Shown: in pieces, positions 1 to 64,000 of the stretch
Layout of the letters: each line of letters opens with the position of its first letter
Position numbering within the stretch: position 1 is the stretch's first letter
Assembly (NCBI GenBank): GCA_919901855.1
Contig: CAKKQC010000032.1
Coordinates: forward strand, 10,588 to 74,587
Source of the DNA: a bacterium
GTDB lineage: Bacteria; Oederibacteriota; CAKKQC01
Direction: 5' to 3'
DNA: 64,000 bases
Notes under the pieces: generated by a model
Seen by the model: the letters and a program-made list of their open reading frames with translations, nothing else
The model's database searches: none
What the model was told of the DNA's origin: nothing
Translations under genes and position numbers: made by a program

Positions 1-80
1 AGCGCCGTGTTCTCGTTCGACATGGTCCAGACCAGCGGCGTCAGGACGAGGAGCGCGGCGAGGATCGTCCGGGTCAGCAC
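1..80 (-). CDS. Partial gene, N-terminal hydrophobic segment only
   Basis: Only the first 26 codons are in the window; the gene continues off the left edge. The GTG start at 80 shares the string GTGCTGA with the stop of the upstream kinase gene (stop at 76-74), so the two are translationally coupled. The visible peptide begins MLTRTILAALLVLTPLVW, a short charged start followed by a hydrophobic stretch, which fits a signal peptide or an N-terminal membrane anchor. Nothing more can be said about function. Confidence 0.5.
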   Translation of the reverse strand, partial: MLTRTILAALLVLTPLVWTMSNENTA

Positions 81-601
81 GGGGGTATTGTAGGCGTCGA
101 GAGGCTTCGGAGGTACCCGCGTACCTCCTTCGGGTTCCGGAGGGTGACGATCGTCTTGCCGCCTCCCAGCCGGGCCAGCCGGTCGAGGATTGCGAGCCGG
201 CCCCTCGCGGGGAATCCCCAGATCCACTTCGGCATGTCGGGGTCGAACCGCTCGACGCACCCCGGCCCCATGTCCGGCCGGGTCCGGCCCCACCAGCGGG
301 CTACCCGCTTGAGCCAGTTCCAGAGGCATCGCCAGCGGGAGAAGTCCAGGAAGACGACGGTATCGGCAGCCGCGATGCGCAGATCCATCGTGCCGCCGTA
401 GTTGCCGTCGAGAATCCACCGGTCCCGCTTGACGAGATCCTCGACTATCGCCCGCCATTCGTCCGGAGGAGTCGGGACCCAGCCGGGCTTCCAGTTGAGG
501 GCGTCAAGGCAGTAGACGGGCAGGCCGGTGCGGTCGCCCAGTTGCCGGGCGAGCGTGGACTTCCCCGCGCCGCCCGAACCGATGACGGCGACCCGGTTCA
601 C
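74..601 (-). CDS. FlaR-type P-loop kinase (topology modulation protein family)
   Basis: This 175-aa protein has a Walker A motif GSGGAGKST at residues 8-16 right after the first beta strand. It is followed by the pattern of the adenylate-kinase-related FlaR family: DALNWKPGW, an ILDGNYGGTMD block, a VVFLDFSRW block and an ALP-like PKWIWGFP segment. These proteins are small cytosolic nucleoside/nucleotide-kinase-like ATPases whose substrate is generally unknown. The GTG start at 601 overlaps the stop of the upstream TPR gene as GTGA, which fixes the start and puts it in the operon. The family name is old; a role in DNA topology is not supported by the sequence itself. Confidence 0.75.
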   Translation of the reverse strand: MNRVAVIGSGGAGKSTLARQLGDRTGLPVYCLDALNWKPGWVPTPPDEWRAIVEDLVKRDRWILDGNYGGTMDLRIAAADTVVFLDFSRWRCLWNWLKRVARWWGRTRPDMGPGCVERFDPDMPKWIWGFPARGRLAILDRLARLGGGKTIVTLRNPKEVRGYLRSLSTPTIPPC

Positions 602-1482
602 TCGAGGGAGAGGGTGCTGAGCCGGCCGGCGTCGTCCAGGAGCCGGTGCCGGGCGTCCCGCGTCCGGCGGCCCGCGGCGTTGGCGCCGCCGAAGACGTTC
701 GCGGGGTAGAAGATCGCGAGGCCGGCGGCGCCCGCGGCCTGAAGCGCGGAGTTGTCCCGGTGGACCCCGGCCGCCAGCAGGGCGGCGCTCCCGCCCGTGA
801 GAAGGAGAGCCGAGAGCCCGTCCCAGACGTAGCCGGACACGATCTGGCCCAGCCCGGGGACGACGGCCGAAAGTCCCGCGGTCACCCACGGACTGGGATG
901 GGGCAGCCGGGCTCCGCGGTCGGCCAGCCCGGCGAGCGCCCCGGCGGAACCGGCGAGTCCGCTGGCCGGCGGGACCGCCCCGAACGCCGCCCGCGCGTCC
1001 GGCCACCGGCCGAGCTGGAGGTCGCTGAGCCCCTCGATATAGGCGGCGCGATCCGATATTGCGCTGCTTCCGGCGCGGGCCCGGCCGGCGAGAATGCGGG
1101 CATCGTCCCAGTCTCCGGCCCGGTAGCTCGCCGCCGCGGCGAGGTACCGGCTCCGGCCGGCGAGTTCCGGGGCCGAGACCTCGCCCAGCTCGAGCAGGCG
1201 GCGGCGGGCCTCGGTCCACTGCCCGGCGCGGTACGCGGCGAGCGCGGCCCGGAAGGTCAGCTCGCCGGCGTCGGGGGCCGCCGGGTCGTACGAGGCGGCG
1301 CGCAGGTACTCGGTCGCGGCGCGGAACCAGTCGCCCCGGGCGAATAGCTCGTCCGCGAATCGCCTCACCGCCGCCGGGCCGGCCGGCATGCCCGCCGGCG
1401 ACGCGGGTCGCGGGGCCTCGGCCTCCGCCGAAATCCCGGCGCCCGGCCCGGCGAGCGCGAGGGCGAGGAGGAGGGCGATCAC
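598..1482 (-). CDS. Secreted/membrane protein with TPR-like repeats and C-terminal TM region
   Basis: The 294-aa product starts with a signal peptide (VIALLLALALAG and an Ala-rich region). An alpha-helical region of about 40-185 follows, with repeated Ala/Tyr/Arg-rich helix pairs typical of TPR motifs. From residue 198 there is a hydrophobic domain (WVTAGLSAVVPGLGQIVSGY) with two or three probable membrane helices, a pattern shared with DUF5683-like membrane proteins. The GTG start at 1482 overlaps the yidD-like stop as GTGA, so the two are translated together. Next to a YidD homologue this suggests an envelope-assembly accessory role, which is inference. A degenerate copy of the palindrome seen at 3982 lies in the linker after the signal peptide. 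Confidence 0.7.
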   Translation of the reverse strand: MIALLLALALAGPGAGISAEAEAPRPASPAGMPAGPAAVRRFADELFARGDWFRAATEYLRAASYDPAAPDAGELTFRAALAAYRAGQWTEARRRLLELGEVSAPELAGRSRYLAAAASYRAGDWDDARILAGRARAGSSAISDRAAYIEGLSDLQLGRWPDARAAFGAVPPASGLAGSAGALAGLADRGARLPHPSPWVTAGLSAVVPGLGQIVSGYVWDGLSALLLTGGSAALLAAGVHRDNSALQAAGAAGLAIFYPANVFGGANAAGRRTRDARHRLLDDAGRLSTLSLE

Positions 1483-1919
1483 AGTCCGAGCCCCGCGAGC
1501 ACGGGGAGCAGGGGCGCAACGCCTTCGGGCGGATCGATCAGGGCGCCCGACCGGCTCACCGGGTAGCCGCCCAGGACCGCGAAGCCGTGGCAACGCGAGA
1601 TCCGGTCGGCGCCCATCCAGACGCCGTTGAGGAGTCCGTGGGACACGACGCACCGGAGCGTGTAGGCCGAGCACGACGGCTCGAACTGGCAGGCGCCCGG
1701 AAGCAGGCCGCTGAGCGTGTGCTGGTAGACGCGGATGGCGACGGTTCCGACGATCCGGGCGGCGCTCGTCTCGCCGTGGAGACCGATCGGGGTGGATGGG
1801 ACTGCGGCCGCCGGTTGCCACGGATCCCACGCTGGGGAAGCTGCGGCCGCGGCGGTTCCGGCGCAGACGAAGGCCCACAGTTGGACGGAACCCGCCGTCG
1901 CGACGGCACGCACGGTCAT
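1479..1919 (-). CDS. yidD: YidD-like membrane protein insertion efficiency factor
   Basis: The core of this 146-aa protein is the YidD (Haemolytic domain) signature: YQHTLSGLLPGACQFEPSCS, then a conserved aliphatic/Gly region and RISRCHGF, including the invariant cysteines. YidD is a small amphipathic inner-membrane protein assisting YidC-dependent insertion. Two things are odd. The protein is longer than the usual 70-100 aa, with an N-terminal signal-like extension of about 50 residues and a C-terminal tail. It also sits in a glycosyltransferase operon rather than beside rpmH, rnpA and yidC. The start is fixed by the ATGA overlap with the upstream membrane gene at 1916-1919. Confidence 0.8.
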   Translation of the reverse strand: MTVRAVATAGSVQLWAFVCAGTAAAAASPAWDPWQPAAAVPSTPIGLHGETSAARIVGTVAIRVYQHTLSGLLPGACQFEPSCSAYTLRCVVSHGLLNGVWMGADRISRCHGFAVLGGYPVSRSGALIDPPEGVAPLLPVLAGLGL

Positions 1920-3508
1920 CGGCGGGGCTCCAGCCGGAGCAGCACGAGCCCGGGCTCGAGGTCGGCGGCGGGGCGCAGCCGGAACGGGGCGAAGAGGGCG
2001 CGGCGCAGGTCCGGCGTCACGCCGAGCGCCTCCGCGAAGTGCTCGTCCAGCGACGGCGCCAGCGCCTCCGAGAGCACGTAGACGGGCCGCTCGCGGCTGG
2101 CGAGCACGAGGTAAGTGCGCAGGCGGACCACCGCCGCAGCGGGCGGGACCGTGCGGTCGGAAAACCGCCAGTCGAGGACCATGAGATAGCGGCGGGCGAC
2201 GTAGCTGACATAGGCCTTGAGCGCATTGTACTCGCCGACCCCCGAGATGATTACAAGGCTGTCGGGCGTCGTGGCCGTCATCAGCCGGTCCGCGATCGGG
2301 AGGAACCGGTTGCACGAGGGGCTGATCTCGCGCCGGGCGGGCCCGGCCGCGACGGCGAGCGCGACGGCGCCCGCGACGCTCCAGGCGAGCATGGCCGCCC
2401 GGCGCGGGCCCTGGCGACCCGGAAGGCCGGTCAACCCGAGCTCGAACAGCAGGATCCAGCCCGGGAGCACGGAGGTCCAGTAGCGCGTGTGGCCGACCGA
2501 CCACCAGGTGAAGAAGACGGCGTGGGCGGCGAGCGCGATCCCGAGCCCCTGGAGAAACGCGCGCCGCGCCGGCGGGAGCGCCGCCCAGCGGGCGTGCAGG
2601 CCGCGGAGGGCGACAGCCCCGAGGACGGCGATAGCGAGGCCGGCGACGACGAGGCGTCCCGGCCGTCCGTCCGCCGCCGGTCCTACGAAGGCCTCGCAGA
2701 GCGCGCGGGCCGAGATCGGGAAGCTCTCGAGCGCCCACCGGCTGTAGTGCTGGGCGTACCCCGTGAGGGGGTCCACGCCGACGTATCCGTGCAGCCAGGC
2801 GAGCATCTCCGCGGGATGGCGCATCCCGAGACCCCAGACGCCCGCCGCGAGGTAGCCGCCGGCGACCCCCGCGCCGGCCGCACCCAGGCAGAGGATCGCC
2901 CCGCGCAGGCGGGCCCTCGCCTCGCCTGTGCGCAGCAGGACCCAGACCGCCGCGGGGACGAAGACGGCCGCCGACTGGTGGACGAGGAATCCGGCGGCGA
3001 GCAGGAGGCCGAGGGCCGCAGCGGCCCCCGGCCTGGGCCGGTCAGCGTACGCGGCGAGCCGTTCCATGATGAGAATCTGCAGGAGGGTCGAGGGCATCGT
3101 CGTGTCGCCCTGCGAGGCGAAGTGCCAGAAGATGTAGCAGACGCCGAGCAGGACCGTGCCCGCGAGTCCGAGGGGGGCCGGGATGCCCGTCCGCCGGGCG
3201 AGCCGCGAGAAGAGGGCGAGCGTGGCCACGGCGCAGACGACCGAGAGCATCTGCTGGACGAACCACGCCCGCACGACGAGGCCGGCGGCCAGAGTGGCGC
3301 GGTACGCGACCCACGCGATCGGGCAATAGAACAGGTGGTGCGGGTGGAAGAGCATCCCGAAGCCGTGCCCCGGGCCTACCCCTTCAACGGCGCCGGCGAA
3401 GACGAGCCCGTCGAAGTACCAGTCCCAGCTCGGCCAGGCCGCGTACAGGAGCGCGAACGCGGCCAGGAGCGCGGTCAGCCAGATGGGGCGAACGCCGGAG
3501 CGGTTCAC
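1916..3508 (-). CDS. Polytopic membrane glycosyltransferase-like protein (ArnT/PMT type)
   Basis: This 530-aa protein has about ten hydrophobic helices. Near the N-terminus is the pattern WDWYFDGLVFA, an acidic position in the first periplasmic loop, then FHPHHLFY. This layout is that of lipid-linked-sugar glycosyltransferases of the GT-C fold (ArnT, PMT, DUF2723-like), which use an Asp in the first outer loop. The C-terminal half is a soluble domain with ISGVGEYNALKAY. It is a close paralogue of the next gene upstream: both share SWDWYFDG-like, FHPHHL-Y, FTWWSVGHTR and CNRFLP-AD elements. The GTG start at 3508 overlaps the paralogue's stop as GTGA. Donor and acceptor are unknown. Confidence 0.7.
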   Translation of the reverse strand: MNRSGVRPIWLTALLAAFALLYAAWPSWDWYFDGLVFAGAVEGVGPGHGFGMLFHPHHLFYCPIAWVAYRATLAAGLVVRAWFVQQMLSVVCAVATLALFSRLARRTGIPAPLGLAGTVLLGVCYIFWHFASQGDTTMPSTLLQILIMERLAAYADRPRPGAAAALGLLLAAGFLVHQSAAVFVPAAVWVLLRTGEARARLRGAILCLGAAGAGVAGGYLAAGVWGLGMRHPAEMLAWLHGYVGVDPLTGYAQHYSRWALESFPISARALCEAFVGPAADGRPGRLVVAGLAIAVLGAVALRGLHARWAALPPARRAFLQGLGIALAAHAVFFTWWSVGHTRYWTSVLPGWILLFELGLTGLPGRQGPRRAAMLAWSVAGAVALAVAAGPARREISPSCNRFLPIADRLMTATTPDSLVIISGVGEYNALKAYVSYVARRYLMVLDWRFSDRTVPPAAAVVRLRTYLVLASRERPVYVLSEALAPSLDEHFAEALGVTPDLRRALFAPFRLRPAADLEPGLVLLRLEPRR

Positions 3509-5130
3509 GGGCGCCACAGCCGGAGATCCGGCGCGGGACTCGCAATGAGCCTCGGATGCCGCGCGGCGAGCCACGCGCGCAATGCAGCGCCCGCGATACC
3601 GTGCCGGGCCCGGTAGTGGGCGTCGAGGCCGGGGTCGGCGGCCTCCGAGAGCCAGTAGAGCGTGCCCGGGCCCGCCAGGTCCCGGAGGCGTCCCCGGAGC
3701 GCGGCGAGAGCCCGGTCAGGCGGCACGCGCTTGTCCGCGAACTGCCAGTCGAGGATGAGCATGCGCCGGCGGGCGACGTAGGGGAGGTACGCTTTGAGCG
3801 CGTTCCAGTCGCCGATCCCCGAGATCACGATCGTGGCGCCGGCCGGGGTTGCGGCCGCGATCGCGTCGGCCACGGGCAGGAACCGGTTGCAGGCGGGACT
3901 CGTCTCGTGCCGGAATGGTCCGAGCCCGACGACGAGCACCAGGCTGCTGGCCACGATCCAGGAGATCGTGGCCGCAGCCTTCGGAGTTTCGGCGGACGCC
4001 GAAACTCCGCGGCCCGCGGCCGGGCGACGTCGCCCGGCCTTCGTCGCTCCCGCGCCGAGCGCCGCGAGAAGGACCCAGCCGGGCAGCGCGAGCACCCAGA
4101 ACCGCGTATGCCCGGGCTTCCACCAGGTGAAGAAGGCCGCGTGGGCGCCGAGCCAGACGAGCAGGACTTCCACGGCCGCCCTGAGGTCGCGCGGCGCGCG
4201 GCGGTCGAATCCCCGGAGGATGCCCAGGACGGCGAGCGCGAGGATCGAGACAGCCGCCGCCGCGGCGGCCGCGTGCCAGCACCACGACGCGATCCCGCCG
4301 GGTCCCGGCCAGGTGCCCGTGAACGCTTCCGTCCACGCGCGCGCGCTGGCGGCCAGGTTGGCGGGCGCCCAGCCGGCGTAGTCGACGGCGTAACCGGTCC
4401 TCGCGTCGGCGCCGAAGTACCCGGAGAGCCAGGTTAGGAACCCGCGCGGGTCGGCGATGCCGAGGACGAGGCCGGCGACGGCGAGGTACGCGGCCGCGGT
4501 CGTTCCGAAGGCCACGCCGAGGAAGACGGCCAATGCGCGCGCGCGGCCGCCGCGATCACGGCCGCCGTGTCCGCGTCCGGCGGGAGCCCGCGTGGCCCAC
4601 AGCGCCCAGCCGGCTGCGGGGAGGAAGACGACGGCGGACTCGTGAACGAGGATCGCGGCGGCCTGGAGGAGGCCGACCACGGCCGGATGGGCCCCGGGTC
4701 GCAGGGCCGCGCCGAGGAGCGCGAGCAGCAGAAACGCCTCGGGCAGGGTCGTGTCGCCCTGCGTCGCATAGCGCCACCAGCCGAAACTGGTTGCGAGGAG
4801 CAGGAGGGCGGCAAGGCGCGGGTACGGCGGCACCGCGAGCCGGACGAGGAGCCGGTGGAAGAGCCAGAGCCCGCCGACCGCGAACGCCGTCGAGAGCCAT
4901 TGCATGACCAGCCAGGCGCGCACGTCGAGCCCGAGCACCCCGGTGGCCCGGTAGGCGGCGAAGGCCAGCGGGGTGTAGAGCAGGTGGTGGGGGTGGAAGA
5001 GCCATGCGGGGTTCCCGCCGGCCGCCACGCCCTCGGCGGCCATCGCGAAGGTCAGCCCGTCGAAGTACCAGTCATAAGACGGAAAGCCGAGGCACACGAG
5101 GGCGAAGGCGGCGAGGAGGGCGGGCGCCAT
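3505..5130 (-). CDS. Polytopic membrane glycosyltransferase-like protein, tandem paralogue
   Basis: The 541-aa product is the first gene of the minus-strand operon and a tandem duplicate of its downstream neighbour. The shared blocks are SYDWYFDGLTFA near the start, LFHPHHLLYTPL, FTWWKPGHTRFW and CNRFLPVADAI near the C-terminal soluble domain. About ten membrane helices and an early Asp fit a GT-C fold glycosyltransferase acting on the periplasmic side. A perfect 13-bp-arm palindrome at 3982-4009 lies inside the coding region and is translated as part of a loop (GVSASAETPKA). The ATG at 5130 is the only good start, about 40 nt from the sigma-factor gene end. Confidence 0.7.
   Translation of the reverse strand: MAPALLAAFALVCLGFPSYDWYFDGLTFAMAAEGVAAGGNPAWLFHPHHLLYTPLAFAAYRATGVLGLDVRAWLVMQWLSTAFAVGGLWLFHRLLVRLAVPPYPRLAALLLLATSFGWWRYATQGDTTLPEAFLLLALLGAALRPGAHPAVVGLLQAAAILVHESAVVFLPAAGWALWATRAPAGRGHGGRDRGGRARALAVFLGVAFGTTAAAYLAVAGLVLGIADPRGFLTWLSGYFGADARTGYAVDYAGWAPANLAASARAWTEAFTGTWPGPGGIASWCWHAAAAAAAVSILALAVLGILRGFDRRAPRDLRAAVEVLLVWLGAHAAFFTWWKPGHTRFWVLALPGWVLLAALGAGATKAGRRRPAAGRGVSASAETPKAAATISWIVASSLVLVVGLGPFRHETSPACNRFLPVADAIAAATPAGATIVISGIGDWNALKAYLPYVARRRMLILDWQFADKRVPPDRALAALRGRLRDLAGPGTLYWLSEAADPGLDAHYRARHGIAGAALRAWLAARHPRLIASPAPDLRLWRP
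3982..4009 (+). repeat. Palindromic repeat inside a coding region
   Basis: Two 13-nt arms, CGGAGTTTCGGCG and CGCCGAAACTCCG, flank the dinucleotide GA. CTTCGG precedes and overlaps the left arm, and GCGG follows. A sister element with a different but still self-complementary stem lies at 34833-34858. Confidence 0.7.
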
Positions 5131-5168
5131 GACTCAATCATAGCGGGGCTAAGCACCCGCCCGACGGA

Positions 5169-5756
5169 TCAGGCCGAGGCGACCTGGAGGTCCGAGAGGT
5201 TCCGGCGCAGGTGGTTCACCGCGTCGTACATCCTGCCCAGCGCGGTGTTGATCGAGCAATCCTGCGTCTTCGCGATCTCCTTGAAGGAGAGCCCCGCCTG
5301 CCGCATGAGAAAGACGTCGCGCTGAACCGGGGCCAGCCGGTTCACGGCGGCCCGGGCGGCGGCCGCCAGCTCGCGGCGTTCGACCTGGGGCTCCGGCTCC
5401 CAGCGCGCGGGCGCGGGCAGGAGGTCCCCGAGGGTGGCGCCGTCGGGTTCGGCGGCCGAGAGCGGAGCGTCCAGGGGCACGAGCCGGCCGCTGCGCCGCC
5501 TCTCCTGGTCGATCACGAGATTCCTGGCGATCCGCATTAGCCAGGCCCGGAGCCGGTCGCGGTGCCGGTAGGAGCGCAGGGCCTGGAGGGCCCTCAGGAA
5601 GGTCTCCTGGAGGAGGTCCTCGGCCAGGATGGGGTCCCGGGTCCTCCACCGGAGGAACCCGAGGAGCGCGGGCCCGTGCCGGTGCACGAGAATCTCGAAT
5701 GCGTCCCGGTCGCCGTCCAGATGCCGGTCGATTAGTGTTCCGTCGTCTTCGTCCAT
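5169..5756 (-). CDS. ECF-type RNA polymerase sigma factor
   Basis: This 195-aa protein has the two-domain layout of group 4 sigma-70 factors. Region 2 (about residues 10-85) contains DAFEILVHRHGPALLGF, the ILAEDLLQETFLRAL core-binding helix and RAWLMRIARNLVID. Region 4 (about 130-185) contains the helix-turn-helix LSFKEIAKTQDCSINTALGR that contacts the -35 element. A proline-rich linker joins them. No anti-sigma factor is adjacent. It is transcribed divergently from the JAMM-like gene at 5836, and a short inverted repeat lies between the two. The ATG at 5756 begins MDEDDGTLI, a usual ECF start. Confidence 0.9.
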   Translation of the reverse strand: MDEDDGTLIDRHLDGDRDAFEILVHRHGPALLGFLRWRTRDPILAEDLLQETFLRALQALRSYRHRDRLRAWLMRIARNLVIDQERRRSGRLVPLDAPLSAAEPDGATLGDLLPAPARWEPEPQVERRELAAAARAAVNRLAPVQRDVFLMRQAGLSFKEIAKTQDCSINTALGRMYDAVNHLRRNLSDLQVASA

Positions 5757-5808
5757 GCACCCACTCTAGAAAGCCCACCCCCTCAATGGGTATTGCAGGG
5801 GTGTAAGG

Positions 5809-5824
5809 GTTACATTGTGGTAAC
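5809..5824. promoter_or_regulatory. Short inverted repeat in divergent intergenic region
   Basis: GTTAC-N6-GTAAC lies in the 79-bp gap between the divergent ECF sigma gene and the JAMM-like gene, 12 nt before the latter's ATG. It may be an operator; no regulator can be assigned. Confidence 0.35.
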
Positions 5825-5835
5825 GTGATGGCGGC

Positions 5836-6249
5836 ATGATGATCGAGGTCACCCGCGTGCTCCTGCAAGACATTCTGCGCCAGGGCCGGGCCCGGTATCC
5901 CGCCGGGGCCTGCGGGGTCCTGCTGGGCGTCCCCGGAGACCCCGCGGTCGTCGAGGCGTCCCGGCCGGGCCGGCCGGCCTCGGAGGCCTGCGCGGGGCCG
6001 TCGGCGGAGGACATCGAGGCCGCGGGGCGGGAGGGCGCCACCCGGGGGCTCGCCGTAATCGGGACCTGGCACACGCACCCGGACGTCCCGGCGGAGCCCT
6101 CGCCTGGCGATCCGGCGGGAGTCGAGACCGGCCGGGTGACGCTGATCGTGTCGGTGCGGAAGGGCCAGGCCGCGGAGTGGGCCTGCTGGACGGCGGAGAC
6201 CGGTCTTTCCGGTCTCCAGCCCGTGATAGTAAGGTTGACCGGCGGCTGA
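5836..6249 (+). CDS. JAMM/MPN-fold metalloprotease-like protein lacking the usual Glu
   Basis: The 137-aa product matches the Mov34/MPN/PAD-1 family of zinc isopeptidases. Residues 75-92 read IGTWHTHPDVPAEPSPGD, giving the zinc ligands H79, H81 and D92 and the conserved Ser89. The N-terminal block reads YPAGACGVLLG where active members normally have a Pro-Glu-Glu-type motif before the Cys-Gly, so the catalytic glutamate seems replaced by Ala/Gly. No ubiquitin-like or ThiS/MoaD gene is adjacent. The start ATGATG at 5836 is the first in frame. The protein may be an inactive or altered peptidase, and the downstream deacetylase-like gene follows by only 5 nt. Confidence 0.7.
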   Translation: MMIEVTRVLLQDILRQGRARYPAGACGVLLGVPGDPAVVEASRPGRPASEACAGPSAEDIEAAGREGATRGLAVIGTWHTHPDVPAEPSPGDPAGVETGRVTLIVSVRKGQAAEWACWTAETGLSGLQPVIVRLTGG

Positions 6250-6254
6250 TCCGC

Positions 6255-11603
<5,349 letters not shown>

Positions 11604-11627
11604 CTCGCTTCCATAATACTCCACCAG

Positions 11628-12659
11628 TTACTCCGCCAGCGTGAAGCGCTTCCCGGTCACGACATTCCCCACGACCTGCGCCCGCTCGCCCGCGTCCAGC
11701 AGGCATTGAAGCGCCGCCTCGGCGTCGGCTTTCCGGACGACGACCGTGAGTCCGAGCCCCATGTTGAAGGTCCGGAACATCTCCCGCCGCTCAATGCGGC
11801 CCAGCCGCTCGATCAGGCTGAAGATCGGCAGGACCGGCCAGGTCCCGGTCTCGATCCGCATCCCCAGCCCGCGCGGGAGCTGGCGCGGCGCCTTGACCGG
11901 GAGCGCCCCGCCCGTGATGTGGCCCAGCGCCCGGATGCGGACCGTCCGCATCAGCTTCCGGATCGTGCGGACGTAGATCCGGGTCGGCCGCAGGAGCTCC
12001 TCGGCGAGGGAGCAGCCCAGCTCGGGGACCGTCCGGCGGAGCGGCAGGCCCGGCCGGTCGAGCAGGAGCCGGTTCACGAGCGAGTAGCCGTTGCTGTGGA
12101 GGCCCGAGGAGCCCACGCCGATGACGACATCGCCGGGCCGCGCGGTCGAGCCGTCGATGGCCTCGGCCTCCTCGACCGCCCCGACGCAGAACCCGACGAG
12201 GTCGTATTCGCCGGTCCGGTAGAGCCCCGGCAGCTCCGCGGTCTCGCCCCCGATGAGCGAGCAGCCCGCGTCCGCGCACCCGGCCTCGACCCCGCGCAGG
12301 AGGGCCTTGCCGACCGGGACCGTGAGCTTCGCGATCCCGATGTAGTCGAGGAAGAAGAGCGGTTGGGCGCCCTGGCACGCGACGTCGTTCGCGCACATGG
12401 CGACGCAGTCGATGCCGACCGTGTCGTGTACCCCCAGCCGGAACGCGAGCTTGAGCTTCGTGCCCACGGAATCCGTCCCCGAGACGAGGAGCGGCGGCCG
12501 CTTGCCCGTCATGGGCACGCGGTAGAGGGCGCCGAACCCGCCCACGCCCGCGACGACCTGGGGGTCGCGCCGGGCCCGGGCGAGCCGCTTCGCGTATTCG
12601 GCCACGGCGTCGCCCGCGGCGATGTCCACCCCCGCCGATCTGTACGTGAGCCGTTTCAT
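11628..12659 (-). CDS. purM: Phosphoribosylformylglycinamidine cyclo-ligase (AIR synthetase)
   Basis: The 343-aa product is PurM, which closes the imidazole ring of FGAM with ATP to form AIR, step five of purine synthesis. Recognisable blocks are MKRLTYRSAGVDIAAGD at the start, GVGGFGALYRVP, LLVSGTDSVGTKLKLAF, the Mg/ATP motif IDCVAMCANDVACQGAQPLFF-type segment, GETAELPGLY and VIGVGSSGLHSNGYSLVN. The length is normal. Its ATG at 12659 overlaps the gatB stop as ATGA, so purine synthesis is coupled to the amidotransferase operon here. Confidence 0.97.
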   Translation of the reverse strand: MKRLTYRSAGVDIAAGDAVAEYAKRLARARRDPQVVAGVGGFGALYRVPMTGKRPPLLVSGTDSVGTKLKLAFRLGVHDTVGIDCVAMCANDVACQGAQPLFFLDYIGIAKLTVPVGKALLRGVEAGCADAGCSLIGGETAELPGLYRTGEYDLVGFCVGAVEEAEAIDGSTARPGDVVIGVGSSGLHSNGYSLVNRLLLDRPGLPLRRTVPELGCSLAEELLRPTRIYVRTIRKLMRTVRIRALGHITGGALPVKAPRQLPRGLGMRIETGTWPVLPIFSLIERLGRIERREMFRTFNMGLGLTVVVRKADAEAALQCLLDAGERAQVVGNVVTGKRFTLAE

Positions 12660-14098
12660 CGGGTGAGCTCCTCCTTAAGGATCTTGTTGACGGCCTGCGG
12701 GTTGGCCTTGCCGCCCGTGGCCTTCATGACCTGGCCGACCAGGAAGCCGATCGTCTGCGACTTCCCGGCCTTGAAGTCGGCGACGGACTGCGGGTTCGCC
12801 GCGAGCACGTCGCGGACGGAAGTCACGAGGGCGTCCTCGTCCGTGATCTGGACGAGCCCCTTCGCCTTCACCACGGCGTCGGGGTCGGCGCCGGAGACGA
12901 GCATCTCGGCGAAGACGGTCTTCGCGATCTTGCCGCTGATCGTGGCCTTGTCGATCAGGGCGATGAGCGCGGCAAGCTGGCGCGGCGCGACCCGGGAGTC
13001 CCCGATCCCGAGCTTGCGTCCGTGCAGGGCGCCGAGCAGCTCGGTGGAGACCCAGTTGCAGGCCGTCTTCGGGGGCGCGCCCGCGGCGATGGTCGCCTCG
13101 AAGTATTCGGCCACCGTCCGGTCGGAGGTCAGGACCCCGGCGTCGTAGTCCGTAAGGCCCAGGGTCTGCACGTAGCGAAGCCGCTTGGTCCATGGCAGTT
13201 CGGGGAGGCGCCCCCGGATTACCGCCAGCCGGGCGTCGTCCATGGTGAACACGAGCAGGTCGGGCTCGGGGAAGTAGCGGTAGTCGTGTGCCGCCTCCTT
13301 GCTCCGCATGGACCGCGTTTCCCCCGCCGTGTCGTCCCAGAGGCGGGTCTCCTGGGCGAGGGTCTCGCCGCGGGCCAGCGCGTCCCGCTGGCGCCTGGCC
13401 TCGAACGTGAGCGCGTGTTCGATGCTCTTGAACGAGTTCATGTTCTTGATCTCGATCTTGGCGCCGAGCTCGTCGGCGCCCTTCGGGCGCACGGAGATGT
13501 TGGCGTCGCAGCGCAGGCTCCCTTCCTCCATGTTCCCGTCGGACACGTGCAGGTACCGGACGAGGGTCTGCAGGGACTTGACGTACGCGACGGCTTCGGC
13601 CGGCTCCCGGAGGTCCGGCTCGCTCACGATTTCCAGGAGAGGCATCCCGGACCGGTTGTAGTCTACGAGGGCCGCGGTGCCCGTCGCAATCTGCTGGCCG
13701 GCCCCCTCGTGCACGAGCTTGCCCGCGTCCTCCTCGAGGTGGACGCGCTTGACCCGGACGGGGTGGGCCCCCGCGAGGTCGACGCGGCCGTCGTGCGCGA
13801 GCGGCAGGTCGTACTGCGAGATCTGGAAGTTCTTGGGCAGGTCCGGGTAGTAGTAGTGCTTGCGGTCGAATTTGAACCGGCGGCGGATCGTGCACCCGAC
13901 CGCGAGCCCGACGAGGATCGCGCGCTCGAGCGCCTCGGCGTTCATGACCGGCAGCGTGCCCGGCAGGCCGAGGCAGACCGGGCAGACCTGAGAGTTCGGC
14001 GCAGCGCCGAACTTCGTTGAGCACCCGCAGAAGATCTTGGTCTTCGTCGAGAGCTCGCAGTGCACCTCGAGGCCGATGACGGTCTCGAACTCAGTCAT
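12656..14098 (-). CDS. gatB: Asp/Glu-tRNA amidotransferase subunit B
   Basis: GatB (480 aa) activates Glu-tRNA(Gln) or Asp-tRNA(Asn) by phosphorylation, then receives ammonia from GatA. The N-terminal signature is clear: FETVIGLEVHCEL, a zinc site CGC...CPVCLGLPGTLPVMN, then the DRKHYYYPDLPKNFQISQYD block and EIKNMNSFKSIEHAL. The C-terminal tail domain contains the YqeY-like region ending NPQAVNKILKEEL. The ATG at 14098 gives the canonical MTEFETVIGLE start; upstream in-frame sequence is noise through gatA. The stop overlaps the purM start. It is the third gene of gatC-gatA-gatB-purM. Confidence 0.97.
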   Translation of the reverse strand: MTEFETVIGLEVHCELSTKTKIFCGCSTKFGAAPNSQVCPVCLGLPGTLPVMNAEALERAILVGLAVGCTIRRRFKFDRKHYYYPDLPKNFQISQYDLPLAHDGRVDLAGAHPVRVKRVHLEEDAGKLVHEGAGQQIATGTAALVDYNRSGMPLLEIVSEPDLREPAEAVAYVKSLQTLVRYLHVSDGNMEEGSLRCDANISVRPKGADELGAKIEIKNMNSFKSIEHALTFEARRQRDALARGETLAQETRLWDDTAGETRSMRSKEAAHDYRYFPEPDLLVFTMDDARLAVIRGRLPELPWTKRLRYVQTLGLTDYDAGVLTSDRTVAEYFEATIAAGAPPKTACNWVSTELLGALHGRKLGIGDSRVAPRQLAALIALIDKATISGKIAKTVFAEMLVSGADPDAVVKAKGLVQITDEDALVTSVRDVLAANPQSVADFKAGKSQTIGFLVGQVMKATGGKANPQAVNKILKEELTR

Positions 14099-14103
14099 CG
14101 CCC

Positions 14104-15591
14104 TCACACCCCACCCTCTCCCGAATCCGGGAGAGGGGGTTTGCGGCGGTGCCAGTCCGTCACGTTCTGGTACCTGGCGCCGACGCGCAGGAGCGTGGCG
14201 TCGTCGAAGGCGCGCCCGATGAGCTGCATGCCGATCGGCAGGCCGGCCGCCGAGAACCCGCACGGAACCACGAGGGCCGGGAGCCCGACGAGGTTCACGG
14301 ACACCGTGTAGATGTCGGAGAGGTACATCTGGAGGGGGTCGTCGGCCTTCTCCCCGATCCGGAACGCGGGCGTCGGCGTGGCGGGGGAGAGCAGGGCGTC
14401 GCACTCCTTGAGGGCGTCGAGGTAGTCCTGGCGAAGGCGCGTGCGGGCCTTGAGCGCCTTGAGGTAGTAGGCGTCGTAGTAGCCGGCCGAGAGCACGTAG
14501 GTCCCGAGGATGATCCGGCGCTTGGTCTCGGGGCCGAACCCCGCGCTCCGCGACTTCTTGTACATCTCGACGATGTTCGCCCCGTCCTCGCGCCGGCCGT
14601 ACTTGACGCCGTCGAACCGGGCGAGGTTCGACGAGGCCTCCGCGGGGGCGACCAGGTAGTAGATGGGTAGGGCGTAGTCCTGGAGCGGGAGCGAGATCTC
14701 GCGGAAGGTGCAACCCAGCTTCTCCAGCGGTACCCGGGCCCCGTCGACGGCGGCCCGGACCTCGGGGTCGAGCCCGGTGCCCAGCCACTCCTTCGCGATC
14801 CCGATCCTTAAGCCCTGGATGTCGCCCGCACTGGCCTGCGTTACCGAAGGGCCCTCGAGCCTCACCGAGGTCGAGTCCGCGGCGTCCCAGCCCTCGATCG
14901 CCTCCTCCAGGATCGCGCAATCCTCGACGTCCTTCGCCAGCGGCCCGATCTGGTCGAGCGAGCTCGCGAACGCGATGAGCCCGTACCGCGAGACCCGGCC
15001 GTAGGTGGGTTTCAGCCCCGCGAGCCCGCAGAGGGCCGCCGGCTGGCGAATCGAGCCCCCCGTGTCGGAACCCAGCGCCGCGATCGCCTCGTCCGCGGCC
15101 ACGGCGGCCGCGGACCCGCCCGAGGAGCCCCCCGGCACCCGGTCGAGGTCCCACGGGTTCCGGGACGGCCCGAAGGCCGAGTTCTCGGTCGACGAGCCGA
15201 ACGCGAATTCGTCGAGGTTAGTCTTCCCCGTGATCACGGCGCCCGCGGCCCGCAGCCGGGTCACGACGGTGGCGTCGTAGGGCGGGACGAACCGCTCGAG
15301 GATCTTCGAGGCGCACGTCGTGGGCACCCCCCGGGTGCACAGGTTGTCCTTGAGCGCGATGGGCACCCCGTCGAGGGGCCCCCGGGATTCCTCGGCGGCC
15401 CGGCGCCGGTCCGAGGCGGCGGCCTGCGCCAGCGCATCCTCCTCGGTCAGGTGCAGATACGCGTGGACTTGTGGCTCGACCGCCCTGATCCGCTCGAAGA
15501 CGGCCTTCGTGAGTTCGACCGACGAGAGCGTCTTCGCGCGGAGAGCCGCGGCGGCTTCGTGGATGGTGAGGGAGGCGGGGCTCTTCATCAT
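14104..15591 (-). CDS. gatA: Asp/Glu-tRNA amidotransferase subunit A (glutaminase)
   Basis: GatA (495 aa) is the amidase-signature subunit that hydrolyses glutamine and channels ammonia to GatB. The catalytic Lys is in GVPIALKDNLCTRG, and the Ser-cisSer-Lys triad region is PGGSSGGSAAAVA followed by ALGSDTGGSIRQPAALCG. Further signatures are GLKPTYGRVSRYGLIAF and NLVGLPALVVPCGF. Translation starts at ATGATG from 15591, sharing TAATG with the gatC stop. The last residues (PPLPDSGEGGV, after the usual DWHRR end) are encoded by a REP-like hairpin at 14114, so the repeat has supplied a new C-terminus and stop. Confidence 0.97.
   Translation of the reverse strand: MMKSPASLTIHEAAAALRAKTLSSVELTKAVFERIRAVEPQVHAYLHLTEEDALAQAAASDRRRAAEESRGPLDGVPIALKDNLCTRGVPTTCASKILERFVPPYDATVVTRLRAAGAVITGKTNLDEFAFGSSTENSAFGPSRNPWDLDRVPGGSSGGSAAAVAADEAIAALGSDTGGSIRQPAALCGLAGLKPTYGRVSRYGLIAFASSLDQIGPLAKDVEDCAILEEAIEGWDAADSTSVRLEGPSVTQASAGDIQGLRIGIAKEWLGTGLDPEVRAAVDGARVPLEKLGCTFREISLPLQDYALPIYYLVAPAEASSNLARFDGVKYGRREDGANIVEMYKKSRSAGFGPETKRRIILGTYVLSAGYYDAYYLKALKARTRLRQDYLDALKECDALLSPATPTPAFRIGEKADDPLQMYLSDIYTVSVNLVGLPALVVPCGFSAAGLPIGMQLIGRAFDDATLLRVGARYQNVTDWHRRKPPLPDSGEGGV
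14114..14137. repeat. REP-like hairpin forming the gatA 3' end
   Basis: CCCTCTCCCG-AATC-CGGGAGAGGG preceded by CCCTCACACCCCA. Same family as the copy at 9248-9270. It encodes the C-terminal residues of GatA and lies between gatA and gatB. Confidence 0.7.
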
Positions 15592-15881
15592 TACTCTTCG
15601 AGGATCTTCGGCACGCGGACCGACCCGGCGCGGAACTCCGGGGCCAGCGCCTCGACCTCGGCCTGGGTGAGCCCCGGGGCCGGCCGGTCGGGGCGGGCGC
15701 GGTCGGTCGCGGGCGAGAGGTGAGTCGTCGGCTCGACCCCCTCGAGCGGGAGCCGGTTCAGGGACTCGACGTAGCCGAGGATGGCCTCGAGCTGCGCGCC
15801 GTAGCGCTCGAGCTCGGCCTCCGTCAGCGACAGGCGCGCGAGATGCGCAACCGCCTCCACGTCCCTGCGGGTAAGTGCCAT
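15591..15881 (-). CDS. gatC: Asp/Glu-tRNA amidotransferase subunit C
   Basis: GatC (96 aa) stabilises the GatA-GatB complex. The family pattern is present throughout: MALTRRDVEAVAHLARLSLT, EAELERYGAQLEAILGYVE, the VEPTTH motif and a C-terminal APEFRAGSVRVPKILEE wrap-around tail. It is the first gene of the operon. About 125 bp separate it from the divergent outer-membrane gene at 16007, so promoters for both directions should lie there. Confidence 0.95.
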   Translation of the reverse strand: MALTRRDVEAVAHLARLSLTEAELERYGAQLEAILGYVESLNRLPLEGVEPTTHLSPATDRARPDRPAPGLTQAEVEALAPEFRAGSVRVPKILEE

Positions 15882-16006
15882 GGCCGCAATATTCTAACAG
15901 TGTCAACGTTGGAGGGGGGGCGGGCGTCATTGCGGCCGCCGTAGTGCAGGCGTAGCATGATTGGAACCGGCGACGGCGTGTCGCCAACGGATCAAGGAGG
16001 TCCTCA

Positions 16007-16645
16007 ATGGGCAGGAAAATGGGTGTGATGGTGGGGTTGCTCCTCGCCGCGGCGATGGTGGCACCAGGTCTGGCGAACGCGGAAGCGGGCTTCACCAAGG
16101 GTGTGAAGGTGGGGTTGAACCTGGCGACTGCAACCGGGTCGGATGCCGCCCCTGCGGCGGGTGAGACCAAGGGGATGCGGATCGGGCTGGCGGCCGGTCT
16201 GTTCGGCGCATTCGGCCTGCCGGCCGCGCCGATCGCGATCCAGGTCGAGGCGCTCTACTCGATGAAGGGCGTAAAGTACTCGGCAGGCAGCGATTCGTTT
16301 ACGCTCCAGCTCGACTACCTGGATATTCCGGTGCTCGTGAAGTACGACGTGGCACCGGCGCCGACGAAGATTTCGATCTTCGCCGGGCCGTCTCTGGGTA
16401 TCCTGCTGGGCGCCAAGTCCGCCTACGACTTCGGGGGCACGACCGGCTCCGTGGACATCAAGGATCAGGTCGCCTCGACCGACCTCGGGCTCGTGTTCGG
16501 GGTCGCGGTAGGCCTGCCGGGCGGGATCAGCATCGATGTCCGGTACGATATGGGGCTCTCGTCGCTCGACAAGCCGGTGGCCGGCGCGACGGCGGCGAAG
16601 ATTTACAACGGGGTCATTGCGGCCGCGGTTGGGTACGCCTTCTGA
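16007..16645 (+). CDS. Outer-membrane beta-barrel protein (PorT/OMP_b-brl family)
   Basis: This 212-aa protein has a signal peptide (MGRKMGVMVGLLLAAAMVAPGLANA). Alternating amphipathic strands follow, typical of small eight-stranded barrels: GFTKGVKVGLNLAT near the start, IQVEALYSMKGVKY, LDYLDIPVLVKY and FAGPSLGILLGA. The last segment AAAVGYAF ends in Phe, as expected for a BAM substrate. The LDIPVLVKY motif is characteristic of PorT-type barrels. A strong ribosome site AAGGAGG lies 8 nt before the ATG. A GC-rich hairpin follows the stop, so it is probably monocistronic. Confidence 0.85.
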   Translation: MGRKMGVMVGLLLAAAMVAPGLANAEAGFTKGVKVGLNLATATGSDAAPAAGETKGMRIGLAAGLFGAFGLPAAPIAIQVEALYSMKGVKYSAGSDSFTLQLDYLDIPVLVKYDVAPAPTKISIFAGPSLGILLGAKSAYDFGGTTGSVDIKDQVASTDLGLVFGVAVGLPGGISIDVRYDMGLSSLDKPVAGATAAKIYNGVIAAAVGYAF

Positions 16646-16668
16646 GCCAGACCTCTCTTTAGGTAGTG

Positions 16669-16705
16669 CGCGCGGGGGCCGGGTGACCGGCCCCCGCGGC
16701 GCGTT
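16669..16705 (+). terminator. GC-rich hairpin, probable terminator
   Basis: CGCGGGGGCCGG-GTGA-CCGGCCCCCGCG (12-bp stem) about 25 nt after the barrel gene stop, followed by GCGTTTCGG. The T run is weak, so termination may be factor-assisted. Confidence 0.6.
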
Positions 16706-16767
16706 TCGGGGGCTTGCGGTGTCCGCGGGCCGCGATAGGGTGTGAATGGGGAGGCAGGAGGCACGAC

Positions 16768-16941
16768 ATGGATCTCATCACAGCCCTGGTTCTCGGACGG
16801 TTGAAAGTTCCGTCCCTGCTGCTGCTGGCGGCCGGCGTCGCCACGGCGTGCGCGTTCGCCGAGGATCTCCGGGACGAATCGCCGTGGCAGAAACTCGTGA
16901 ACGCCGTCGCCCGGTCGTATCGCGCGTCCGCGTTGGATTGA
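16768..16941 (+). CDS. Small hydrophobic protein, 57 aa
   Basis: A very good ribosome site (AGGAGG, 8 nt before the ATG at 16768) supports this short gene. The peptide MDLITALVLGRLKVPSLLLL is followed by a second hydrophobic stretch to residue 30 and a charged tail (ESPWQKLVNAVARSYRASALD). It looks like a single-pass membrane or secreted small protein. No family is recognised. It lies between the barrel gene and the giant repeat gene. Confidence 0.55.
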   Translation: MDLITALVLGRLKVPSLLLLAAGVATACAFAEDLRDESPWQKLVNAVARSYRASALD

Positions 16942-17009
16942 CGACGCCCTAGTCCTCCCCCGCCGGTTGGCTCCGCCGTCCAAATCTGGCACAATACCTG
17001 CCTGGGAGC

Positions 17010-20000
17010 ATGAAGGTGTCCGGGTTCCATCTTCGAGGGGCGAACCGCGTCTTCAGGGGCCGTCTGGCCGCTGTGCTGGCGGTCTTTGCCTGCCTGACGC
17101 CCGTAGTGGGATTCTCCGCGGTCGCGACCGTGGGACTCCCGACCAACGCGACCAGCGGGAACTCGAAGACGCTGTCGATCAACCCGGCCGGGCTGGTCGG
17201 CGGGAACATCCTGGTGGCCCGGATACTGATCAGCGGAGTCGCGACCGCTCCCGTCGGCCCGAACGCGAGCTGGACCCTGCGCACCACCTCGTCCAGCGTA
17301 GCCGGAAACTGCGTTCTGACGACCTGGACCCACACGGTGACCGCGGGCGAGGTCGGGCCCTACGTATGGACGATCGCCACGAACCAGGACTGGGCGGGAG
17401 GGATCACGCAGTACAGCGGGGTCGACCTCTTCTGCCCGGTCGGCGCTACCGGCACCTCGAACGGGACTTCGGTGACGACCGGCAAGCGCTCGACGTTCGC
17501 CCTGCCCGAGATCACGACCCAGGTCCCGAACGCGGTCGTGGACGGGAGCTACGGAGTGGCCGTCAAGAACAAGACCTTCACCCAGCCCGCGGGGTGGACG
17601 CGGCTCGTGGCGGCGAGGACCGGGGCGCGCCCCCCGAGCGCGGGGAGCGCCAACCGGGCCCAGGCCGCGGTCGGGCTCACTGGCGCCGCGAATACGGTCT
17701 CGGTCAACGTGACCGCCAACCCCTACGTCGCGGACCTGATCGAACTGGATCCGCCGGACACGACCGGTGTGACCCTTGCGCCCGCGGCACTGTCGTTCGC
17801 CACGGTGAAGGGCTCGAGCCCCGCCAGCCAGACATTCACGATCACGAATACCCACCTCAAGAACGTCTGTCCGAACCAGACCTACGCTGCCGCGGTGACC
17901 TACAGCGCGGGGTGGGATGCCACGAACATGCCGGCGCCCAACGTGAGCGCCGTGAGCCTCGCGCAGGGCGCGACTTCCGCCGCGATCACGATCTCGATCG
18001 CGTCGAGCTTGCTCGACACCGGGACCTATACCGCGGTCATCGCGATCACGGACGCCAGCGGGAACACCGCGGCGATCAACGTCACGCTCTCCGTCGCCTG
18101 TTCGATCCAGCGCGAGGCGAACGTCGCGACGGCGGCCGCCGGAGCCGCGACGGCGCTGGCCCTGACCGACCCCGGGGGATGGAGCGACGGCGACGGGCTG
18201 GTCGCCACGCTCGTCGCGGACACGACGACCGCGCCGGCCACCCCGGCGGGGTGGACGCTCGTGGCGTCGAATACCACGGGCGCGCTGGGGATGTGGATGT
18301 ACCGGGCGGCGAGGAGCGGGGACGCGACGACCACGTGGACCGGGTTCGCGTCGGGCAGGCTGGCCGGCGTCATGGCCGCCTACCTGAACGTCAACAACTT
18401 CACGCCCCTGGATGCTCCGGCGTTTCCGTTCGCGCCCGCGACGACGTTGAGCGGCGACGGCAACGTGGACACGAACGCGTGCACGACGGGCACGGCGAAC
18501 GTGGACGTGGTGGCCGCCTACGCGATCAACATGACGAACGCGGGCACGGCGCTTACGGTGGGGGCCGGGCTGACCTCGATCTCGGGGAACGTGAGCACCG
18601 GCGCCGCCGTCGGGGACATCGTCCTGAACGTGGGCTCGGACCGGATCGTGGCCGGGGCCGGAACGCCTCTGGCGGAGACCGGCACGGTCCTTCCCAGCCA
18701 GGCGGCGAGCAAGCTAGGGGGCCTGTGCACCCTACGCCCGGCCAACGTGCCGCCGGCCGTCTCGGTGACCAGGTTACCTGCCGCCCCGTCCCAGGGGGAC
18801 ACCGTGACCTACATCATCGCGGTTACCAACCCGGCCGGCAACGGGCCGTTCACGGACCTCATGCTGAGCGACACCCTTCCGGCGGGCGTCACGTTCGTGT
18901 CGCTGGGCGTGGACGCGGCCGGCGCGGGGCTCACGCTCTCGAGCAATCCCGGGGCGGGGGCCGTGGAGGGCGCGTACGGCACGCTCACGACCCCGCTCGC
19001 GGCCGGGAGCGCCGTCACGTTCACCCTCCAGGGCGTGCTGGACTGTGGGGTCGTCGCGGCGCAGAGCAGTACCGCTTTCGCCCGGACGGGCGGCACCTGC
19101 GGGACGCCCGGAACCGTGCTGAACGCGTTCACGCCGGGTGTGGTGGCCGCGCCGGCGGTGACGGTCTCGCGCGACCTGATCGCTCCGACGCAGGGCGACC
19201 TGGTCACCTACTCGGTCGTGGTCACGAACGCCAGCGCGACGGCGCCGCTGAACGCCCTGGTCTTCAGCGACAGCCTGCCGGCGGGGCTCTCGGTCGTGTC
19301 GTTCGCCGCGGACGGGGCGGGCGCGGGGCTGGCGCTGGCGACCGCGGGACAGGTCGTGGGGGCGTCCGGGGATTTCGCGACCCCCGTCGGTCCCGGGAAC
19401 TCCGTGACGTTCACCGTGGTCGCCCGGGTCGGTTGCGGACCCGGGGTGCTCGTCCCCCAGAGTAACCAGGCCTATGCCCAGACCGCGTCCAACTGCCTGC
19501 GGACGCTTTCGGCCGCCGACACGTTCACGCCCGGCCCCGTGGCCGCGCCCGACGTGACCCTCGGCCACGTCCCCGCGGCTCCCGCCGAGGGCGGACCGGT
19601 GACCTACATGATCGTGGTGCGGAACATGGGGACGATGTCCCTGAACAGCCTCGTCGTGAGCGACACCCTCCCGGCGGGCGTTTCGTTCGTGTCGCTGGAG
19701 GCGGGATCGGACGGTTCCGGCGACGGGCTGGTCCTGTCGGCCAACGCCGGCGCCGGCGCGGTCGAGGGAGCCTCGGGGGTGTTCACGCCGGGCCTCGAGC
19801 TGGCGGCGGGGGCGAGCTTCACGCTTACGCTCACGGGCACCGTGGTCTGCGGCGCGTCGGGGGCGCAGAGCCACCAGGCCTACGCGGAGACGCCGGGCGG
19901 GTGCCAGAAGACGCTCTCGGCGACGGACGCCTTCAACCTGGCGACGGTCGGGGTGTCGGTCGTGAAGACCCAGGTCGTCCCGGCCGCCGGCGCCACGATC

Positions 20001-23000
20001 GCCGCCGGGGACCTCGTAAGGTACCGGATCGTGGTGACGAACACGGGGGCCGTGACCGTGACCAGCGTCCTGCTCGTCGACACGCTGGCTCCGCAGGTCG
20101 TGAACGTGACGACGACGGCGACGGGGTTCGCCCTGCCCGCGGTCGTCTCCGGTGCCGGCGGGACCGTGTACGCCTGGACGGGGGCCGGACTGACCATGGG
20201 GCCGAACCTGAGTTACACGTTCACGGTCACGGGCCAGGCGGGCGTGACCTGCGCGGCGACCGTGATCGGGAACACGGCCTACGTGAGCGCGGGCACCGCG
20301 TGCGCCGCGGGGATCCTGTCGTCGAGCGCGGCGTCCGGCACATTCACGCTCTCGCCGCCGGCGCTGGCGGTGCAGGTGCAGAAGACGATGGCGGGGGGGA
20401 CGTGGCCGGGGCAAGCGGTGAGCTACAGCGTCATCGTTACGAACGCGGGGTCGGCCACGATCACCAACCTGGTCATCGTGGACACGGTCTCGCCCGTGGT
20501 GGTGGGCGCGGTGGCGGGGACGCCGGCGGGCTGGGCGTCACCGGTGGTCACGAGCGTGGCCTCGGGGACGCTGTTTGCTTGGACCGGCTCCGGCCTGACC
20601 TTCTACCCGGGTACCACGACGACGTTCACGATCAGCGGGAGCATCGGGGTCGTGTGCGCGGCGACGCAGGTCTCGAACACGGGGTTCGCGATCGCGGCGA
20701 GCGCGTGCTCGACGACCGTCCTAGTGACGAACGCGGTGGGGGTGCTGGTGCCGGCGCCGACGATCGGGATGTCGGTCGCCAAGGTGCTCCTGACCTCGCC
20801 CGCGCAGCGGGGCGATCCCGTCGGGTACCGGATCGTGGTGACGAATACGGGGACCTCGACCGTCGTGAGCCTGACGGTCGTGGACACGCTCGCGCCGCAG
20901 GTGGTGGCGGTGACGACGACGGCGACGGGTTTCGCCCTGCCGGCGGTCGCGGACTCCACGTCAGGCGCGGGGACCGTGTACGCGTGGAGCGGGACCGGGC
21001 TCGCGATGGGGCCGGGCGCGTCCTTCACCTTCACGATCACCGGCCAGCTCGGGTTCAGCATTGCGCCCGTGACCGTCGGCAACACGGTATTTGTCGGCGT
21101 GGCGGACGCGTGCGGAGCCGCCGCGGGCACGGCGGCGTCGGGCACGTTCACGACGGCGACGGCGGCCGTGCTGGCGGCCTCGGTGGCCGCGTACACGTCG
21201 CCGCTCTGTGCCGGGGACCCTACGCTCGTGACGGTCACGGTCACGAACACGGGCGGCGCGACCGCGTTGTCCGTCGGCGCCCCGGACTTCACGCTCGGCG
21301 GGACGGGGAGCGCGATCAAGGCCGCCGGCCCCAACCCCGCGGGCCCCGTGACCTTGGCGGGCGGGGCGTCGGCGACCTTCACCTGGACCTACACCGGCGG
21401 CACGTCGGGGTCTTCGGAGTTCACGACGACCGTCGCGGGGCAGGACCAGAACAGCGGGCTCGCGCTGACCACGGGGCCGGTGACGTCGAACGCGATTCTG
21501 GTGCGGACGCCGGGGGCTCTCGCGGTGGCGGCGGCCGCGCCGGCCTTCGTTTCCGTGGGGCAGTGGTTCGCGGTGACGCTGACGGTGACGAATACCGGGG
21601 AGACGGTGGTGAGCGCTCTCACGCCCGCGATCGCGATCGGGCCGGGCGCGGCGCTGGTGACGGCGGAGCCGCCGGCGCCGGGGGGCACGTCCCTCGCGGG
21701 CGGCGCCTCGACGACGTTCGTCTGGACGTATTCGGCGGCGGGGTCGGGGCTGGTGGCCTTCACGGCTTCGGCGGCGGGAACGACCTGTGCGGCGACAAAC
21801 CTGGTCGCGGCGGTGACCGTGTCCACGACCCTCCAGACGCCGGCGGCACTGGTCGCGGCGGCGGCCGCCCTCCCCACGACCGTCGGCGTCGGCCAGACGT
21901 TCCTCCTGACCGTGACGGTGACGAACACTGGCGCCGCGCCGGCGACGGGGGTCGCGCCGGCGCCCCCTGTCGTGGCGGGCGCGGGGGTCGCGTCCTTCCT
22001 CGCCGGCCCGTCGCCGGCGGGGCCCGTGAGCCTGGCCGGCGGCGCCTCCATCGTCTTCACGTGGACGTACAGCGGGTCCTCGTCGGGGGTGGTTGACCTC
22101 ACCACCACGGTGACCGGGACGGATGTGAACACGGTGGTGGCGCTCTCGACGGGGGCGGTCGTCGCCGGCCCGGTCACGATCGTGCCGTCCGGGACCCTGG
22201 TCTCGCGGGAGACGGTGTCGGCGCTGCCGGTCTCGGTGGGGCAGTGGATCCGGGTGACTTTCACGGTCACGAACGAGGGCGGGGTCGCCGCGTCCGCGGT
22301 GACCCCGGGGCTCGTGAACGCGTCGACGGCGGTGCTTGCGCTGATCTCGGGTCCCGTGCCGGCGGGTCCGTTGACGCTGGCCGCCGGCGGGGCGACGACG
22401 TTCGTGTGGACGTTCTCGGCGTCTGGTGCGGGGTCGCTGGCCCTGAGCCTGACGGCGACGGGGACGGACGGGGGGACGGGGGACCCGCTCTACACGTTCC
22501 AGTCCCAGTTCGTGCCGGTGGCGGTGCAGACGCCGGCGGCGCTCGCCGCGGCGGTGGCGATGTTGCCGGCGCAGGTGAGTGTCGGCCAGTCGTTCCTGGT
22601 GACGGTGACGGTGACCAATACAGGACAGGCCGGGGCGACCGGCGTGACTCCGGCCGGGCCGGCGGTGGGCGGCGCGGGGACCGCGACCGTCGCGGCCGGC
22701 CCAACCCCGGGGGCTCCCGTGCCGGTCGCGGGCGGAGCATCGGTCACGTTCACGTGGACGATGACGGCGTCGGCGGCGGGAAGCGTCGGGTTCACGACGA
22801 CCGTGACCGGCGCGGACGCCAACGCGGGGTGGGCGCTCACGACGGGACCTAGGACGGCGGCTGGGCTCATCCAGACCGCCGCGGCGCTGACGGCGTCGCT
22901 CCACGCCTTCCCCAGCCCCCGGGATACGGGGCAGGCTTTCCTCGTGACGCTTACGGTGACGAACTCGGGGGCCGCGGCGGCGACCGGGGTCGACGCGTCG

Positions 23001-26000
23001 GCCATACTTCTTGAGGGGACCGGCGGGGCGACGGCGGTCGGCGGGCCGACACCGGCCATGCCGGTGACGATTCCGGGCGGCACCTCCATGGTCTTCACGT
23101 GGACGTACAGTGGGACGGCGGCCGGGACGGTGCGGTTCACGACGACGGTGACGGCGGCCGACGGCAATGCGGGGTGGGCGGTGACGACGGGCCCGGTGAT
23201 GTCGGGGGCGGTCGTGATCGAGACCCCGGCGGCGCTCGCCGCGGCGGTGGCGATGCTGCCGGCGCAGGTGAGTGTGGGCCAGGGCTTCCTCGTGACGGTG
23301 ACGGTCACCAATTCCGGCATGGCCGGGGCGACCTCCGTCGCCCCGGCCATGCTTGCCGCAAGTGGAACGGGGGCAGTCGTGCTGGTGGATGGTCCATTCC
23401 CCTCAATCCCCGTTCCACTTGCGGGGGGCGGGGCGGTCACGTTCACGTGGACGATGACGGCCTCCTCCGCGGGGAGCATGGTCCTGACCTCGACGGTGAC
23501 GGGGACCGACGCGAACACGGCCGCGGCACTCACGACGGGGCCGAAGACGGCGTCGGGCGTGATCCAGACCGTGGCGGCGCTGACGGCTTCGCTCGAGGCA
23601 TTCCCCAGTCCGCGGAACACGGGGCAGGGGTTCCTGCTGACGCTGACGGTGACGAACTCGGGCCAGGCGGCGGCGACGGGCGTGGACTCTTCGGCCTTCC
23701 TTCTCGAGGGGACCGGCGGGGCCGCGGTCGTCGGTGGGCCGACGCCGGCCATGCCGGTGACGATTCCGGGCGGCACCTCCATGGTCTTCACGTGGACGTA
23801 CGCGGGATCGGCGGACGGAACCGTGCGGTTCACGACGACGGTGACCGCGGTGGACGGCAACGCGGGGTGGGCGGTGACGACGGGTCCGGTGATGTCGGGC
23901 GTGGTCGTGATCGAGACCCCGGCGGCGCTGGCCGCCGCGGTCGCCATGCTGCCGGCGCAGGTGAGTGTCGGCCAGTCGTTCCTCGTGACGGTGACGGTCA
24001 CCAATTCGGGTGGGGCGATGGCGACCGGCGTGACGGCGGCACCCCTGCTCGAGACCGGGGCGGGAGTGACGGTCTCCGGCGGGCCGTGGCCGGCAGGACC
24101 GGCGAGCCTCGGGGCGGGAGTGGCGGTGACGTTCACCTGGACGTTCACGGCGGCGTCGGCTGGCACCGCGCTCTTCACGGCGACGGCGACGGGGACGGAC
24201 GCTAATACGGCGGCCGCGCTGTCCTCGGGCCCGGCATCGGTGTCCGGGGTGATCCAGACGGCGGCCTCGCTGTCCGCGGCGCTGGCCGCGTTCCCGAGCC
24301 CGCGGAACACCGGCCAGGGCTTCCTCGTGACGCTGACGATCACGAATACGGGCCAGGCGTCCGCGCTTGGGGTCGACGCATCCGGGTTCCTGCTTGAAGG
24401 GACGGGCGGGGCGACGGTCGTCGGCGGACCGACGCCGGTTCTGCCGGCCACGATTCCGGGCGGCGCCTCCATGGTCTTTACATGGACGTACAGCGGGGCG
24501 ACGGCGGGGACGGTGCGGTTCACGACAACGGTGGCGGGGACGGATGCGAACAGCGCAGCGGCAGTGACGACGGGCCCGGTGATGTCGGGGGCGGTCGTGA
24601 TCGAGACCCCGGCGGCGCTCGCCGCGGCGGTGGCGATGCTGCCGGCGCAGGTGAGTGTGGGCCAGGGCTTCCTCGTGACGGTGACGGTGACCAATTCGGG
24701 GGGGGCGACGGCGGCCGGGGTGGCGGCGGCGCCCTTGCTGGAGACCGGCGCAGGTGTGACGCCCGTGGGCGGCCCGTGGCCCGCGGGCCCGGTCAGCCTT
24801 GGCACTGGGACCGCCGTCACGTTCACCTGGACGTTCACGGCGGCGTCGGCTGGCACCGCGCTCTTCACGGCGACGGCGACGGGGACGGACGCTAATACGG
24901 CGGCCGCGCTGTCCTCGGGCCCGGCATCGGTGTCCGGGGTGATCCAGACGGCGGCCTCGCTGTCCGCGGCGCTGGCCGCGTTCCCGAGCCCGCGGAACAC
25001 CGGCCAGGGCTTCCTCGTGACGCTGACGATCACGAATACGGGCCAGGCGTCCGCGCTTGGGGTCGACGCATCCGGGTTCCTGCTTGAAGGGACGGGCGGG
25101 GCGACGGTCGTCGGCGGACCGACGCCGGTTCTGCCGGCCACGATTCCGGGCGGCGCCTCCATGGTCTTTACATGGACGTACAGCGGGGCGACGGCGGGGA
25201 CGGTGCGGTTCACGACAACGGTGGCGGGGACGGATGCGAACAGCGCGGCGGCGCTGACGACAGGATCGGTCATGTCGGGCGTGGTCGTGGTGCAGACTCC
25301 GGCGGCGGTTCAGGCCGCGCTGGCCGCTCTTCCCTCGACCGTCGGCGTCGGGCAGGACTTCCTGGTGACGCTGACGGTGACGAATACGGGCGGGACGACG
25401 GCGACCGGCGTGAGCGCGCCGGAGCCGGTCGTGGCGGGCACGGGGGTCGCGTCCTTCCTCGCGGGACCGTTGCCGGCGATGCCGGTCACGCTCGTGGGCG
25501 GGGCCAGCGTCACGTTCACCTGGACGTTCAGCGGCGCGTCTTCCGGCCTGGTCGATCTCACCACGACGGTTACGGGGACCGATGCGAACACGGCGGCGGC
25601 GGTCTCGACGGGGCCGGTGGTCGTCGGTCCGGTCACGATCGTGCCGTCCGGTACCCTGGTGTCGCGGGTGACGGTGACGGTATTGCCGGTGTCGGTGGGT
25701 CAGTGGATAACGGTGGCGCTGACGGTCACGAACGACGGAGGGGTGCCGGCGAACGCCGTGATCCCCGGAGTCGTGAACGCGTCGACGGCGGCGCTCGCGC
25801 TGGTCTCGGGTCCGGTGCCGGCGGGGCCGGTGACGCTGGGGCCGGGCGCGGCGCAGGTCTTCGTGTGGACGTTCTCGGCGTCGGGGGCGGGATCCTTGGC
25901 TCTCAGTCTGACGACGACGGGGACGGACGGGGGGACGGGGGATCCGCTCTACACGTTCCAGTCCGTGTTCGTGCCGGTGGCGGTGCAGACGCCGGCGACG

Positions 26001-29000
26001 CTCGCCGCCTCGGTCGCCATGCTGCCGCCGCAGTTGAGCGTTGGCCAGCCGTTCCTGGTGACGGTGACGGTGACCAATACGGGGCAGGCCGGCGCGACCG
26101 GCGTGGCCCCGGCGGGCCCGGAGGTCGCGGGGCCGGGTGCCGCGACGGTCGTGGCGGGACCAACCCCGGCGTCCCCGATGCCGCTCGCCGGGGGGGCATC
26201 GGTCACGTTCACGTGGACGATGACGGCGTCGGCCGCGGGGATCGTCGGGTTCACGGCGACGGTGACCGGCGCGGACGGCAATGCGGGATGGGCGCTGACG
26301 ACCGGGCCGGTGACGGCGGCGGGCACGATCCAGACGGCGGCCGCACTAACCGCGTCGCTCGACGCGTTCCCGACGCCACGGAACGTGGCCCAGGGCTTCC
26401 TCGTGACGCTGACGGTCGCGAACTCGGGCGGGGCGGCGGCGACGGGCGTGAACGCGTCCGCCTTCCTGCTCGAGGGGACGGGGGCGGCGTCGGTGAGCGC
26501 CGGACCGAACCCGGCCCTGCCGGTGACGATCTCCGGCGGCGCGACCCGGGTCTTCACGTGGACGCTGACGGGGTCGACGGCGGGGACGGTCTGGGCGACG
26601 ACGACGGTGAGCGGAGCCGACGCCAACAGCGGCGTCGTGCTGACCGCGGGGCCCGCGTGGTCCGGCGTCGTGGTCGTGCAGGCGCCGGCTGCACTCGCGG
26701 CCTCGGCGGCGGCCCTGCCCGCGACCGTCGGGGTCGGGCAGGCCATGTTCCTGACCGTGACGGTGACCAATACGGGACAGGCGACGGCGACCGGGGTGGC
26801 GCCGGCCGCGCCGGTGGCGGGCGGGACGGGCGCGCTCTCGGCCGTGGCCGGGCCTTTCCCGGCTGGTTCCGTGACCATCGCGGGCGGGGCGATGGTGGTC
26901 TTCACGTGGACTTACGACGGGGCATCGGTAGGGTCCGTCGGGCTGACCACGACGGTGACCGGGACGGACGCGAACACGGCGGCGGCGCTGACGACGGGGC
27001 CGGTGACGGTCGCGCCGATCACGGTCGTGCCGGCGGGCAGTCTCCTGCCCGCGGTCTCGGTCTCGCCCATGCCGGTCTCGGTCGGCCAGCAGATCCGGGT
27101 CGCGCTGACGGTCACGAACACGGGCGGCACGGCGGCGAACAACGTGACGCCGGCGCTGGTCGACGGTTCGGCCGCGGCGCTGACGCTCCTGTCGGGGCCC
27201 GTCCCGCCGGGGCCGGTGACGCTCGCCTCGGGGGCGGGTACGACCTTCGTCTGGACCTTCTCGGCCGCGGGGGCGGGCGCTGTGGCGTTGAGCCTGACCG
27301 CGACGGGGACCGACGGGGGGTCGGGCGATCCGCTCTACACGGCCATGGACGTGGCCGGCCTCGTGCAGACGCCGGCGGCGCTCGCCGCGTCGGCGGCAGC
27401 ATACGCGGGGAGTGTCTGCGGTCCGTTTCTCGTCACGCTCACGGTGACCAACACCGGGCAGGCAACTGCGGTGGGGGTCAACGCGTTGGGGCCGGTTGAC
27501 TACTTCGACGCCGGGAGTCCTCTCCCGATCGGTCCCTCGACGCCGGCGATGCCGGTGGCACTCGCGGGGGGAGCGGCGGTGACCTTCACCTGGACGCACG
27601 TGGGCGGAGTGCCTGGCACCTACATTCTGACCTCGACGGCCTTCGGGACCGACCAGAATGACGGGAGCGCGCGGTCCTCGGGTCCGGCGGTGGCGGGGAC
27701 GGTGACGGTGCAGAATTCGGGCGCGCTGGTGGCTTCATCCTCCGCGCCGGTGACTGTGTCGTTTGGTCAGGAGATCGCGGTGCGGCTGACGGTCACGAAC
27801 GCGGGTGGATCCAACGTGACCGGAATTTCGGCGACGGTGTACGTGAACCCGGGGTCGGCGAGCATCGCCGCCGTGAGTTGGCCGCTGAACAGCCTGATGC
27901 TTCCTGCCGGGTCGGCCACGACGTTCGAGTGGCGGTACGCGGCGATCTCCTCCGGCACGGTCAGCTTCACGATGACGGCGGCGGGGCTCACGTGCGGGGC
28001 CGTGCCGATGGTCGTGAGCCGGACGGTGACGGCCACGGTGCAGATCCCGGCGGCACTTGGGGCCGCAGTCGCCATGCTCCCGGCGCAGGTGAGCGTGGGG
28101 CAGGCGTTCCTCGTGACGGTCACCGTGACCAATACGGGCGGGGCGACGGCGACGGGCGTGACGGCGGCGCCCCTGCTCGAGACCGGCGCGGGCGTGACGC
28201 CGGTGGGTGGGCCGTGGCCGGCGGGGCCGGTGACGCTCGGCGGGGCGGCGTCGGTGACCTTCACGTGGACCTTCTCGGCGGCGTCGGCGGGGACCGCGAT
28301 CTTCACGGCGACGGCGACGGGCACGGACGCGAACACGGCGGCGGCGCTGACGTCGGGGCCGGTGTCGGTCTCGGGCCTCGTGCAGATGCCGGCGGCGCTC
28401 GACATAGCTGCCGTCCTGTTCCCGGCCAGCGTCGGACAGGGGCAGGCCCTCTGGCTCACGGTGACCGTGACCAATATCGGGCAGGCCGCGGCCACGGTGG
28501 TGGTGCCGGCGACGCCGGCGGTGTGGGGATCCGGCTCGGTTGTGGCCGGCGCGGGCCCGTGGCCGGCGGCGCCGGTGACCGTGGCCGGCGGAAGCGCGGT
28601 CACTTTCACGTGGACGTACGTCGGCGGCGCGGTGGGCAGCGCGGGCCTCACGACGACGGTCACGGGGTTGGATGGGAACGCGGACTGGGTTCTCGCGTCC
28701 GGGCCGATCTCCGCGGGCCCCGTCACGGTCACGCCGGCGGCCGACCTCGTTTCCGCCACGGCGACGTCGCCGCTCCCGGTGTCGGTGGGGCAGTGGATCA
28801 CGGTGGCCTTCACGGTGACGAACGAGGGCGGAACCGCGGCGAACGGCGTGACGCCCGGGCTGGCCAACGCCTCGACCGCGGTCCTGACTCTCGTTACGGG
28901 CCCCGTTCCCGCGGGGCCCCTGGCGCTGGCGCCCGGCGCGGTCGCGACCTTCGTGTGGACGTACTCGTCCGCGGGAGCCGGGACGGTGGCCCTGAGTCTG

Positions 29001-31082
29001 ACCGCGACGGGGACCGACGCCGGGACGGGCGTGCCGGTCTGGACGACGAAGTCCGTGGTCGGCGTGGTGCAGACGCCGGCCTCGATCGCTGCCGCGGTGG
29101 CCGTGCTGCCCGCCTCCGTGGGCGAGGGCCAGGCCTTCCTCGTCACGGTGACCGTGACCAACTCGGGTCAGGCCCCCGCGATCGGCGTCGCGCCGTCACC
29201 CCCGGGTGCCTCGGGCTCGGGAACGGCATCCCTCGCGGGAGGCCCGTGGCCGGCCGCGCCCGTGTCGGTCCCCGGCGGGACGTCGGTCGTCTTCACGTGG
29301 ACCTGCACAGCGGGGACGGCGGGGACCCTTGGGTTCACGGCGACTGTCGCGGGGTCGGACGCGAACTCCGGGGCCGTCTTGACCACGGGGCCGGCCGTCT
29401 CGGCGCCCGTGACCGTGAACCCGGCGGCGACGCTGGTCTCCGCGGGCTCGGTCTCGCCGGCCGCCGTCAGCGCCGGCCAGTGGATCACGGTCACGCTGAC
29501 GGTCACGAACGTGGGCGGAGTCGCCGCGTCCGCGGTGACCCCCGGGCTCGTGAACTCCTCGACGGCGCCGATGACCGCGGTTTCGGGGCCCGTGCCCGCC
29601 GGACCGCTCGGCCTGGCCGCGGGCGCGGCGGCCACCTTCGTCTGGACCTTCTCCACGAACGGGGCGGGGTCGGTGGCGTTCGGACTGACGGCCACCGGCA
29701 CGGACAGCGGTAGCGGCGCGCCGCTCTTCACGGCCGCGGCGCTGTCCTTCCCCGGCGCCGTCACGGCGCCGGCCGCGCTCGCGGCGCGGGCGGCCGTGAT
29801 CCCGCCGCAGGTGAGCGTGGGGCAGGCCTTCCTGCTGACGGTGACCGTCACCAATACGGGCTCTACGTCGGCGACCGGCGTGGTCCCGGCCGGGCCATCG
29901 GCATCGGGCCCCGGCGGCGCGACGGTCGCCGGCGGGCCGCTTCCGGCCGGCCCGGTCACGATCGCCGGCGGTGCCGCGATCACGTTCACTTGGACGATGA
30001 CGGCCTCGTCGGCTGGGACGCTCGCGCTCACGGCGACGGCGGCTGGGGCAGACGCGAGTTCGGGGCTCCCAGTGACGGGCGGGCCCGCGGCGGCGTCGGT
30101 TCTGGTCCAGACTCCGGCGGCGCTCTCGGCCGGGCTCTCGGCCTCGGCGACCACGGTTCGTTTCGGCGAGCCCCTGGTGCTCACGCTGACAATCTCGAAC
30201 TCGGGCTCGGCAGCCGCAACGGGCGTGCCTCTGCCCGACGCCCGGGCGTGGGGAACCGCCGGGGGTATGGTCACTGGCTGGCCGTTCGGGGGGTTCCCGG
30301 CGACGGTGACGGGCGGGGGAACGCTGTCGTTCACTTGGACGGTGACGATGGCCTTCCCCGCGACCGTCGGCTGGTGTCTGACCGTGACCGGGGTTGACGC
30401 CAACACCTGGGGGCCGCTCTCCGTGGTCGCGGCCACCTCTGTCCCCATCACGGTCTTCGGCAACCCCGATGCGTATGTGGCCGCGGTGACGGCCTCGCCA
30501 GCGTCCGTCAACATCGGGGACACGATTACGGTCGTCGTGACCGTGGTGAATCCCGGGCTCTTCGTGGCGACGCTGGTTAATGCCTACGTGGCCGTTGGCG
30601 GGCCAGGACAGGCGGAGCTGATCGCGTCGCTCTCGCCGTCGGCCGATATCACGGGTGCAGGTGGGTCCGCGACCTTCACGTTCACCTACCGGGCTACGGC
30701 ACCAGGAAGCGTGACCTTCACGGGTGGCGCCACGTACATCGGCGCGTCGGGGCCGATCGCGACGATGCCCTCCTCGGCGGTCACGATCCTGGCCGGGGTG
30801 ACGGCGGGCGAGAACCCCAAGGACGTCGTCGTGGGCCCGCACCCGTTCACGCCGGCGCGGGGCGGGACGATGACCTTCAGCCGGATTCCCGCGGGATCGA
30901 CGGTCCGGGTCTTCACGATCGCGGGTGAGCCTGTCGCGACGGTCCGTTCCGACGGGCTCGGCACGGCGGCCTGGAACGGGCGCAACGACGCCGGGTCCGT
31001 GGTCCTGCCGGCCGTGTACCTGTTCGTCGTGGAGTCGCCGGACGGCCGCCGTCACACGGGCAAGCTCCAGGTGGACCGCTGA
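17010..31082 (+). CDS. Giant secreted repeat protein (DUF11-like and CARDB-like modules, C-terminal FlgD-like Ig)
   Basis: The 4690-aa product has a signal peptide within residues 1-37. Two related Thr/Ala-rich modules follow (about 38-250 and 365-570), separated by an Ig-like segment. Then come six DUF11-like repeats (each with TNTG...LTVVDTLAP or LSDTLPAGVTFVS) and about 28 CARDB-like repeats of 110-120 residues with the motif VSVGQxFLVTVTVTNTG. The last ~80 residues are a FlgD-like Ig domain (VGPHPFTPARGG, AAWNGRNDAGSVVLPAVYLFVV). Composition is almost free of Lys and Cys. Such chains are stalk-like surface adhesins. The stop overlaps the next gene's ATG as TGATG, tying it to a PorV-type barrel that may export or anchor it (inference). 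Confidence 0.85.
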   Translation: MKVSGFHLRGANRVFRGRLAAVLAVFACLTPVVGFSAVATVGLPTNATSGNSKTLSINPAGLVGGNILVARILISGVATAPVGPNASWTLRTTSSSVAGNCVLTTWTHTVTAGEVGPYVWTIATNQDWAGGITQYSGVDLFCPVGATGTSNGTSVTTGKRSTFALPEITTQVPNAVVDGSYGVAVKNKTFTQPAGWTRLVAARTGARPPSAGSANRAQAAVGLTGAANTVSVNVTANPYVADLIELDPPDTTGVTLAPAALSFATVKGSSPASQTFTITNTHLKNVCPNQTYAAAVTYSAGWDATNMPAPNVSAVSLAQGATSAAITISIASSLLDTGTYTAVIAITDASGNTAAINVTLSVACSIQREANVATAAAGAATALALTDPGGWSDGDGLVATLVADTTTAPATPAGWTLVASNTTGALGMWMYRAARSGDATTTWTGFASGRLAGVMAAYLNVNNFTPLDAPAFPFAPATTLSGDGNVDTNACTTGTANVDVVAAYAINMTNAGTALTVGAGLTSISGNVSTGAAVGDIVLNVGSDRIVAGAGTPLAETGTVLPSQAASKLGGLCTLRPANVPPAVSVTRLPAAPSQGDTVTYIIAVTNPAGNGPFTDLMLSDTLPAGVTFVSLGVDAAGAGLTLSSNPGAGAVEGAYGTLTTPLAAGSAVTFTLQGVLDCGVVAAQSSTAFARTGGTCGTPGTVLNAFTPGVVAAPAVTVSRDLIAPTQGDLVTYSVVVTNASATAPLNALVFSDSLPAGLSVVSFAADGAGAGLALATAGQVVGASGDFATPVGPGNSVTFTVVARVGCGPGVLVPQSNQAYAQTASNCLRTLSAADTFTPGPVAAPDVTLGHVPAAPAEGGPVTYMIVVRNMGTMSLNSLVVSDTLPAGVSFVSLEAGSDGSGDGLVLSANAGAGAVEGASGVFTPGLELAAGASFTLTLTGTVVCGASGAQSHQAYAETPGGCQKTLSATDAFNLATVGVSVVKTQVVPAAGATIAAGDLVRYRIVVTNTGAVTVTSVLLVDTLAPQVVNVTTTATGFALPAVVSGAGGTVYAWTGAGLTMGPNLSYTFTVTGQAGVTCAATVIGNTAYVSAGTACAAGILSSSAASGTFTLSPPALAVQVQKTMAGGTWPGQAVSYSVIVTNAGSATITNLVIVDTVSPVVVGAVAGTPAGWASPVVTSVASGTLFAWTGSGLTFYPGTTTTFTISGSIGVVCAATQVSNTGFAIAASACSTTVLVTNAVGVLVPAPTIGMSVAKVLLTSPAQRGDPVGYRIVVTNTGTSTVVSLTVVDTLAPQVVAVTTTATGFALPAVADSTSGAGTVYAWSGTGLAMGPGASFTFTITGQLGFSIAPVTVGNTVFVGVADACGAAAGTAASGTFTTATAAVLAASVAAYTSPLCAGDPTLVTVTVTNTGGATALSVGAPDFTLGGTGSAIKAAGPNPAGPVTLAGGASATFTWTYTGGTSGSSEFTTTVAGQDQNSGLALTTGPVTSNAILVRTPGALAVAAAAPAFVSVGQWFAVTLTVTNTGETVVSALTPAIAIGPGAALVTAEPPAPGGTSLAGGASTTFVWTYSAAGSGLVAFTASAAGTTCAATNLVAAVTVSTTLQTPAALVAAAAALPTTVGVGQTFLLTVTVTNTGAAPATGVAPAPPVVAGAGVASFLAGPSPAGPVSLAGGASIVFTWTYSGSSSGVVDLTTTVTGTDVNTVVALSTGAVVAGPVTIVPSGTLVSRETVSALPVSVGQWIRVTFTVTNEGGVAASAVTPGLVNASTAVLALISGPVPAGPLTLAAGGATTFVWTFSASGAGSLALSLTATGTDGGTGDPLYTFQSQFVPVAVQTPAALAAAVAMLPAQVSVGQSFLVTVTVTNTGQAGATGVTPAGPAVGGAGTATVAAGPTPGAPVPVAGGASVTFTWTMTASAAGSVGFTTTVTGADANAGWALTTGPRTAAGLIQTAAALTASLHAFPSPRDTGQAFLVTLTVTNSGAAAATGVDASAILLEGTGGATAVGGPTPAMPVTIPGGTSMVFTWTYSGTAAGTVRFTTTVTAADGNAGWAVTTGPVMSGAVVIETPAALAAAVAMLPAQVSVGQGFLVTVTVTNSGMAGATSVAPAMLAASGTGAVVLVDGPFPSIPVPLAGGGAVTFTWTMTASSAGSMVLTSTVTGTDANTAAALTTGPKTASGVIQTVAALTASLEAFPSPRNTGQGFLLTLTVTNSGQAAATGVDSSAFLLEGTGGAAVVGGPTPAMPVTIPGGTSMVFTWTYAGSADGTVRFTTTVTAVDGNAGWAVTTGPVMSGVVVIETPAALAAAVAMLPAQVSVGQSFLVTVTVTNSGGAMATGVTAAPLLETGAGVTVSGGPWPAGPASLGAGVAVTFTWTFTAASAGTALFTATATGTDANTAAALSSGPASVSGVIQTAASLSAALAAFPSPRNTGQGFLVTLTITNTGQASALGVDASGFLLEGTGGATVVGGPTPVLPATIPGGASMVFTWTYSGATAGTVRFTTTVAGTDANSAAAVTTGPVMSGAVVIETPAALAAAVAMLPAQVSVGQGFLVTVTVTNSGGATAAGVAAAPLLETGAGVTPVGGPWPAGPVSLGTGTAVTFTWTFTAASAGTALFTATATGTDANTAAALSSGPASVSGVIQTAASLSAALAAFPSPRNTGQGFLVTLTITNTGQASALGVDASGFLLEGTGGATVVGGPTPVLPATIPGGASMVFTWTYSGATAGTVRFTTTVAGTDANSAAALTTGSVMSGVVVVQTPAAVQAALAALPSTVGVGQDFLVTLTVTNTGGTTATGVSAPEPVVAGTGVASFLAGPLPAMPVTLVGGASVTFTWTFSGASSGLVDLTTTVTGTDANTAAAVSTGPVVVGPVTIVPSGTLVSRVTVTVLPVSVGQWITVALTVTNDGGVPANAVIPGVVNASTAALALVSGPVPAGPVTLGPGAAQVFVWTFSASGAGSLALSLTTTGTDGGTGDPLYTFQSVFVPVAVQTPATLAASVAMLPPQLSVGQPFLVTVTVTNTGQAGATGVAPAGPEVAGPGAATVVAGPTPASPMPLAGGASVTFTWTMTASAAGIVGFTATVTGADGNAGWALTTGPVTAAGTIQTAAALTASLDAFPTPRNVAQGFLVTLTVANSGGAAATGVNASAFLLEGTGAASVSAGPNPALPVTISGGATRVFTWTLTGSTAGTVWATTTVSGADANSGVVLTAGPAWSGVVVVQAPAALAASAAALPATVGVGQAMFLTVTVTNTGQATATGVAPAAPVAGGTGALSAVAGPFPAGSVTIAGGAMVVFTWTYDGASVGSVGLTTTVTGTDANTAAALTTGPVTVAPITVVPAGSLLPAVSVSPMPVSVGQQIRVALTVTNTGGTAANNVTPALVDGSAAALTLLSGPVPPGPVTLASGAGTTFVWTFSAAGAGAVALSLTATGTDGGSGDPLYTAMDVAGLVQTPAALAASAAAYAGSVCGPFLVTLTVTNTGQATAVGVNALGPVDYFDAGSPLPIGPSTPAMPVALAGGAAVTFTWTHVGGVPGTYILTSTAFGTDQNDGSARSSGPAVAGTVTVQNSGALVASSSAPVTVSFGQEIAVRLTVTNAGGSNVTGISATVYVNPGSASIAAVSWPLNSLMLPAGSATTFEWRYAAISSGTVSFTMTAAGLTCGAVPMVVSRTVTATVQIPAALGAAVAMLPAQVSVGQAFLVTVTVTNTGGATATGVTAAPLLETGAGVTPVGGPWPAGPVTLGGAASVTFTWTFSAASAGTAIFTATATGTDANTAAALTSGPVSVSGLVQMPAALDIAAVLFPASVGQGQALWLTVTVTNIGQAAATVVVPATPAVWGSGSVVAGAGPWPAAPVTVAGGSAVTFTWTYVGGAVGSAGLTTTVTGLDGNADWVLASGPISAGPVTVTPAADLVSATATSPLPVSVGQWITVAFTVTNEGGTAANGVTPGLANASTAVLTLVTGPVPAGPLALAPGAVATFVWTYSSAGAGTVALSLTATGTDAGTGVPVWTTKSVVGVVQTPASIAAAVAVLPASVGEGQAFLVTVTVTNSGQAPAIGVAPSPPGASGSGTASLAGGPWPAAPVSVPGGTSVVFTWTCTAGTAGTLGFTATVAGSDANSGAVLTTGPAVSAPVTVNPAATLVSAGSVSPAAVSAGQWITVTLTVTNVGGVAASAVTPGLVNSSTAPMTAVSGPVPAGPLGLAAGAAATFVWTFSTNGAGSVAFGLTATGTDSGSGAPLFTAAALSFPGAVTAPAALAARAAVIPPQVSVGQAFLLTVTVTNTGSTSATGVVPAGPSASGPGGATVAGGPLPAGPVTIAGGAAITFTWTMTASSAGTLALTATAAGADASSGLPVTGGPAAASVLVQTPAALSAGLSASATTVRFGEPLVLTLTISNSGSAAATGVPLPDARAWGTAGGMVTGWPFGGFPATVTGGGTLSFTWTVTMAFPATVGWCLTVTGVDANTWGPLSVVAATSVPITVFGNPDAYVAAVTASPASVNIGDTITVVVTVVNPGLFVATLVNAYVAVGGPGQAELIASLSPSADITGAGGSATFTFTYRATAPGSVTFTGGATYIGASGPIATMPSSAVTILAGVTAGENPKDVVVGPHPFTPARGGTMTFSRIPAGSTVRVFTIAGEPVATVRSDGLGTAAWNGRNDAGSVVLPAVYLFVVESPDGRRHTGKLQVDR
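24129..24556 (+). repeat. 428-bp segment duplicated exactly 690 bp downstream
   Basis: Identical base for base to 24819-25246. Both lie inside the giant gene and encode the same stretch across two CARDB-like modules. Confidence 0.9.
24819..25246 (+). repeat. Second copy of the 428-bp exact repeat
   Basis: Exact copy of 24129-24556 with a 690-bp period (230 codons, two modules), indicating a recent in-frame unit duplication. Confidence 0.9.
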
Positions 31083-33460
31083 TGCGGGCCCTGCTTTGCG
31101 CTTTCATGGTGACTCTGGCCCCGTCGGTGTGGGCATCCGGGGCCGGGACGACGGGCGCCAACGGGGTCAAGCTGTCGTCGGGCGCCCGGCCCGAGAGCCT
31201 GGGCGGAGCCTACGTCGGGCTCGCGGACGATCTCTCCGCGCTCTTCTGGAACCCCGCGGGCCTCGCGCTTCTTCAATCCCCCGAGGCGAGCTTCCTGCAC
31301 ACGGCCTACGTCGCGGAAACCTCCTACGACGTCCTCGCCTACGCCCAGCCGCTGGGTGCCGCCGGCACGGTGGCAGGCGCCTTGAACCTGCTCTCCTACG
31401 GGTCGTTCGGCCAGGCTTCCGCGCGCGGCGGCGGGCTCATGGACTCGCTCTCGCCCGCGGACGTCTTCGTCACGGGCGCGTGGGGGACCGCGGTGCCGCC
31501 GTTCCTCGGCCTCGACAAGCTCCGGCTCGGCGGGTCGGTCAAGATGACCTTCCAGAGCCTGACGAACTCGACCGAGAGCGGCCTCGCGCTGACCGGCGGC
31601 CTGCTGTGGGACACGCCGGTCGAGGGTCTCCGGGCCGGCACGACCGTGGACAACGCGGGGGCCGTGATCACGGGGAGCGGCCTGATGCCGCTCGCGTGGC
31701 GGCTGGGGGCGAGCTACGCGCGCGACCTCGCGGCGCGGTTCCGCGGCGTGGCGGTGGCCGACACCCTCGTCCAGCTCGACGCCGGGTTCCACGGCGGCCT
31801 CGGCGTCGAGGTCACGGGCTACGACCTCGTGGCCCTGCGCCTTGGCTGGCGCGGGGGCGGGGCGGAGGGCGGCCCCACCGCCGGCCTCGGCGCCCGGTAC
31901 CCGGCGCGGATCATGAACCGCGCCCTGCTCTTCAAGCTCGACTACGCGCTCGCGACCCACGGCGTCCTCGGGACCGCGCACCGGGTCCAGCTCGGGGTCG
32001 CCCTCGCCGGTCCCCTGCTCGGGCGGATCCGCGACCTGCGCGTCGAGGGCGACGCCCAGCATCCGCGGCTCGCGTGGTCCGGTTCCGGACCCGCGTATCT
32101 CGTCTTTGTCCGGAAGGCCGGCGACTCGTCGGTCCCGTTCCGCCGGCTCATGGAGCGGCCGCTGATCGAGGCGGCGTACGAGCCCCGGGAGCTCGAGCCC
32201 GGGGCGTACCGCATCCGCGTCGCGGCCGTCGATCCCGAGCGGCCGAACGACCTCGGGGCCCCGAAGGAGACGGACCTCACCGTCGCGGCCCCGCCGCCCC
32301 CGCCTGCCCCGGTCGCGCCGCCGCTCACGCTCTCGCTCGCGCGCGAGGGGCTGGTCGCGCGGCTGGTCTGGGCTAACGGGACCGGTCCCGCGTACGACGC
32401 GTTCGTCCTCCTGCCGGGGAACCCCGTTCCCGTCAAGCTGACGCACACGGCGACGGCCGAGTCTTCGTGCGTGGTGAAGGACCTCGCGCCGGGCGCCTAC
32501 GCGTTCCGGGTCGTGACCGTGGACCCGGCGCGGCCCGGGTGGCAGGGCTCCGCCGCCGAGGCGACGCTGACGCTCGACCCGCCTCCGGCCCAGATGGGGA
32601 TCGACGCGATCCGGACGGTCCAGGACCGGCTGGGCAAGATCGTCTTCGTCATCGGCAAGACCGACCTCGCGCCTTCCTCGGCCGCACCCCTGCTCGAGGT
32701 CGTGGAGCTGATGGCGAAGTTCCCGCAGTTGGTGGTCGAGGTCGAGGGCCACACGGACAGCACCGGTGGCGCGGCCCAGAACCTCAAGGTCTCGCAACTG
32801 CGCGCCGAGGCGGTCGTCAAGTTCCTCGTGGCGAAGGGCGTGGCCCCCGCCCGGCTCACGGCGAAGGGCTATGGCGGGACGAGACCGGTTGAGGATAATA
32901 AGACAAGCGCGGGTCAGGCCGCCAACCGCCGGGTCGAGTTCGCTGTCTCGGCGGCAGTTCCTGCGGCAGTTCCATCGGCAGCTCCTGTGCAGCCGACGAT
33001 CGAGCGCCGGTCGGAGCCTGCCGTCGCGACCGCCACGGAACCTGCCGTCTCAACCGCGACGGAACCTGCCGTCGCAACTGCTACGGCCGCGGATGAGCTG
33101 AAGACCGTCCAGGGGCGGCTCGGCAAGATCGTGTTCCAACTCGGGAAGACGGTGCTGGACCCGAAGTCCGAGCCGGCGCTGGCGGGCGTCGCCGAGATCC
33201 TGGCCCGGTACCCCGGAGTCCGCGTCGAGGTAGAGGGCCACACGGACAGCACCGGGAGTGCCGGGTTCAACGTCAAGGTCTCGCAGGCGCGCGCAGAGGC
33301 GGTCGTCAGGTACCTCGTCGACCGCAAGGGCGTCGCGGCGGACCGCCTCACGGCGAAGGGCTACGGCGGGGCGAAGCCGATCGCGGATAACCAGACCGAC
33401 GCGGGCCAGGCTGCCAACCGCCGCGTCGAGTTCCGCGTCATCGAGCCCGGAAACCAATAG
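31082..33460 (+). CDS. PorV/PorQ-type outer-membrane barrel fused to two OmpA domains
   Basis: The 792-aa protein begins with a signal peptide (MRALLCAFMVTLAPSVWA). Residues 20-320 form a PorV/UPF0164-like barrel with the family opening ARPESLGGAYVGLADDLSALFWNPAGL. Two Fn3-like segments (about 320-500) follow, then two OmpA-type peptidoglycan-binding domains at about 504-621 and 669-790. Both OmpA domains carry EGHTDSTG, LTAKGYGG and GQAANRRVEF. The linker between them repeats TEPAV. PorV is the shuttle subunit of the type IX secretion attachment complex; members normally lack OmpA domains. The ATG shares TGATG with the giant gene's stop, so the pair is translated together. Confidence 0.85.
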   Translation: MRALLCAFMVTLAPSVWASGAGTTGANGVKLSSGARPESLGGAYVGLADDLSALFWNPAGLALLQSPEASFLHTAYVAETSYDVLAYAQPLGAAGTVAGALNLLSYGSFGQASARGGGLMDSLSPADVFVTGAWGTAVPPFLGLDKLRLGGSVKMTFQSLTNSTESGLALTGGLLWDTPVEGLRAGTTVDNAGAVITGSGLMPLAWRLGASYARDLAARFRGVAVADTLVQLDAGFHGGLGVEVTGYDLVALRLGWRGGGAEGGPTAGLGARYPARIMNRALLFKLDYALATHGVLGTAHRVQLGVALAGPLLGRIRDLRVEGDAQHPRLAWSGSGPAYLVFVRKAGDSSVPFRRLMERPLIEAAYEPRELEPGAYRIRVAAVDPERPNDLGAPKETDLTVAAPPPPPAPVAPPLTLSLAREGLVARLVWANGTGPAYDAFVLLPGNPVPVKLTHTATAESSCVVKDLAPGAYAFRVVTVDPARPGWQGSAAEATLTLDPPPAQMGIDAIRTVQDRLGKIVFVIGKTDLAPSSAAPLLEVVELMAKFPQLVVEVEGHTDSTGGAAQNLKVSQLRAEAVVKFLVAKGVAPARLTAKGYGGTRPVEDNKTSAGQAANRRVEFAVSAAVPAAVPSAAPVQPTIERRSEPAVATATEPAVSTATEPAVATATAADELKTVQGRLGKIVFQLGKTVLDPKSEPALAGVAEILARYPGVRVEVEGHTDSTGSAGFNVKVSQARAEAVVRYLVDRKGVAADRLTAKGYGGAKPIADNQTDAGQAANRRVEFRVIEPGNQ

Positions 33461-33552
33461 CCAGCCGTCCCGGGGACTAATGACCCCCGGATGCCGCCGG
33501 GCGGATTGGCGTTCCGCCGGAAGACTGGCAGAATGGGGGAGAGATAAAGAAG

Positions 33553-34812
33553 ATGTACCGCCCGCACGTCCCCCTCGCCCTCGTTCTGGCCGCCGCGATC
33601 CTGCCGGTCGCCGCGCTCTGTGGCGGCCCCGGCTCGACCGGCGGCGTGGGGCTCAAGCTGCCCTCCGCGGCGCGCCCCGCCGCGATGGGCGGCGCCTTCG
33701 TCGGGCTCGCGGACGACCTTTCGGCCCTCGCGTGGAATCCCGCCGGGCTGGCGAACGTCACCGCGCCCGAGCTCTCGCTCATGCACACCCAGTACCTGGC
33801 CGACACCAACTACGAGGTCCTGGGTTACGCCCAGCCGGTCTCCGTGCTCGGGACGGTCGCGGGGTCGGTCCACCTCCTCGACTACGGGAACATGCCGCGC
33901 ACGCTCGAGCGCACTGACGGCATGTACGGCGGACTCTTCGGGAGTGCGACGCCCCAGGACCTCTTCGTGACGGCCGGGTGGGGCACGGCCCTGCCGCCGG
34001 TCTTCGGGCTCAACCGGCTCAAGGGCGGCGTCGCGCTCAAGGGCACGTTCCAGCAGTTGTCGGGAGGCACGCTGCTCGGGATCGGGCTGTCCGCCGGGGC
34101 GCTGCTGGACACGCCCGTCCAGGGCCTGCGGCTGGGCACGCTCGTGGACAACCTGGGCGCGCTCACGGGGCAGGGCCGGCTCCTGCCGCTCGCCTGGGCC
34201 GCGGGACTGAGCTACGGCGTCGATATCAGCGGGGACTTCCGCGCGGTCTACGCCGTCGACACCCGCCTCCAGGTGGACACGACCCCGCAGGCCAGCATGG
34301 GGCTCGAGTTCGCCGCGTTCGACATGCTGCTCGCGCGCGTGGGCTTCCGCGGCGGCGGGTCGCTCGGCGGCGTCACGCTCGGGGGGGGCGTCAGGTACCC
34401 GATGACGTGGTTCGGGAAGACCATGCTCTTCAAGCTCGACTACGCGAACGTGGCCTCGGGCGAGCTCGGGGCCTCCCAGCGATTCCAGCTCTCGGTCCAG
34501 TTCGGCGGGTTCTCGACCAACGTCCGGCTCGGGTCGGCGCGGATCGGGTACGAGGGCAACGAGCCGGTCCTGAGCTGGAAGGGGCACGGCCCGGCCTACA
34601 CGATCCTGATGAAGCGGGAAGGGGAGACGACATTCTCGCAGCTCACCGACCGGCCGATCGAGGAGACGTCGTACGGGCTCATCGGGCTTCCGCCCGGGCG
34701 CTACGTCTTCCGGATCCTGACCGTGGACCCGTACAACCCGGCGTGGAAGGGCCCGGTCTCGAGGGACCTCGAACTCACGATCGAGACCCCGGCGGAGTCC
34801 CCGGCGCCCTGA
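33553..34812 (+). CDS. PorV/PorQ-type outer-membrane barrel
   Basis: This 419-aa paralogue of the preceding protein's barrel part has a signal peptide and the same opening ARPAAMGGAFVGLADDLSALAWNPAGL. It also keeps the strand motifs GYAQPVSVLGTVAGS and TMLFKLDYANVASGELG, then one Fn3-like C-terminal domain (YVFRILTVDPYNPAWKG) but no OmpA domain. A 92-bp gap containing a short GC inverted repeat separates it from the fusion gene. It may be a second barrel of the same surface-export system. A strong double hairpin follows its stop. Confidence 0.82.
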   Translation: MYRPHVPLALVLAAAILPVAALCGGPGSTGGVGLKLPSAARPAAMGGAFVGLADDLSALAWNPAGLANVTAPELSLMHTQYLADTNYEVLGYAQPVSVLGTVAGSVHLLDYGNMPRTLERTDGMYGGLFGSATPQDLFVTAGWGTALPPVFGLNRLKGGVALKGTFQQLSGGTLLGIGLSAGALLDTPVQGLRLGTLVDNLGALTGQGRLLPLAWAAGLSYGVDISGDFRAVYAVDTRLQVDTTPQASMGLEFAAFDMLLARVGFRGGGSLGGVTLGGGVRYPMTWFGKTMLFKLDYANVASGELGASQRFQLSVQFGGFSTNVRLGSARIGYEGNEPVLSWKGHGPAYTILMKREGETTFSQLTDRPIEETSYGLIGLPPGRYVFRILTVDPYNPAWKGPVSRDLELTIETPAESPAP

Positions 34813-34858
34813 CGTTCCAGGAGGAACGTCTTCGGGTTGTCGCGGACGCGACAACCCG
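34811..34858. terminator. Double hairpin between convergent genes; includes palindromic repeat
   Basis: First hairpin GACGTTCC-AGGA-GGAACGTC at 34811-34830. Second is CGGGTTGTCGCG-GA-CGCGACAACCCG at 34833-34858. They lie between the convergent ends of the barrel and TPR genes and fit a bidirectional terminator. The second is a sister of the palindrome at 3982. Confidence 0.6.
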
Positions 34859-34882
34859 CGACGCTCGCGGACGGGATGGCGG

Positions 34883-35974
34883 CTAGGGCTTGAGGCGGAG
34901 GTTCTTGAACTCGGGGGTGCGGCCGGCCTTGATGAGCGCCGCCCAATCGGCGAGACGCTTCTCGCCCGTCTTCCAGAACCGGCCGACTTCCTCGAGGTAG
35001 TCGAGGACGGCGTCGCGCTCGCCCGCCTCGAGCAGGGCCTTGGCCAGCTCCATCCGCGGCCCGAAGGAGTTGAGTTGGGGCGAGCCCTTGACGTCGCCCG
35101 ACTGGATCAGGCAGGCGACGGCCTCCTTGGGCTTCTTTTCCCGCAGCGCGACCAGCCCGAGGACGGTGTTGCCGTCGTGCGCGGCGTTGCTCCAGTTCCA
35201 GTCCGTGGCGGGTGTCTTGGCGATGAGCGCGGAGGCGTACTCTCCGGCCTTGTCGTCGCGGGCCATGAGATACGCGGCGTCGGCCAGGTCGGCGTACAGG
35301 AGCAGCTTCACGTCGAGCTCGGGGATCAGGGCCGTCGCCTGCTCGAGGTTCCGGAACGCGAGGGATGCTTCCGCGAACCGCTTGTCCTTGGCGTCGGCGA
35401 GGCGGGCGGTACCCAGGTGCGCGCGGCCGATCCGCTCCGGCCACTCCGGGCTCCTCGGCTCGAGTTTGCGCGCCCGCTCCAGGTACCCGAGCGCGAGGTC
35501 CCGCTCCTGGTGGAGCAGGAAGGAGGCGGCGTTGCCCAGGATGGTGACGTCGTCCGGACGCGCGTCCACGTTCGCGAGCCACCGGGTCTTCGCCAGCGCG
35601 TAGCCTTCGGCGCCGTCGATCGGGACGAGGATCTCGAGTTCCGGCCCGACGGCCATCCCGGGGCGGTGCTCGATGATCCAGAGGATGTGGGTGATGCGCG
35701 CCGCCTTCGCCTGCGGGTCCTGGAACCGCGCGACGAGGTAGTAGCCGAGCAGGACCGCCCGGTTCGCGTAGTCGTCCGGCTGGGCCGCGATCCGGGCCTC
35801 GAGCTCGGCGGCCGAGGTGGCGGACAGGTTGTACCCCTCCGCCGCGAGCCCGCTCAGGGTCGCGCGCTCGTCCCCCGTCCGGGTGGACGAGTAGGAGACG
35901 TCGGCGCGGCCGGCGGCTGGCAGGACGAGGGCGCACGCCAGCAGGGCGATGGGGAGCAGGCGAATCTTCATCAT
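34883..35974 (-). CDS. Secreted TPR-like protein
   Basis: The 363-aa product has a signal peptide (MMKIRLLPIALLACALVLPAAGRA). A mostly helical body follows with Ala/Leu/Tyr patterns of TPR or Sel1-like repeats, for example DDVTILGNAASFLLHQERDLALGYLERARKLEP split over adjacent helices. No enzymatic motif is visible. It would be a periplasmic scaffold or partner protein. It is convergent with the barrel gene and separated by 93 bp from the start of the Tad cluster on the other strand, so its promoter lies in that short gap. Confidence 0.6.
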   Translation of the reverse strand: MMKIRLLPIALLACALVLPAAGRADVSYSSTRTGDERATLSGLAAEGYNLSATSAAELEARIAAQPDDYANRAVLLGYYLVARFQDPQAKAARITHILWIIEHRPGMAVGPELEILVPIDGAEGYALAKTRWLANVDARPDDVTILGNAASFLLHQERDLALGYLERARKLEPRSPEWPERIGRAHLGTARLADAKDKRFAEASLAFRNLEQATALIPELDVKLLLYADLADAAYLMARDDKAGEYASALIAKTPATDWNWSNAAHDGNTVLGLVALREKKPKEAVACLIQSGDVKGSPQLNSFGPRMELAKALLEAGERDAVLDYLEEVGRFWKTGEKRLADWAALIKAGRTPEFKNLRLKP

Positions 35975-36067
35975 GCAGGCCTATTGTAACAGCCGCGTCT
36001 TGGCGTCCCATCCGGCGCTTGACGAACGTGGCATGGTCGCCTACCATGACGGCTCGGACGAATAGGT

Positions 36068-36604
36068 ATGAGAAGTCACTGTCGAAACAGGCACGGACGA
36101 TCACCCGAAGCGGGCGCGGCGCTCGTCGAGTTCGCGCTCGTCATTCCCCTATTTCTCGCCATGCTTTGGGGCCTCGTGACCCTCGTCGTGCTCGCGCGCT
36201 CCCGGCTCCAGGTCGCAATTGTCGCGCACGCGGTCGCGCGCGAGGCCCAGGCGGGCCAGCTCCCGCCGGAATCCCTGACCGCGCTCGCGAAGGCCTACGG
36301 CCGCGGCTGCGGGATGGGCCGCGCCGCGGTGGACAGCCTCCGGGTCGAGGTCGGGAGCGGCGCCGGGGGCCTGGGCCTGGGGGGCGCGGGGCTGTTCGGC
36401 AGCGTGATCGGGATGGCGTCCGGGTGGAACCGGCTCACGGTGCGGGCGCGGGTCCCGGTGCCGGACGCGCTGCGCCTGCTCACCGGACCCGCGGAGTTCC
36501 GGTCCGAGACGACCTACGTGGCCGGAACCTGGAAGGCCCCGTGGACCCTGCTGAACGGACTGCTCAAGATGCCCGATCCCCGGGCCGAGAAGGGGAACCG
36601 GTGA
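36068..36604 (+). CDS. tadE: TadE-like minor pilin of Tad/Flp pilus
   Basis: This 178-aa protein has the TadE layout: a short basic N-terminus, then EAGAALVEFALVIPLFLAML with the Glu and hydrophobic helix used by prepilin-type proteins, then an extracytoplasmic domain. TadE-family pseudopilins help assemble Flp pili. It is the first gene of a cluster whose later members are cpaB and cpaC. The stop overlaps the GTG of the next gene as GTGA. The ATG at 36068 has only a weak ribosome site. Confidence 0.75.
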   Translation: MRSHCRNRHGRSPEAGAALVEFALVIPLFLAMLWGLVTLVVLARSRLQVAIVAHAVAREAQAGQLPPESLTALAKAYGRGCGMGRAAVDSLRVEVGSGAGGLGLGGAGLFGSVIGMASGWNRLTVRARVPVPDALRLLTGPAEFRSETTYVAGTWKAPWTLLNGLLKMPDPRAEKGNR

Positions 36605-37293
36605 TCCGGACGATCGTCGTCCTCTCGTGCCTCGCGGGACGCGCCGCCGCCGGCGGCTGGCTCTCCACGCCGGACCTGCCCCGGGTGGAGGGGATGACCC
36701 GCGTCCTCGAAGGCACGGTGCGGATCAACCTCACGTCCGCCCGGTACGCGGTCTCGGCCGGCCCGTTGGCTGCGGTGGCACCAGCCTTCGAGGCGGCCGC
36801 GCGGGCGGCGGGGTGGGTGCCGGAGCAGGCGGGACGCCGCGTGTTCCCGGTGCCCGGAGGGGCGCTCGACCTGCGCGCGTACCGCGCGGGGACGCGATGG
36901 CTTCTCCAGGGCGTCACCGACGGCCGGCCGGGCGAGCCGGACTCGTGCTTCGCCGTGCAGGCGCTCTTCGACGGCGTGCCGCCCTGGGCGGACGGGGCGG
37001 GGGAGGCGCCGGGCCGCGACCCCGCCGGGTGGCCGCGGATTTCGTCCGCGCGCCGGCTCCTGCACCTCGGGGGCCGGGGATTCGAGGCCGCGTGCTACGC
37101 GACCTCCGCGCCCCCGAGCGGGGTGCTCGCCGAGGCCGCCCGGCGGCTGCCGGCCGCGGGTTGGCGGACGGAGCCGTTGGGGGCGGGCGGGCTGGCGGCC
37201 ACCCGTGCCGGCCGGCCCGATACCGCGCTGTGGACCCGGCCCGACGGGACGGGGACCGTCTTCATTGTGATCGCGACGGAGGAGGTTCGATGA
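36601..37293 (+). CDS. Secreted protein of unknown function in Tad cluster
   Basis: The 230-aa product begins with a likely signal peptide (VIRTIVVLSCLAGRAAAGGW). It has an alpha/beta-like body with one Cys pair (DSCFAVQ and FEACYATS). No known family is recognised. Start and stop overlap tadE (GTGA) and cpaB (ATGA), so it is an integral member of this pilus operon, where an accessory assembly or pilus-tip role is possible (inference). The GTG start is chosen because of the overlap. Confidence 0.6.
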   Translation: MIRTIVVLSCLAGRAAAGGWLSTPDLPRVEGMTRVLEGTVRINLTSARYAVSAGPLAAVAPAFEAAARAAGWVPEQAGRRVFPVPGGALDLRAYRAGTRWLLQGVTDGRPGEPDSCFAVQALFDGVPPWADGAGEAPGRDPAGWPRISSARRLLHLGGRGFEAACYATSAPPSGVLAEAARRLPAAGWRTEPLGAGGLAATRAGRPDTALWTRPDGTGTVFIVIATEEVR

Positions 37294-38033
37294 ACAGCCG
37301 CATGACTCTGCTCGTCTCCGCGATCGCGGGCGTGCTGGCCGCGGTCTTCGCGTACGCCTGGTTCTCTTCGGCCGAGCGGTCGTTGCGCGAGATGTCGTCG
37401 CCCGCCCCGGTCCTGGTCGCCTCCCGGTACATCGCCAGCGGCGCCCGCGTGGACGCGTCCGCGGTCGAGGTGAAGGCCTTCCCGCGGGCGTTCATCCAGC
37501 CCGGAGCGCTGGCGGCCGTGAAGGACGCCGAAGGCCAGCTCGCGCTGGCGCCGATCGCGGCGAGAGAACAACTCCTGGCGAACAAGCTCACGAAGGGCGG
37601 CGTCGCCCTCGCCCTCGCCGTGCCGCCCGGCAGGCGCGCGGTTACGGTGGCCGTGGATGCCGCGTCCGGGGTCGCGGGCCTGCTCAAGCCGGGCGACCTC
37701 GTGGACGTGGTGGTCACCGCCGACGAGGGCGGAGCCCCCAGGACGTCCGTCCTCATGCAGGCGGCGCCCGTCCTCGCGGTCGGGAAGACGTTCTCGGTCG
37801 AGCCGTCGCGGAAGGAGGAGGAGGGGTCGCTCCTCGGCGCGCAAGCGGACACGGTGACGCTCGCGGCCTCGCCGTTCGAAGCGACCCAGCTGGTGCATTT
37901 CGAGCTCGCGGGGCGCATCAAGCTGCTACTGCGCTCTCCGGGCGACGTCCAGCGGATTCCGCTGGCGCCCATATCGGGCCGGTCGGTCCGGGCCGCCCCG
38001 GCGGGAGACGACGAGGAGGTGAGGAAGCGATGA
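37290..38033 (+). CDS. cpaB: Flp pilus assembly protein CpaB (RcpC)
   Basis: CpaB (247 aa) is a periplasmic, membrane-anchored partner of the Tad secretin. It starts with one membrane helix (LLVSAIAGVLAAVFAYAWF) and then a SAF domain (VLVASRYIASGARVDASAVEVKAFP). RcpC-type beta modules follow (AVTVAVDAASGVAGLLKPGDLVDVVVT), including the strongly conserved GLLKPGDLVDV motif, and a domain with DTVTLAASPFEATQLVHFEL. A GGAGG ribosome site precedes the ATG. The length is typical and the gene is intact. It overlaps the truncated cpaC by ATGA. Confidence 0.9.
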   Translation: MNSRMTLLVSAIAGVLAAVFAYAWFSSAERSLREMSSPAPVLVASRYIASGARVDASAVEVKAFPRAFIQPGALAAVKDAEGQLALAPIAAREQLLANKLTKGGVALALAVPPGRRAVTVAVDAASGVAGLLKPGDLVDVVVTADEGGAPRTSVLMQAAPVLAVGKTFSVEPSRKEEEGSLLGAQADTVTLAASPFEATQLVHFELAGRIKLLLRSPGDVQRIPLAPISGRSVRAAPAGDDEEVRKR

Positions 38034-38482
38034 GCATGTTCACGGTCGGACTCGCGGTGGTGTTGGCGGCGCTCCGGGGGCTTCCGGCCGCCGCGGAATC
38101 GCCGCCCGGCGGCGACCTGATCCAGGTGGATGTCCAGGTCCTGGAGATCAACAAGTCGAAACTCTACAAGGTCGGGCTCGACTGGGCGCGCCTGCTCGAG
38201 GGCGGGGCGGCGGGGGCCGCGTCCGCGGCCGCGGGAGGTCCGGTGAGTCCCGCCGAACTGGTCGAGGACGCTCCGCCGCCGCTCCGCAAGCTGGGGACGT
38301 TCTCGCGCGGGCAGGTCGACGCGTTCATGCGCCTGCTCGAGGGTAACAACTACGGGAGGCTGCTCGCCAAGCCCAAGCTGCTGACTGTGAGCGGCTCGCC
38401 CGCGACCTTCCTCGTCGGCGGCGAGATTCCCGTCGTCTCGCAGGACACGCAGGGCCATGGATGCGTGTCCTATCTGTCATGA
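38030..38482 (+). pseudogene. cpaC: Truncated Tad/Flp secretin cpaC, cut by the island
   Basis: The first ~140 residues are a normal secretin N-terminal part. They comprise a signal peptide, IQVDVQVLEINKSKLYKVGL (the conserved strand before the secretin core), then LLAKPKLLTVSGSPATFLVGGEIPVVSQD, which in intact homologues leads into the beta-barrel. After QDTQG the frame runs into island sequence and stops at 38482 after ten foreign codons. The whole membrane-spanning domain is missing, so no working pore can be made from this copy. The missing 3' part is expected beyond the right edge at the other end of the island. The downstream tad genes are not in the window. Confidence 0.85.
38443..38470. 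other. Putative attL of the serine recombinase
   Basis: GGACACGCA-N10-TGCGTGTCC is a perfect 9-bp inverted repeat around a centre between 38456 and 38457. The left arm is in the conserved secretin reading frame and the right arm in foreign sequence, 22 bp from the recombinase stop. This is the layout expected of a hybrid att site. Confidence 0.6.
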
Positions 38483-38491
38483 TCTTTCTCC

Positions 38492-39943
38492 TTATGTGAC
38501 AGTCTTCCCTGGCAGGTAGTTCAACTCAAACGTGATTCCGTCCTTCTCAACAACTATCTGTTCAACGATGGCCTCTGCAATCTGTCGCTTTTCCTCCGAG
38601 GTCAGTTCCGGCCACCGACCATAGAGGTCCCGGGCTTCGTTGAGAATCTGGTCGCTGGACTGGAACCTGACACGGAGAAAGTCAATCTCACCTTGCAGAC
38701 TGGGCATTTCGTTCCTGATCTGCCGATACCGCTCATCCATCGGCTTGTACCTTTCCCCGAATCCTTCCTTTGGGAGCTGCCCATCCATGTAGAGGCTGAC
38801 CAACTTGTCCATACCAGCCTTAACCTTTGCGCTCTCACTCTCAAGGTTATCCAGCAGCTCTTCCTTCTCTTTCAGTTGCTGGTCGGCCTGGGTCAGATGC
38901 TCAGCGACTTCCTCCTTGCAGAGAACGAAATCCCGTATCTTGGTGTGAAAGACACTATCCAAGTCTTGAATGGTGATCTTGTTCCGACAACCAGACCGGA
39001 AGCAGACATACTTCGGTGTGTTCGAAGGAACATACATCTTGCTTCCGCAATGGCACACTACCAGCCCAGTGAATACATGCACAGGCTTCCGGCCAGGCCT
39101 TCTACCGCTCTCTCGTCGCCCACTCAGAAGCGCGTTGCACTGGCTCCAAACATCGACGCTGACAATCGGATCCACTTCCGTCAGAATCCATTCCTCGGGG
39201 GGCTTGTCTTCCCAGCCATCAGGCTTGGAGTAGTTGGCGCGGCGGAGTCCTTTCGCCGAAGGATCCTTGATAAGCCGCTCAACCGTGGTCGAGCTCCAGG
39301 CGGCTCGGTTCCTCGTGCGGTGCCCTTGCTCATTGAGCAGTCTGGCAACGGTCTTGAGACGACCGTGCTGCAGGAAGAGCTCGTAGATGAGTCTTCGAAC
39401 CGGAGCTTCTGCAGGATTGACTACTAGCTTCTTGTCCTTCCACATGTACCCATAGGGCCCCTTGCCACCAAGGGGTTTTCCCATCTTGGCCCTGACCACA
39501 ACGGAAGCTGCGACCCGTGAAGCGATCTCTTCCCGTTCCCATTGAGCCAGGGCCGCAATCATGGTGTAGAAGAGGCGTCCGGCAGGCGTCGATGTGTCGA
39601 TGGATTCCTGAAGAGAGACGAGATCGGCACCGTACTTCTTGAAGAGGTCCGCGAAATCAAGGAGTTCCCGAGTGTTTCGAGCAAGGCGAGCGAGTTTGGA
39701 GAAGATCAGTCCGGTGATGTGGCCACGTTCAATATCCTTGATCATCCGCTGAGCTTCCGGATGCGCCATCACGGACTTCCCACTCACGGCCTCAAGGTGA
39801 TAGACCTCTTGCACCTTCCACTGCTTGAACTCCGCATAGTACCGAGCTCGTTTCTCGTGGTGCTCGGGACTATCCCCTCGGGCCTGGTCTTCGGTAGAGA
39901 CCCGAATCCAGATGCCTACTGCCTTCGGAACCTCTGTACCAAT
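38492..39943 (-). CDS. Large serine recombinase, apparent ATT start
   Basis: The 483-aa protein integrates or excises DNA by serine catalysis. The resolvase domain begins VGIWIRVSTEDQARG with the nucleophile Ser16, and continues with LARNTRELLDFA and REEIASRVA. The Recombinase domain contains KPLGGKGPYGYMW and NRAAWSSTTVERLIKDP. A zinc ribbon (CHCGSKM, then CFRSGC) and a coiled coil (about 320-420) follow. The frame has no ATG, GTG or TTG before the catalytic motif: upstream are a TGA and then AAGGAG, 7 nt, ATT at 39943. Starting at the first in-frame GTG (39814) would remove the active site. ATT initiation is therefore the simplest reading; a sequencing frameshift is the alternative. Confidence 0.88.
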   Translation of the reverse strand: MGTEVPKAVGIWIRVSTEDQARGDSPEHHEKRARYYAEFKQWKVQEVYHLEAVSGKSVMAHPEAQRMIKDIERGHITGLIFSKLARLARNTRELLDFADLFKKYGADLVSLQESIDTSTPAGRLFYTMIAALAQWEREEIASRVAASVVVRAKMGKPLGGKGPYGYMWKDKKLVVNPAEAPVRRLIYELFLQHGRLKTVARLLNEQGHRTRNRAAWSSTTVERLIKDPSAKGLRRANYSKPDGWEDKPPEEWILTEVDPIVSVDVWSQCNALLSGRRESGRRPGRKPVHVFTGLVVCHCGSKMYVPSNTPKYVCFRSGCRNKITIQDLDSVFHTKIRDFVLCKEEVAEHLTQADQQLKEKEELLDNLESESAKVKAGMDKLVSLYMDGQLPKEGFGERYKPMDERYRQIRNEMPSLQGEIDFLRVRFQSSDQILNEARDLYGRWPELTSEEKRQIAEAIVEQIVVEKDGITFELNYLPGKTVT

Positions 39944-39962
39944 GGCATTTCTCCTTAGTCAT

Positions 39963-39991
39963 ACGATACGTGAGCGCTCACGTATTGTCAA
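39963..39991 (-). promoter_or_regulatory. Recombinase promoter with 20-bp palindromic operator in the spacer
   Basis: On the minus strand, TTGACA (39991-39986), exactly 17 nt, then TATCGT (39968-39963) upstream of the recombinase. The spacer and first bases of the -10 are a perfect palindrome ATACGTGAGC/GCTCACGTAT (39966-39985). A repressor bound there would block the promoter completely. Confidence 0.65.
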
Positions 39992-40155
39992 GCTGTCTCG
40001 CACTTCTTTGCCTTTCTCCACCGGACCATCACGGCATGCCGAGCGCTATCCTCTCTCTGCTGTGGAGTAAGCTTCTTCGCCCTGGCCTTCCCCCCCTTGA
40101 GTCCTCCAAGACGGCCGAGGGCCACTGCGGCTGGGTTCTTCTCACGTTTGGGCAT
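39988..40155 (-). CDS. Small basic KGG-type protein, 55 aa
   Basis: The 55-aa peptide starts MPKREKNPAAVALGRLGG and continues with LKGGKARAKKLTPQQRED and a basic tail with VRWRKAKK. This matches the small, widespread family with ALGRxGGLKGGKARA and LTPEQR-ARW motifs, often found with mobile DNA; its function is unknown. Its stop codon lies in the -35 box of the recombinase promoter, so its transcription would read into the recombinase. The sequence is too short for usual ORF cut-offs. An inverted repeat TTCAAGA-N8-TCTTGAA lies at 40186-40207, upstream of its start, and may regulate it. It could bind nucleic acid because of its charge (inference). Confidence 0.7.
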   Translation of the reverse strand: MPKREKNPAAVALGRLGGLKGGKARAKKLTPQQREDSARHAVMVRWRKAKKCETA

Positions 40156-40185
40156 TCTGAAATCTTAAGTCTCTATAGCGGGACA

Positions 40186-40207
40186 TTCAAGATCACGTTC
40201 TCTTGAA
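40186..40207. promoter_or_regulatory. Inverted repeat upstream of the KGG gene
   Basis: TTCAAGA-TCACGTTC-TCTTGAA, 31 nt before the 55-aa gene start. Possible operator. The remaining gap to 40343 shows nothing recognisable. Confidence 0.35.
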
Positions 40208-40343
40208 GGTGGAGCGGAGGCCCTCCGCAACGCCCGTCGCCCGAGAATGGACTGTCACCTTTGCCCCACTCGAACTGCCTGGGCCACGCCCAGCCGGAGA
40301 CAACCCCCATCTCAAGCTCAGGTCCTAAGCCGAGCTTCTCTTG

Positions 40344-40886
40344 CTAGAACTCAACCTCGAGACTCGCATAGCCGTGGGGTCCGAAGTCATGAACGATGAA
40401 CTGACCGAAACGTAACATGAGTGCGTTGCCAAGGATGATCGGCAGCAACTTCGTCTCTTCCTGAATCAGTTGAACGATGCAATCCACAGACGGAGTTTCG
40501 GGAGCCCGCTCTTCATTAAGCTTCGGCACGCCGATGATGGCAATGCGCTGCTCAGCAAGCTGGCAAGTCAGACTTCTGTTGCCCATAGGCACTTTCGTTA
40601 GGTGCTCGTAGTCATCCACGGAGTGCGCCTTGATCCTTGCCTCCAACTTCTCGCTGCGTACAATGGCGTGGTTACCGCCATTCCGAAACCAGATGTGTCT
40701 CGGCACAAGAACATGATCAAAGTGCAATGTCACCAGTCCAATCTCAGGTTCAAGATCTCCGATCTTAACATCTGCGTATACGCGGGTGGCCCGCCGTCGC
40801 GTGGTACTTTTCAAGGCGTCCTGGATGGGTTGGGAGAAGTATTCTCCAGCAGGCGGCATCAATCGGAGCACGCGATCGGTGGGCAT
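40344..40886 (-). CDS. Retropepsin-like protein with degenerate active site (tentative)
   Basis: The 180-aa product starts directly after the stop of the upstream gene (TGAATG, no spacer), so the pair is cotranslated. The C-terminal half, with ILGNALMLRFGQFIVHDFGPHGYASLEVEF as a run of short strands, resembles the end of clan-AA aspartic-protease-like domains (a LLG--L--F-V hairpin). In bacteria such genes are often partnered with DUF5678 proteins, as here. The place where DTG or DSG should sit reads FDHVLVPRHIW, so the catalytic motif seems lost. The assignment rests on fold pattern and context only. Alternative: an unrelated protein of unknown function. Confidence 0.4.
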   Translation of the reverse strand: MPTDRVLRLMPPAGEYFSQPIQDALKSTTRRRATRVYADVKIGDLEPEIGLVTLHFDHVLVPRHIWFRNGGNHAIVRSEKLEARIKAHSVDDYEHLTKVPMGNRSLTCQLAEQRIAIIGVPKLNEERAPETPSVDCIVQLIQEETKLLPIILGNALMLRFGQFIVHDFGPHGYASLEVEF

Positions 40887-42137
40887 TCAGTCAGAAGCAG
40901 GGAGGATGCCAGGAAGAAACTTGATGTAAAGATCCTCCGTGCGGAGACCAGCGATCGACAATGTTTCCCGCGTCTTGCTGTGTGCGATTAAGCCGCTGCC
41001 ATTGACAGCAACCCACTTGCCACGAAACTCCTCACTAAGCCTGGGATAGTGATTCATCAAGTACGAGCGGCCCCTAAGAAAAGAACTGCTCTTCTTCGCA
41101 CACCACGTTGCTTCTGCATCTTTAGGTGGAGTGGATTCCGCGGTCTTTCCCTCAAGAGAACTCTCTGTGCCCCTCCTCCGAATCAGATCCAGAGTCGATT
41201 CTGCATCATTGAATCTGCTATCTAGCACATTCATGACTCTCATTCCGTTCTCTCGTTCCTCGGCAGTTTCCCTTCGTGGACGTCCATAGTCGAATAGAAC
41301 CAACGATGCAATGTCAGCATCTGGAAACAGCATCTTCAAGTGCTGTTGAACGAATGAAATCACTCGACGCGACCCAAGCAGATCATAGAGCAAGAGCAGT
41401 CGCCTTGGTGGCCTCCCGGGGGGCTGCTCAATTGTGTTGTTCCTGCTCTCATCTACGAAGAAGTGATCCACGTTCCAAGACTTAAGAAGGTCCTCCCTGA
41501 TTTGGATTGGTCCCACGCTTCCCGAATGCTTCCTGAAGAAACAGAGCGCATCCGGCCCGTAGGCTGAAATCTTATGAGCGAAGCTATCAACAAGCCACTT
41601 TCGAGAATCGTGATCAACGAACCAATGGTTCCACGTCAGGAGCATCGGGTGCTCGAGGGAATCTGCAACAACAAACGCATTACCCTCCTCTGCAATCGCA
41701 CAGTGGCATATCGTTGAACGACCATTGTTCTCTCGAAACACCCAGTGCTTTTTGTCAGCGTGAACGAGGTCTTGCGCCGTGAGCCGATATCTCAAGAAGA
41801 TTCCACTAATGTCGAAAAGACTCGCGTAATCCCGTCGATGAAGGTAGGTGTTCAGTACCGACGTGATCTCATCAAGACACGCGCGGAGTTGCTTGATTGG
41901 GACCTCATACTTCTCCTGGAGTGTCCTTCTTGCTCGATCCACTTCCGACCAGAGCACAGAGCAGAACTTCGTATCAAGGTCTGGGCCCGACCTCTCTTGT
42001 TCATAGGACGATCTTGGGTTCCACTCATTCGTGAACTGCCAAAGGTACTCTCTCCGGCGTGACCGCTCGCGCCTAAGATCTACACAAAGGCTCTCAAGCA
42101 CTTTTCCCGGAGGCTGCGTTCCCTCTTCTGATGCCAT
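40887..42137 (-). CDS. PRTase-like core with C-terminal DUF5678-like domain
   Basis: This 416-aa protein has three parts. An N-terminal helical, highly charged region (1-120) comes first. A central alpha/beta region (about 165-290) follows, in which RRLLLLYDLLGSRRVISFVQ and then an IASLVLFDYG strand resemble the PRPP-loop region of type I phosphoribosyltransferases (normally VDDVxTTG), but with YDLLGSR instead of the acidic pair. Last is a domain (350-412) with SYLMNHYPRLSEEFRGKWVAV then LIAHSKT, the pattern of DUF5678. The altered loop argues against normal PRTase catalysis. Its stop abuts the retropepsin-like gene, and the two probably form a functional pair. The role is unknown. Confidence 0.5.
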   Translation of the reverse strand: MASEEGTQPPGKVLESLCVDLRRERSRRREYLWQFTNEWNPRSSYEQERSGPDLDTKFCSVLWSEVDRARRTLQEKYEVPIKQLRACLDEITSVLNTYLHRRDYASLFDISGIFLRYRLTAQDLVHADKKHWVFRENNGRSTICHCAIAEEGNAFVVADSLEHPMLLTWNHWFVDHDSRKWLVDSFAHKISAYGPDALCFFRKHSGSVGPIQIREDLLKSWNVDHFFVDESRNNTIEQPPGRPPRRLLLLYDLLGSRRVISFVQQHLKMLFPDADIASLVLFDYGRPRRETAEERENGMRVMNVLDSRFNDAESTLDLIRRRGTESSLEGKTAESTPPKDAEATWCAKKSSSFLRGRSYLMNHYPRLSEEFRGKWVAVNGSGLIAHSKTRETLSIAGLRTEDLYIKFLPGILPASD

Positions 42138-42262
42138 AGCTCATAGCCCTCTGAGCAAGTGAGTCTCGACTGGGTGGCCTAGATTCCGCATGACAAGTCG
42201 AGAGTATACCAGAACCGCCCGGTTCACCTCGTCGGGGAGCCACCTATGCGCATAGCATCCAG

Positions 42263-42481
42263 TCACGATTGCACCACCCTATTGCGCTTTTTTGATCGGA
42301 CGAACCGTTTGATCTCCTTCCCCTTGATTCGAACCTGAGACCGCATCGGCGAAACCTTGACCCATCTTGAACGAAGATGGCCCCTCGGAAGTTCAAGGTA
42401 TCTGAGAACCTGTCGGTAGCTTACTCCCAAAAGACCCGCAGTTTCGGAAATCGTGTAGTCCCTTGTGTCTTTGATAGTCAT
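42263..42481 (-). CDS. Excisionase/MerR-like helix-turn-helix protein
   Basis: The 72-aa peptide MTIKDTRDYTISETAGLLGV is followed by SYRQVLRYLELPRGHLRSRW and a basic C-terminus. The YTISETAGLLGVSYRQVLRYL block is a winged HTH of the MerR/excisionase class. The ATG at 42481 is chosen because AAGGA lies 8 nt upstream; an earlier in-frame ATG at 42535 is less well placed. Together with two recombinases nearby it is a candidate recombination directionality factor or repressor (inference). CATGTGACGTCATG-like repeats at about 42520-42535 may be its own binding site. Confidence 0.6.
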   Translation of the reverse strand: MTIKDTRDYTISETAGLLGVSYRQVLRYLELPRGHLRSRWVKVSPMRSQVRIKGKEIKRFVRSKKRNRVVQS

Positions 42482-42765
42482 AGGTATGATCCTTGCTAGC
42501 CGAGCATATTGTCGTATGGCGTCATGTGACGTCATGTTACAGCACTTAGCGCCACTTGTCAAATATCGTGAAGGCTTATTAGATTTTCTGACTCCGGTGT
42601 AGTGATGAAGCGCTGTCGACCGCACTGTAGCATCTCAGGGGCAGTATGCTGCCCTCCATACACGGTCAGACTATGAATGGCTCAGACTCATCTCAACTCC
42701 GAAAGAATTAAGAGGACCACATCTGGACTACAATCCTTAAGAACTCATGGGGGTTGATAGATAAC

Positions 42766-43077
42766 ATGATGCACGAAGTTCAGAGAGTTGACACGAGATA
42801 TACAGGCGCGATCAAAGGGGTTCAAACGAGATCCCGCCATCTTCGCCTAACCATCGCCGAAGACGAAACAATCAAGAGGAATGCACACGACCAGAACTTC
42901 CAGAATGTATCAGGTTACATGCGATACTCCGCGCTGGAGAAGTCGCCCACGCTCCTCGAAAAGGTTGCCGAACTGACCACTCTGGTTCACCGGTCGTACG
43001 ACCTGCTGCTAATCATCTCGCAGAATGTACCAATCCAAGATGTCCAGTTGGGAAGGAATTCTAAACAGCCTCATTGA
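42766..43077 (+). CDS. Ribbon-helix-helix / MobC-like protein
   Basis: The 103-aa product contains HLRLTIAEDETIKRNAHDQN, then VSGYMRYSALEK, the beta-helix-helix arrangement of RHH DNA-binding proteins; the spacing resembles MobC relaxosome accessory proteins. The C-terminal part is helical with a dimer-like Leu pattern. ATGATG at 42766 is preferred over a TTG at 42754. No relaxase gene is visible in the window, so a mobilisation role is open; a repressor function is equally possible. It is divergent from the excisionase-like gene. Confidence 0.55.
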   Translation: MMHEVQRVDTRYTGAIKGVQTRSRHLRLTIAEDETIKRNAHDQNFQNVSGYMRYSALEKSPTLLEKVAELTTLVHRSYDLLLIISQNVPIQDVQLGRNSKQPH

Positions 43078-43326
43078 GCAAGCAATCGCCATGAAGGATG
43101 CACCCCAAGAAAGCGCAAACCGAAAGGCATAAATAGGGGCACCTTACTTCTAAAAACTATATGGTGGCACTTCAGTCAGCTATAGCTTGGGAGGGAAGTT
43201 CTCATCAAGGCCGGTCTTCACTGCGTAGTGGCGAATACTCTACGATTTGTGGCCCCTCCGGCCAGGGCGTTCAGCTTCTCGTAGAGTGTCTAGCAATACG
43301 CCCAGGTCCACATCCGACCTACAAGC

Positions 43327-43333
43327 TATATAT
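43327..43333 (+). promoter_or_regulatory. TATA-like box before the tyrosine recombinase
   Basis: TATATAT centred 27 nt before the ATG at 43357, preceded by ACAAGC. No bacterial -35 at the proper distance. The rest of the gap 43078-43326 shows no supported gene. Confidence 0.45.
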
Positions 43334-43356
43334 GGCTGGCCACCGGAGAGAACTAC

Positions 43357-44625
43357 ATGGCCAATGATATACATGCGTATGATCACCAACTGGAAATGCT
43401 GGTGAGTCGAATCAAGACTTCTGAGCTGTCCGAGGAGAACAAGAAACTGCTCCTCGACTATGACCGATCGATGCTCCTTGTGGAAGGGCTCGGAAAGCCG
43501 AGGCGTCTCCGTCTCTTGAGCCTCATCTTCCTGACAACGACGACCTACTTCCGAAAAGAGCTTCGGACCGTAACTGTTGACGACATCAAGGACTGCCTGA
43601 GAGCCATCGAGGATCGAAAGGTCTCTCCATGGACAGTCTCGCTCTACAAGGTTTCCATCAAGAAGTTCTTCAGGTGGCTCACCTATGGAGACATGGTCAG
43701 CCAAACCACAGAGGTTCCTCCGCTCGTCAGCTGGATCAAGATTCATGTCAAGAAGAAGAACCAGCCGAGAGTGCAAGCCTCAGCAATCCTTACCGAGGAC
43801 GAGGTCCACAGGCTCATCGCTGCTGCCCAGCTTCCTCGTGACCGCGCCTTCGTCTCGATGCTGTATGAACTGGGAGCGAGAATCGGAGAGATAGGTGGCC
43901 TTAGGATAGGGGACATCTCGCGGGACGACTACACGTTTCTCATCGACATATCAGGAAAGACAGGACACCGCACTCCCCGTATCGTCATGTCAGATCCCTA
44001 TCTTGCAGAGTGGCTGAACCATCACCCTCTCAAGAATGACCCATCAGCCCCCCTCTGGCCTTGCGTGGATCGCAGGGGCGGGTTCAAGCCCATGGACTAT
44101 GGCGCGTTCCATGCCCTCGTCTTGCGTCTCAAGCAGAAAGCCGACATCACGAAGCGCCTCTATCCCCATCTCTTTAGGCACACCAGAGTCACTCATGTCC
44201 TGGCGAAGCGCCTCATGAACGAGGCCCAGGCCAAGGTCTATTTCGGATGGACCCCTGACAGCAAGATGCTATCGGACTACGCGCATCTTGTTTCCCAGGA
44301 TGTCAACGAGGCGATCCTCGAGATGCATGGCATCAAGATGGCGAAGAACAGCGAGAAGGAGATCGCAAGAACTTGCCCTCGGTGCCACCGCATAAACACT
44401 CCCGAAGCGAAGTTCTGCGTCCAGTGCAGTTTCATTCTTGATCCGACCGTAGCGTTTCAGCAGGGCCTACAGCGTTCGAGAACCGACCAGCTCCTCACGA
44501 CGCTTCTTGAGGACAAACGCATCCAGCAGCTCGTATTGGAGAAGCTCATGGAGCTGGACCGAGCCAAACTCCAGGAACTCCTCGGAGATGCCAAGGGGGA
44601 CACAAGTGGGCTACAAGGGATATAA
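43357..44625 (+). CDS. Tyrosine recombinase/integrase with C-terminal zinc ribbon
   Basis: The 422-aa protein has an N-terminal SAM-like DNA-binding domain (about 25-125) and a catalytic domain. The conserved residues are R175 (GARIGEIGGLRIGDI), K201 (SGKTGHRT), H271-R274-H275 (HLFRHTRVTH), W298 and the nucleophile Y308 (LSDYAHL). A four-Cys zinc ribbon follows (C340, C343, C354, C357: CPRCHRINTP, AKFCVQC), then a helical tail. This arrangement is typical of integrases of archaeal plasmids and proviruses, although bacterial examples exist. A GGAG ribosome site and a TATA-like box precede the ATG. It heads a plus-strand trio with the next two genes. Confidence 0.9.
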   Translation: MANDIHAYDHQLEMLVSRIKTSELSEENKKLLLDYDRSMLLVEGLGKPRRLRLLSLIFLTTTTYFRKELRTVTVDDIKDCLRAIEDRKVSPWTVSLYKVSIKKFFRWLTYGDMVSQTTEVPPLVSWIKIHVKKKNQPRVQASAILTEDEVHRLIAAAQLPRDRAFVSMLYELGARIGEIGGLRIGDISRDDYTFLIDISGKTGHRTPRIVMSDPYLAEWLNHHPLKNDPSAPLWPCVDRRGGFKPMDYGAFHALVLRLKQKADITKRLYPHLFRHTRVTHVLAKRLMNEAQAKVYFGWTPDSKMLSDYAHLVSQDVNEAILEMHGIKMAKNSEKEIARTCPRCHRINTPEAKFCVQCSFILDPTVAFQQGLQRSRTDQLLTTLLEDKRIQQLVLEKLMELDRAKLQELLGDAKGDTSGLQGI

Positions 44626-44626
44626 A
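44621..44626 (+). promoter_or_regulatory. TATA-like box before the membrane gene
   Basis: TATAAA centred about 26 nt before the ATG at 44649, preceded by CTACAAGGGA, resembling the CTACAAG at the 43327 box. It overlaps the integrase stop codon. Confidence 0.4.
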
Positions 44627-44648
44627 CCCAGTCATCTGCAGTAACTGC

Positions 44649-45773
44649 ATGGTGTTTCAGACATTCCTGTCCTACAACGCGTTCGACTCGCTCAAGTATC
44701 TCGACCTTTCCGGCATCTACGCGCAGTACTCCTCGCTCATCGACCTTACGCTCTACTTCATTATCTTTCTCGGGCTCTCCAAGTTCGTGTTCGATAAGAG
44801 GTTCCCAGGCAGGGGAGGGAAGGCCATCACAATCGGAGTCGGCGCAGTGCTGGCAGTTAGCCTTGCTGTCGCTGAGGGCCGCCTTGGGTTCAACCTCCAA
44901 TCTTTCAGTCCCATCGCCGGGCTCATCGTGATTCTCGCTGTTGGCTTCGTTCTCTATGCGCTCTGGCGCGGAATGGGTACGCCGGTCTGGATCTCAATCC
45001 TCATCTCCCTCGTAGTCATGTATTTCGGAGTGGGCTCTGTAACTCCTGCTTTCCTCGTCTGGGTTGGCGCCCACATCCCGCTGCTATATGTCGCCGTCGT
45101 TCTCGCTATCGTCGTCCTTGTCATTGCAGGACTCTTCTCCCTCATGGACCACATTGAGGGGAGCAAGCTCAGTCACTATTTGGACCCCGCCCCTGGATGG
45201 GAGAGAGACCCCCGAGCGAAGCAAGACGTCCTCAGGGAGGAGGAATCTATGCTTGCCCTCGAACAACGGGTAGGCGGAGAAGTAGCCCACGGCCTCAAGG
45301 AATCCTATTTGCAGCTCGCAAGGCATGGAGCAAAGCCCGTTCTTGCAGAGAGGATCCAATCAGCAGTAATAGATGCCCAAGACAAAGAGCACCTGCTCAT
45401 GCAGAAGCTGGACTATTTAGACACGGTCAACAAGAAACTGAAGGCGTTTGACCTAGGCCTCTTCCACAATCTCACGCGGGAGTACACCCGCCTTACAGCA
45501 GCACAACAACCGAAGATGCGCAAATTCATCGAGCGGGAACGGTCAAGGTTCTTCGAAGAAGCAGACATCGAAGATCTTGCTTCCAAGGCGAAGGCGGCTC
45601 TTGCCGAATATCAAGCCACGCTCCAGAGAGCAGCTGACGAGCTTCACAAGAACAATGCCCCCAAGGCCACCGAATGGCTCAAGAGAGCTGTCGATCTTGA
45701 GGAAGTCGTCAACCGCATGCTCCGAAAGCTCCAGGGCAGGGAGCACCAGCTCCGCAAGCTCATCAAGGCATAA
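44649..45773 (+). CDS. Membrane protein with C-terminal coiled coil
   Basis: The 374-aa product has an amphipathic start and then five or six hydrophobic helices up to about residue 165 (LTLYFIIFLGLSKFVF; AITIGVGAVLAVSLAV; IAGLIVILAVGFVLYAL; ISILISLVVMYF; VAVVLAIVVLVIAGLF). A long, charged helical cytoplasmic domain (about 185-374) with heptad patterns follows and ends NRMLRKLQGREHQLRKLIKA. No enzymatic motif is seen. It follows the integrase gene by 23 nt and is followed by the 91-aa gene by 28 nt. A structural or signalling role for the element is possible; the family is not recognised. Confidence 0.6.
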   Translation: MVFQTFLSYNAFDSLKYLDLSGIYAQYSSLIDLTLYFIIFLGLSKFVFDKRFPGRGGKAITIGVGAVLAVSLAVAEGRLGFNLQSFSPIAGLIVILAVGFVLYALWRGMGTPVWISILISLVVMYFGVGSVTPAFLVWVGAHIPLLYVAVVLAIVVLVIAGLFSLMDHIEGSKLSHYLDPAPGWERDPRAKQDVLREEESMLALEQRVGGEVAHGLKESYLQLARHGAKPVLAERIQSAVIDAQDKEHLLMQKLDYLDTVNKKLKAFDLGLFHNLTREYTRLTAAQQPKMRKFIERERSRFFEEADIEDLASKAKAALAEYQATLQRAADELHKNNAPKATEWLKRAVDLEEVVNRMLRKLQGREHQLRKLIKA

Positions 45774-45801
45774 TCACAACAACCAAAGGAGGTGAATAAC
45801 A

Positions 45802-46077
45802 ATGGACAAACCAGTAGCATCTTTCAGAGCCGGCCTCATGCAGGCGGCAGTCTTCGTAAACACACGAAAGACCAAGAATGGGGAAGTTAAGATCCCCTCA
45901 GCGAGTTTCTCGAAGAGGTATCTCGAAGACGGGGAGTGGAAATCTACAACCACCCTCGACAAGAACGACATTCCGAAGGCAATACTCGTTTTGACGAAGG
46001 CCTACGACTACATCACGACTACCTACCACGCTGACCGCAGCGAGGAGCCAGAGGAGTCAGACGCCGAGGCAGCCTAG
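45802..46077 (+). CDS. Small DNA-metabolism-like protein, 91 aa (paralogue of 53188-53862)
   Basis: The peptide MDKPVASFRAGLMQAAVFVN continues with basic strands (KIPSASFSKRYLEDGEWKST) and a helix (DIPKAILVLTKAYDYITTTY), ending in an acidic tail. This is the common mobile-element family with the pattern AVFxN...SFSKRYxxDGEWK...DIPKxxLVLxKAYxY. It resembles a small OB- or Whirly-like module but no activity is known. The ribosome site GGAGGTGA and following AATAACAATGG closely match the leader of the 53862 gene, which has a related N-terminus. Confidence 0.6.
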   Translation: MDKPVASFRAGLMQAAVFVNTRKTKNGEVKIPSASFSKRYLEDGEWKSTTTLDKNDIPKAILVLTKAYDYITTTYHADRSEEPEESDAEAA

Positions 46078-46426
46078 GAACTGAACCATTCGCCCAACTT
46101 GTGACACAGCCATCACGGCTGGCGATACCGTTCGGCCACAGCTTAGCCCAGGCCCCAACGACTCTGTGCCCCCTGACCTAACAGGGGCACGAGGAGTGGC
46201 GGCCGGTTCTCACAGACCTAAGGATTATGAGTTGTGAATTCGCTCGAAATCCTTACACCACCGCCCATCAAAACCCTTTCTCCGTGATCTTTCCCCAAGG
46301 ATTGTGACGCTCACGTCCACCGTAGGAACTCACAAACCACAATCCACACCTAGCATTGCTACACCACTTACACCTAATCAAACCTACCCCTCTGCTGCCG
46401 CACCCCGCGCGCGCACTTAACTCGTC

Positions 46427-46490
46427 GGGGGGCCCGCAGGCCCCCCTGGGGTTAAATACTCAGTCCGCAGACTGACCAGACAACCGTCTG
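46427..46490. other. Three tandem hairpins
   Basis: GGGGGGCC-CGCA-GGCCCCCC (46427-46446), TCAGTC-CGCA-GACTGA (46460-46475) and CAGAC-AACC-GTCTG (46477-46490). The first two have the same loop, CGCA, with unrelated stems. TTAAATAC lies between the first and second. Confidence 0.55.
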
Positions 46491-46742
46491 TCCGCTCTTC
46501 ACTGCCATCATTCATCTCGCAGTTTCCAGAAATCATCCTTTTCTGCTCTTCTCGGTCTTCTCTTCTCGATACGTCCACTACCCGTCGCCCACAAGTCGCC
46601 AGAGGCCCCAGAGCGCCATTGCTCAATCTGTAGAAGAACCGCCAGCTGCACTCGCTGCTCACCTGGCACATCCTCAGAACCCTCTGAGAACCTTCGACCC
46701 CTCGACCCGGCCACCAGCCACTGACTGCCATTCAACCAGCCG

Positions 46743-46820
46743 GAGCGAAAGCCTTACTGAGACCCGCCTGCTGTGCCTACGGCACCTTTTCACGGGCGGG
46801 GATAGCTATGGGTTTCGCTC
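46743..46820. ncRNA. Candidate structured RNA, three nested helices
   Basis: Outer helix GAGCGAAA/TTTCGCTC (46743-46750 with 46813-46820), middle helix CCCGCC/GGCGGG (46763-46768 with 46795-46800), inner hairpin GTGCC-TAC-GGCAC (46773-46785) followed by CTTTT. The strand is unknown. It is not a tRNA: there is no T-arm or 7-bp acceptor pattern. Confidence 0.35.
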
Positions 46821-46880
46821 ATCGAATGATCTGGACCATCAAGCTAAGCGTGGCCTCACGAAATGGGATTCCAGAAAGTG

Positions 46881-49046
46881 CTAACTCAGTTGCTTGACGT
46901 CCCGGTACAGCTTCCGCAGGTGTTCATCAGACATGTCTAGAATCGGCTCGTACATGAAGGCGTTCAAGTGAATGTTCTCCGGCGTCATCAGCATTACCCG
47001 CTCTATCACGTCGATGGCTTCCTGTTTGGAGGCGGTCCTTTCCCTGAACAACTTGAACAACTCGTATGTCTGCTTGCTTGAAATAGCCTCGACTGCCGCA
47101 GGATCCGCGATCTTGCCGATCATGTATCTCTCCGCCGTCAGCCTGATGGCGATCGACAGAACGACCTTGTTCTCTAGATTCGGGGTATCGGCAGCCTGCA
47201 AGCAGGCATCGGCTTCACCGAAGATTACTTCGACCATCGGCTTTGTGCCATCGAGACAACTGCCGGCTTGGCCGAACACCGTCCGAAAAACATTCGCCAA
47301 GTCATCCTGTGTTATCGTTCCGGAGTCCCCCTTCCAGTGCAAGAGCGATGTCAGCTTCTTGTACTCGGGGTCGTTCTCGCCCTTTGTGTACTCCACGATG
47401 TTCCGAATGAACGGAATCGACGCCACTCTCTTTCTCGCATCAGTGAAGAAGTGCGGCTTCCAACCCTCAACGAAGATGTTCCGTATGCCCTCGGCTCTGT
47501 TAATGCTGAGTCCACTATCCGTCTTTGACGCCATCAAGCACTGCGAGTACTTAACGAACCGGCTTTGGATGGTTCGGAAGAAGTCGAAGTTGTGTGTGAG
47601 AATCACCTGGTAGAAGTGCGGGTCTTCAGCCATTTCCTTGAGATACTCCACAATGGCGTACTTGTTCTTGTAGTCGAAAGAATCCGCGATGTCATCAACA
47701 ATGAACAGCGTTTCCTGGTTCGCCTGTCTTCTTGCCTCGACCTCGAAGATGATGTTCAGAATATAGAGAGCCTTCTTCTCGCCCGTGCTCAGCACCCGCA
47801 TGAGCTCGTCCCTCTCAAGCGTGGCGGATTCTGACCCATCTTCAAACCTGAACCCCAAGCTGAGAAGGGGCTCCTGCGCCAGGATCACAGCTACACGATT
47901 CTGCGGAACGAGCCTGAACGGAACATGGAATCGGCCATTGAACAGCTCAATGACTCTCTCCCACTGTGTCCGTTCCTTTGCCGCCTCGGCTTCGATTTCC
48001 ACCTTCCGCTTCTCGGCCGCGTGTAACTTCGCGACGAGGTCGTTGTACAAATCAATCTTCAGGAAGAAATAGGACCTCCAGAGTTCCTCTCGAAACGCCT
48101 CGACATTGGCAAGGGCAGGGATTATCTTCTCGTTCTCAGACAGATAGTTGCTGAAATCACGAACGGTCGCATTCTTGGTGATCTGCTTGTCAATCGCCGC
48201 AAATCTCTTCCTCAACTCTGCGCTCTTGAGAATCTGGTTCTTCTCGTCCTCAATCACTTTCTCCAGCTCAACCTGGCTTGAGATCTCCTTCTTAGTCGGG
48301 GCATTCAGTGTCACGGAATGCTTCGCTTCAAAGAAGCCGTTGTCGGCGAGCTGTTTGGCAATAGTGGCCGCGTTGTAGAAGTTGAAGACACCCTTCTTGA
48401 AGTATGTGGATGCGGCGAGAAGTTCGTTGTATTTCTCGATGTATTCCTTTATGGCCGTCCTAACGTCGCCGGTCTTAAGGAAGGCCTGGATCCTGTCATC
48501 GAAGATCTCGTCATATCCGATGCCCGAGTAGGGCGCAGACTTCTGATCTCTCATCTCCTTCTCAACCCTGAAGATGGCTTTGTCGAATTCCCTATCGCTT
48601 TTGGTGAAGGCTGAAGATATCTCCTTCTCGATGTCCCTCTTCGAACCAGACACTTCCTTCATGGCGTTCAGGAAAACCTTCTTGGCTGCTTCGATTCCTG
48701 CGTGCAACTCTTCGTATTCTTTTCTCAATGGGGCGTTCACAAGCAGAGTCGACGTCTTCTCCGTGTGACCGAGCACCTCGTCATAAGGTCTGACAACGAA
48801 GACCCGCTCCTTGGGGAGCTCAGTTCCGGATTCGTCAGTAATCACTCTGGTGCAGGTTCGTCCTGGAAAGACTCGATCTTTCGACGGCACCGCTTGCGTC
48901 AGGTCAAAGAAGGTGTTTGCCAGCGAGCTCTTCATCGAACCGTTCGCGGCGTAGATCGCAACGACGTTGTGAGTGGAGAAGTCGAACTCGTATTTCAGTT
49001 TCCTGATGCCGTAGCAGTTCTGCAGATCAATCTTCAAGGTCTTCAT
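46881..49046 (-). CDS. SMC/RloC-like AAA (ABC-type) ATPase, candidate defence protein
   Basis: The 721-aa protein has a Walker A region IYAANGSMKSSLANTFF at residues 31-47, a long helical, coiled-coil insert (about 110-370) and the ABC signature VLSTGEKKALYIL near 418. Walker B is TLFIVDDIADSFD near 448 (DD rather than DE), followed by the H-loop ILTHNFDFF. The C-terminal 200 residues are an alpha-helical domain with KLTSLLHWKGDSG. This is the AAA_13 type seen in RloC, PrrC and other phage-responsive ATPases, but no anticodon-nuclease motif is evident. It is preceded by a minus-strand cassette of small genes. TTTAATAA lies 45 nt before the ATG. Confidence 0.75.
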   Translation of the reverse strand: MKTLKIDLQNCYGIRKLKYEFDFSTHNVVAIYAANGSMKSSLANTFFDLTQAVPSKDRVFPGRTCTRVITDESGTELPKERVFVVRPYDEVLGHTEKTSTLLVNAPLRKEYEELHAGIEAAKKVFLNAMKEVSGSKRDIEKEISSAFTKSDREFDKAIFRVEKEMRDQKSAPYSGIGYDEIFDDRIQAFLKTGDVRTAIKEYIEKYNELLAASTYFKKGVFNFYNAATIAKQLADNGFFEAKHSVTLNAPTKKEISSQVELEKVIEDEKNQILKSAELRKRFAAIDKQITKNATVRDFSNYLSENEKIIPALANVEAFREELWRSYFFLKIDLYNDLVAKLHAAEKRKVEIEAEAAKERTQWERVIELFNGRFHVPFRLVPQNRVAVILAQEPLLSLGFRFEDGSESATLERDELMRVLSTGEKKALYILNIIFEVEARRQANQETLFIVDDIADSFDYKNKYAIVEYLKEMAEDPHFYQVILTHNFDFFRTIQSRFVKYSQCLMASKTDSGLSINRAEGIRNIFVEGWKPHFFTDARKRVASIPFIRNIVEYTKGENDPEYKKLTSLLHWKGDSGTITQDDLANVFRTVFGQAGSCLDGTKPMVEVIFGEADACLQAADTPNLENKVVLSIAIRLTAERYMIGKIADPAAVEAISSKQTYELFKLFRERTASKQEAIDVIERVMLMTPENIHLNAFMYEPILDMSDEHLRKLYRDVKQLS

Positions 49047-49206
49047 TTAGTCATCCCCGTGCGTGAGAAGTGTTGTGTAGTCCTTCTTATTAAACCTAGC
49101 GCCGATGCTCGCTCATTACTTCTTCGGCTTCGGCATTATACCCCGGCGAGTCGAGAGCTTGACTCGCAGTCGTCCGTCCCTCCGGTCTCTTCTGGCGAGT
49201 GGCTTC

Positions 49207-49860
49207 TCAGACGGATTTCCCGACCTTCCCGCGAAGTGGGGAAGACACGGCACTCGCCTTCATGAGGCGCTCTTCCTCCTTGCTGATAACTCTGACTTCG
49301 GTCTTCAGCTTTCCGTTGGTGTTCTGCCAGCCAAGATACACGCCTTTTCGATCAACGTACGAGTACCAGATTTCCACACGTTCCGGCCCGGATCCGATCT
49401 TCTTCTTGCAGATATCTCTCTGAAGCTTCCTGACCGCCCGTTTCATCTTGTCGAGAAAGATCTCGATCGACCGAGGATCTCTCCAGAAGCAGACTCCTCC
49501 CAGCTTCACCTTCCCCTCGGTACAAGAAATCCAAATACTTCCGCCGTCGCCCTTCTTGTATCTGCCAGAAAGCTTTGCACGAGCAACAGGAGCGGCGAAA
49601 AAGGCCAGCAACTTCTTCTTGGCCCACCTGTAAGCATCATCACCAATCCCTTCGAGGAAGCCGGAGAGGATGAGTAGGGTAGCGAACTGCAATCCAGTCT
49701 GAAGATCGATTCCTCGAAGACCTGAGCTCGTGCTGCCGACGGTCTTCCCGAACCGATTCAGGAGCTTCGCAACTCCTTCCGCGTCTTTCTTGGTGTATGC
49801 CCCAGTAGGCCAAAGATCGAAGCGTATCTCCGGGGGTGATGCGGCTCCCTGGGCCGTCAC
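49207..49860 (-). CDS. Uncharacterised protein with one hydrophobic helix
   Basis: The 217-aa product begins with a soluble stretch (IRFDLWPTGAYTKKDAEGVAKLLN). It has one hydrophobic helix at about 53-75 (LQTGLQFATLLILSGFLEGI) and a basic alpha/beta C-terminal part rich in Lys with short strands (SIWISCTEGKVKLGGVCFW; VEIWYSYVDRKGVYLGW). No family is recognised. Its ATG overlaps the upstream 78-aa gene as ATGA, so they form a unit. The 160-bp gap to the ATPase gene carries no other gene. A membrane-associated partner of the ATPase is conceivable but unproven. Confidence 0.5.
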   Translation of the reverse strand: MTAQGAASPPEIRFDLWPTGAYTKKDAEGVAKLLNRFGKTVGSTSSGLRGIDLQTGLQFATLLILSGFLEGIGDDAYRWAKKKLLAFFAAPVARAKLSGRYKKGDGGSIWISCTEGKVKLGGVCFWRDPRSIEIFLDKMKRAVRKLQRDICKKKIGSGPERVEIWYSYVDRKGVYLGWQNTNGKLKTEVRVISKEEERLMKASAVSSPLRGKVGKSV

Positions 49861-50093
49861 GCCTCAACTCCAGCACCAGAGTCTCGCTCCAGATTGTCAG
49901 CAACGTTCCTGAGCATCTTGGCCATCACGCTCCCGACAACAGTCAGCCCACCTCGCGATTCATCAACGACAACATGGACCCCATTACCTTCCGGGCCATC
50001 CAGCACGACCAAGATCAACCCAGATGCCCGAAGCTCCCTGAGTAGCTTCTTCGCCTCTTCTTCATACCGCCCACCCGGCATTCCGGTAGCCAT
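49857..50093 (-). CDS. Small uncharacterised protein, 78 aa
   Basis: The start at 50093 (MATGMPGGRYEEEAKKLL) is chosen over 50129 because AAGGGGG lies 6 nt upstream. The sequence is helix-strand-strand-helix: EEEAKKLLRELRASG, LILVVLDGPEGNGVHVVVD, then VMAKMLRNVADNLERD. This pattern is common in small genes carried by mobile elements, for which no function is known. The stop overlaps the next gene, so the pair is coupled. Confidence 0.5.
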   Translation of the reverse strand: MATGMPGGRYEEEAKKLLRELRASGLILVVLDGPEGNGVHVVVDESRGGLTVVGSVMAKMLRNVADNLERDSGAGVEA

Positions 50094-50145
50094 CAGAACC
50101 CCCTTAGCATCGGACTTCGCGCATCGCATCGGCCTACGAAATAGT

Positions 50146-50770
50146 CTACTTCTTGGCCTGATTCTCCCCGGTCGTTGCTTTCCGGAACTCAGCCTTCACC
50201 CGATTCCCAGTGACATGAAAGACACCGCCTACTGCCCGCAGATTGAAAGAGTGCGCGAACATGTCCGCACCCTTGGCATTGACTCTCTCTTCGAGGGTCC
50301 GGTCGCCCTCGACGGTTCTCTCGAACAGGGCTACTGCATCCACCAATCCATCGAGTAGATCCTCTATCACAAAGCAGTAAGCTGTCTCCCTATCCATCTT
50401 CCATGGAATCCAGCTTTCCTTCCTATCCCGCGTCTCGTAGTAGATCGGCACCGCCTTGTTGCGCCGAGTCTTGTCGGACCTCGATGAATGCTCGTGCAGC
50501 ACTCCGCACCTAGCCGACCAGAGGTCCTCCTTCGTTAGCTTCGCAGGAGCCGAGGGTTTGTCCTTCAGGACGGGCAGAAGATACCGGTCAACCCAGTTCT
50601 CGAATATCGTGTGGTTCGCTCCCTCACTCATCTCAAGATGGGCAAGCGTATCAATCGCAACGTAGATCAGCGCAATGCCTGGAACAATCAGCGGCTCTGG
50701 TCCTTTTCATGCATCGTGTGATTGCGGCCAGCAGTTGGCCGATACCACCTTTCACCTGCGGGATTAGCAT
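50146..50770 (-). pseudogene. HEPN-like gene with an N-terminal frameshift
   Basis: The 161 codons from 50631 encode a helical protein with EDLWSARCGVLHEHSSRSD, which contains R-x4-H as in HEPN ribonucleases. Upstream in the same frame the protein sequence continues (GPEPLIVPGIALIYVAIDTLAHLE split over the start) but has no ATG. One frame over, an ATG at 50770 with GGAG upstream encodes MLIPQVKGGIGQLLAAITRC. The frames join at a run of four A (50707-50704, minus strand). One base fewer would restore one continuous gene of about 207 aa. It is either a true frameshift, a programmed one, or a sequencing error. HEPN assignment is inference. Confidence 0.5.
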
Positions 50771-50788
50771 GCAGTCTCCATCTTCTTC

Positions 50789-51151
50789 CTACTCGTCCTC
50801 CTCTATTGCTTCCTCAACCACGTTGTCCAGAACAGAGAAGACCTCGATATCGAACCATTCCTTGAACATCTGGACTGAACGATTCTGAGGCCATAGTTTC
50901 ACGTCGGTCCAGTACTGAGCGAGCTGACTCTTGAAGAAGTAGTCGAAGTTCTCGAAGACCCAATCCATCGTCGGCCCCGGCCATTCCATGTCCGGAATCA
51001 GGTACACAACCGGGTCCTCGCGGACCTCTTCGAGGGTTTGGTGCTCACGGGGATCTTTCTCAGGGCCATTCGCCCATCCCACGAACGGCTCTTTCGGCCG
51101 AAGGATAAGAGCGTATCTGTTGATAAGGCCCATGGGGACAGGATAGCTCAT
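50789..51151 (-). CDS. Uncharacterised acidic protein, 120 aa
   Basis: The product is rich in Trp, Phe and acidic residues. It starts MSYPVPMGLINRYALILRPK, has VVYLIPDMEWPGP in the middle, then FENFDYFFKSQLAQYW and a strongly acidic C-terminus (VVEEAIEEDE). No family is recognised. It lies 9 nt downstream of the 167-aa gene and 18 nt upstream of the frameshifted HEPN-like gene, in one transcription unit. An acidic partner next to a putative toxin could be an inhibitor, but this is speculation. Confidence 0.45.
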   Translation of the reverse strand: MSYPVPMGLINRYALILRPKEPFVGWANGPEKDPREHQTLEEVREDPVVYLIPDMEWPGPTMDWVFENFDYFFKSQLAQYWTDVKLWPQNRSVQMFKEWFDIEVFSVLDNVVEEAIEEDE

Positions 51152-51160
51152 TCAGAAACA

Positions 51161-51664
51161 CTATATTGGGGGATGCTTTGGATTCCTGCGCACGGCTCGC
51201 TCCACTTCGATACTGCCTTTCAAGGAAAGACTCGGAGGCGCAAGATCAAGTCTGGGAGCGTATCCGAAAGGTTTTCCACGTCCGTCATGGATGACGGGCC
51301 AGTAGACATCCAGGGCAACGATGGCTCCTCTCATGCAACCTGCCTTCAGTGGTTTCGAACTCCTATGAACTTCATAGAGACCACCATCAGCAAGCTCTAT
51401 CTCGAAGGCATTGCTACTCGGAGAGTAGCATATCCGTATGATTGCGCCAGATGAGACGCGGTCCGCATTGTAGTCAAGCCGCAACTCCTCGCCGTCCACT
51501 AATGGAGCGATCATGCAAAGCTTCGCCGGTGTCAGGCCGACCAATAAGGAAAAGTAGGTTGCAGGCGTGGATAGAGCTACGCCGTCAAGAAACAGTTTCT
51601 CGAGAAGACTAACCGACCAATGGCTAGTTCCTCCTGTTCGTTCTTCTAGTGACGTCGATTCCAT
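51161..51664 (-). CDS. Uncharacterised protein, first gene of the minus-strand cassette
   Basis: The 167-aa product is mixed alpha/beta with no transmembrane segment or known motif (LFLDGVALSTPATYFSLLVG; AIIRICYSPSSNAFEIELAD; AIVALDVYWPVIHDGRGKPF). Codon choice fits the other island genes. A TATA-like box lies 26-27 nt before its ATG and no ribosome site is seen, so the message could be leaderless. It is divergent from the PDT-Schlafen fusion gene, sharing a 124-bp intergenic region. Confidence 0.45.
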   Translation of the reverse strand: MESTSLEERTGGTSHWSVSLLEKLFLDGVALSTPATYFSLLVGLTPAKLCMIAPLVDGEELRLDYNADRVSSGAIIRICYSPSSNAFEIELADGGLYEVHRSSKPLKAGCMRGAIVALDVYWPVIHDGRGKPFGYAPRLDLAPPSLSLKGSIEVERAVRRNPKHPPI

Positions 51665-51686
51665 CTCTTCAAAGAAAGCCCACCCC

Positions 51687-51694
51687 TATATATA
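51687..51694 (-). promoter_or_regulatory. TATA-like box before the cassette
   Basis: TATATATA centred 26.5 nt before the ATG at 51664, preceded on the minus strand by CCGAAGGG. No bacterial -35 at the right distance. Confidence 0.5.
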
Positions 51695-51788
51695 CCCTTC
51701 GGCTCCATATAGCCCCCCCAGGCCATGAGAGTTTGTCAAACCCTTCTGCAGGCTTGAATCTGTTAGTTGATGGTAGCATCATCTGAGA

Positions 51789-53201
51789 ATGCAGACGACG
51801 AGAAAGATCGCGTTCCTGGGACCTCAGGGAAGTTTCTCTCATGAGGCAGCGATCAGCGCATTTCCTCAGGACGGATTGCACATGAAAGATTCGCTCGAGG
51901 AGGTCTTCGATACTGTTTACAACGGCAAAGCGGATTATGGCGTTATGCCTGTTGAGAACTCGGCCGAGGGGATCATCGGCGTCACATACCACCTTCTGGT
52001 AGGCCAAGGCGAGCGTCCCGAAGTCAAGATCTGTGGTGAACTCTATCATCCAGTCGTACTGAACCTCGCCACAATTGCCGAAACGAGCCTTGACAAGATT
52101 GCGTTCGTCCATACCAAGCAAGAACCGTGGGGACAGTGTCGGGATTGGGTCTCGAGGAATCTCCCGCGGAACGTTCAGTTCATCGCTGAAGCTTCAACAT
52201 CGAAGGCTGCGGAGCTAGTGAAGGAGAAGGGCGAGTTGACCAGGGCAGCAATCGTCAGCCCTCTTGCGGTGAAGCTATATGGCTTGCACCTGCTCGCCAA
52301 GGGGATACAAGATGTCAGAGGGAATGCCACTCGTTTCCTCATCATCGGGAGAAAACTGCTTCGTAGGAGAAGGGCAATTCACAAAGTGACCTTTGGCATG
52401 GTCCTCATGGACAGAGTGGGCGCCATAACCGACGCATTCGGAATCTTGAAAGCCCAGCGCGCGAATGTGCGCGCGGTTAAGATCTTTCCGGTCCGGGCGC
52501 CGAGCATTGCAACTTGGAAGGACTGGTTCTTCGTTGATATTGACTCGGCGCCTGACTTCACGGCAGTTAACATTGCGATGAGCAAGATGCGTGAAGAAAA
52601 GGATCTGATTCTCGTGCTCCGCGAATTAGGAAGGTATCCCAAGGCAGCAAGTGATGGAGATGCCATTCCTGAAAGATCGTCCCCTCCCAGTCTTCCTGAG
52701 GTGGGCGTAGATGGAGGATTAGCGATCGAGGACCTAGTCGCGGCCGGTGAGGGAAACTCTATTGAATTCAAGGCAACGCTTCGTTGGAATCGAAGAGAGA
52801 ACAAGAAGGATGCGGAACTGGAGTTCTCAGTCGTCAAGACTATCGCTGGTTTCATGAATGCGAGAGGAGGTGTTCTGCTCATCGGTATTGACGACAAAGG
52901 GGCCCCTCTGGGCCTCGACGAAGATGTTAAGACATTGCACAAACAATCTAAGGACGGATTCGAGCTTCACGTGAGAGACCTGCTCCATTCGAGATTCGGT
53001 GGGGCAGTCAGTCATCTCATCAATGTGAGATTCGAAAAGGTCCAAGACAAAGATGTGTGCTTGATCAAGGTCAACCCCAGTCCCATTCCGGCCTGGGTCG
53101 AACGAGAAGGAAGGAATGAATTCTTTGTTCGAAGCGGCAATCAGACGAGGCTCCTCGATAGCAAGGACGCAGCAGAGTACGTAAGGTTCAGATGGGGCTA
53201 G
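51789..53201 (+). CDS. Prephenate dehydratase-ACT fused to Schlafen/AlbA_2 domain
   Basis: This 470-aa protein has three domains. Residues 5-190 are a full prephenate dehydratase: KIAFLGPQGSFSHEAA, the MPVENSAEGIIG loop (54-58 PVENS) and the catalytic TRF motif at 181-183 (NATRFLIIG). Residues 198-284 are an ACT domain, but the Phe-binding ESRP motif is replaced by KIFPVRAP. After a Ser/Pro linker, residues 313-465 are an AlbA_2/Schlafen-like domain (NSIEFKATLRW, GFMNARGGVLLIGIDDKG, EFFVRSGNQTRLL). PDT normally makes phenylpyruvate for Phe synthesis; Schlafen-type domains bind nucleic acid or nucleotides and occur in phage defence and regulation. The fusion is very unusual. No aromatic-pathway gene is nearby. 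The ribosome site is weak. Confidence 0.85.
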   Translation: MQTTRKIAFLGPQGSFSHEAAISAFPQDGLHMKDSLEEVFDTVYNGKADYGVMPVENSAEGIIGVTYHLLVGQGERPEVKICGELYHPVVLNLATIAETSLDKIAFVHTKQEPWGQCRDWVSRNLPRNVQFIAEASTSKAAELVKEKGELTRAAIVSPLAVKLYGLHLLAKGIQDVRGNATRFLIIGRKLLRRRRAIHKVTFGMVLMDRVGAITDAFGILKAQRANVRAVKIFPVRAPSIATWKDWFFVDIDSAPDFTAVNIAMSKMREEKDLILVLRELGRYPKAASDGDAIPERSSPPSLPEVGVDGGLAIEDLVAAGEGNSIEFKATLRWNRRENKKDAELEFSVVKTIAGFMNARGGVLLIGIDDKGAPLGLDEDVKTLHKQSKDGFELHVRDLLHSRFGGAVSHLINVRFEKVQDKDVCLIKVNPSPIPAWVEREGRNEFFVRSGNQTRLLDSKDAAEYVRFRWG

Positions 53202-53862
53202 TACCGAATGCGTCACTATCGGGTATCCGTTCCCCTTCCTTCATCGGCATCCGTTTGACGGAGATCTTCCGGTACCCCTTTTCCTCCAGCTCGGAGCGAA
53301 CTTCGGCGATAGCCTCATCGATGTTCCCCATTCCAACCGCGACGATCGCGTTGTCTGAATGAACGAGGAAGTCATGTAGACGCTCGACCTCGCCCTTGTA
53401 GTTCTTTCTCTCAACCATGCCCCAGTCATATACCTCGATGACCTGAACTTCTTCCTTCGCGAGTTCCTCTCGTTGCCACTCATTCTCAATGATCGCGAGC
53501 TGTGCATCACGCTCCGCTTCTGTCTCTGTCAAACGTGTCTGTACGGGCTCACGCTTCTTGGATATAGGCTTTGCTGCTCCATCCTGGGCAACGGGAGATC
53601 CCGGCGTTTTCGAACACGAACACGAGGAGGAACGGGAAGAAGAGGAGGCGCCCTCTTCTCCTGAGAGCGCCTCGCCCACAATCTGATGGACGATTGCCAA
53701 CTGCTCTTTGCTGAGCAGAACGCTTTCGTTCTTCCACTCGTCGCCGATCTTGCGGCTTCTCTGAAGCGAGTAGAACTCGTTCTTCGAGCCGTCTTCCTTT
53801 TCGTTCACGAAGACTGCGAGCGAGACCGCTCCTTCTCCGTACTTTCTTATTGGCTTTGCCAT
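53188..53862 (-). CDS. Uncharacterised protein with N-terminal module shared with the 91-aa protein
   Basis: The ATG at 53862 follows GAGGTGA and is preferred over a GTG three codons earlier. The 224-aa product has an N-terminal module (AVSLAVFVNEKEDGSKNEFY, SLQRSRKIGDEWKNESVLLS, then EQLAIVHQIVGEAL) matching the pattern of the 45802 protein. A Ser/Cys-rich linker (SSSSRSSSCSCSKTPGS) and a mixed domain (IVAVGMGNIDEAIAEVRSEL) follow. The 3' end overlaps the convergent fusion gene by 14 nt. Function is unknown; the shared module and leader suggest the same element-encoded family. Confidence 0.55.
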   Translation of the reverse strand: MAKPIRKYGEGAVSLAVFVNEKEDGSKNEFYSLQRSRKIGDEWKNESVLLSKEQLAIVHQIVGEALSGEEGASSSSRSSSCSCSKTPGSPVAQDGAAKPISKKREPVQTRLTETEAERDAQLAIIENEWQREELAKEEVQVIEVYDWGMVERKNYKGEVERLHDFLVHSDNAIVAVGMGNIDEAIAEVRSELEEKGYRKISVKRMPMKEGERIPDSDAFGTSPI

Positions 53863-53936
53863 GTTGTTCACCTCTGAACCGAGGTCCTTCTTCTGAAGAA
53901 CCTCATTGGCCAGCCTTTGGATGGTGTTCTGCCGAT

Positions 53937-54104
53937 ATGGCTTTAGCGTGTACCGAGCAAGCGAAGCGACACTCGGAGCGACCCACGCAGTGGGGAAAGG
54001 CTTACGAACAGAACCCTATGAGTCGTGAGGTTCTAGAAGCCAAGGACAGGTATCGAGGTGAACGGCAAAGACAAACGAAGATGGAGGAAAGGGGGAGCGG
54101 CTAG
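53937..54104 (+). CDS. Possible small charged protein, 55 aa
   Basis: An ATG at 53937 opens a short frame with a helical, highly charged sequence (MALACTEQAKRHSERPTQWG; NPMSREVLEAKDRYRGERQ). There is no clear ribosome site and no family. It is listed as doubtful because it lies in the only gap between two better genes. Confidence 0.25.
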   Translation: MALACTEQAKRHSERPTQWGKAYEQNPMSREVLEAKDRYRGERQRQTKMEERGSG

Positions 54105-54176
54105 AAGGACCCGAATTACTGCATTGCTGTGCCGCGGCCGTACTCTCCTCTGATAGTATGCCTACATGGTCCAACC

Positions 54177-55028
54177 ATGGGCGATCCAGATCACCTAGCG
54201 AAGATCCTGCAGGGCGTGCCAGCTTGGAATGAATGGCGTGAGGCCAATCCTGACATCCAACCTAACCTGACTCGCGCCGATCTGTCGGGAAGGGACTTGA
54301 CTGGAGTGGATTTTCGTGGCGCAGGCCTCTTCAAGGCCAATCTTCACGGGGCAATTCTGGTTGGAGCCAACCTTCGCCAGGCCCGATTAGTATCAACTGA
54401 ACTCGACGCCGCCGATTTATCAGGGGCAAGCGTGTATGGTGCTTCTGTTTGGGACGTGAGCCTCGCTGGTGCGATTCAGCGCGATCTCATCATCACCCGC
54501 CCAGGCCAATCTCGCCTCACTGTCGATGACCTCGAGGTCGCTCAGTTCATTTATCTACTTCTGGACAACAGGAGGTTCCGGCGTGTGATCGACACACTGA
54601 CCTCAAAGGTGGTTCTGATCCTTGGTCGCTTCTCTCCAGGTCGCAAGGGTATTCTTGAGGTCTTGAAGGCAGAGCTGAGACAGCGTGAGTTGCTTCCTGT
54701 ACTCTTTGATTTCCAGGGGCCAGATTCACGAGACATGATCGAGACTGTCACCGCAGTTGCACATCTGGCTAGATTCGTTTTAGCCGACCTCACAGACCCG
54801 GCTTGTGTCGGCGACGAACTGCAGGCCTTTGTCCCCAACGTCGAGGTGCCTGTCGCCACAATAATATCGGATGGATCAACACCATATGCGACCTTCTCAT
54901 CATTAACCAAACACTCATGGCTGATGCGACCAGAAACTTATCGAGATGAAGACGATCTCCTTCGGCGTGTACTACCGCTTCTTCTCCGGAAGGCTGAAGA
55001 ATGCAGAAAGAACCGTCATCCCCGGTGA
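54177..55028 (+). CDS. Pentapeptide-repeat protein with C-terminal Rossmann-like (TIR-like?) domain
   Basis: The 283-aa protein starts MGDPDHLAKILQGVPAWNEW, a common opening for this family; an earlier ATG at 54129 is unlikely. About residues 28-105 are pentapeptide repeats of the A(D/N)LxX type (LTRADLSGRDLTGVDFRGAG), a right-handed beta-helix. The C-terminal domain (about 140-270) has SKVVLILGRFSP, ELLPVLFDF, ARFVLADLTDP and VEVPVATIISD. This is a Rossmann-like alternating pattern that recalls TIR-like or nucleoside-processing domains used in immune sensing. No catalytic Glu can be named with confidence. It stands alone between two small genes. Confidence 0.6.
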   Translation: MGDPDHLAKILQGVPAWNEWREANPDIQPNLTRADLSGRDLTGVDFRGAGLFKANLHGAILVGANLRQARLVSTELDAADLSGASVYGASVWDVSLAGAIQRDLIITRPGQSRLTVDDLEVAQFIYLLLDNRRFRRVIDTLTSKVVLILGRFSPGRKGILEVLKAELRQRELLPVLFDFQGPDSRDMIETVTAVAHLARFVLADLTDPACVGDELQAFVPNVEVPVATIISDGSTPYATFSSLTKHSWLMRPETYRDEDDLLRRVLPLLLRKAEECRKNRHPR

Positions 55029-55152
55029 GAGCGCAAACGGTACTCCTGCAGAAGGTGCATCGTTCCCCGACACCATAACAGAGCGTTGATTCGCTCTCCT
55101 TGGTGTTATCTAGTCTTCTCCGGTGCGGCGGTCTCTCTGCTACAATCCCCGT

Positions 55153-55551
55153 ATGTCACCTCGACCGCATAGTACATCCGGACCTATTGACAGCCATGCG
55201 ATGGCATCCCTGTGCAAGCATCTCGGCGCCGCTATAAGGACTGCCCGGCGAAACATGGGGTATACCCAGGACCAACTTGGTGAACGCCTGGATCTCACCG
55301 CCAACTTCATCGCACATCTTGAGCGGGGGAGTCGCAGGCCTTCTTTGGATACCCTGCTCGCATTGTCGCTTGCCCTGCAAGTTCCCCTGCGTGATCTCTT
55401 CGCCGGCATTCCAAGAGCCGGAGGACCATCCGCCGCTCAGGGGAATCCCTTGCTTCGGCGCCTGCATCGCTTCGGAAGAGAACTCTCCCGGCATGACCTT
55501 CATCTCCTCGTGCAGTTCCTCGAGACAATGCACAGACGAGCAAGGTCCTAG
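55153..55551 (+). CDS. XRE-family HTH transcriptional regulator
   Basis: The start at 55153 (MSPRPHSTSG) is chosen because upstream in-frame residues are not protein-like. Residues 20-85 form an HTH_3 domain: LGAAIRTARRNMGYTQDQLG, then ERLDLTANFIAHLERGSRRP with the recognition helix, and LDTLLALSLALQVPLRDLF. The C-terminal 40 residues are helical. A Cro/CI-type repressor is the usual role, here perhaps controlling island genes. Its operator is unknown; the 20-bp palindrome at 39966 is a possible target (inference only). Confidence 0.8.
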   Translation: MSPRPHSTSGPIDSHAMASLCKHLGAAIRTARRNMGYTQDQLGERLDLTANFIAHLERGSRRPSLDTLLALSLALQVPLRDLFAGIPRAGGPSAAQGNPLLRRLHRFGRELSRHDLHLLVQFLETMHRRARS

Positions 55552-55783
55552 ACTGCCGAACTGCGGCGGCCGCGAGCAGACCGCTCTTGCAGGAGTAGAG
55601 GATAGGCCAAGGAAGGCGAGTCCTGTACATCAGAAATGGCCCGTCTTCCACCATTCTCCGTTATCAGCATATTCCTCTTGACCATCAGTGCACGTGGCAG
55701 TATAGTTGCGGCTATGACTGTCCGCACAGGGCTCGTGGCACTCCCGAACTGCGAAGACGACGTAGCGAAGGCGGCCGACTGAT

Positions 55784-55990
55784 ATGGCGTTGCGAGAGAA
55801 GAGAACCGACCTCATCTCGCTTAGGGTGGAGCCGTCGATGAAGGCCACCATACTCTCGATCGCATCGAGCGAGAGAAGGACCATTTCGCAGACTGTCTAC
55901 AACCTCTTGGCTGATCGCCTGGAGTCATCTCTTAGTCTGAAGCCCTCCTCACCGAAGGGTCCTGAAAGAAAGCCGTCCAGCACCCACTAA
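55784..55990 (+). CDS. Ribbon-helix-helix-like small protein, 68 aa
   Basis: The peptide MALREKRTDLISLRVEPSMK then ATILSIASSERRTISQTVYN has a beta strand (LISLRV) followed by two helices, as in Arc/MetJ-type RHH DNA-binding proteins and antitoxins. No toxin gene follows within 150 bp. The 232-bp gap before it holds nothing recognised. Confidence 0.5.
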   Translation: MALREKRTDLISLRVEPSMKATILSIASSERRTISQTVYNLLADRLESSLSLKPSSPKGPERKPSSTH

Positions 55991-56110
55991 GCGTCTCGCG
56001 CTCGGACGGCATCTCCCTCACGCATCGTGTCGGATCTCGGTCGCGCGTCGTCTTGAGCGACGTATACATTGTGTGACATTGTGGACGCTGTATTCCATCA
56101 TCTCCAAAGC

Positions 56111-56139
56111 TTGACACTGAACGCTTGACGCCGGATACT
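56111..56139 (+). promoter_or_regulatory. Sigma-70-like promoter, near-leaderless
   Basis: TTGACA (56111-56116), 17 nt, GATACT (56134-56139). The expected transcription start falls at the ATG at 56147, and no ribosome site precedes that codon. Confidence 0.45.
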
Positions 56140-56146
56140 GGCGAAC

Positions 56147-56962
56147 ATGTTGAATTACAGGAAAGCACCAATCTGTGTGTTGGGCCTTGCAGTCTTGATC
56201 CCGACGATTCTCTCGGCGGGAAAAGCCTCCGCCGGCCCTTCCCCTGTGGCCCTTCTCCGCAAGGCCCAGGACAACGCGTCCAAGATCTATTGCCTTGATA
56301 TGACCATAACCCGTGAATCCACTACCACGGGGCCAGCGGCTGGGACCAAGACCATCGTCCAGAGGTTCCTCTTCTGCCCGGGGAAAGGAACCGCGGAGAT
56401 CGACTTCATCCAGCCTGTGAGTAACCTCAAGTGGGTGGCCGATCTCAGCGCCAGTACATGGACAGTGATCAGAGGAGGTGCTGTCGAATCTGTGCGCAGC
56501 CTTCCTCCTCAGCGCGTTGACCAGCCTGCGCTCGCTCAGTTCAGTCCGCTTGGACTTCCATTCATGTACCCATCTCTCTTTGGGAAGCTCGCTCTGAAGT
56601 CTGCGGGGACTACGACGATAGACGGCGCGCCAGCTGAGATCATCTACGCTGGTCTGGCGGAGTATCCCTCGGCTGGGATGTATGAGTTGACCATTGAGCC
56701 GACCTCCGGAAGGATCCGCAGAGCGCGGTCCATCCAGTCGACTGGTTTCGTTACCCAGGACGTTGCCTTCAACAACTACCAGAAGGTGCAAGGAGTCTGG
56801 ATTCCTATGTCGGTTACCGAGCAGCATTTCGCGACCAACAACTCCGTATCTGTCGGTCACCACGCAACCAGCATAGTGGTGACGCGGCCGCCCGAGGTAA
56901 AGGGCGGAGGAGATAACGAAGGCCATGGAGAGCATCATGGGGAAGGGGGAGATGCACGATGA
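56147..56962 (+). CDS. Secreted LolA/RseB-like lipoprotein-sorting fold protein
   Basis: The 271-aa product has a signal peptide (MLNYRKAPICVLGLAVLIPT, cut after GKASA). The body pattern is that of the LolA/MucB half-barrel: PVALLRKAQDNASKIYCLDM, RFLFCPGKGTAEIDF, AEIIYAGLAEYPSAGMYELT and VQGVWIPMSVTEQHF. Such proteins bind lipid or lipoproteins in the periplasm. The C-terminus is His/Gly-rich (GGGDNEGHGEHHGEGGD), a possible metal-binding tail. The stop overlaps the next gene as ATGA, forming a three-gene secreted operon. Confidence 0.65.
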   Translation: MLNYRKAPICVLGLAVLIPTILSAGKASAGPSPVALLRKAQDNASKIYCLDMTITRESTTTGPAAGTKTIVQRFLFCPGKGTAEIDFIQPVSNLKWVADLSASTWTVIRGGAVESVRSLPPQRVDQPALAQFSPLGLPFMYPSLFGKLALKSAGTTTIDGAPAEIIYAGLAEYPSAGMYELTIEPTSGRIRRARSIQSTGFVTQDVAFNNYQKVQGVWIPMSVTEQHFATNNSVSVGHHATSIVVTRPPEVKGGGDNEGHGEHHGEGGDAR

Positions 56963-59523
56963 AACGCTCTTGCTTCTTCACTGGATGTCTTCTTGCATGT
57001 GCGCTGGCCAGCGCTACTGTCCGGGCCGCGATAATGGCGGATGACTGGCCGGTTGCTGGTGGCACATCGGAGAACACCCTCTCGAACAAGGGAGAGACGA
57101 TGTCTCCTCCATTGCTTCACAAGTGGACTAGGTTCAGCAACGGCACGAATGCGGAACATGTTCTGATTGCAGAAGGCAAGGTCTTCTTCACGGAGGGCCC
57201 ATATCCCAACAATCCCGTTTGGTTTACTCGAAATGCGGTTGACATCAACACGGGGATTGCTCCTCCCGGCTGGTCTACCCCATTCCCAACGGGAGCAGAT
57301 GGTTACACTTCGACGAGTGCTCTGGGCATGGACCTCGGTCTCAATACCATTGCTCTTGTGCAAATCGGCCATAGTGCGCCCAATTTCGACTGGGGATTCG
57401 ATAACATCCCCTCCTACAACAACGCTGTGACTAATCGAGTGGGGTATCACGGGTCCACCGGCGCCAATCTGTACCTCCAGTCGGCCAGCGCCTCGCCAGG
57501 GTACTACGCTCATTCCCTTTACCTCAACGTAAGGCAGAACACGCGGCAGGCCTACGTGAAGAGTGGGCGCCATTACGGCTACCTTGATTCCATTTACGAG
57601 GAAGCCGTCAGATCGTTCGACATCACTACAGGCCTGGACAACAGAACGCCCTTCTCCAGTACGACACTCAGGCCGGGTTTTATGTTCTCTGCTGACTCCA
57701 TTACTGGAAGAGTCTTTGCCGGCTGCACCAATACGAATGGCAGGGCTGGTCTGATGATCCTGAACGACACAGGTACTGCGCTCACCCTCGCCGGTTACAG
57801 CCTCTTCTGGGACTGGAACCTAACCAACACAGAGGTCGCTTGGGGTGCGGCACTGACTCCGACATTCCAGTATCTTTCCAACATGTATGCCTTGGGGCCA
57901 GCGGTCTTCAGCGGAGGCTTCAAGAGTTGCATCTGGGATTGGAGCCCAGCCGGCAACAGCGCGGTCACGGATACCCAGTTGGTCCAGGCAGCCAGCGGCG
58001 ATTACCATACCATCATCCGGATCTACGATCTTCCGACGACATCGGCTGGCGTCCTAACGCCGAAATATGTCTTCGATGAGGGTAACTACGTTTCTGGCCA
58101 CACGGTTGTTGCCAACGGTTCGGCGTACTTCGTGGACTACCCAACCGGCGAAGTCTTCTCGCTCTCACTTGCGACTGGTGCCGAGACATGGAGGAGCACA
58201 CCGTACCCGGGAATCCGAATCCCCTCGGCCATCGGTGAGCACACTCTCATAGCTGCGGGAGGCGGTCTCATGGTTGCCTTCGGGCCCTCTGTGCCCCCGC
58301 CGCCGCCCCCGCCGGTTGTCAGCGCGCAGATGGTGTCCTTCCCGACCTGCCTCACGGGCTATGGGAACATGCCCGTGGCCATTGATAGTGCGTTCGTGAA
58401 TGGGAACGGTCCGTTGGCGGATGCGGTTATTGCGGGGTATCAGTACGACTACACCGGTGCTGCAGTAAATCACTGGCTTCTCAGATACGATCCCTCTGCC
58501 AACACCTGGAATTCCGTCACACCAATGGTGACTCCGGCAAACACATGCAGCGGTGACTACGCCCAAGCTCTTGTCTTGGAGAGCCTTGCCGTGGCATCAA
58601 ATGCTCCAGGTGCTATGGACGTCTGGAGTCTGGGCCTCCTTGTTGGGTACGGCCAGTTCAACTTCGTAGTTGACGACGCGATCTGGCATCTCAGTGGGGG
58701 TGCGTGGACCGGGCCCACCTATCTGCCGAACCACTGTGGTGCCAACCTTTGGTCGCCACCCAAATTTCTCGCAGTGATACGTGGCACGACTCCACCCGTC
58801 ACTGCATGGACTAGCTACGGTCAACCGAATGTCGGTGTCCCGTGGGGAACTTCCTTCTTCAATGGGTTCAGCTGGAGTCCCTTGACTCCGATCGATGGGG
58901 GAACATACTCAGCGCGTTCCATCAAGATATCGTTCCCCTACGGCGATGCCAGCCACGGCTGGATGAGCCTCGAGGACAACAAGGTTGCTTACCTTGACGT
59001 CGCTGGCTATCCGGCGCCAGGGGCGTGGGTGGTTGACCCGCAATACAGTGTCTGGAACTCACCTATCACAGTGTCCTCGCTGCACGTCGCTTCCGCCAAT
59101 GATATATGGCTCTGCGGTCTGTCGTATCCCGGGACCATGCCTTCGATCATGCATACGACGGGCCCTGGGGTAGCTCCCGTCGCGAAAACAGTCTTCCCTG
59201 CTCCGGGTGCCAATGGGGATCCTGCGAACTACCCGACCCTCTTGGACATCACCTTCAATGAAGTTCCCGCTGATTCCAATAAGGGCGTTGCTGTCGGTGG
59301 GTGTTGGGTTGTCCCTCCCGATGGCACAGGGCCCATCGTCTATGTTACCCATGACAGTGGTGCAACGTGGACCTACGTGCCCGTAACAGTGCCTGCGAAC
59401 TACAGGCAAGCCATGCTGAGGTCGGTTCGTTTCGTCGGCCCGTCCAAAGCGTATGCGATCGGATTCGCCGTCAATGGCGTCACTGGACAGTCGTTCCCCT
59501 TCATGGTGGAGGTGAATCTGTGA
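56959..59523 (+). CDS. Large secreted beta-propeller protein
   Basis: The 854-aa product has a signal peptide (MKRSCFFTGCLLACALASAT) and opens with DDWPVAGGTSENTLSNKG, the same kind of PQQ-propeller opening as the chromosomal protein at 9279. The first half has PQQ-like blades (FSLSLATGAETWRSTPYPG). A Pro-rich hinge follows (about 430-445), then a second half with kelch or BNR-like blades (VTHDSGATWTYVPVTV near the C-terminus). It lies between the LolA-like gene and an FlgD-Ig gene with ATGA and GTGA overlaps. It probably acts outside the cytoplasm; the ligand is unknown. Confidence 0.65.
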   Translation: MKRSCFFTGCLLACALASATVRAAIMADDWPVAGGTSENTLSNKGETMSPPLLHKWTRFSNGTNAEHVLIAEGKVFFTEGPYPNNPVWFTRNAVDINTGIAPPGWSTPFPTGADGYTSTSALGMDLGLNTIALVQIGHSAPNFDWGFDNIPSYNNAVTNRVGYHGSTGANLYLQSASASPGYYAHSLYLNVRQNTRQAYVKSGRHYGYLDSIYEEAVRSFDITTGLDNRTPFSSTTLRPGFMFSADSITGRVFAGCTNTNGRAGLMILNDTGTALTLAGYSLFWDWNLTNTEVAWGAALTPTFQYLSNMYALGPAVFSGGFKSCIWDWSPAGNSAVTDTQLVQAASGDYHTIIRIYDLPTTSAGVLTPKYVFDEGNYVSGHTVVANGSAYFVDYPTGEVFSLSLATGAETWRSTPYPGIRIPSAIGEHTLIAAGGGLMVAFGPSVPPPPPPPVVSAQMVSFPTCLTGYGNMPVAIDSAFVNGNGPLADAVIAGYQYDYTGAAVNHWLLRYDPSANTWNSVTPMVTPANTCSGDYAQALVLESLAVASNAPGAMDVWSLGLLVGYGQFNFVVDDAIWHLSGGAWTGPTYLPNHCGANLWSPPKFLAVIRGTTPPVTAWTSYGQPNVGVPWGTSFFNGFSWSPLTPIDGGTYSARSIKISFPYGDASHGWMSLEDNKVAYLDVAGYPAPGAWVVDPQYSVWNSPITVSSLHVASANDIWLCGLSYPGTMPSIMHTTGPGVAPVAKTVFPAPGANGDPANYPTLLDITFNEVPADSNKGVAVGGCWVVPPDGTGPIVYVTHDSGATWTYVPVTVPANYRQAMLRSVRFVGPSKAYAIGFAVNGVTGQSFPFMVEVNL

Positions 59524-60446
59524 ACACTGTGCGCAAGCTCACTCTCTCTGCGGCAATCGCATTGGTCCTCTCCGGTGTGATGCCTTCTCCCGCGACTTCT
59601 GCTGTGGACCTGTCGGTGCGGCGGTCATCCGAGGGCATTCCCGCCACAGTCCTGGTGAACGCTCAGGGATCCTCGACATTGCGGCTCACGGTTGTTAGTC
59701 TAGCCAAACGCCGGACGACTTCAGACATCACTCTCGCATTGTCCAACGGCCAGGCAGTCTATGACTGGGACGCCGCTGATAGCCAGGGACAGCAGTTGCC
59801 TGCGGGCGACTATCTATTCTCGGCCGAGGTCCATACGGCTTCGGGCATTGAGCGGATCATGCGCTCGTACTTCTACTCAGGCCGGAGGTCCGCCAAGTCC
59901 AGTGATGCAAGCGGCACCGGCGTCCCGCTCATCGAGTACCTGGGGCCTGATGTCAGTGCTGTATCTGGCGGTGCGAGCTTCGACGCTCAGTATCGTCTGA
60001 GTCGGTCAGCGCACGTGCGCGCGTTCCTCGTCGATGGCTCCGGTAGAACCTTGCGAGAGATTTCGACTGGTCAACCGTCCTCGGCCCTCAGCGGTGACCT
60101 CGATGTGCTCTGCACGGATGCGGCCGGCGCTCCGCTGGTACCGGGAAACTACCGGGTGGTGTTCTCGGCCTTTGCCAATGGAGACAAAGCTTCTGCTTCC
60201 TTGCGGTTCTCCGTCATTGCGCCCGCCAATGCCCTTGCCGGGCCTGGCTCAACGAACCGCGGAACCGCATCCGCTGACTCCGGGTCTGTGTCGGGTGGCG
60301 GAAGCGGCACGGCGTCGGGCGGGGGATCCGCATCATCAGCGTCCAGCGGGCACACGAACAATGGCGTCCGGGACCACGGCCAGGGCGAAGGGCGTGACGG
60401 TGCAGGCCAAGGCAAAGGCAACGGAGTCGACCAGGGCAAGAAGTAG
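59520..60446 (+). CDS. Secreted protein with FlgD-like Ig domains and Gly/Ser-rich tail
   Basis: The GTG at 59520 overlaps the propeller stop (GTGA). The 308-aa product has a signal peptide (VNTVRKLTLSAAIALVLSGV). It has two FlgD-like beta domains, the first with YDWDAADSQGQQLPAGDYLF and the second with DVLCTDAAGAPLVPGNYRVV. The ~75-residue tail is rich in Gly, Ser, His, Asn and Lys (GSVSGGGSGTASGGGSASS) and ends GQGKGNGVDQGKK. FlgD-like domains shape hook-cap proteins but are also generic C-terminal modules in surface proteins. A GC-rich hairpin follows the stop. Confidence 0.65.
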   Translation: MNTVRKLTLSAAIALVLSGVMPSPATSAVDLSVRRSSEGIPATVLVNAQGSSTLRLTVVSLAKRRTTSDITLALSNGQAVYDWDAADSQGQQLPAGDYLFSAEVHTASGIERIMRSYFYSGRRSAKSSDASGTGVPLIEYLGPDVSAVSGGASFDAQYRLSRSAHVRAFLVDGSGRTLREISTGQPSSALSGDLDVLCTDAAGAPLVPGNYRVVFSAFANGDKASASLRFSVIAPANALAGPGSTNRGTASADSGSVSGGGSGTASGGGSASSASSGHTNNGVRDHGQGEGRDGAGQGKGNGVDQGKK

Positions 60447-60475
60447 GGGCTAGCGCCAATACACGTCCCTTAAGC

Positions 60476-60503
60476 ATCCCCGCGCGACCGCGGTTGCGGG
60501 GAT
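60476..60503 (+). terminator. GC-rich hairpin, probable terminator
   Basis: ATCCCCGC-N12-GCGGGGAT, 29 nt after the stop of the secreted operon. It lies between that operon and the convergent glycosyltransferase gene. Confidence 0.5.
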
Positions 60504-60593
60504 AGTTGCTCATCTTGATCTTCACGTGCCGTGGATTGTGGCGTGCGGTCCGTCGCTCCGGCAGCACGTAGAGCCGAACCCGTTGAGCCCCCA

Positions 60594-63290
60594 CTACAGC
60601 CCGATCCGGGCCCCCTTCACTGTCTTTGCGTTCGAAAGGATGAACTTCCTCAGCTCCGCCATAGGCAACATGCGGTAGTTCGGGTAGGTGCGCTGGAACG
60701 ATGCAATCTCGGTTCGTACCGAATCCCCTCGGCCAGCCTGATCCAAGGAAACAATCAGAGCCATGTGGAGCTCGGCACTTCGCGCCTCTCGGAGCGTGGG
60801 ATCCAGAAATGGGTCAGCGCGTCTATCCTGGAGCCAAGCGGACACCAATCCACTGACTCCGACACCATCTCCAGCCGCGATATGCTGTGAGATTGCCGAA
60901 AGGCGTACCCCATGCAGGAATAGGAGAACCTTCCTCGATAGATCTGGGTAGACGTTTGCAGCGCGGCTGAAGAGCTCGGCCGCGTCCCCGAACCGCCCAG
61001 ATTCGTACGCCTCGCAAGCCGCATCGATGATATTGATGTCGTCCACCATCCCTCGTCTTATCCCTTGTGCATAGATCGCCCTAGCCTCATCCCTCCGCTC
61101 TGATAGATGGTAAGCATAGGCAAGGACATCGTCGAACTGACCGATTCCCGGATAGCGCCTACAGACTCGCTCCAGAAGGCTCACAGCACGCACCCAATCT
61201 TGATTCGCGATTGCCGACTGACCATCGGCGAGCAGTCCGTCTGCACCAGGAAAAGTCAAGAGGAATGGTGAAGGGGAGGCTCTCCGTGTCGGGAGCACGC
61301 TGTACACATAGAAGACACCATTGCGCTGATCGACATGCACTGGTCGGATGAGATCAGAGGTTCGCCACGACAGAAACCCATGAAGAAGCGTTAACATACG
61401 CTCGTCCCAACGAAAAGGTGAGATGAGTCGTGCAAGCTCCGTCGCACGCATCGGATTGTGCACAATCACATCTACGTTGATTTCTCTCAACTTCTTCGCC
61501 AGCGTTCGCTCATCTGAGGAAGACCTAACCATATCCCAGAGCAAGGGGGATTCTGGTCCATAGAGCGGAGCGAGGGCGTCATACCTAAGTGGTGGAGCAT
61601 CTCCAGGGATGAATGGCAGCGGGACGCGATATGCCCTGATCTCGCCTATGCTTAGAACCGCTCGGTGCATCCTATTCGGTTGCCTCCGCAACGCGCTCAT
61701 GGTTTCTTCGAACGTTCCGAATACCGTGCGCTGGACCGACAATCTTGTTTCAACTCCGACCAAGTAGGGCACGGGATTCCACTGTGATGTCTGGGCAACC
61801 ATGCGGTTGCAGATACCCCAGACGATCAAGCAACCAGTTGTCAGCTTGAGACTCCGACCTGCATTGCACCTCGCGCAGGCAGCATGGGAGAAGAAGACCG
61901 CGGGGGCTATCAGGGGGAAGAACCACCTTGCCTGGAACACTCTCGATCCCGGAAATGCATAGAAGCAGAGAAAGCAAAGTGCAACGGAGAGCAAGATTGC
62001 CCCGATCCATCTACTGCGGTAGACCATTGCAGCTATTAAGACAAGAAGCAGGGAAGGATTCTCCCACGCGAGGTATCGTACGTACTCAACCATCGAGTGG
62101 CCGAACGAGTGATCGTGCGCGATCCAGCTTCGCCAAGCATTTCCAATCCCTGCCGCTGAGTGCCCAACACTTCCTATGCTGGAGCAGGACAGCATCGGAA
62201 AGAACGGATCTCCAGTGAGAAGCCATGACTTCGCTATCCATGGTGCGCCGACAAGAGAAGCACTGGCGCCACACGCCAGCCACCATCCCAGCCTCCTCTC
62301 CCGCTTCTGCAGCACCACAGCGACCAGGGGGAATATGAAGTCCACAGCGGACAGATACTTAACCGACACCCCGAAACCGATCAGAACTCCTGCCAGCCAC
62401 ACACCTGGAGTGCTCGTATTGATACGTTCACTCAACATCAAGCATGCATATGTCAGGAATACAAGCGCAATCATCACTCCATCGTTTCCGCAATTACCCG
62501 TGAATGTGCTCACGGTGACACATGCACTGAATCCGAGCAGTCCCCAAGACCCCGCCTCAGCTCCGACCATCCCCACTAGACTGCCCAATCCAACAATGAC
62601 CCACGCGAAATGGAGAAGTTTAGGCAATCCGTCAGATCCCAGCATGAGTGGGAAGACATAGGGCAGTTCCGCAAGCATTGGAAAATGAAACGGCAGGAAT
62701 GTTCGCAGCGACACGAGGCCGTGTCGCGATAGCCATTGCCAAGGAGCGGCAAGATGATACTCATACGCATCAGGGTGCAATTCGGGTCCAAGCAACCACG
62801 GCAGGAGTAGCAGAGCAGACAACCCAGCACTTGCCATAATCCCCGACGGGCGCGACAACTTCCAGAATGATCTCACAAACGTAAAGCTACAACCACGAGT
62901 AGACAGCCCAATAACGAGAAAGAAGCTGCTCCACAGAACGACCGGGAACCAAAGCCTGACGAGCAGAAGGCCCATGAGGAGGAATGACACTGCACCGTAT
63001 CCGAGAGCGAACCCAACGCATGCCCGCAGTACTCTGGAATCGTTGCGCCACCGCATTCCCTGGGCCAGCTTAGATCCCACAACGCAGAAGGAAATCGCCA
63101 ACACCAAGCCTGCAACAAGCTGAGTGATATGACTCCATAAAGCTACAGAAAGGAGTCCCATGTTCGTATGCCCCATAGTTCTAGTAAGTTCCGCTATCGA
63201 GAGCGGACCTGGAGCATGGAGACCTCTAAAGCAGAAAACTATCGCAAGTCCTACCAGGATCGGCCAGATGCCACGAAGAACGTTCATCAT
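60594..63290 (-). CDS. Large polytopic membrane protein (GT-C glycosyltransferase-like) with C-terminal TPR region
   Basis: The 898-aa protein (start MMNVLRGIWPILVGLA at 63290; an in-frame GTG at 63311 is an alternative) has about twelve hydrophobic helices in residues 8-510. In the first long loop after several helices is GPELHPDAYEYHLAAPWQWL, an acidic loop as in GT-C-fold mannosyltransferases. A soluble region (510-650) follows, then TPR-like helices at about 660-880 (AIANQDWVRAVSLLERVCRR; AYESGRFGDAAELFSRAANV). Fusion of such an enzyme to TPRs occurs in protein O-glycosylation systems. Donor and target are unknown. It is distinct from the two chromosomal paralogues at 1916-5130. Confidence 0.65.
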   Translation of the reverse strand: MMNVLRGIWPILVGLAIVFCFRGLHAPGPLSIAELTRTMGHTNMGLLSVALWSHITQLVAGLVLAISFCVVGSKLAQGMRWRNDSRVLRACVGFALGYGAVSFLLMGLLLVRLWFPVVLWSSFFLVIGLSTRGCSFTFVRSFWKLSRPSGIMASAGLSALLLLPWLLGPELHPDAYEYHLAAPWQWLSRHGLVSLRTFLPFHFPMLAELPYVFPLMLGSDGLPKLLHFAWVIVGLGSLVGMVGAEAGSWGLLGFSACVTVSTFTGNCGNDGVMIALVFLTYACLMLSERINTSTPGVWLAGVLIGFGVSVKYLSAVDFIFPLVAVVLQKRERRLGWWLACGASASLVGAPWIAKSWLLTGDPFFPMLSCSSIGSVGHSAAGIGNAWRSWIAHDHSFGHSMVEYVRYLAWENPSLLLVLIAAMVYRSRWIGAILLSVALCFLCFYAFPGSRVFQARWFFPLIAPAVFFSHAACARCNAGRSLKLTTGCLIVWGICNRMVAQTSQWNPVPYLVGVETRLSVQRTVFGTFEETMSALRRQPNRMHRAVLSIGEIRAYRVPLPFIPGDAPPLRYDALAPLYGPESPLLWDMVRSSSDERTLAKKLREINVDVIVHNPMRATELARLISPFRWDERMLTLLHGFLSWRTSDLIRPVHVDQRNGVFYVYSVLPTRRASPSPFLLTFPGADGLLADGQSAIANQDWVRAVSLLERVCRRYPGIGQFDDVLAYAYHLSERRDEARAIYAQGIRRGMVDDINIIDAACEAYESGRFGDAAELFSRAANVYPDLSRKVLLFLHGVRLSAISQHIAAGDGVGVSGLVSAWLQDRRADPFLDPTLREARSAELHMALIVSLDQAGRGDSVRTEIASFQRTYPNYRMLPMAELRKFILSNAKTVKGARIGL

Positions 63291-63517
63291 ATTCATCATA
63301 CTCCGAGACACTCATTTCCTATCCAGCTTCCTCCCCAAGGATCGGCTATCAACTGGGCACGCCACCTGTTGGTCGGGGGCCCCGGTGACTACCGTTACCC
63401 CGCCCGTTCCGCAAGAGCACCACGCAATCTCCATTCCTCCAAGCTCTTCCACACCACATCTCGATGCAGTCCGCCCATTCCAGTCCCCCTTCCAAGGCTC
63501 GTAGTAAGATCATCTCG

Positions 63518-63952
63518 ATGGGCAAGGAGCTTCTGCGCACGCGAGCCACATTGAAGACTCAGTGGCTCGCAGCTAATCGGCGAGCGCTTGAGTTGCACCG
63601 CAGAGCGGCCGAGGCTGACAAGGAAGCCGCAGCCATGCAGAGGGCCTTGGATGCACTCGAGAAAGCCGCTCCCGACCTCAGCGAGCCAGAAGTTGCGAGA
63701 TCTCCTCGTCGCGCATCAGGCGCCACCGCTCTCCGACTGGCTGAAGAGTTGAAGGCCCGAGGACCCATGACCGCCCCTCAACTCACGGAGGCCACCGGGA
63801 TTTCATACTGGACCGTGAACGCAGCTATCAGAAAGGGGCCGTTCCAGGCAGCCGGCACCGCAAAGGACGGTCACCGGACATCTCAGCTCTGGAAGGTGGC
63901 TGAAGCTCACGCGGAAGCCGGCACTTCGTCCTCTGGAGTAGCTTCCTCCTGA
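63518..63952 (+). CDS. Small protein with coiled coil and winged-helix domain
   Basis: The 144-aa product begins MGKELLRTRATLKTQWLAAN, a charged helix or coiled coil to about residue 55. It continues with ATALRLAEELKARGPMTAPQ and LTEATGISYWTVNAAIRKGP, a winged HTH with a Gly-Pro turn and recognition helix. An upstream in-frame start at 63464 gives an unlikely N-terminus. It may be an island regulator. The 48 nt after its stop contain nothing supported. Confidence 0.55.
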   Translation: MGKELLRTRATLKTQWLAANRRALELHRRAAEADKEAAAMQRALDALEKAAPDLSEPEVARSPRRASGATALRLAEELKARGPMTAPQLTEATGISYWTVNAAIRKGPFQAAGTAKDGHRTSQLWKVAEAHAEAGTSSSGVASS

Positions 63953-64000
63953 TATGAACGAGCCAGTCAAGTCCTGGCGATCTGAGGTCGAATAGACTCG

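Follow-up and report, generated by a model that had tools for sequence, protein, structure and literature searches.

Prephenate dehydratases (PheA/PDT) combine a PF00800 catalytic domain with an ACT domain, and in one of them, GqqA, the catalytic domain is of the PBP type and the protein dimerises via ACT (PMC8192741). AlbA_2-type domains are known from a separate group of proteins: SAMD9 cuts tRNA-Phe using such a domain (PMC12698002), the effect of SAMD9L requires the equivalent active-site acids (PMC11221667), and, according to a literature survey, BREX has Schlafen RNases as backup effectors (PMC12839542). Here we analyse a bacterial gene that joins a PDT-ACT unit to an AlbA_2/Schlafen domain. 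It resembles PheA/PDT in having a full PDT domain, the catalytic N/Q/T/R residues and the PDT-ACT order, but it has KIFP in place of ESRP, no chorismate mutase, a C-terminal AlbA_2 domain and a score below the equivalog level. The PDT-ACT arrangement is shared with GqqA, a Komagataeibacter PDT that forms a dimer and has an additional, non-classical activity (AHL acylase), but GqqA lacks an AlbA_2 domain. With the AlbA_2 tRNase domain of SAMD9/SAMD9L and the core of SLFN11/12/13/14 the protein has in common the fold and a two-Glu-plus-Asp active site, whereas it is bacterial, has a single lobe in place of the tandem SLFN core, and is attached to other partner domains. Like bacterial Schlafen anti-phage proteins it would be a Schlafen-type RNase effector (predicted here) on mobile or defence DNA, although the BREX-associated Schlafens carry a C-terminal minimal kinase and a wHTH, and no PDT (PMC12839542).

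The sequence-only reading of the window (the whole stretch of 64,000 nucleotides that was analysed) had claimed a fusion in one frame of 470 codons, made up of an intact PDT with PVENS and TRF motifs, an ACT domain whose ESRP motif is replaced, and a full AlbA_2/Schlafen-like domain. The open reading frame, the Pfam matches and the alignments bore out each of these parts, and a structure model, one of the checks that this reading had proposed, did so for the AlbA_2 domain (Table 1). The PDT domain scored 178.1 bits against a Pfam cut-off of 25.2, and SLFN_AlbA_2 matched residues 321-456 with 64.7 bits (E=1.4e-17, gathering cut-off 25.3); two full-length domains with such E-values have a negligible chance of falling into one frame by accident. 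The genome is a draft in 91 contigs, which speaks for the possibility that two genes were joined falsely in assembly. However, base composition is even along the gene (GC is about 0.48-0.61 when taken in 90-nt steps and does not jump at 52650-52750; 0.536 in the PDT half and 0.510 in the AlbA_2 half), and the AlbA_2 part begins, after an ordinary linker, at the boundary used by related AlbA_2 fusions. Because of this even composition and natural domain boundary, and with a single open frame across the join, we regard an artefact as hardly credible.

Table 1. Features of the fusion gene and of the island around it (positions in the window).
Feature	Position	Strand	Basis
PDT-ACT-AlbA_2 fusion gene, 470 codons	51789..53201	+	single frame, ATG to TAG
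Prephenate dehydratase domain, residues 7-189	51807..52355	+	PF00800 E=2e-52
PVENS motif, residues 54-58	51948..51962	+	sequence; alignment with 22 PDTs
Catalytic TRF motif, residues 181-183 (E. coli T278/R279)	52329..52337	+	PDT alignment
ACT-like region, residues 198-286	52380..52646	+	weak PF01842; full-length PRK11898 match; alignment
KIFP replacing Phe-binding ESRP, residues 231-234	52479..52490	+	PDT alignment
Linker ASDGDAIPERSSPPSLPEVG, residues 287-306	52647..52706	+	sequence
AlbA_2/Schlafen domain, residues 313-470	52725..53198	+	PF04326; 66 relatives; model pLDDT ~97
E321 and E326 (E-x4-EFK), equivalents of SLFN11 E209/E214	52749..52766	+	invariant in 66/66 relatives; SLFN11 alignment
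D368/D369 (GIDD), aligned to SLFN11 GVDD with D252	52890..52895	+	D369 in 65/66 relatives; SLFN11 alignment
Chromosomal secretin gene cut off at island edge	38030..38482	+	partial PF00263; GC drop ~38.45 kb
Large serine recombinase, island left edge	38492..39814	-	PF00239 and PF07508
Tyrosine recombinase with zinc ribbon, on island	43357..44625	+	PF00589
RecF/SMC-like ATPase, PADLOC PDC-S46 defence candidate	46881..49046	-	E=4.9e-275, 912.7 bits, positions 1-718/719

The pairing was sought in several collections. No second fusion was found by tblastn in 72,556 plasmid and 50,697 phage records, which gave separate PDT or AlbA_2 matches only, and none in about 1,970 further genomes from the host's phylum and five others. 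Viral contigs held no PDT, but three AlbA_2 loci of the GmrSD type; a scan of 84,980 species genomes, which yielded 592 stretches, showed no PDT among the best 80 of 490 relatives; and a literature search returned no paper naming both halves. Four of these genome searches were run at E<=1e-41, a threshold at which a strongly diverged fusion could escape, and for none of the searches is there a known fusion to serve as positive control. The PDT-AlbA_2 pairing is thus rare or unique within the material searched, which is short of proof of uniqueness. That it is a singleton in all searches run is what would be expected if the fusion had arisen recently and by chance on a mobile island and its two halves had no joint function under selection. 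Both halves are nevertheless intact, with no stops or frameshifts, their active-site residues are kept at about 30-47% identity to the nearest relatives, and a proper linker lies at the usual AlbA_2 boundary, so that we consider a chance fusion unlikely.

Within the N-terminal half, the Pfam match to ACT was weak (residues 204-257, 16.6 bits, below the gathering cut-off of 27), but an ACT region is present, because PRK11898 (an NCBIfam prephenate dehydratase family) spans residues 5-285. The level for an isofunctional PDT was not reached (NF008865, 152.4 bits against an equivalog cut-off of 219), and the N-terminus is therefore a divergent PDT-ACT; it is about 30-38% identical overall to the nearest PDTs. 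We aligned it with 22 comparators, comprising 21 PDTs (the host's own and those of other genomes) and E. coli PheA, whose row is assumed to be correct. Positions N160, Q215, T278 and R279 of E. coli PheA are unchanged in the fusion, and S208 is a Thr, a conservative change also seen in some ordinary PDTs. The ACT motif is KIF(P), where the comparators have ESR (21/22) or QSR (1/22). To judge from these residues, the substrate pocket looks to have been retained, but not the classical Phe site. In a conservation count for relaxed constraint on ACT, made with a phylum-heavy comparison set, E. coli PheA scored similarly to the fusion. PDB entry 7alz, a PDT that we take to be GqqA, matched the fusion by sequence. 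Structure models of the PDT half were of low confidence and were left unused, and the structural comparison covers the AlbA_2 half alone.

With the catalytic residues kept, the PDT half would suit an enzyme no less than a sensor. It might then act by draining prephenate, for example by starving phage CmoA of the co-substrate from which it makes Cx-SAM, with AlbA_2 as an accessory. Many phages encode CmoA, which uses up prephenate in making Cx-SAM for DNA carboxymethylation (PMC12783734), and a retained catalytic site together with a lost Phe feedback motif is as expected for an uninhibited enzyme. However, PDT was found neither in viral contigs nor as a repeated defence partner, AlbA_2 retains an active site of its own, and the host already has a PDT, which makes a prephenate drain quite improbable. 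The link between phage CmoA and prephenate motivates a test and is no evidence on the fusion protein. CmoA did not rise above the cut-off in the host genome, so host cmo5U chemistry gives no support. The host's PDT is a canonical chorismate mutase-PDT-ACT gene on another contig (C22), beside an aminotransferase-like gene, and the fusion copy is therefore not the host's Phe enzyme.

For the C-terminal half, an AlbA_2 profile was built from 16 relatives and run against the PDB. It matched Schlafens, and the SLFN11 segments PESQSIEFK and GVDD aligned to GEGNSIEFK and GIDD of the fusion, which places the active-site acids at E321, E326 and D368/D369. For SLFN11 we presume the active-site numbering E209, E214 and D252; E209A is named in the title of a PDB entry. 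The exact position of SLFN11 D252 varies within the AlbA_2 subfamily, the first Asp being variable and the following one nearly invariant among the 66 relatives. Another entry, 9ylu ('CbCash'), was a weak match to the profile, and a literature search gave no paper on it. The modelled domain was most similar to DIP2311 (Z 14.0, 3.4 Å over 146 residues), followed by the SAMD9 tRNase domain (7ksp, Z 12.8, 3.5 Å over 155 residues; 9o0d, Z 12.4), and it matched Schlafens at Z 9-10. Both Pfam and the model show a single AlbA_2 lobe, not the two tandem lobes of the animal SLFN core.

A Schlafen-like fold need not cut. For some pAgo proteins, AlbA_2 is described as binding nucleic acid (PMC6299218), SLFN5 binds tRNA without cleavage (PMC11221667), and fusions of AlbA_2 to receivers (below) resemble signalling outputs. 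The protein might be a regulator: PDT-ACT would sense a compound of the aromatic pathway, and AlbA_2 would bind DNA or RNA but not cleave it. The acidic triad is retained, however, and its two glutamates are invariant in all 66 relatives, which is unexpected for a pure binder; we regard a non-cutting regulator as possible but unlikely.

Relatives were drawn from the plasmid records, the viral contigs and the genome collection. In nearly all of them AlbA_2 sits at the extreme C-terminal end, behind a wide choice of partners. Among 39 scanned with Pfam, 12 had GmrSD_N; others had N6_Mtase/Eco57I, HsdR or other restriction helicases, SBP_bac_3, a bacterial PH domain, STAND/NACHT (weak matches) or predicted membrane segments. 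Most members of this group are about 36-48% identical to the fusion in AlbA_2 and share with it the extreme C-terminal position, the invariant E-x4-EFK and GG..IG.(D)D, but its PDT-ACT partner was found in no other member. In particular, the restriction enzyme fusions (GmrSD, HsdR and Eco57I type) have an N-terminal restriction or methylase module where this protein has PDT-ACT. In a tree of 78 AlbA_2 domains, that of the fusion formed a long lone branch outside all partner classes. The AlbA_2 half is less unusual than the sequence-only reading had supposed, being a widespread C-terminal module that is often found on restriction enzymes; the novelty is confined to the PDT partner.

Three of these fusions, from three phyla, place a response-regulator receiver before AlbA_2 (L075:7560-8471, L109:1903-3060, L111:2119-3198), suggesting two-component control of a Schlafen-type output. 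In Algibacter, SBP_bac_3 and predicted membrane segments precede AlbA_2 (L094:362-1705), apparently a sensor of extracellular ligands attached to a Schlafen-type domain. In its logic this protein comes nearest to the fusion, since the catalytic domain of PDT is PBP-like too (PMC8192741). These receiver and solute-binding inputs point to AlbA_2 as a likely output module. Proteins of a further conserved family, about 257-270 aa long, combine 1-2 predicted membrane segments with AlbA_2 (L043-L062 and similar). This family is widespread in marine Flavobacteriaceae, and related plasmid proteins of this type are annotated merely 'ATP-binding protein'.

The sequence-only reading had also placed the gene on a mobile island, among defence-like neighbours and with no aromatic genes nearby. 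A mobile island fits the low GC and the two recombinases: at 38.45 kb, GC drops from about 0.70 to about 0.50, and it then stays at 0.52-0.59 as far as the end of the contig, where the window ends as well. The neighbours held up for one gene, the PDC-S46 candidate, a few genes upstream of the fusion, and no aromatic gene was seen among the Pfam/NCBIfam matches of the main island ORFs. The likely neighbours on each side of the fusion gene are on the opposite strand, which leaves it a stand-alone gene. A promoter scan found no sigma-70-like site, and no PADLOC model matched the fusion protein (0 families). The serine recombinase abuts the truncated secretin exactly at the GC drop, and another contig of the same genome (C79) has the C-terminal part of a secretin close to its start, with about 35 model positions missing between the pieces. 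The island thus probably interrupts a secretin or pilus operon, although the secretin pieces do not exactly abut and no right end was seen up to the contig end; no repeats of at least 30 bases marked an island end. Downstream of the fusion, a protein encoded at 54129-55028 has a pentapeptide-repeat N-terminus and a C-terminal stretch (VLADLTDP...) with no Pfam match, which on visual inspection looks like a nucleotide-binding or TIR-like fold.

We tentatively favour, at somewhat less than an even chance, a sensor-effector protein in which PDT-ACT controls a putative Schlafen RNase. It would be a stand-alone protein borne on the mobile island. PDT-ACT, with its PBP-like cleft and dimerising ACT, would bind, and possibly turn over, prephenate or a look-alike, and its ligand or dimer state would govern the C-terminal AlbA_2. 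That domain would be a Schlafen-type metal-dependent RNase, with tRNA as the likely substrate, and under phage infection or metabolic stress its action may halt translation. Dimerisation through ACT may pair two AlbA_2 lobes, like the two lobes of the animal Schlafen core. The known active-site residues retained in both halves, the structural matches to the SAMD9 tRNase domain and Schlafens, the ACT-mediated dimer of GqqA, the role of Schlafen RNases in BREX, the PDC-S46 neighbour and the two island recombinases argue for this model; against it stand the single sequence, a PDT half that would also suit an enzyme, the variable position of SLFN11 D252 and the lack of a PADLOC model match. The N-terminal part would be a variable input or targeting unit, because the same AlbA_2 subfamily follows receiver, SBP_bac_3, STAND/NACHT, GmrSD_N, HsdR and N6 methylase domains. 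The earlier suggestion that the N-terminal unit controls the Schlafen domain is strengthened in part, by the relatives in which this C-terminal AlbA_2 follows receivers, a solute-binding protein or STAND/NACHT. Several partners are themselves nucleases, so AlbA_2 might merely bind nucleic acid there.

A more specific version would be a Phe-pathway checkpoint nuclease, in which PDT-ACT reads prephenate or its depletion (e.g. by phage CmoA) and releases AlbA_2 as an anticodon nuclease, so that the state of Phe biosynthesis would lead to tRNA destruction. By its fold, the AlbA_2 domain is a relative of the tRNA-Phe-cutting domain of SAMD9, but we consider this version highly unlikely.

Taken as a whole, the fusion is probably a novel sort of putative metabolite-linked defence or stress protein. 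If the sensor-effector model is true, an enzyme of primary metabolism would have been taken over to serve as the input of a Schlafen-type effector, and the protein would be a concrete, testable example of an aromatic-pathway metabolite that triggers immunity or stress control. For the family, sensors and restriction enzymes alike are freely joined to one AlbA_2 module, and this helps to explain why many AlbA_2 proteins carry no annotation beyond 'ATP-binding protein'.
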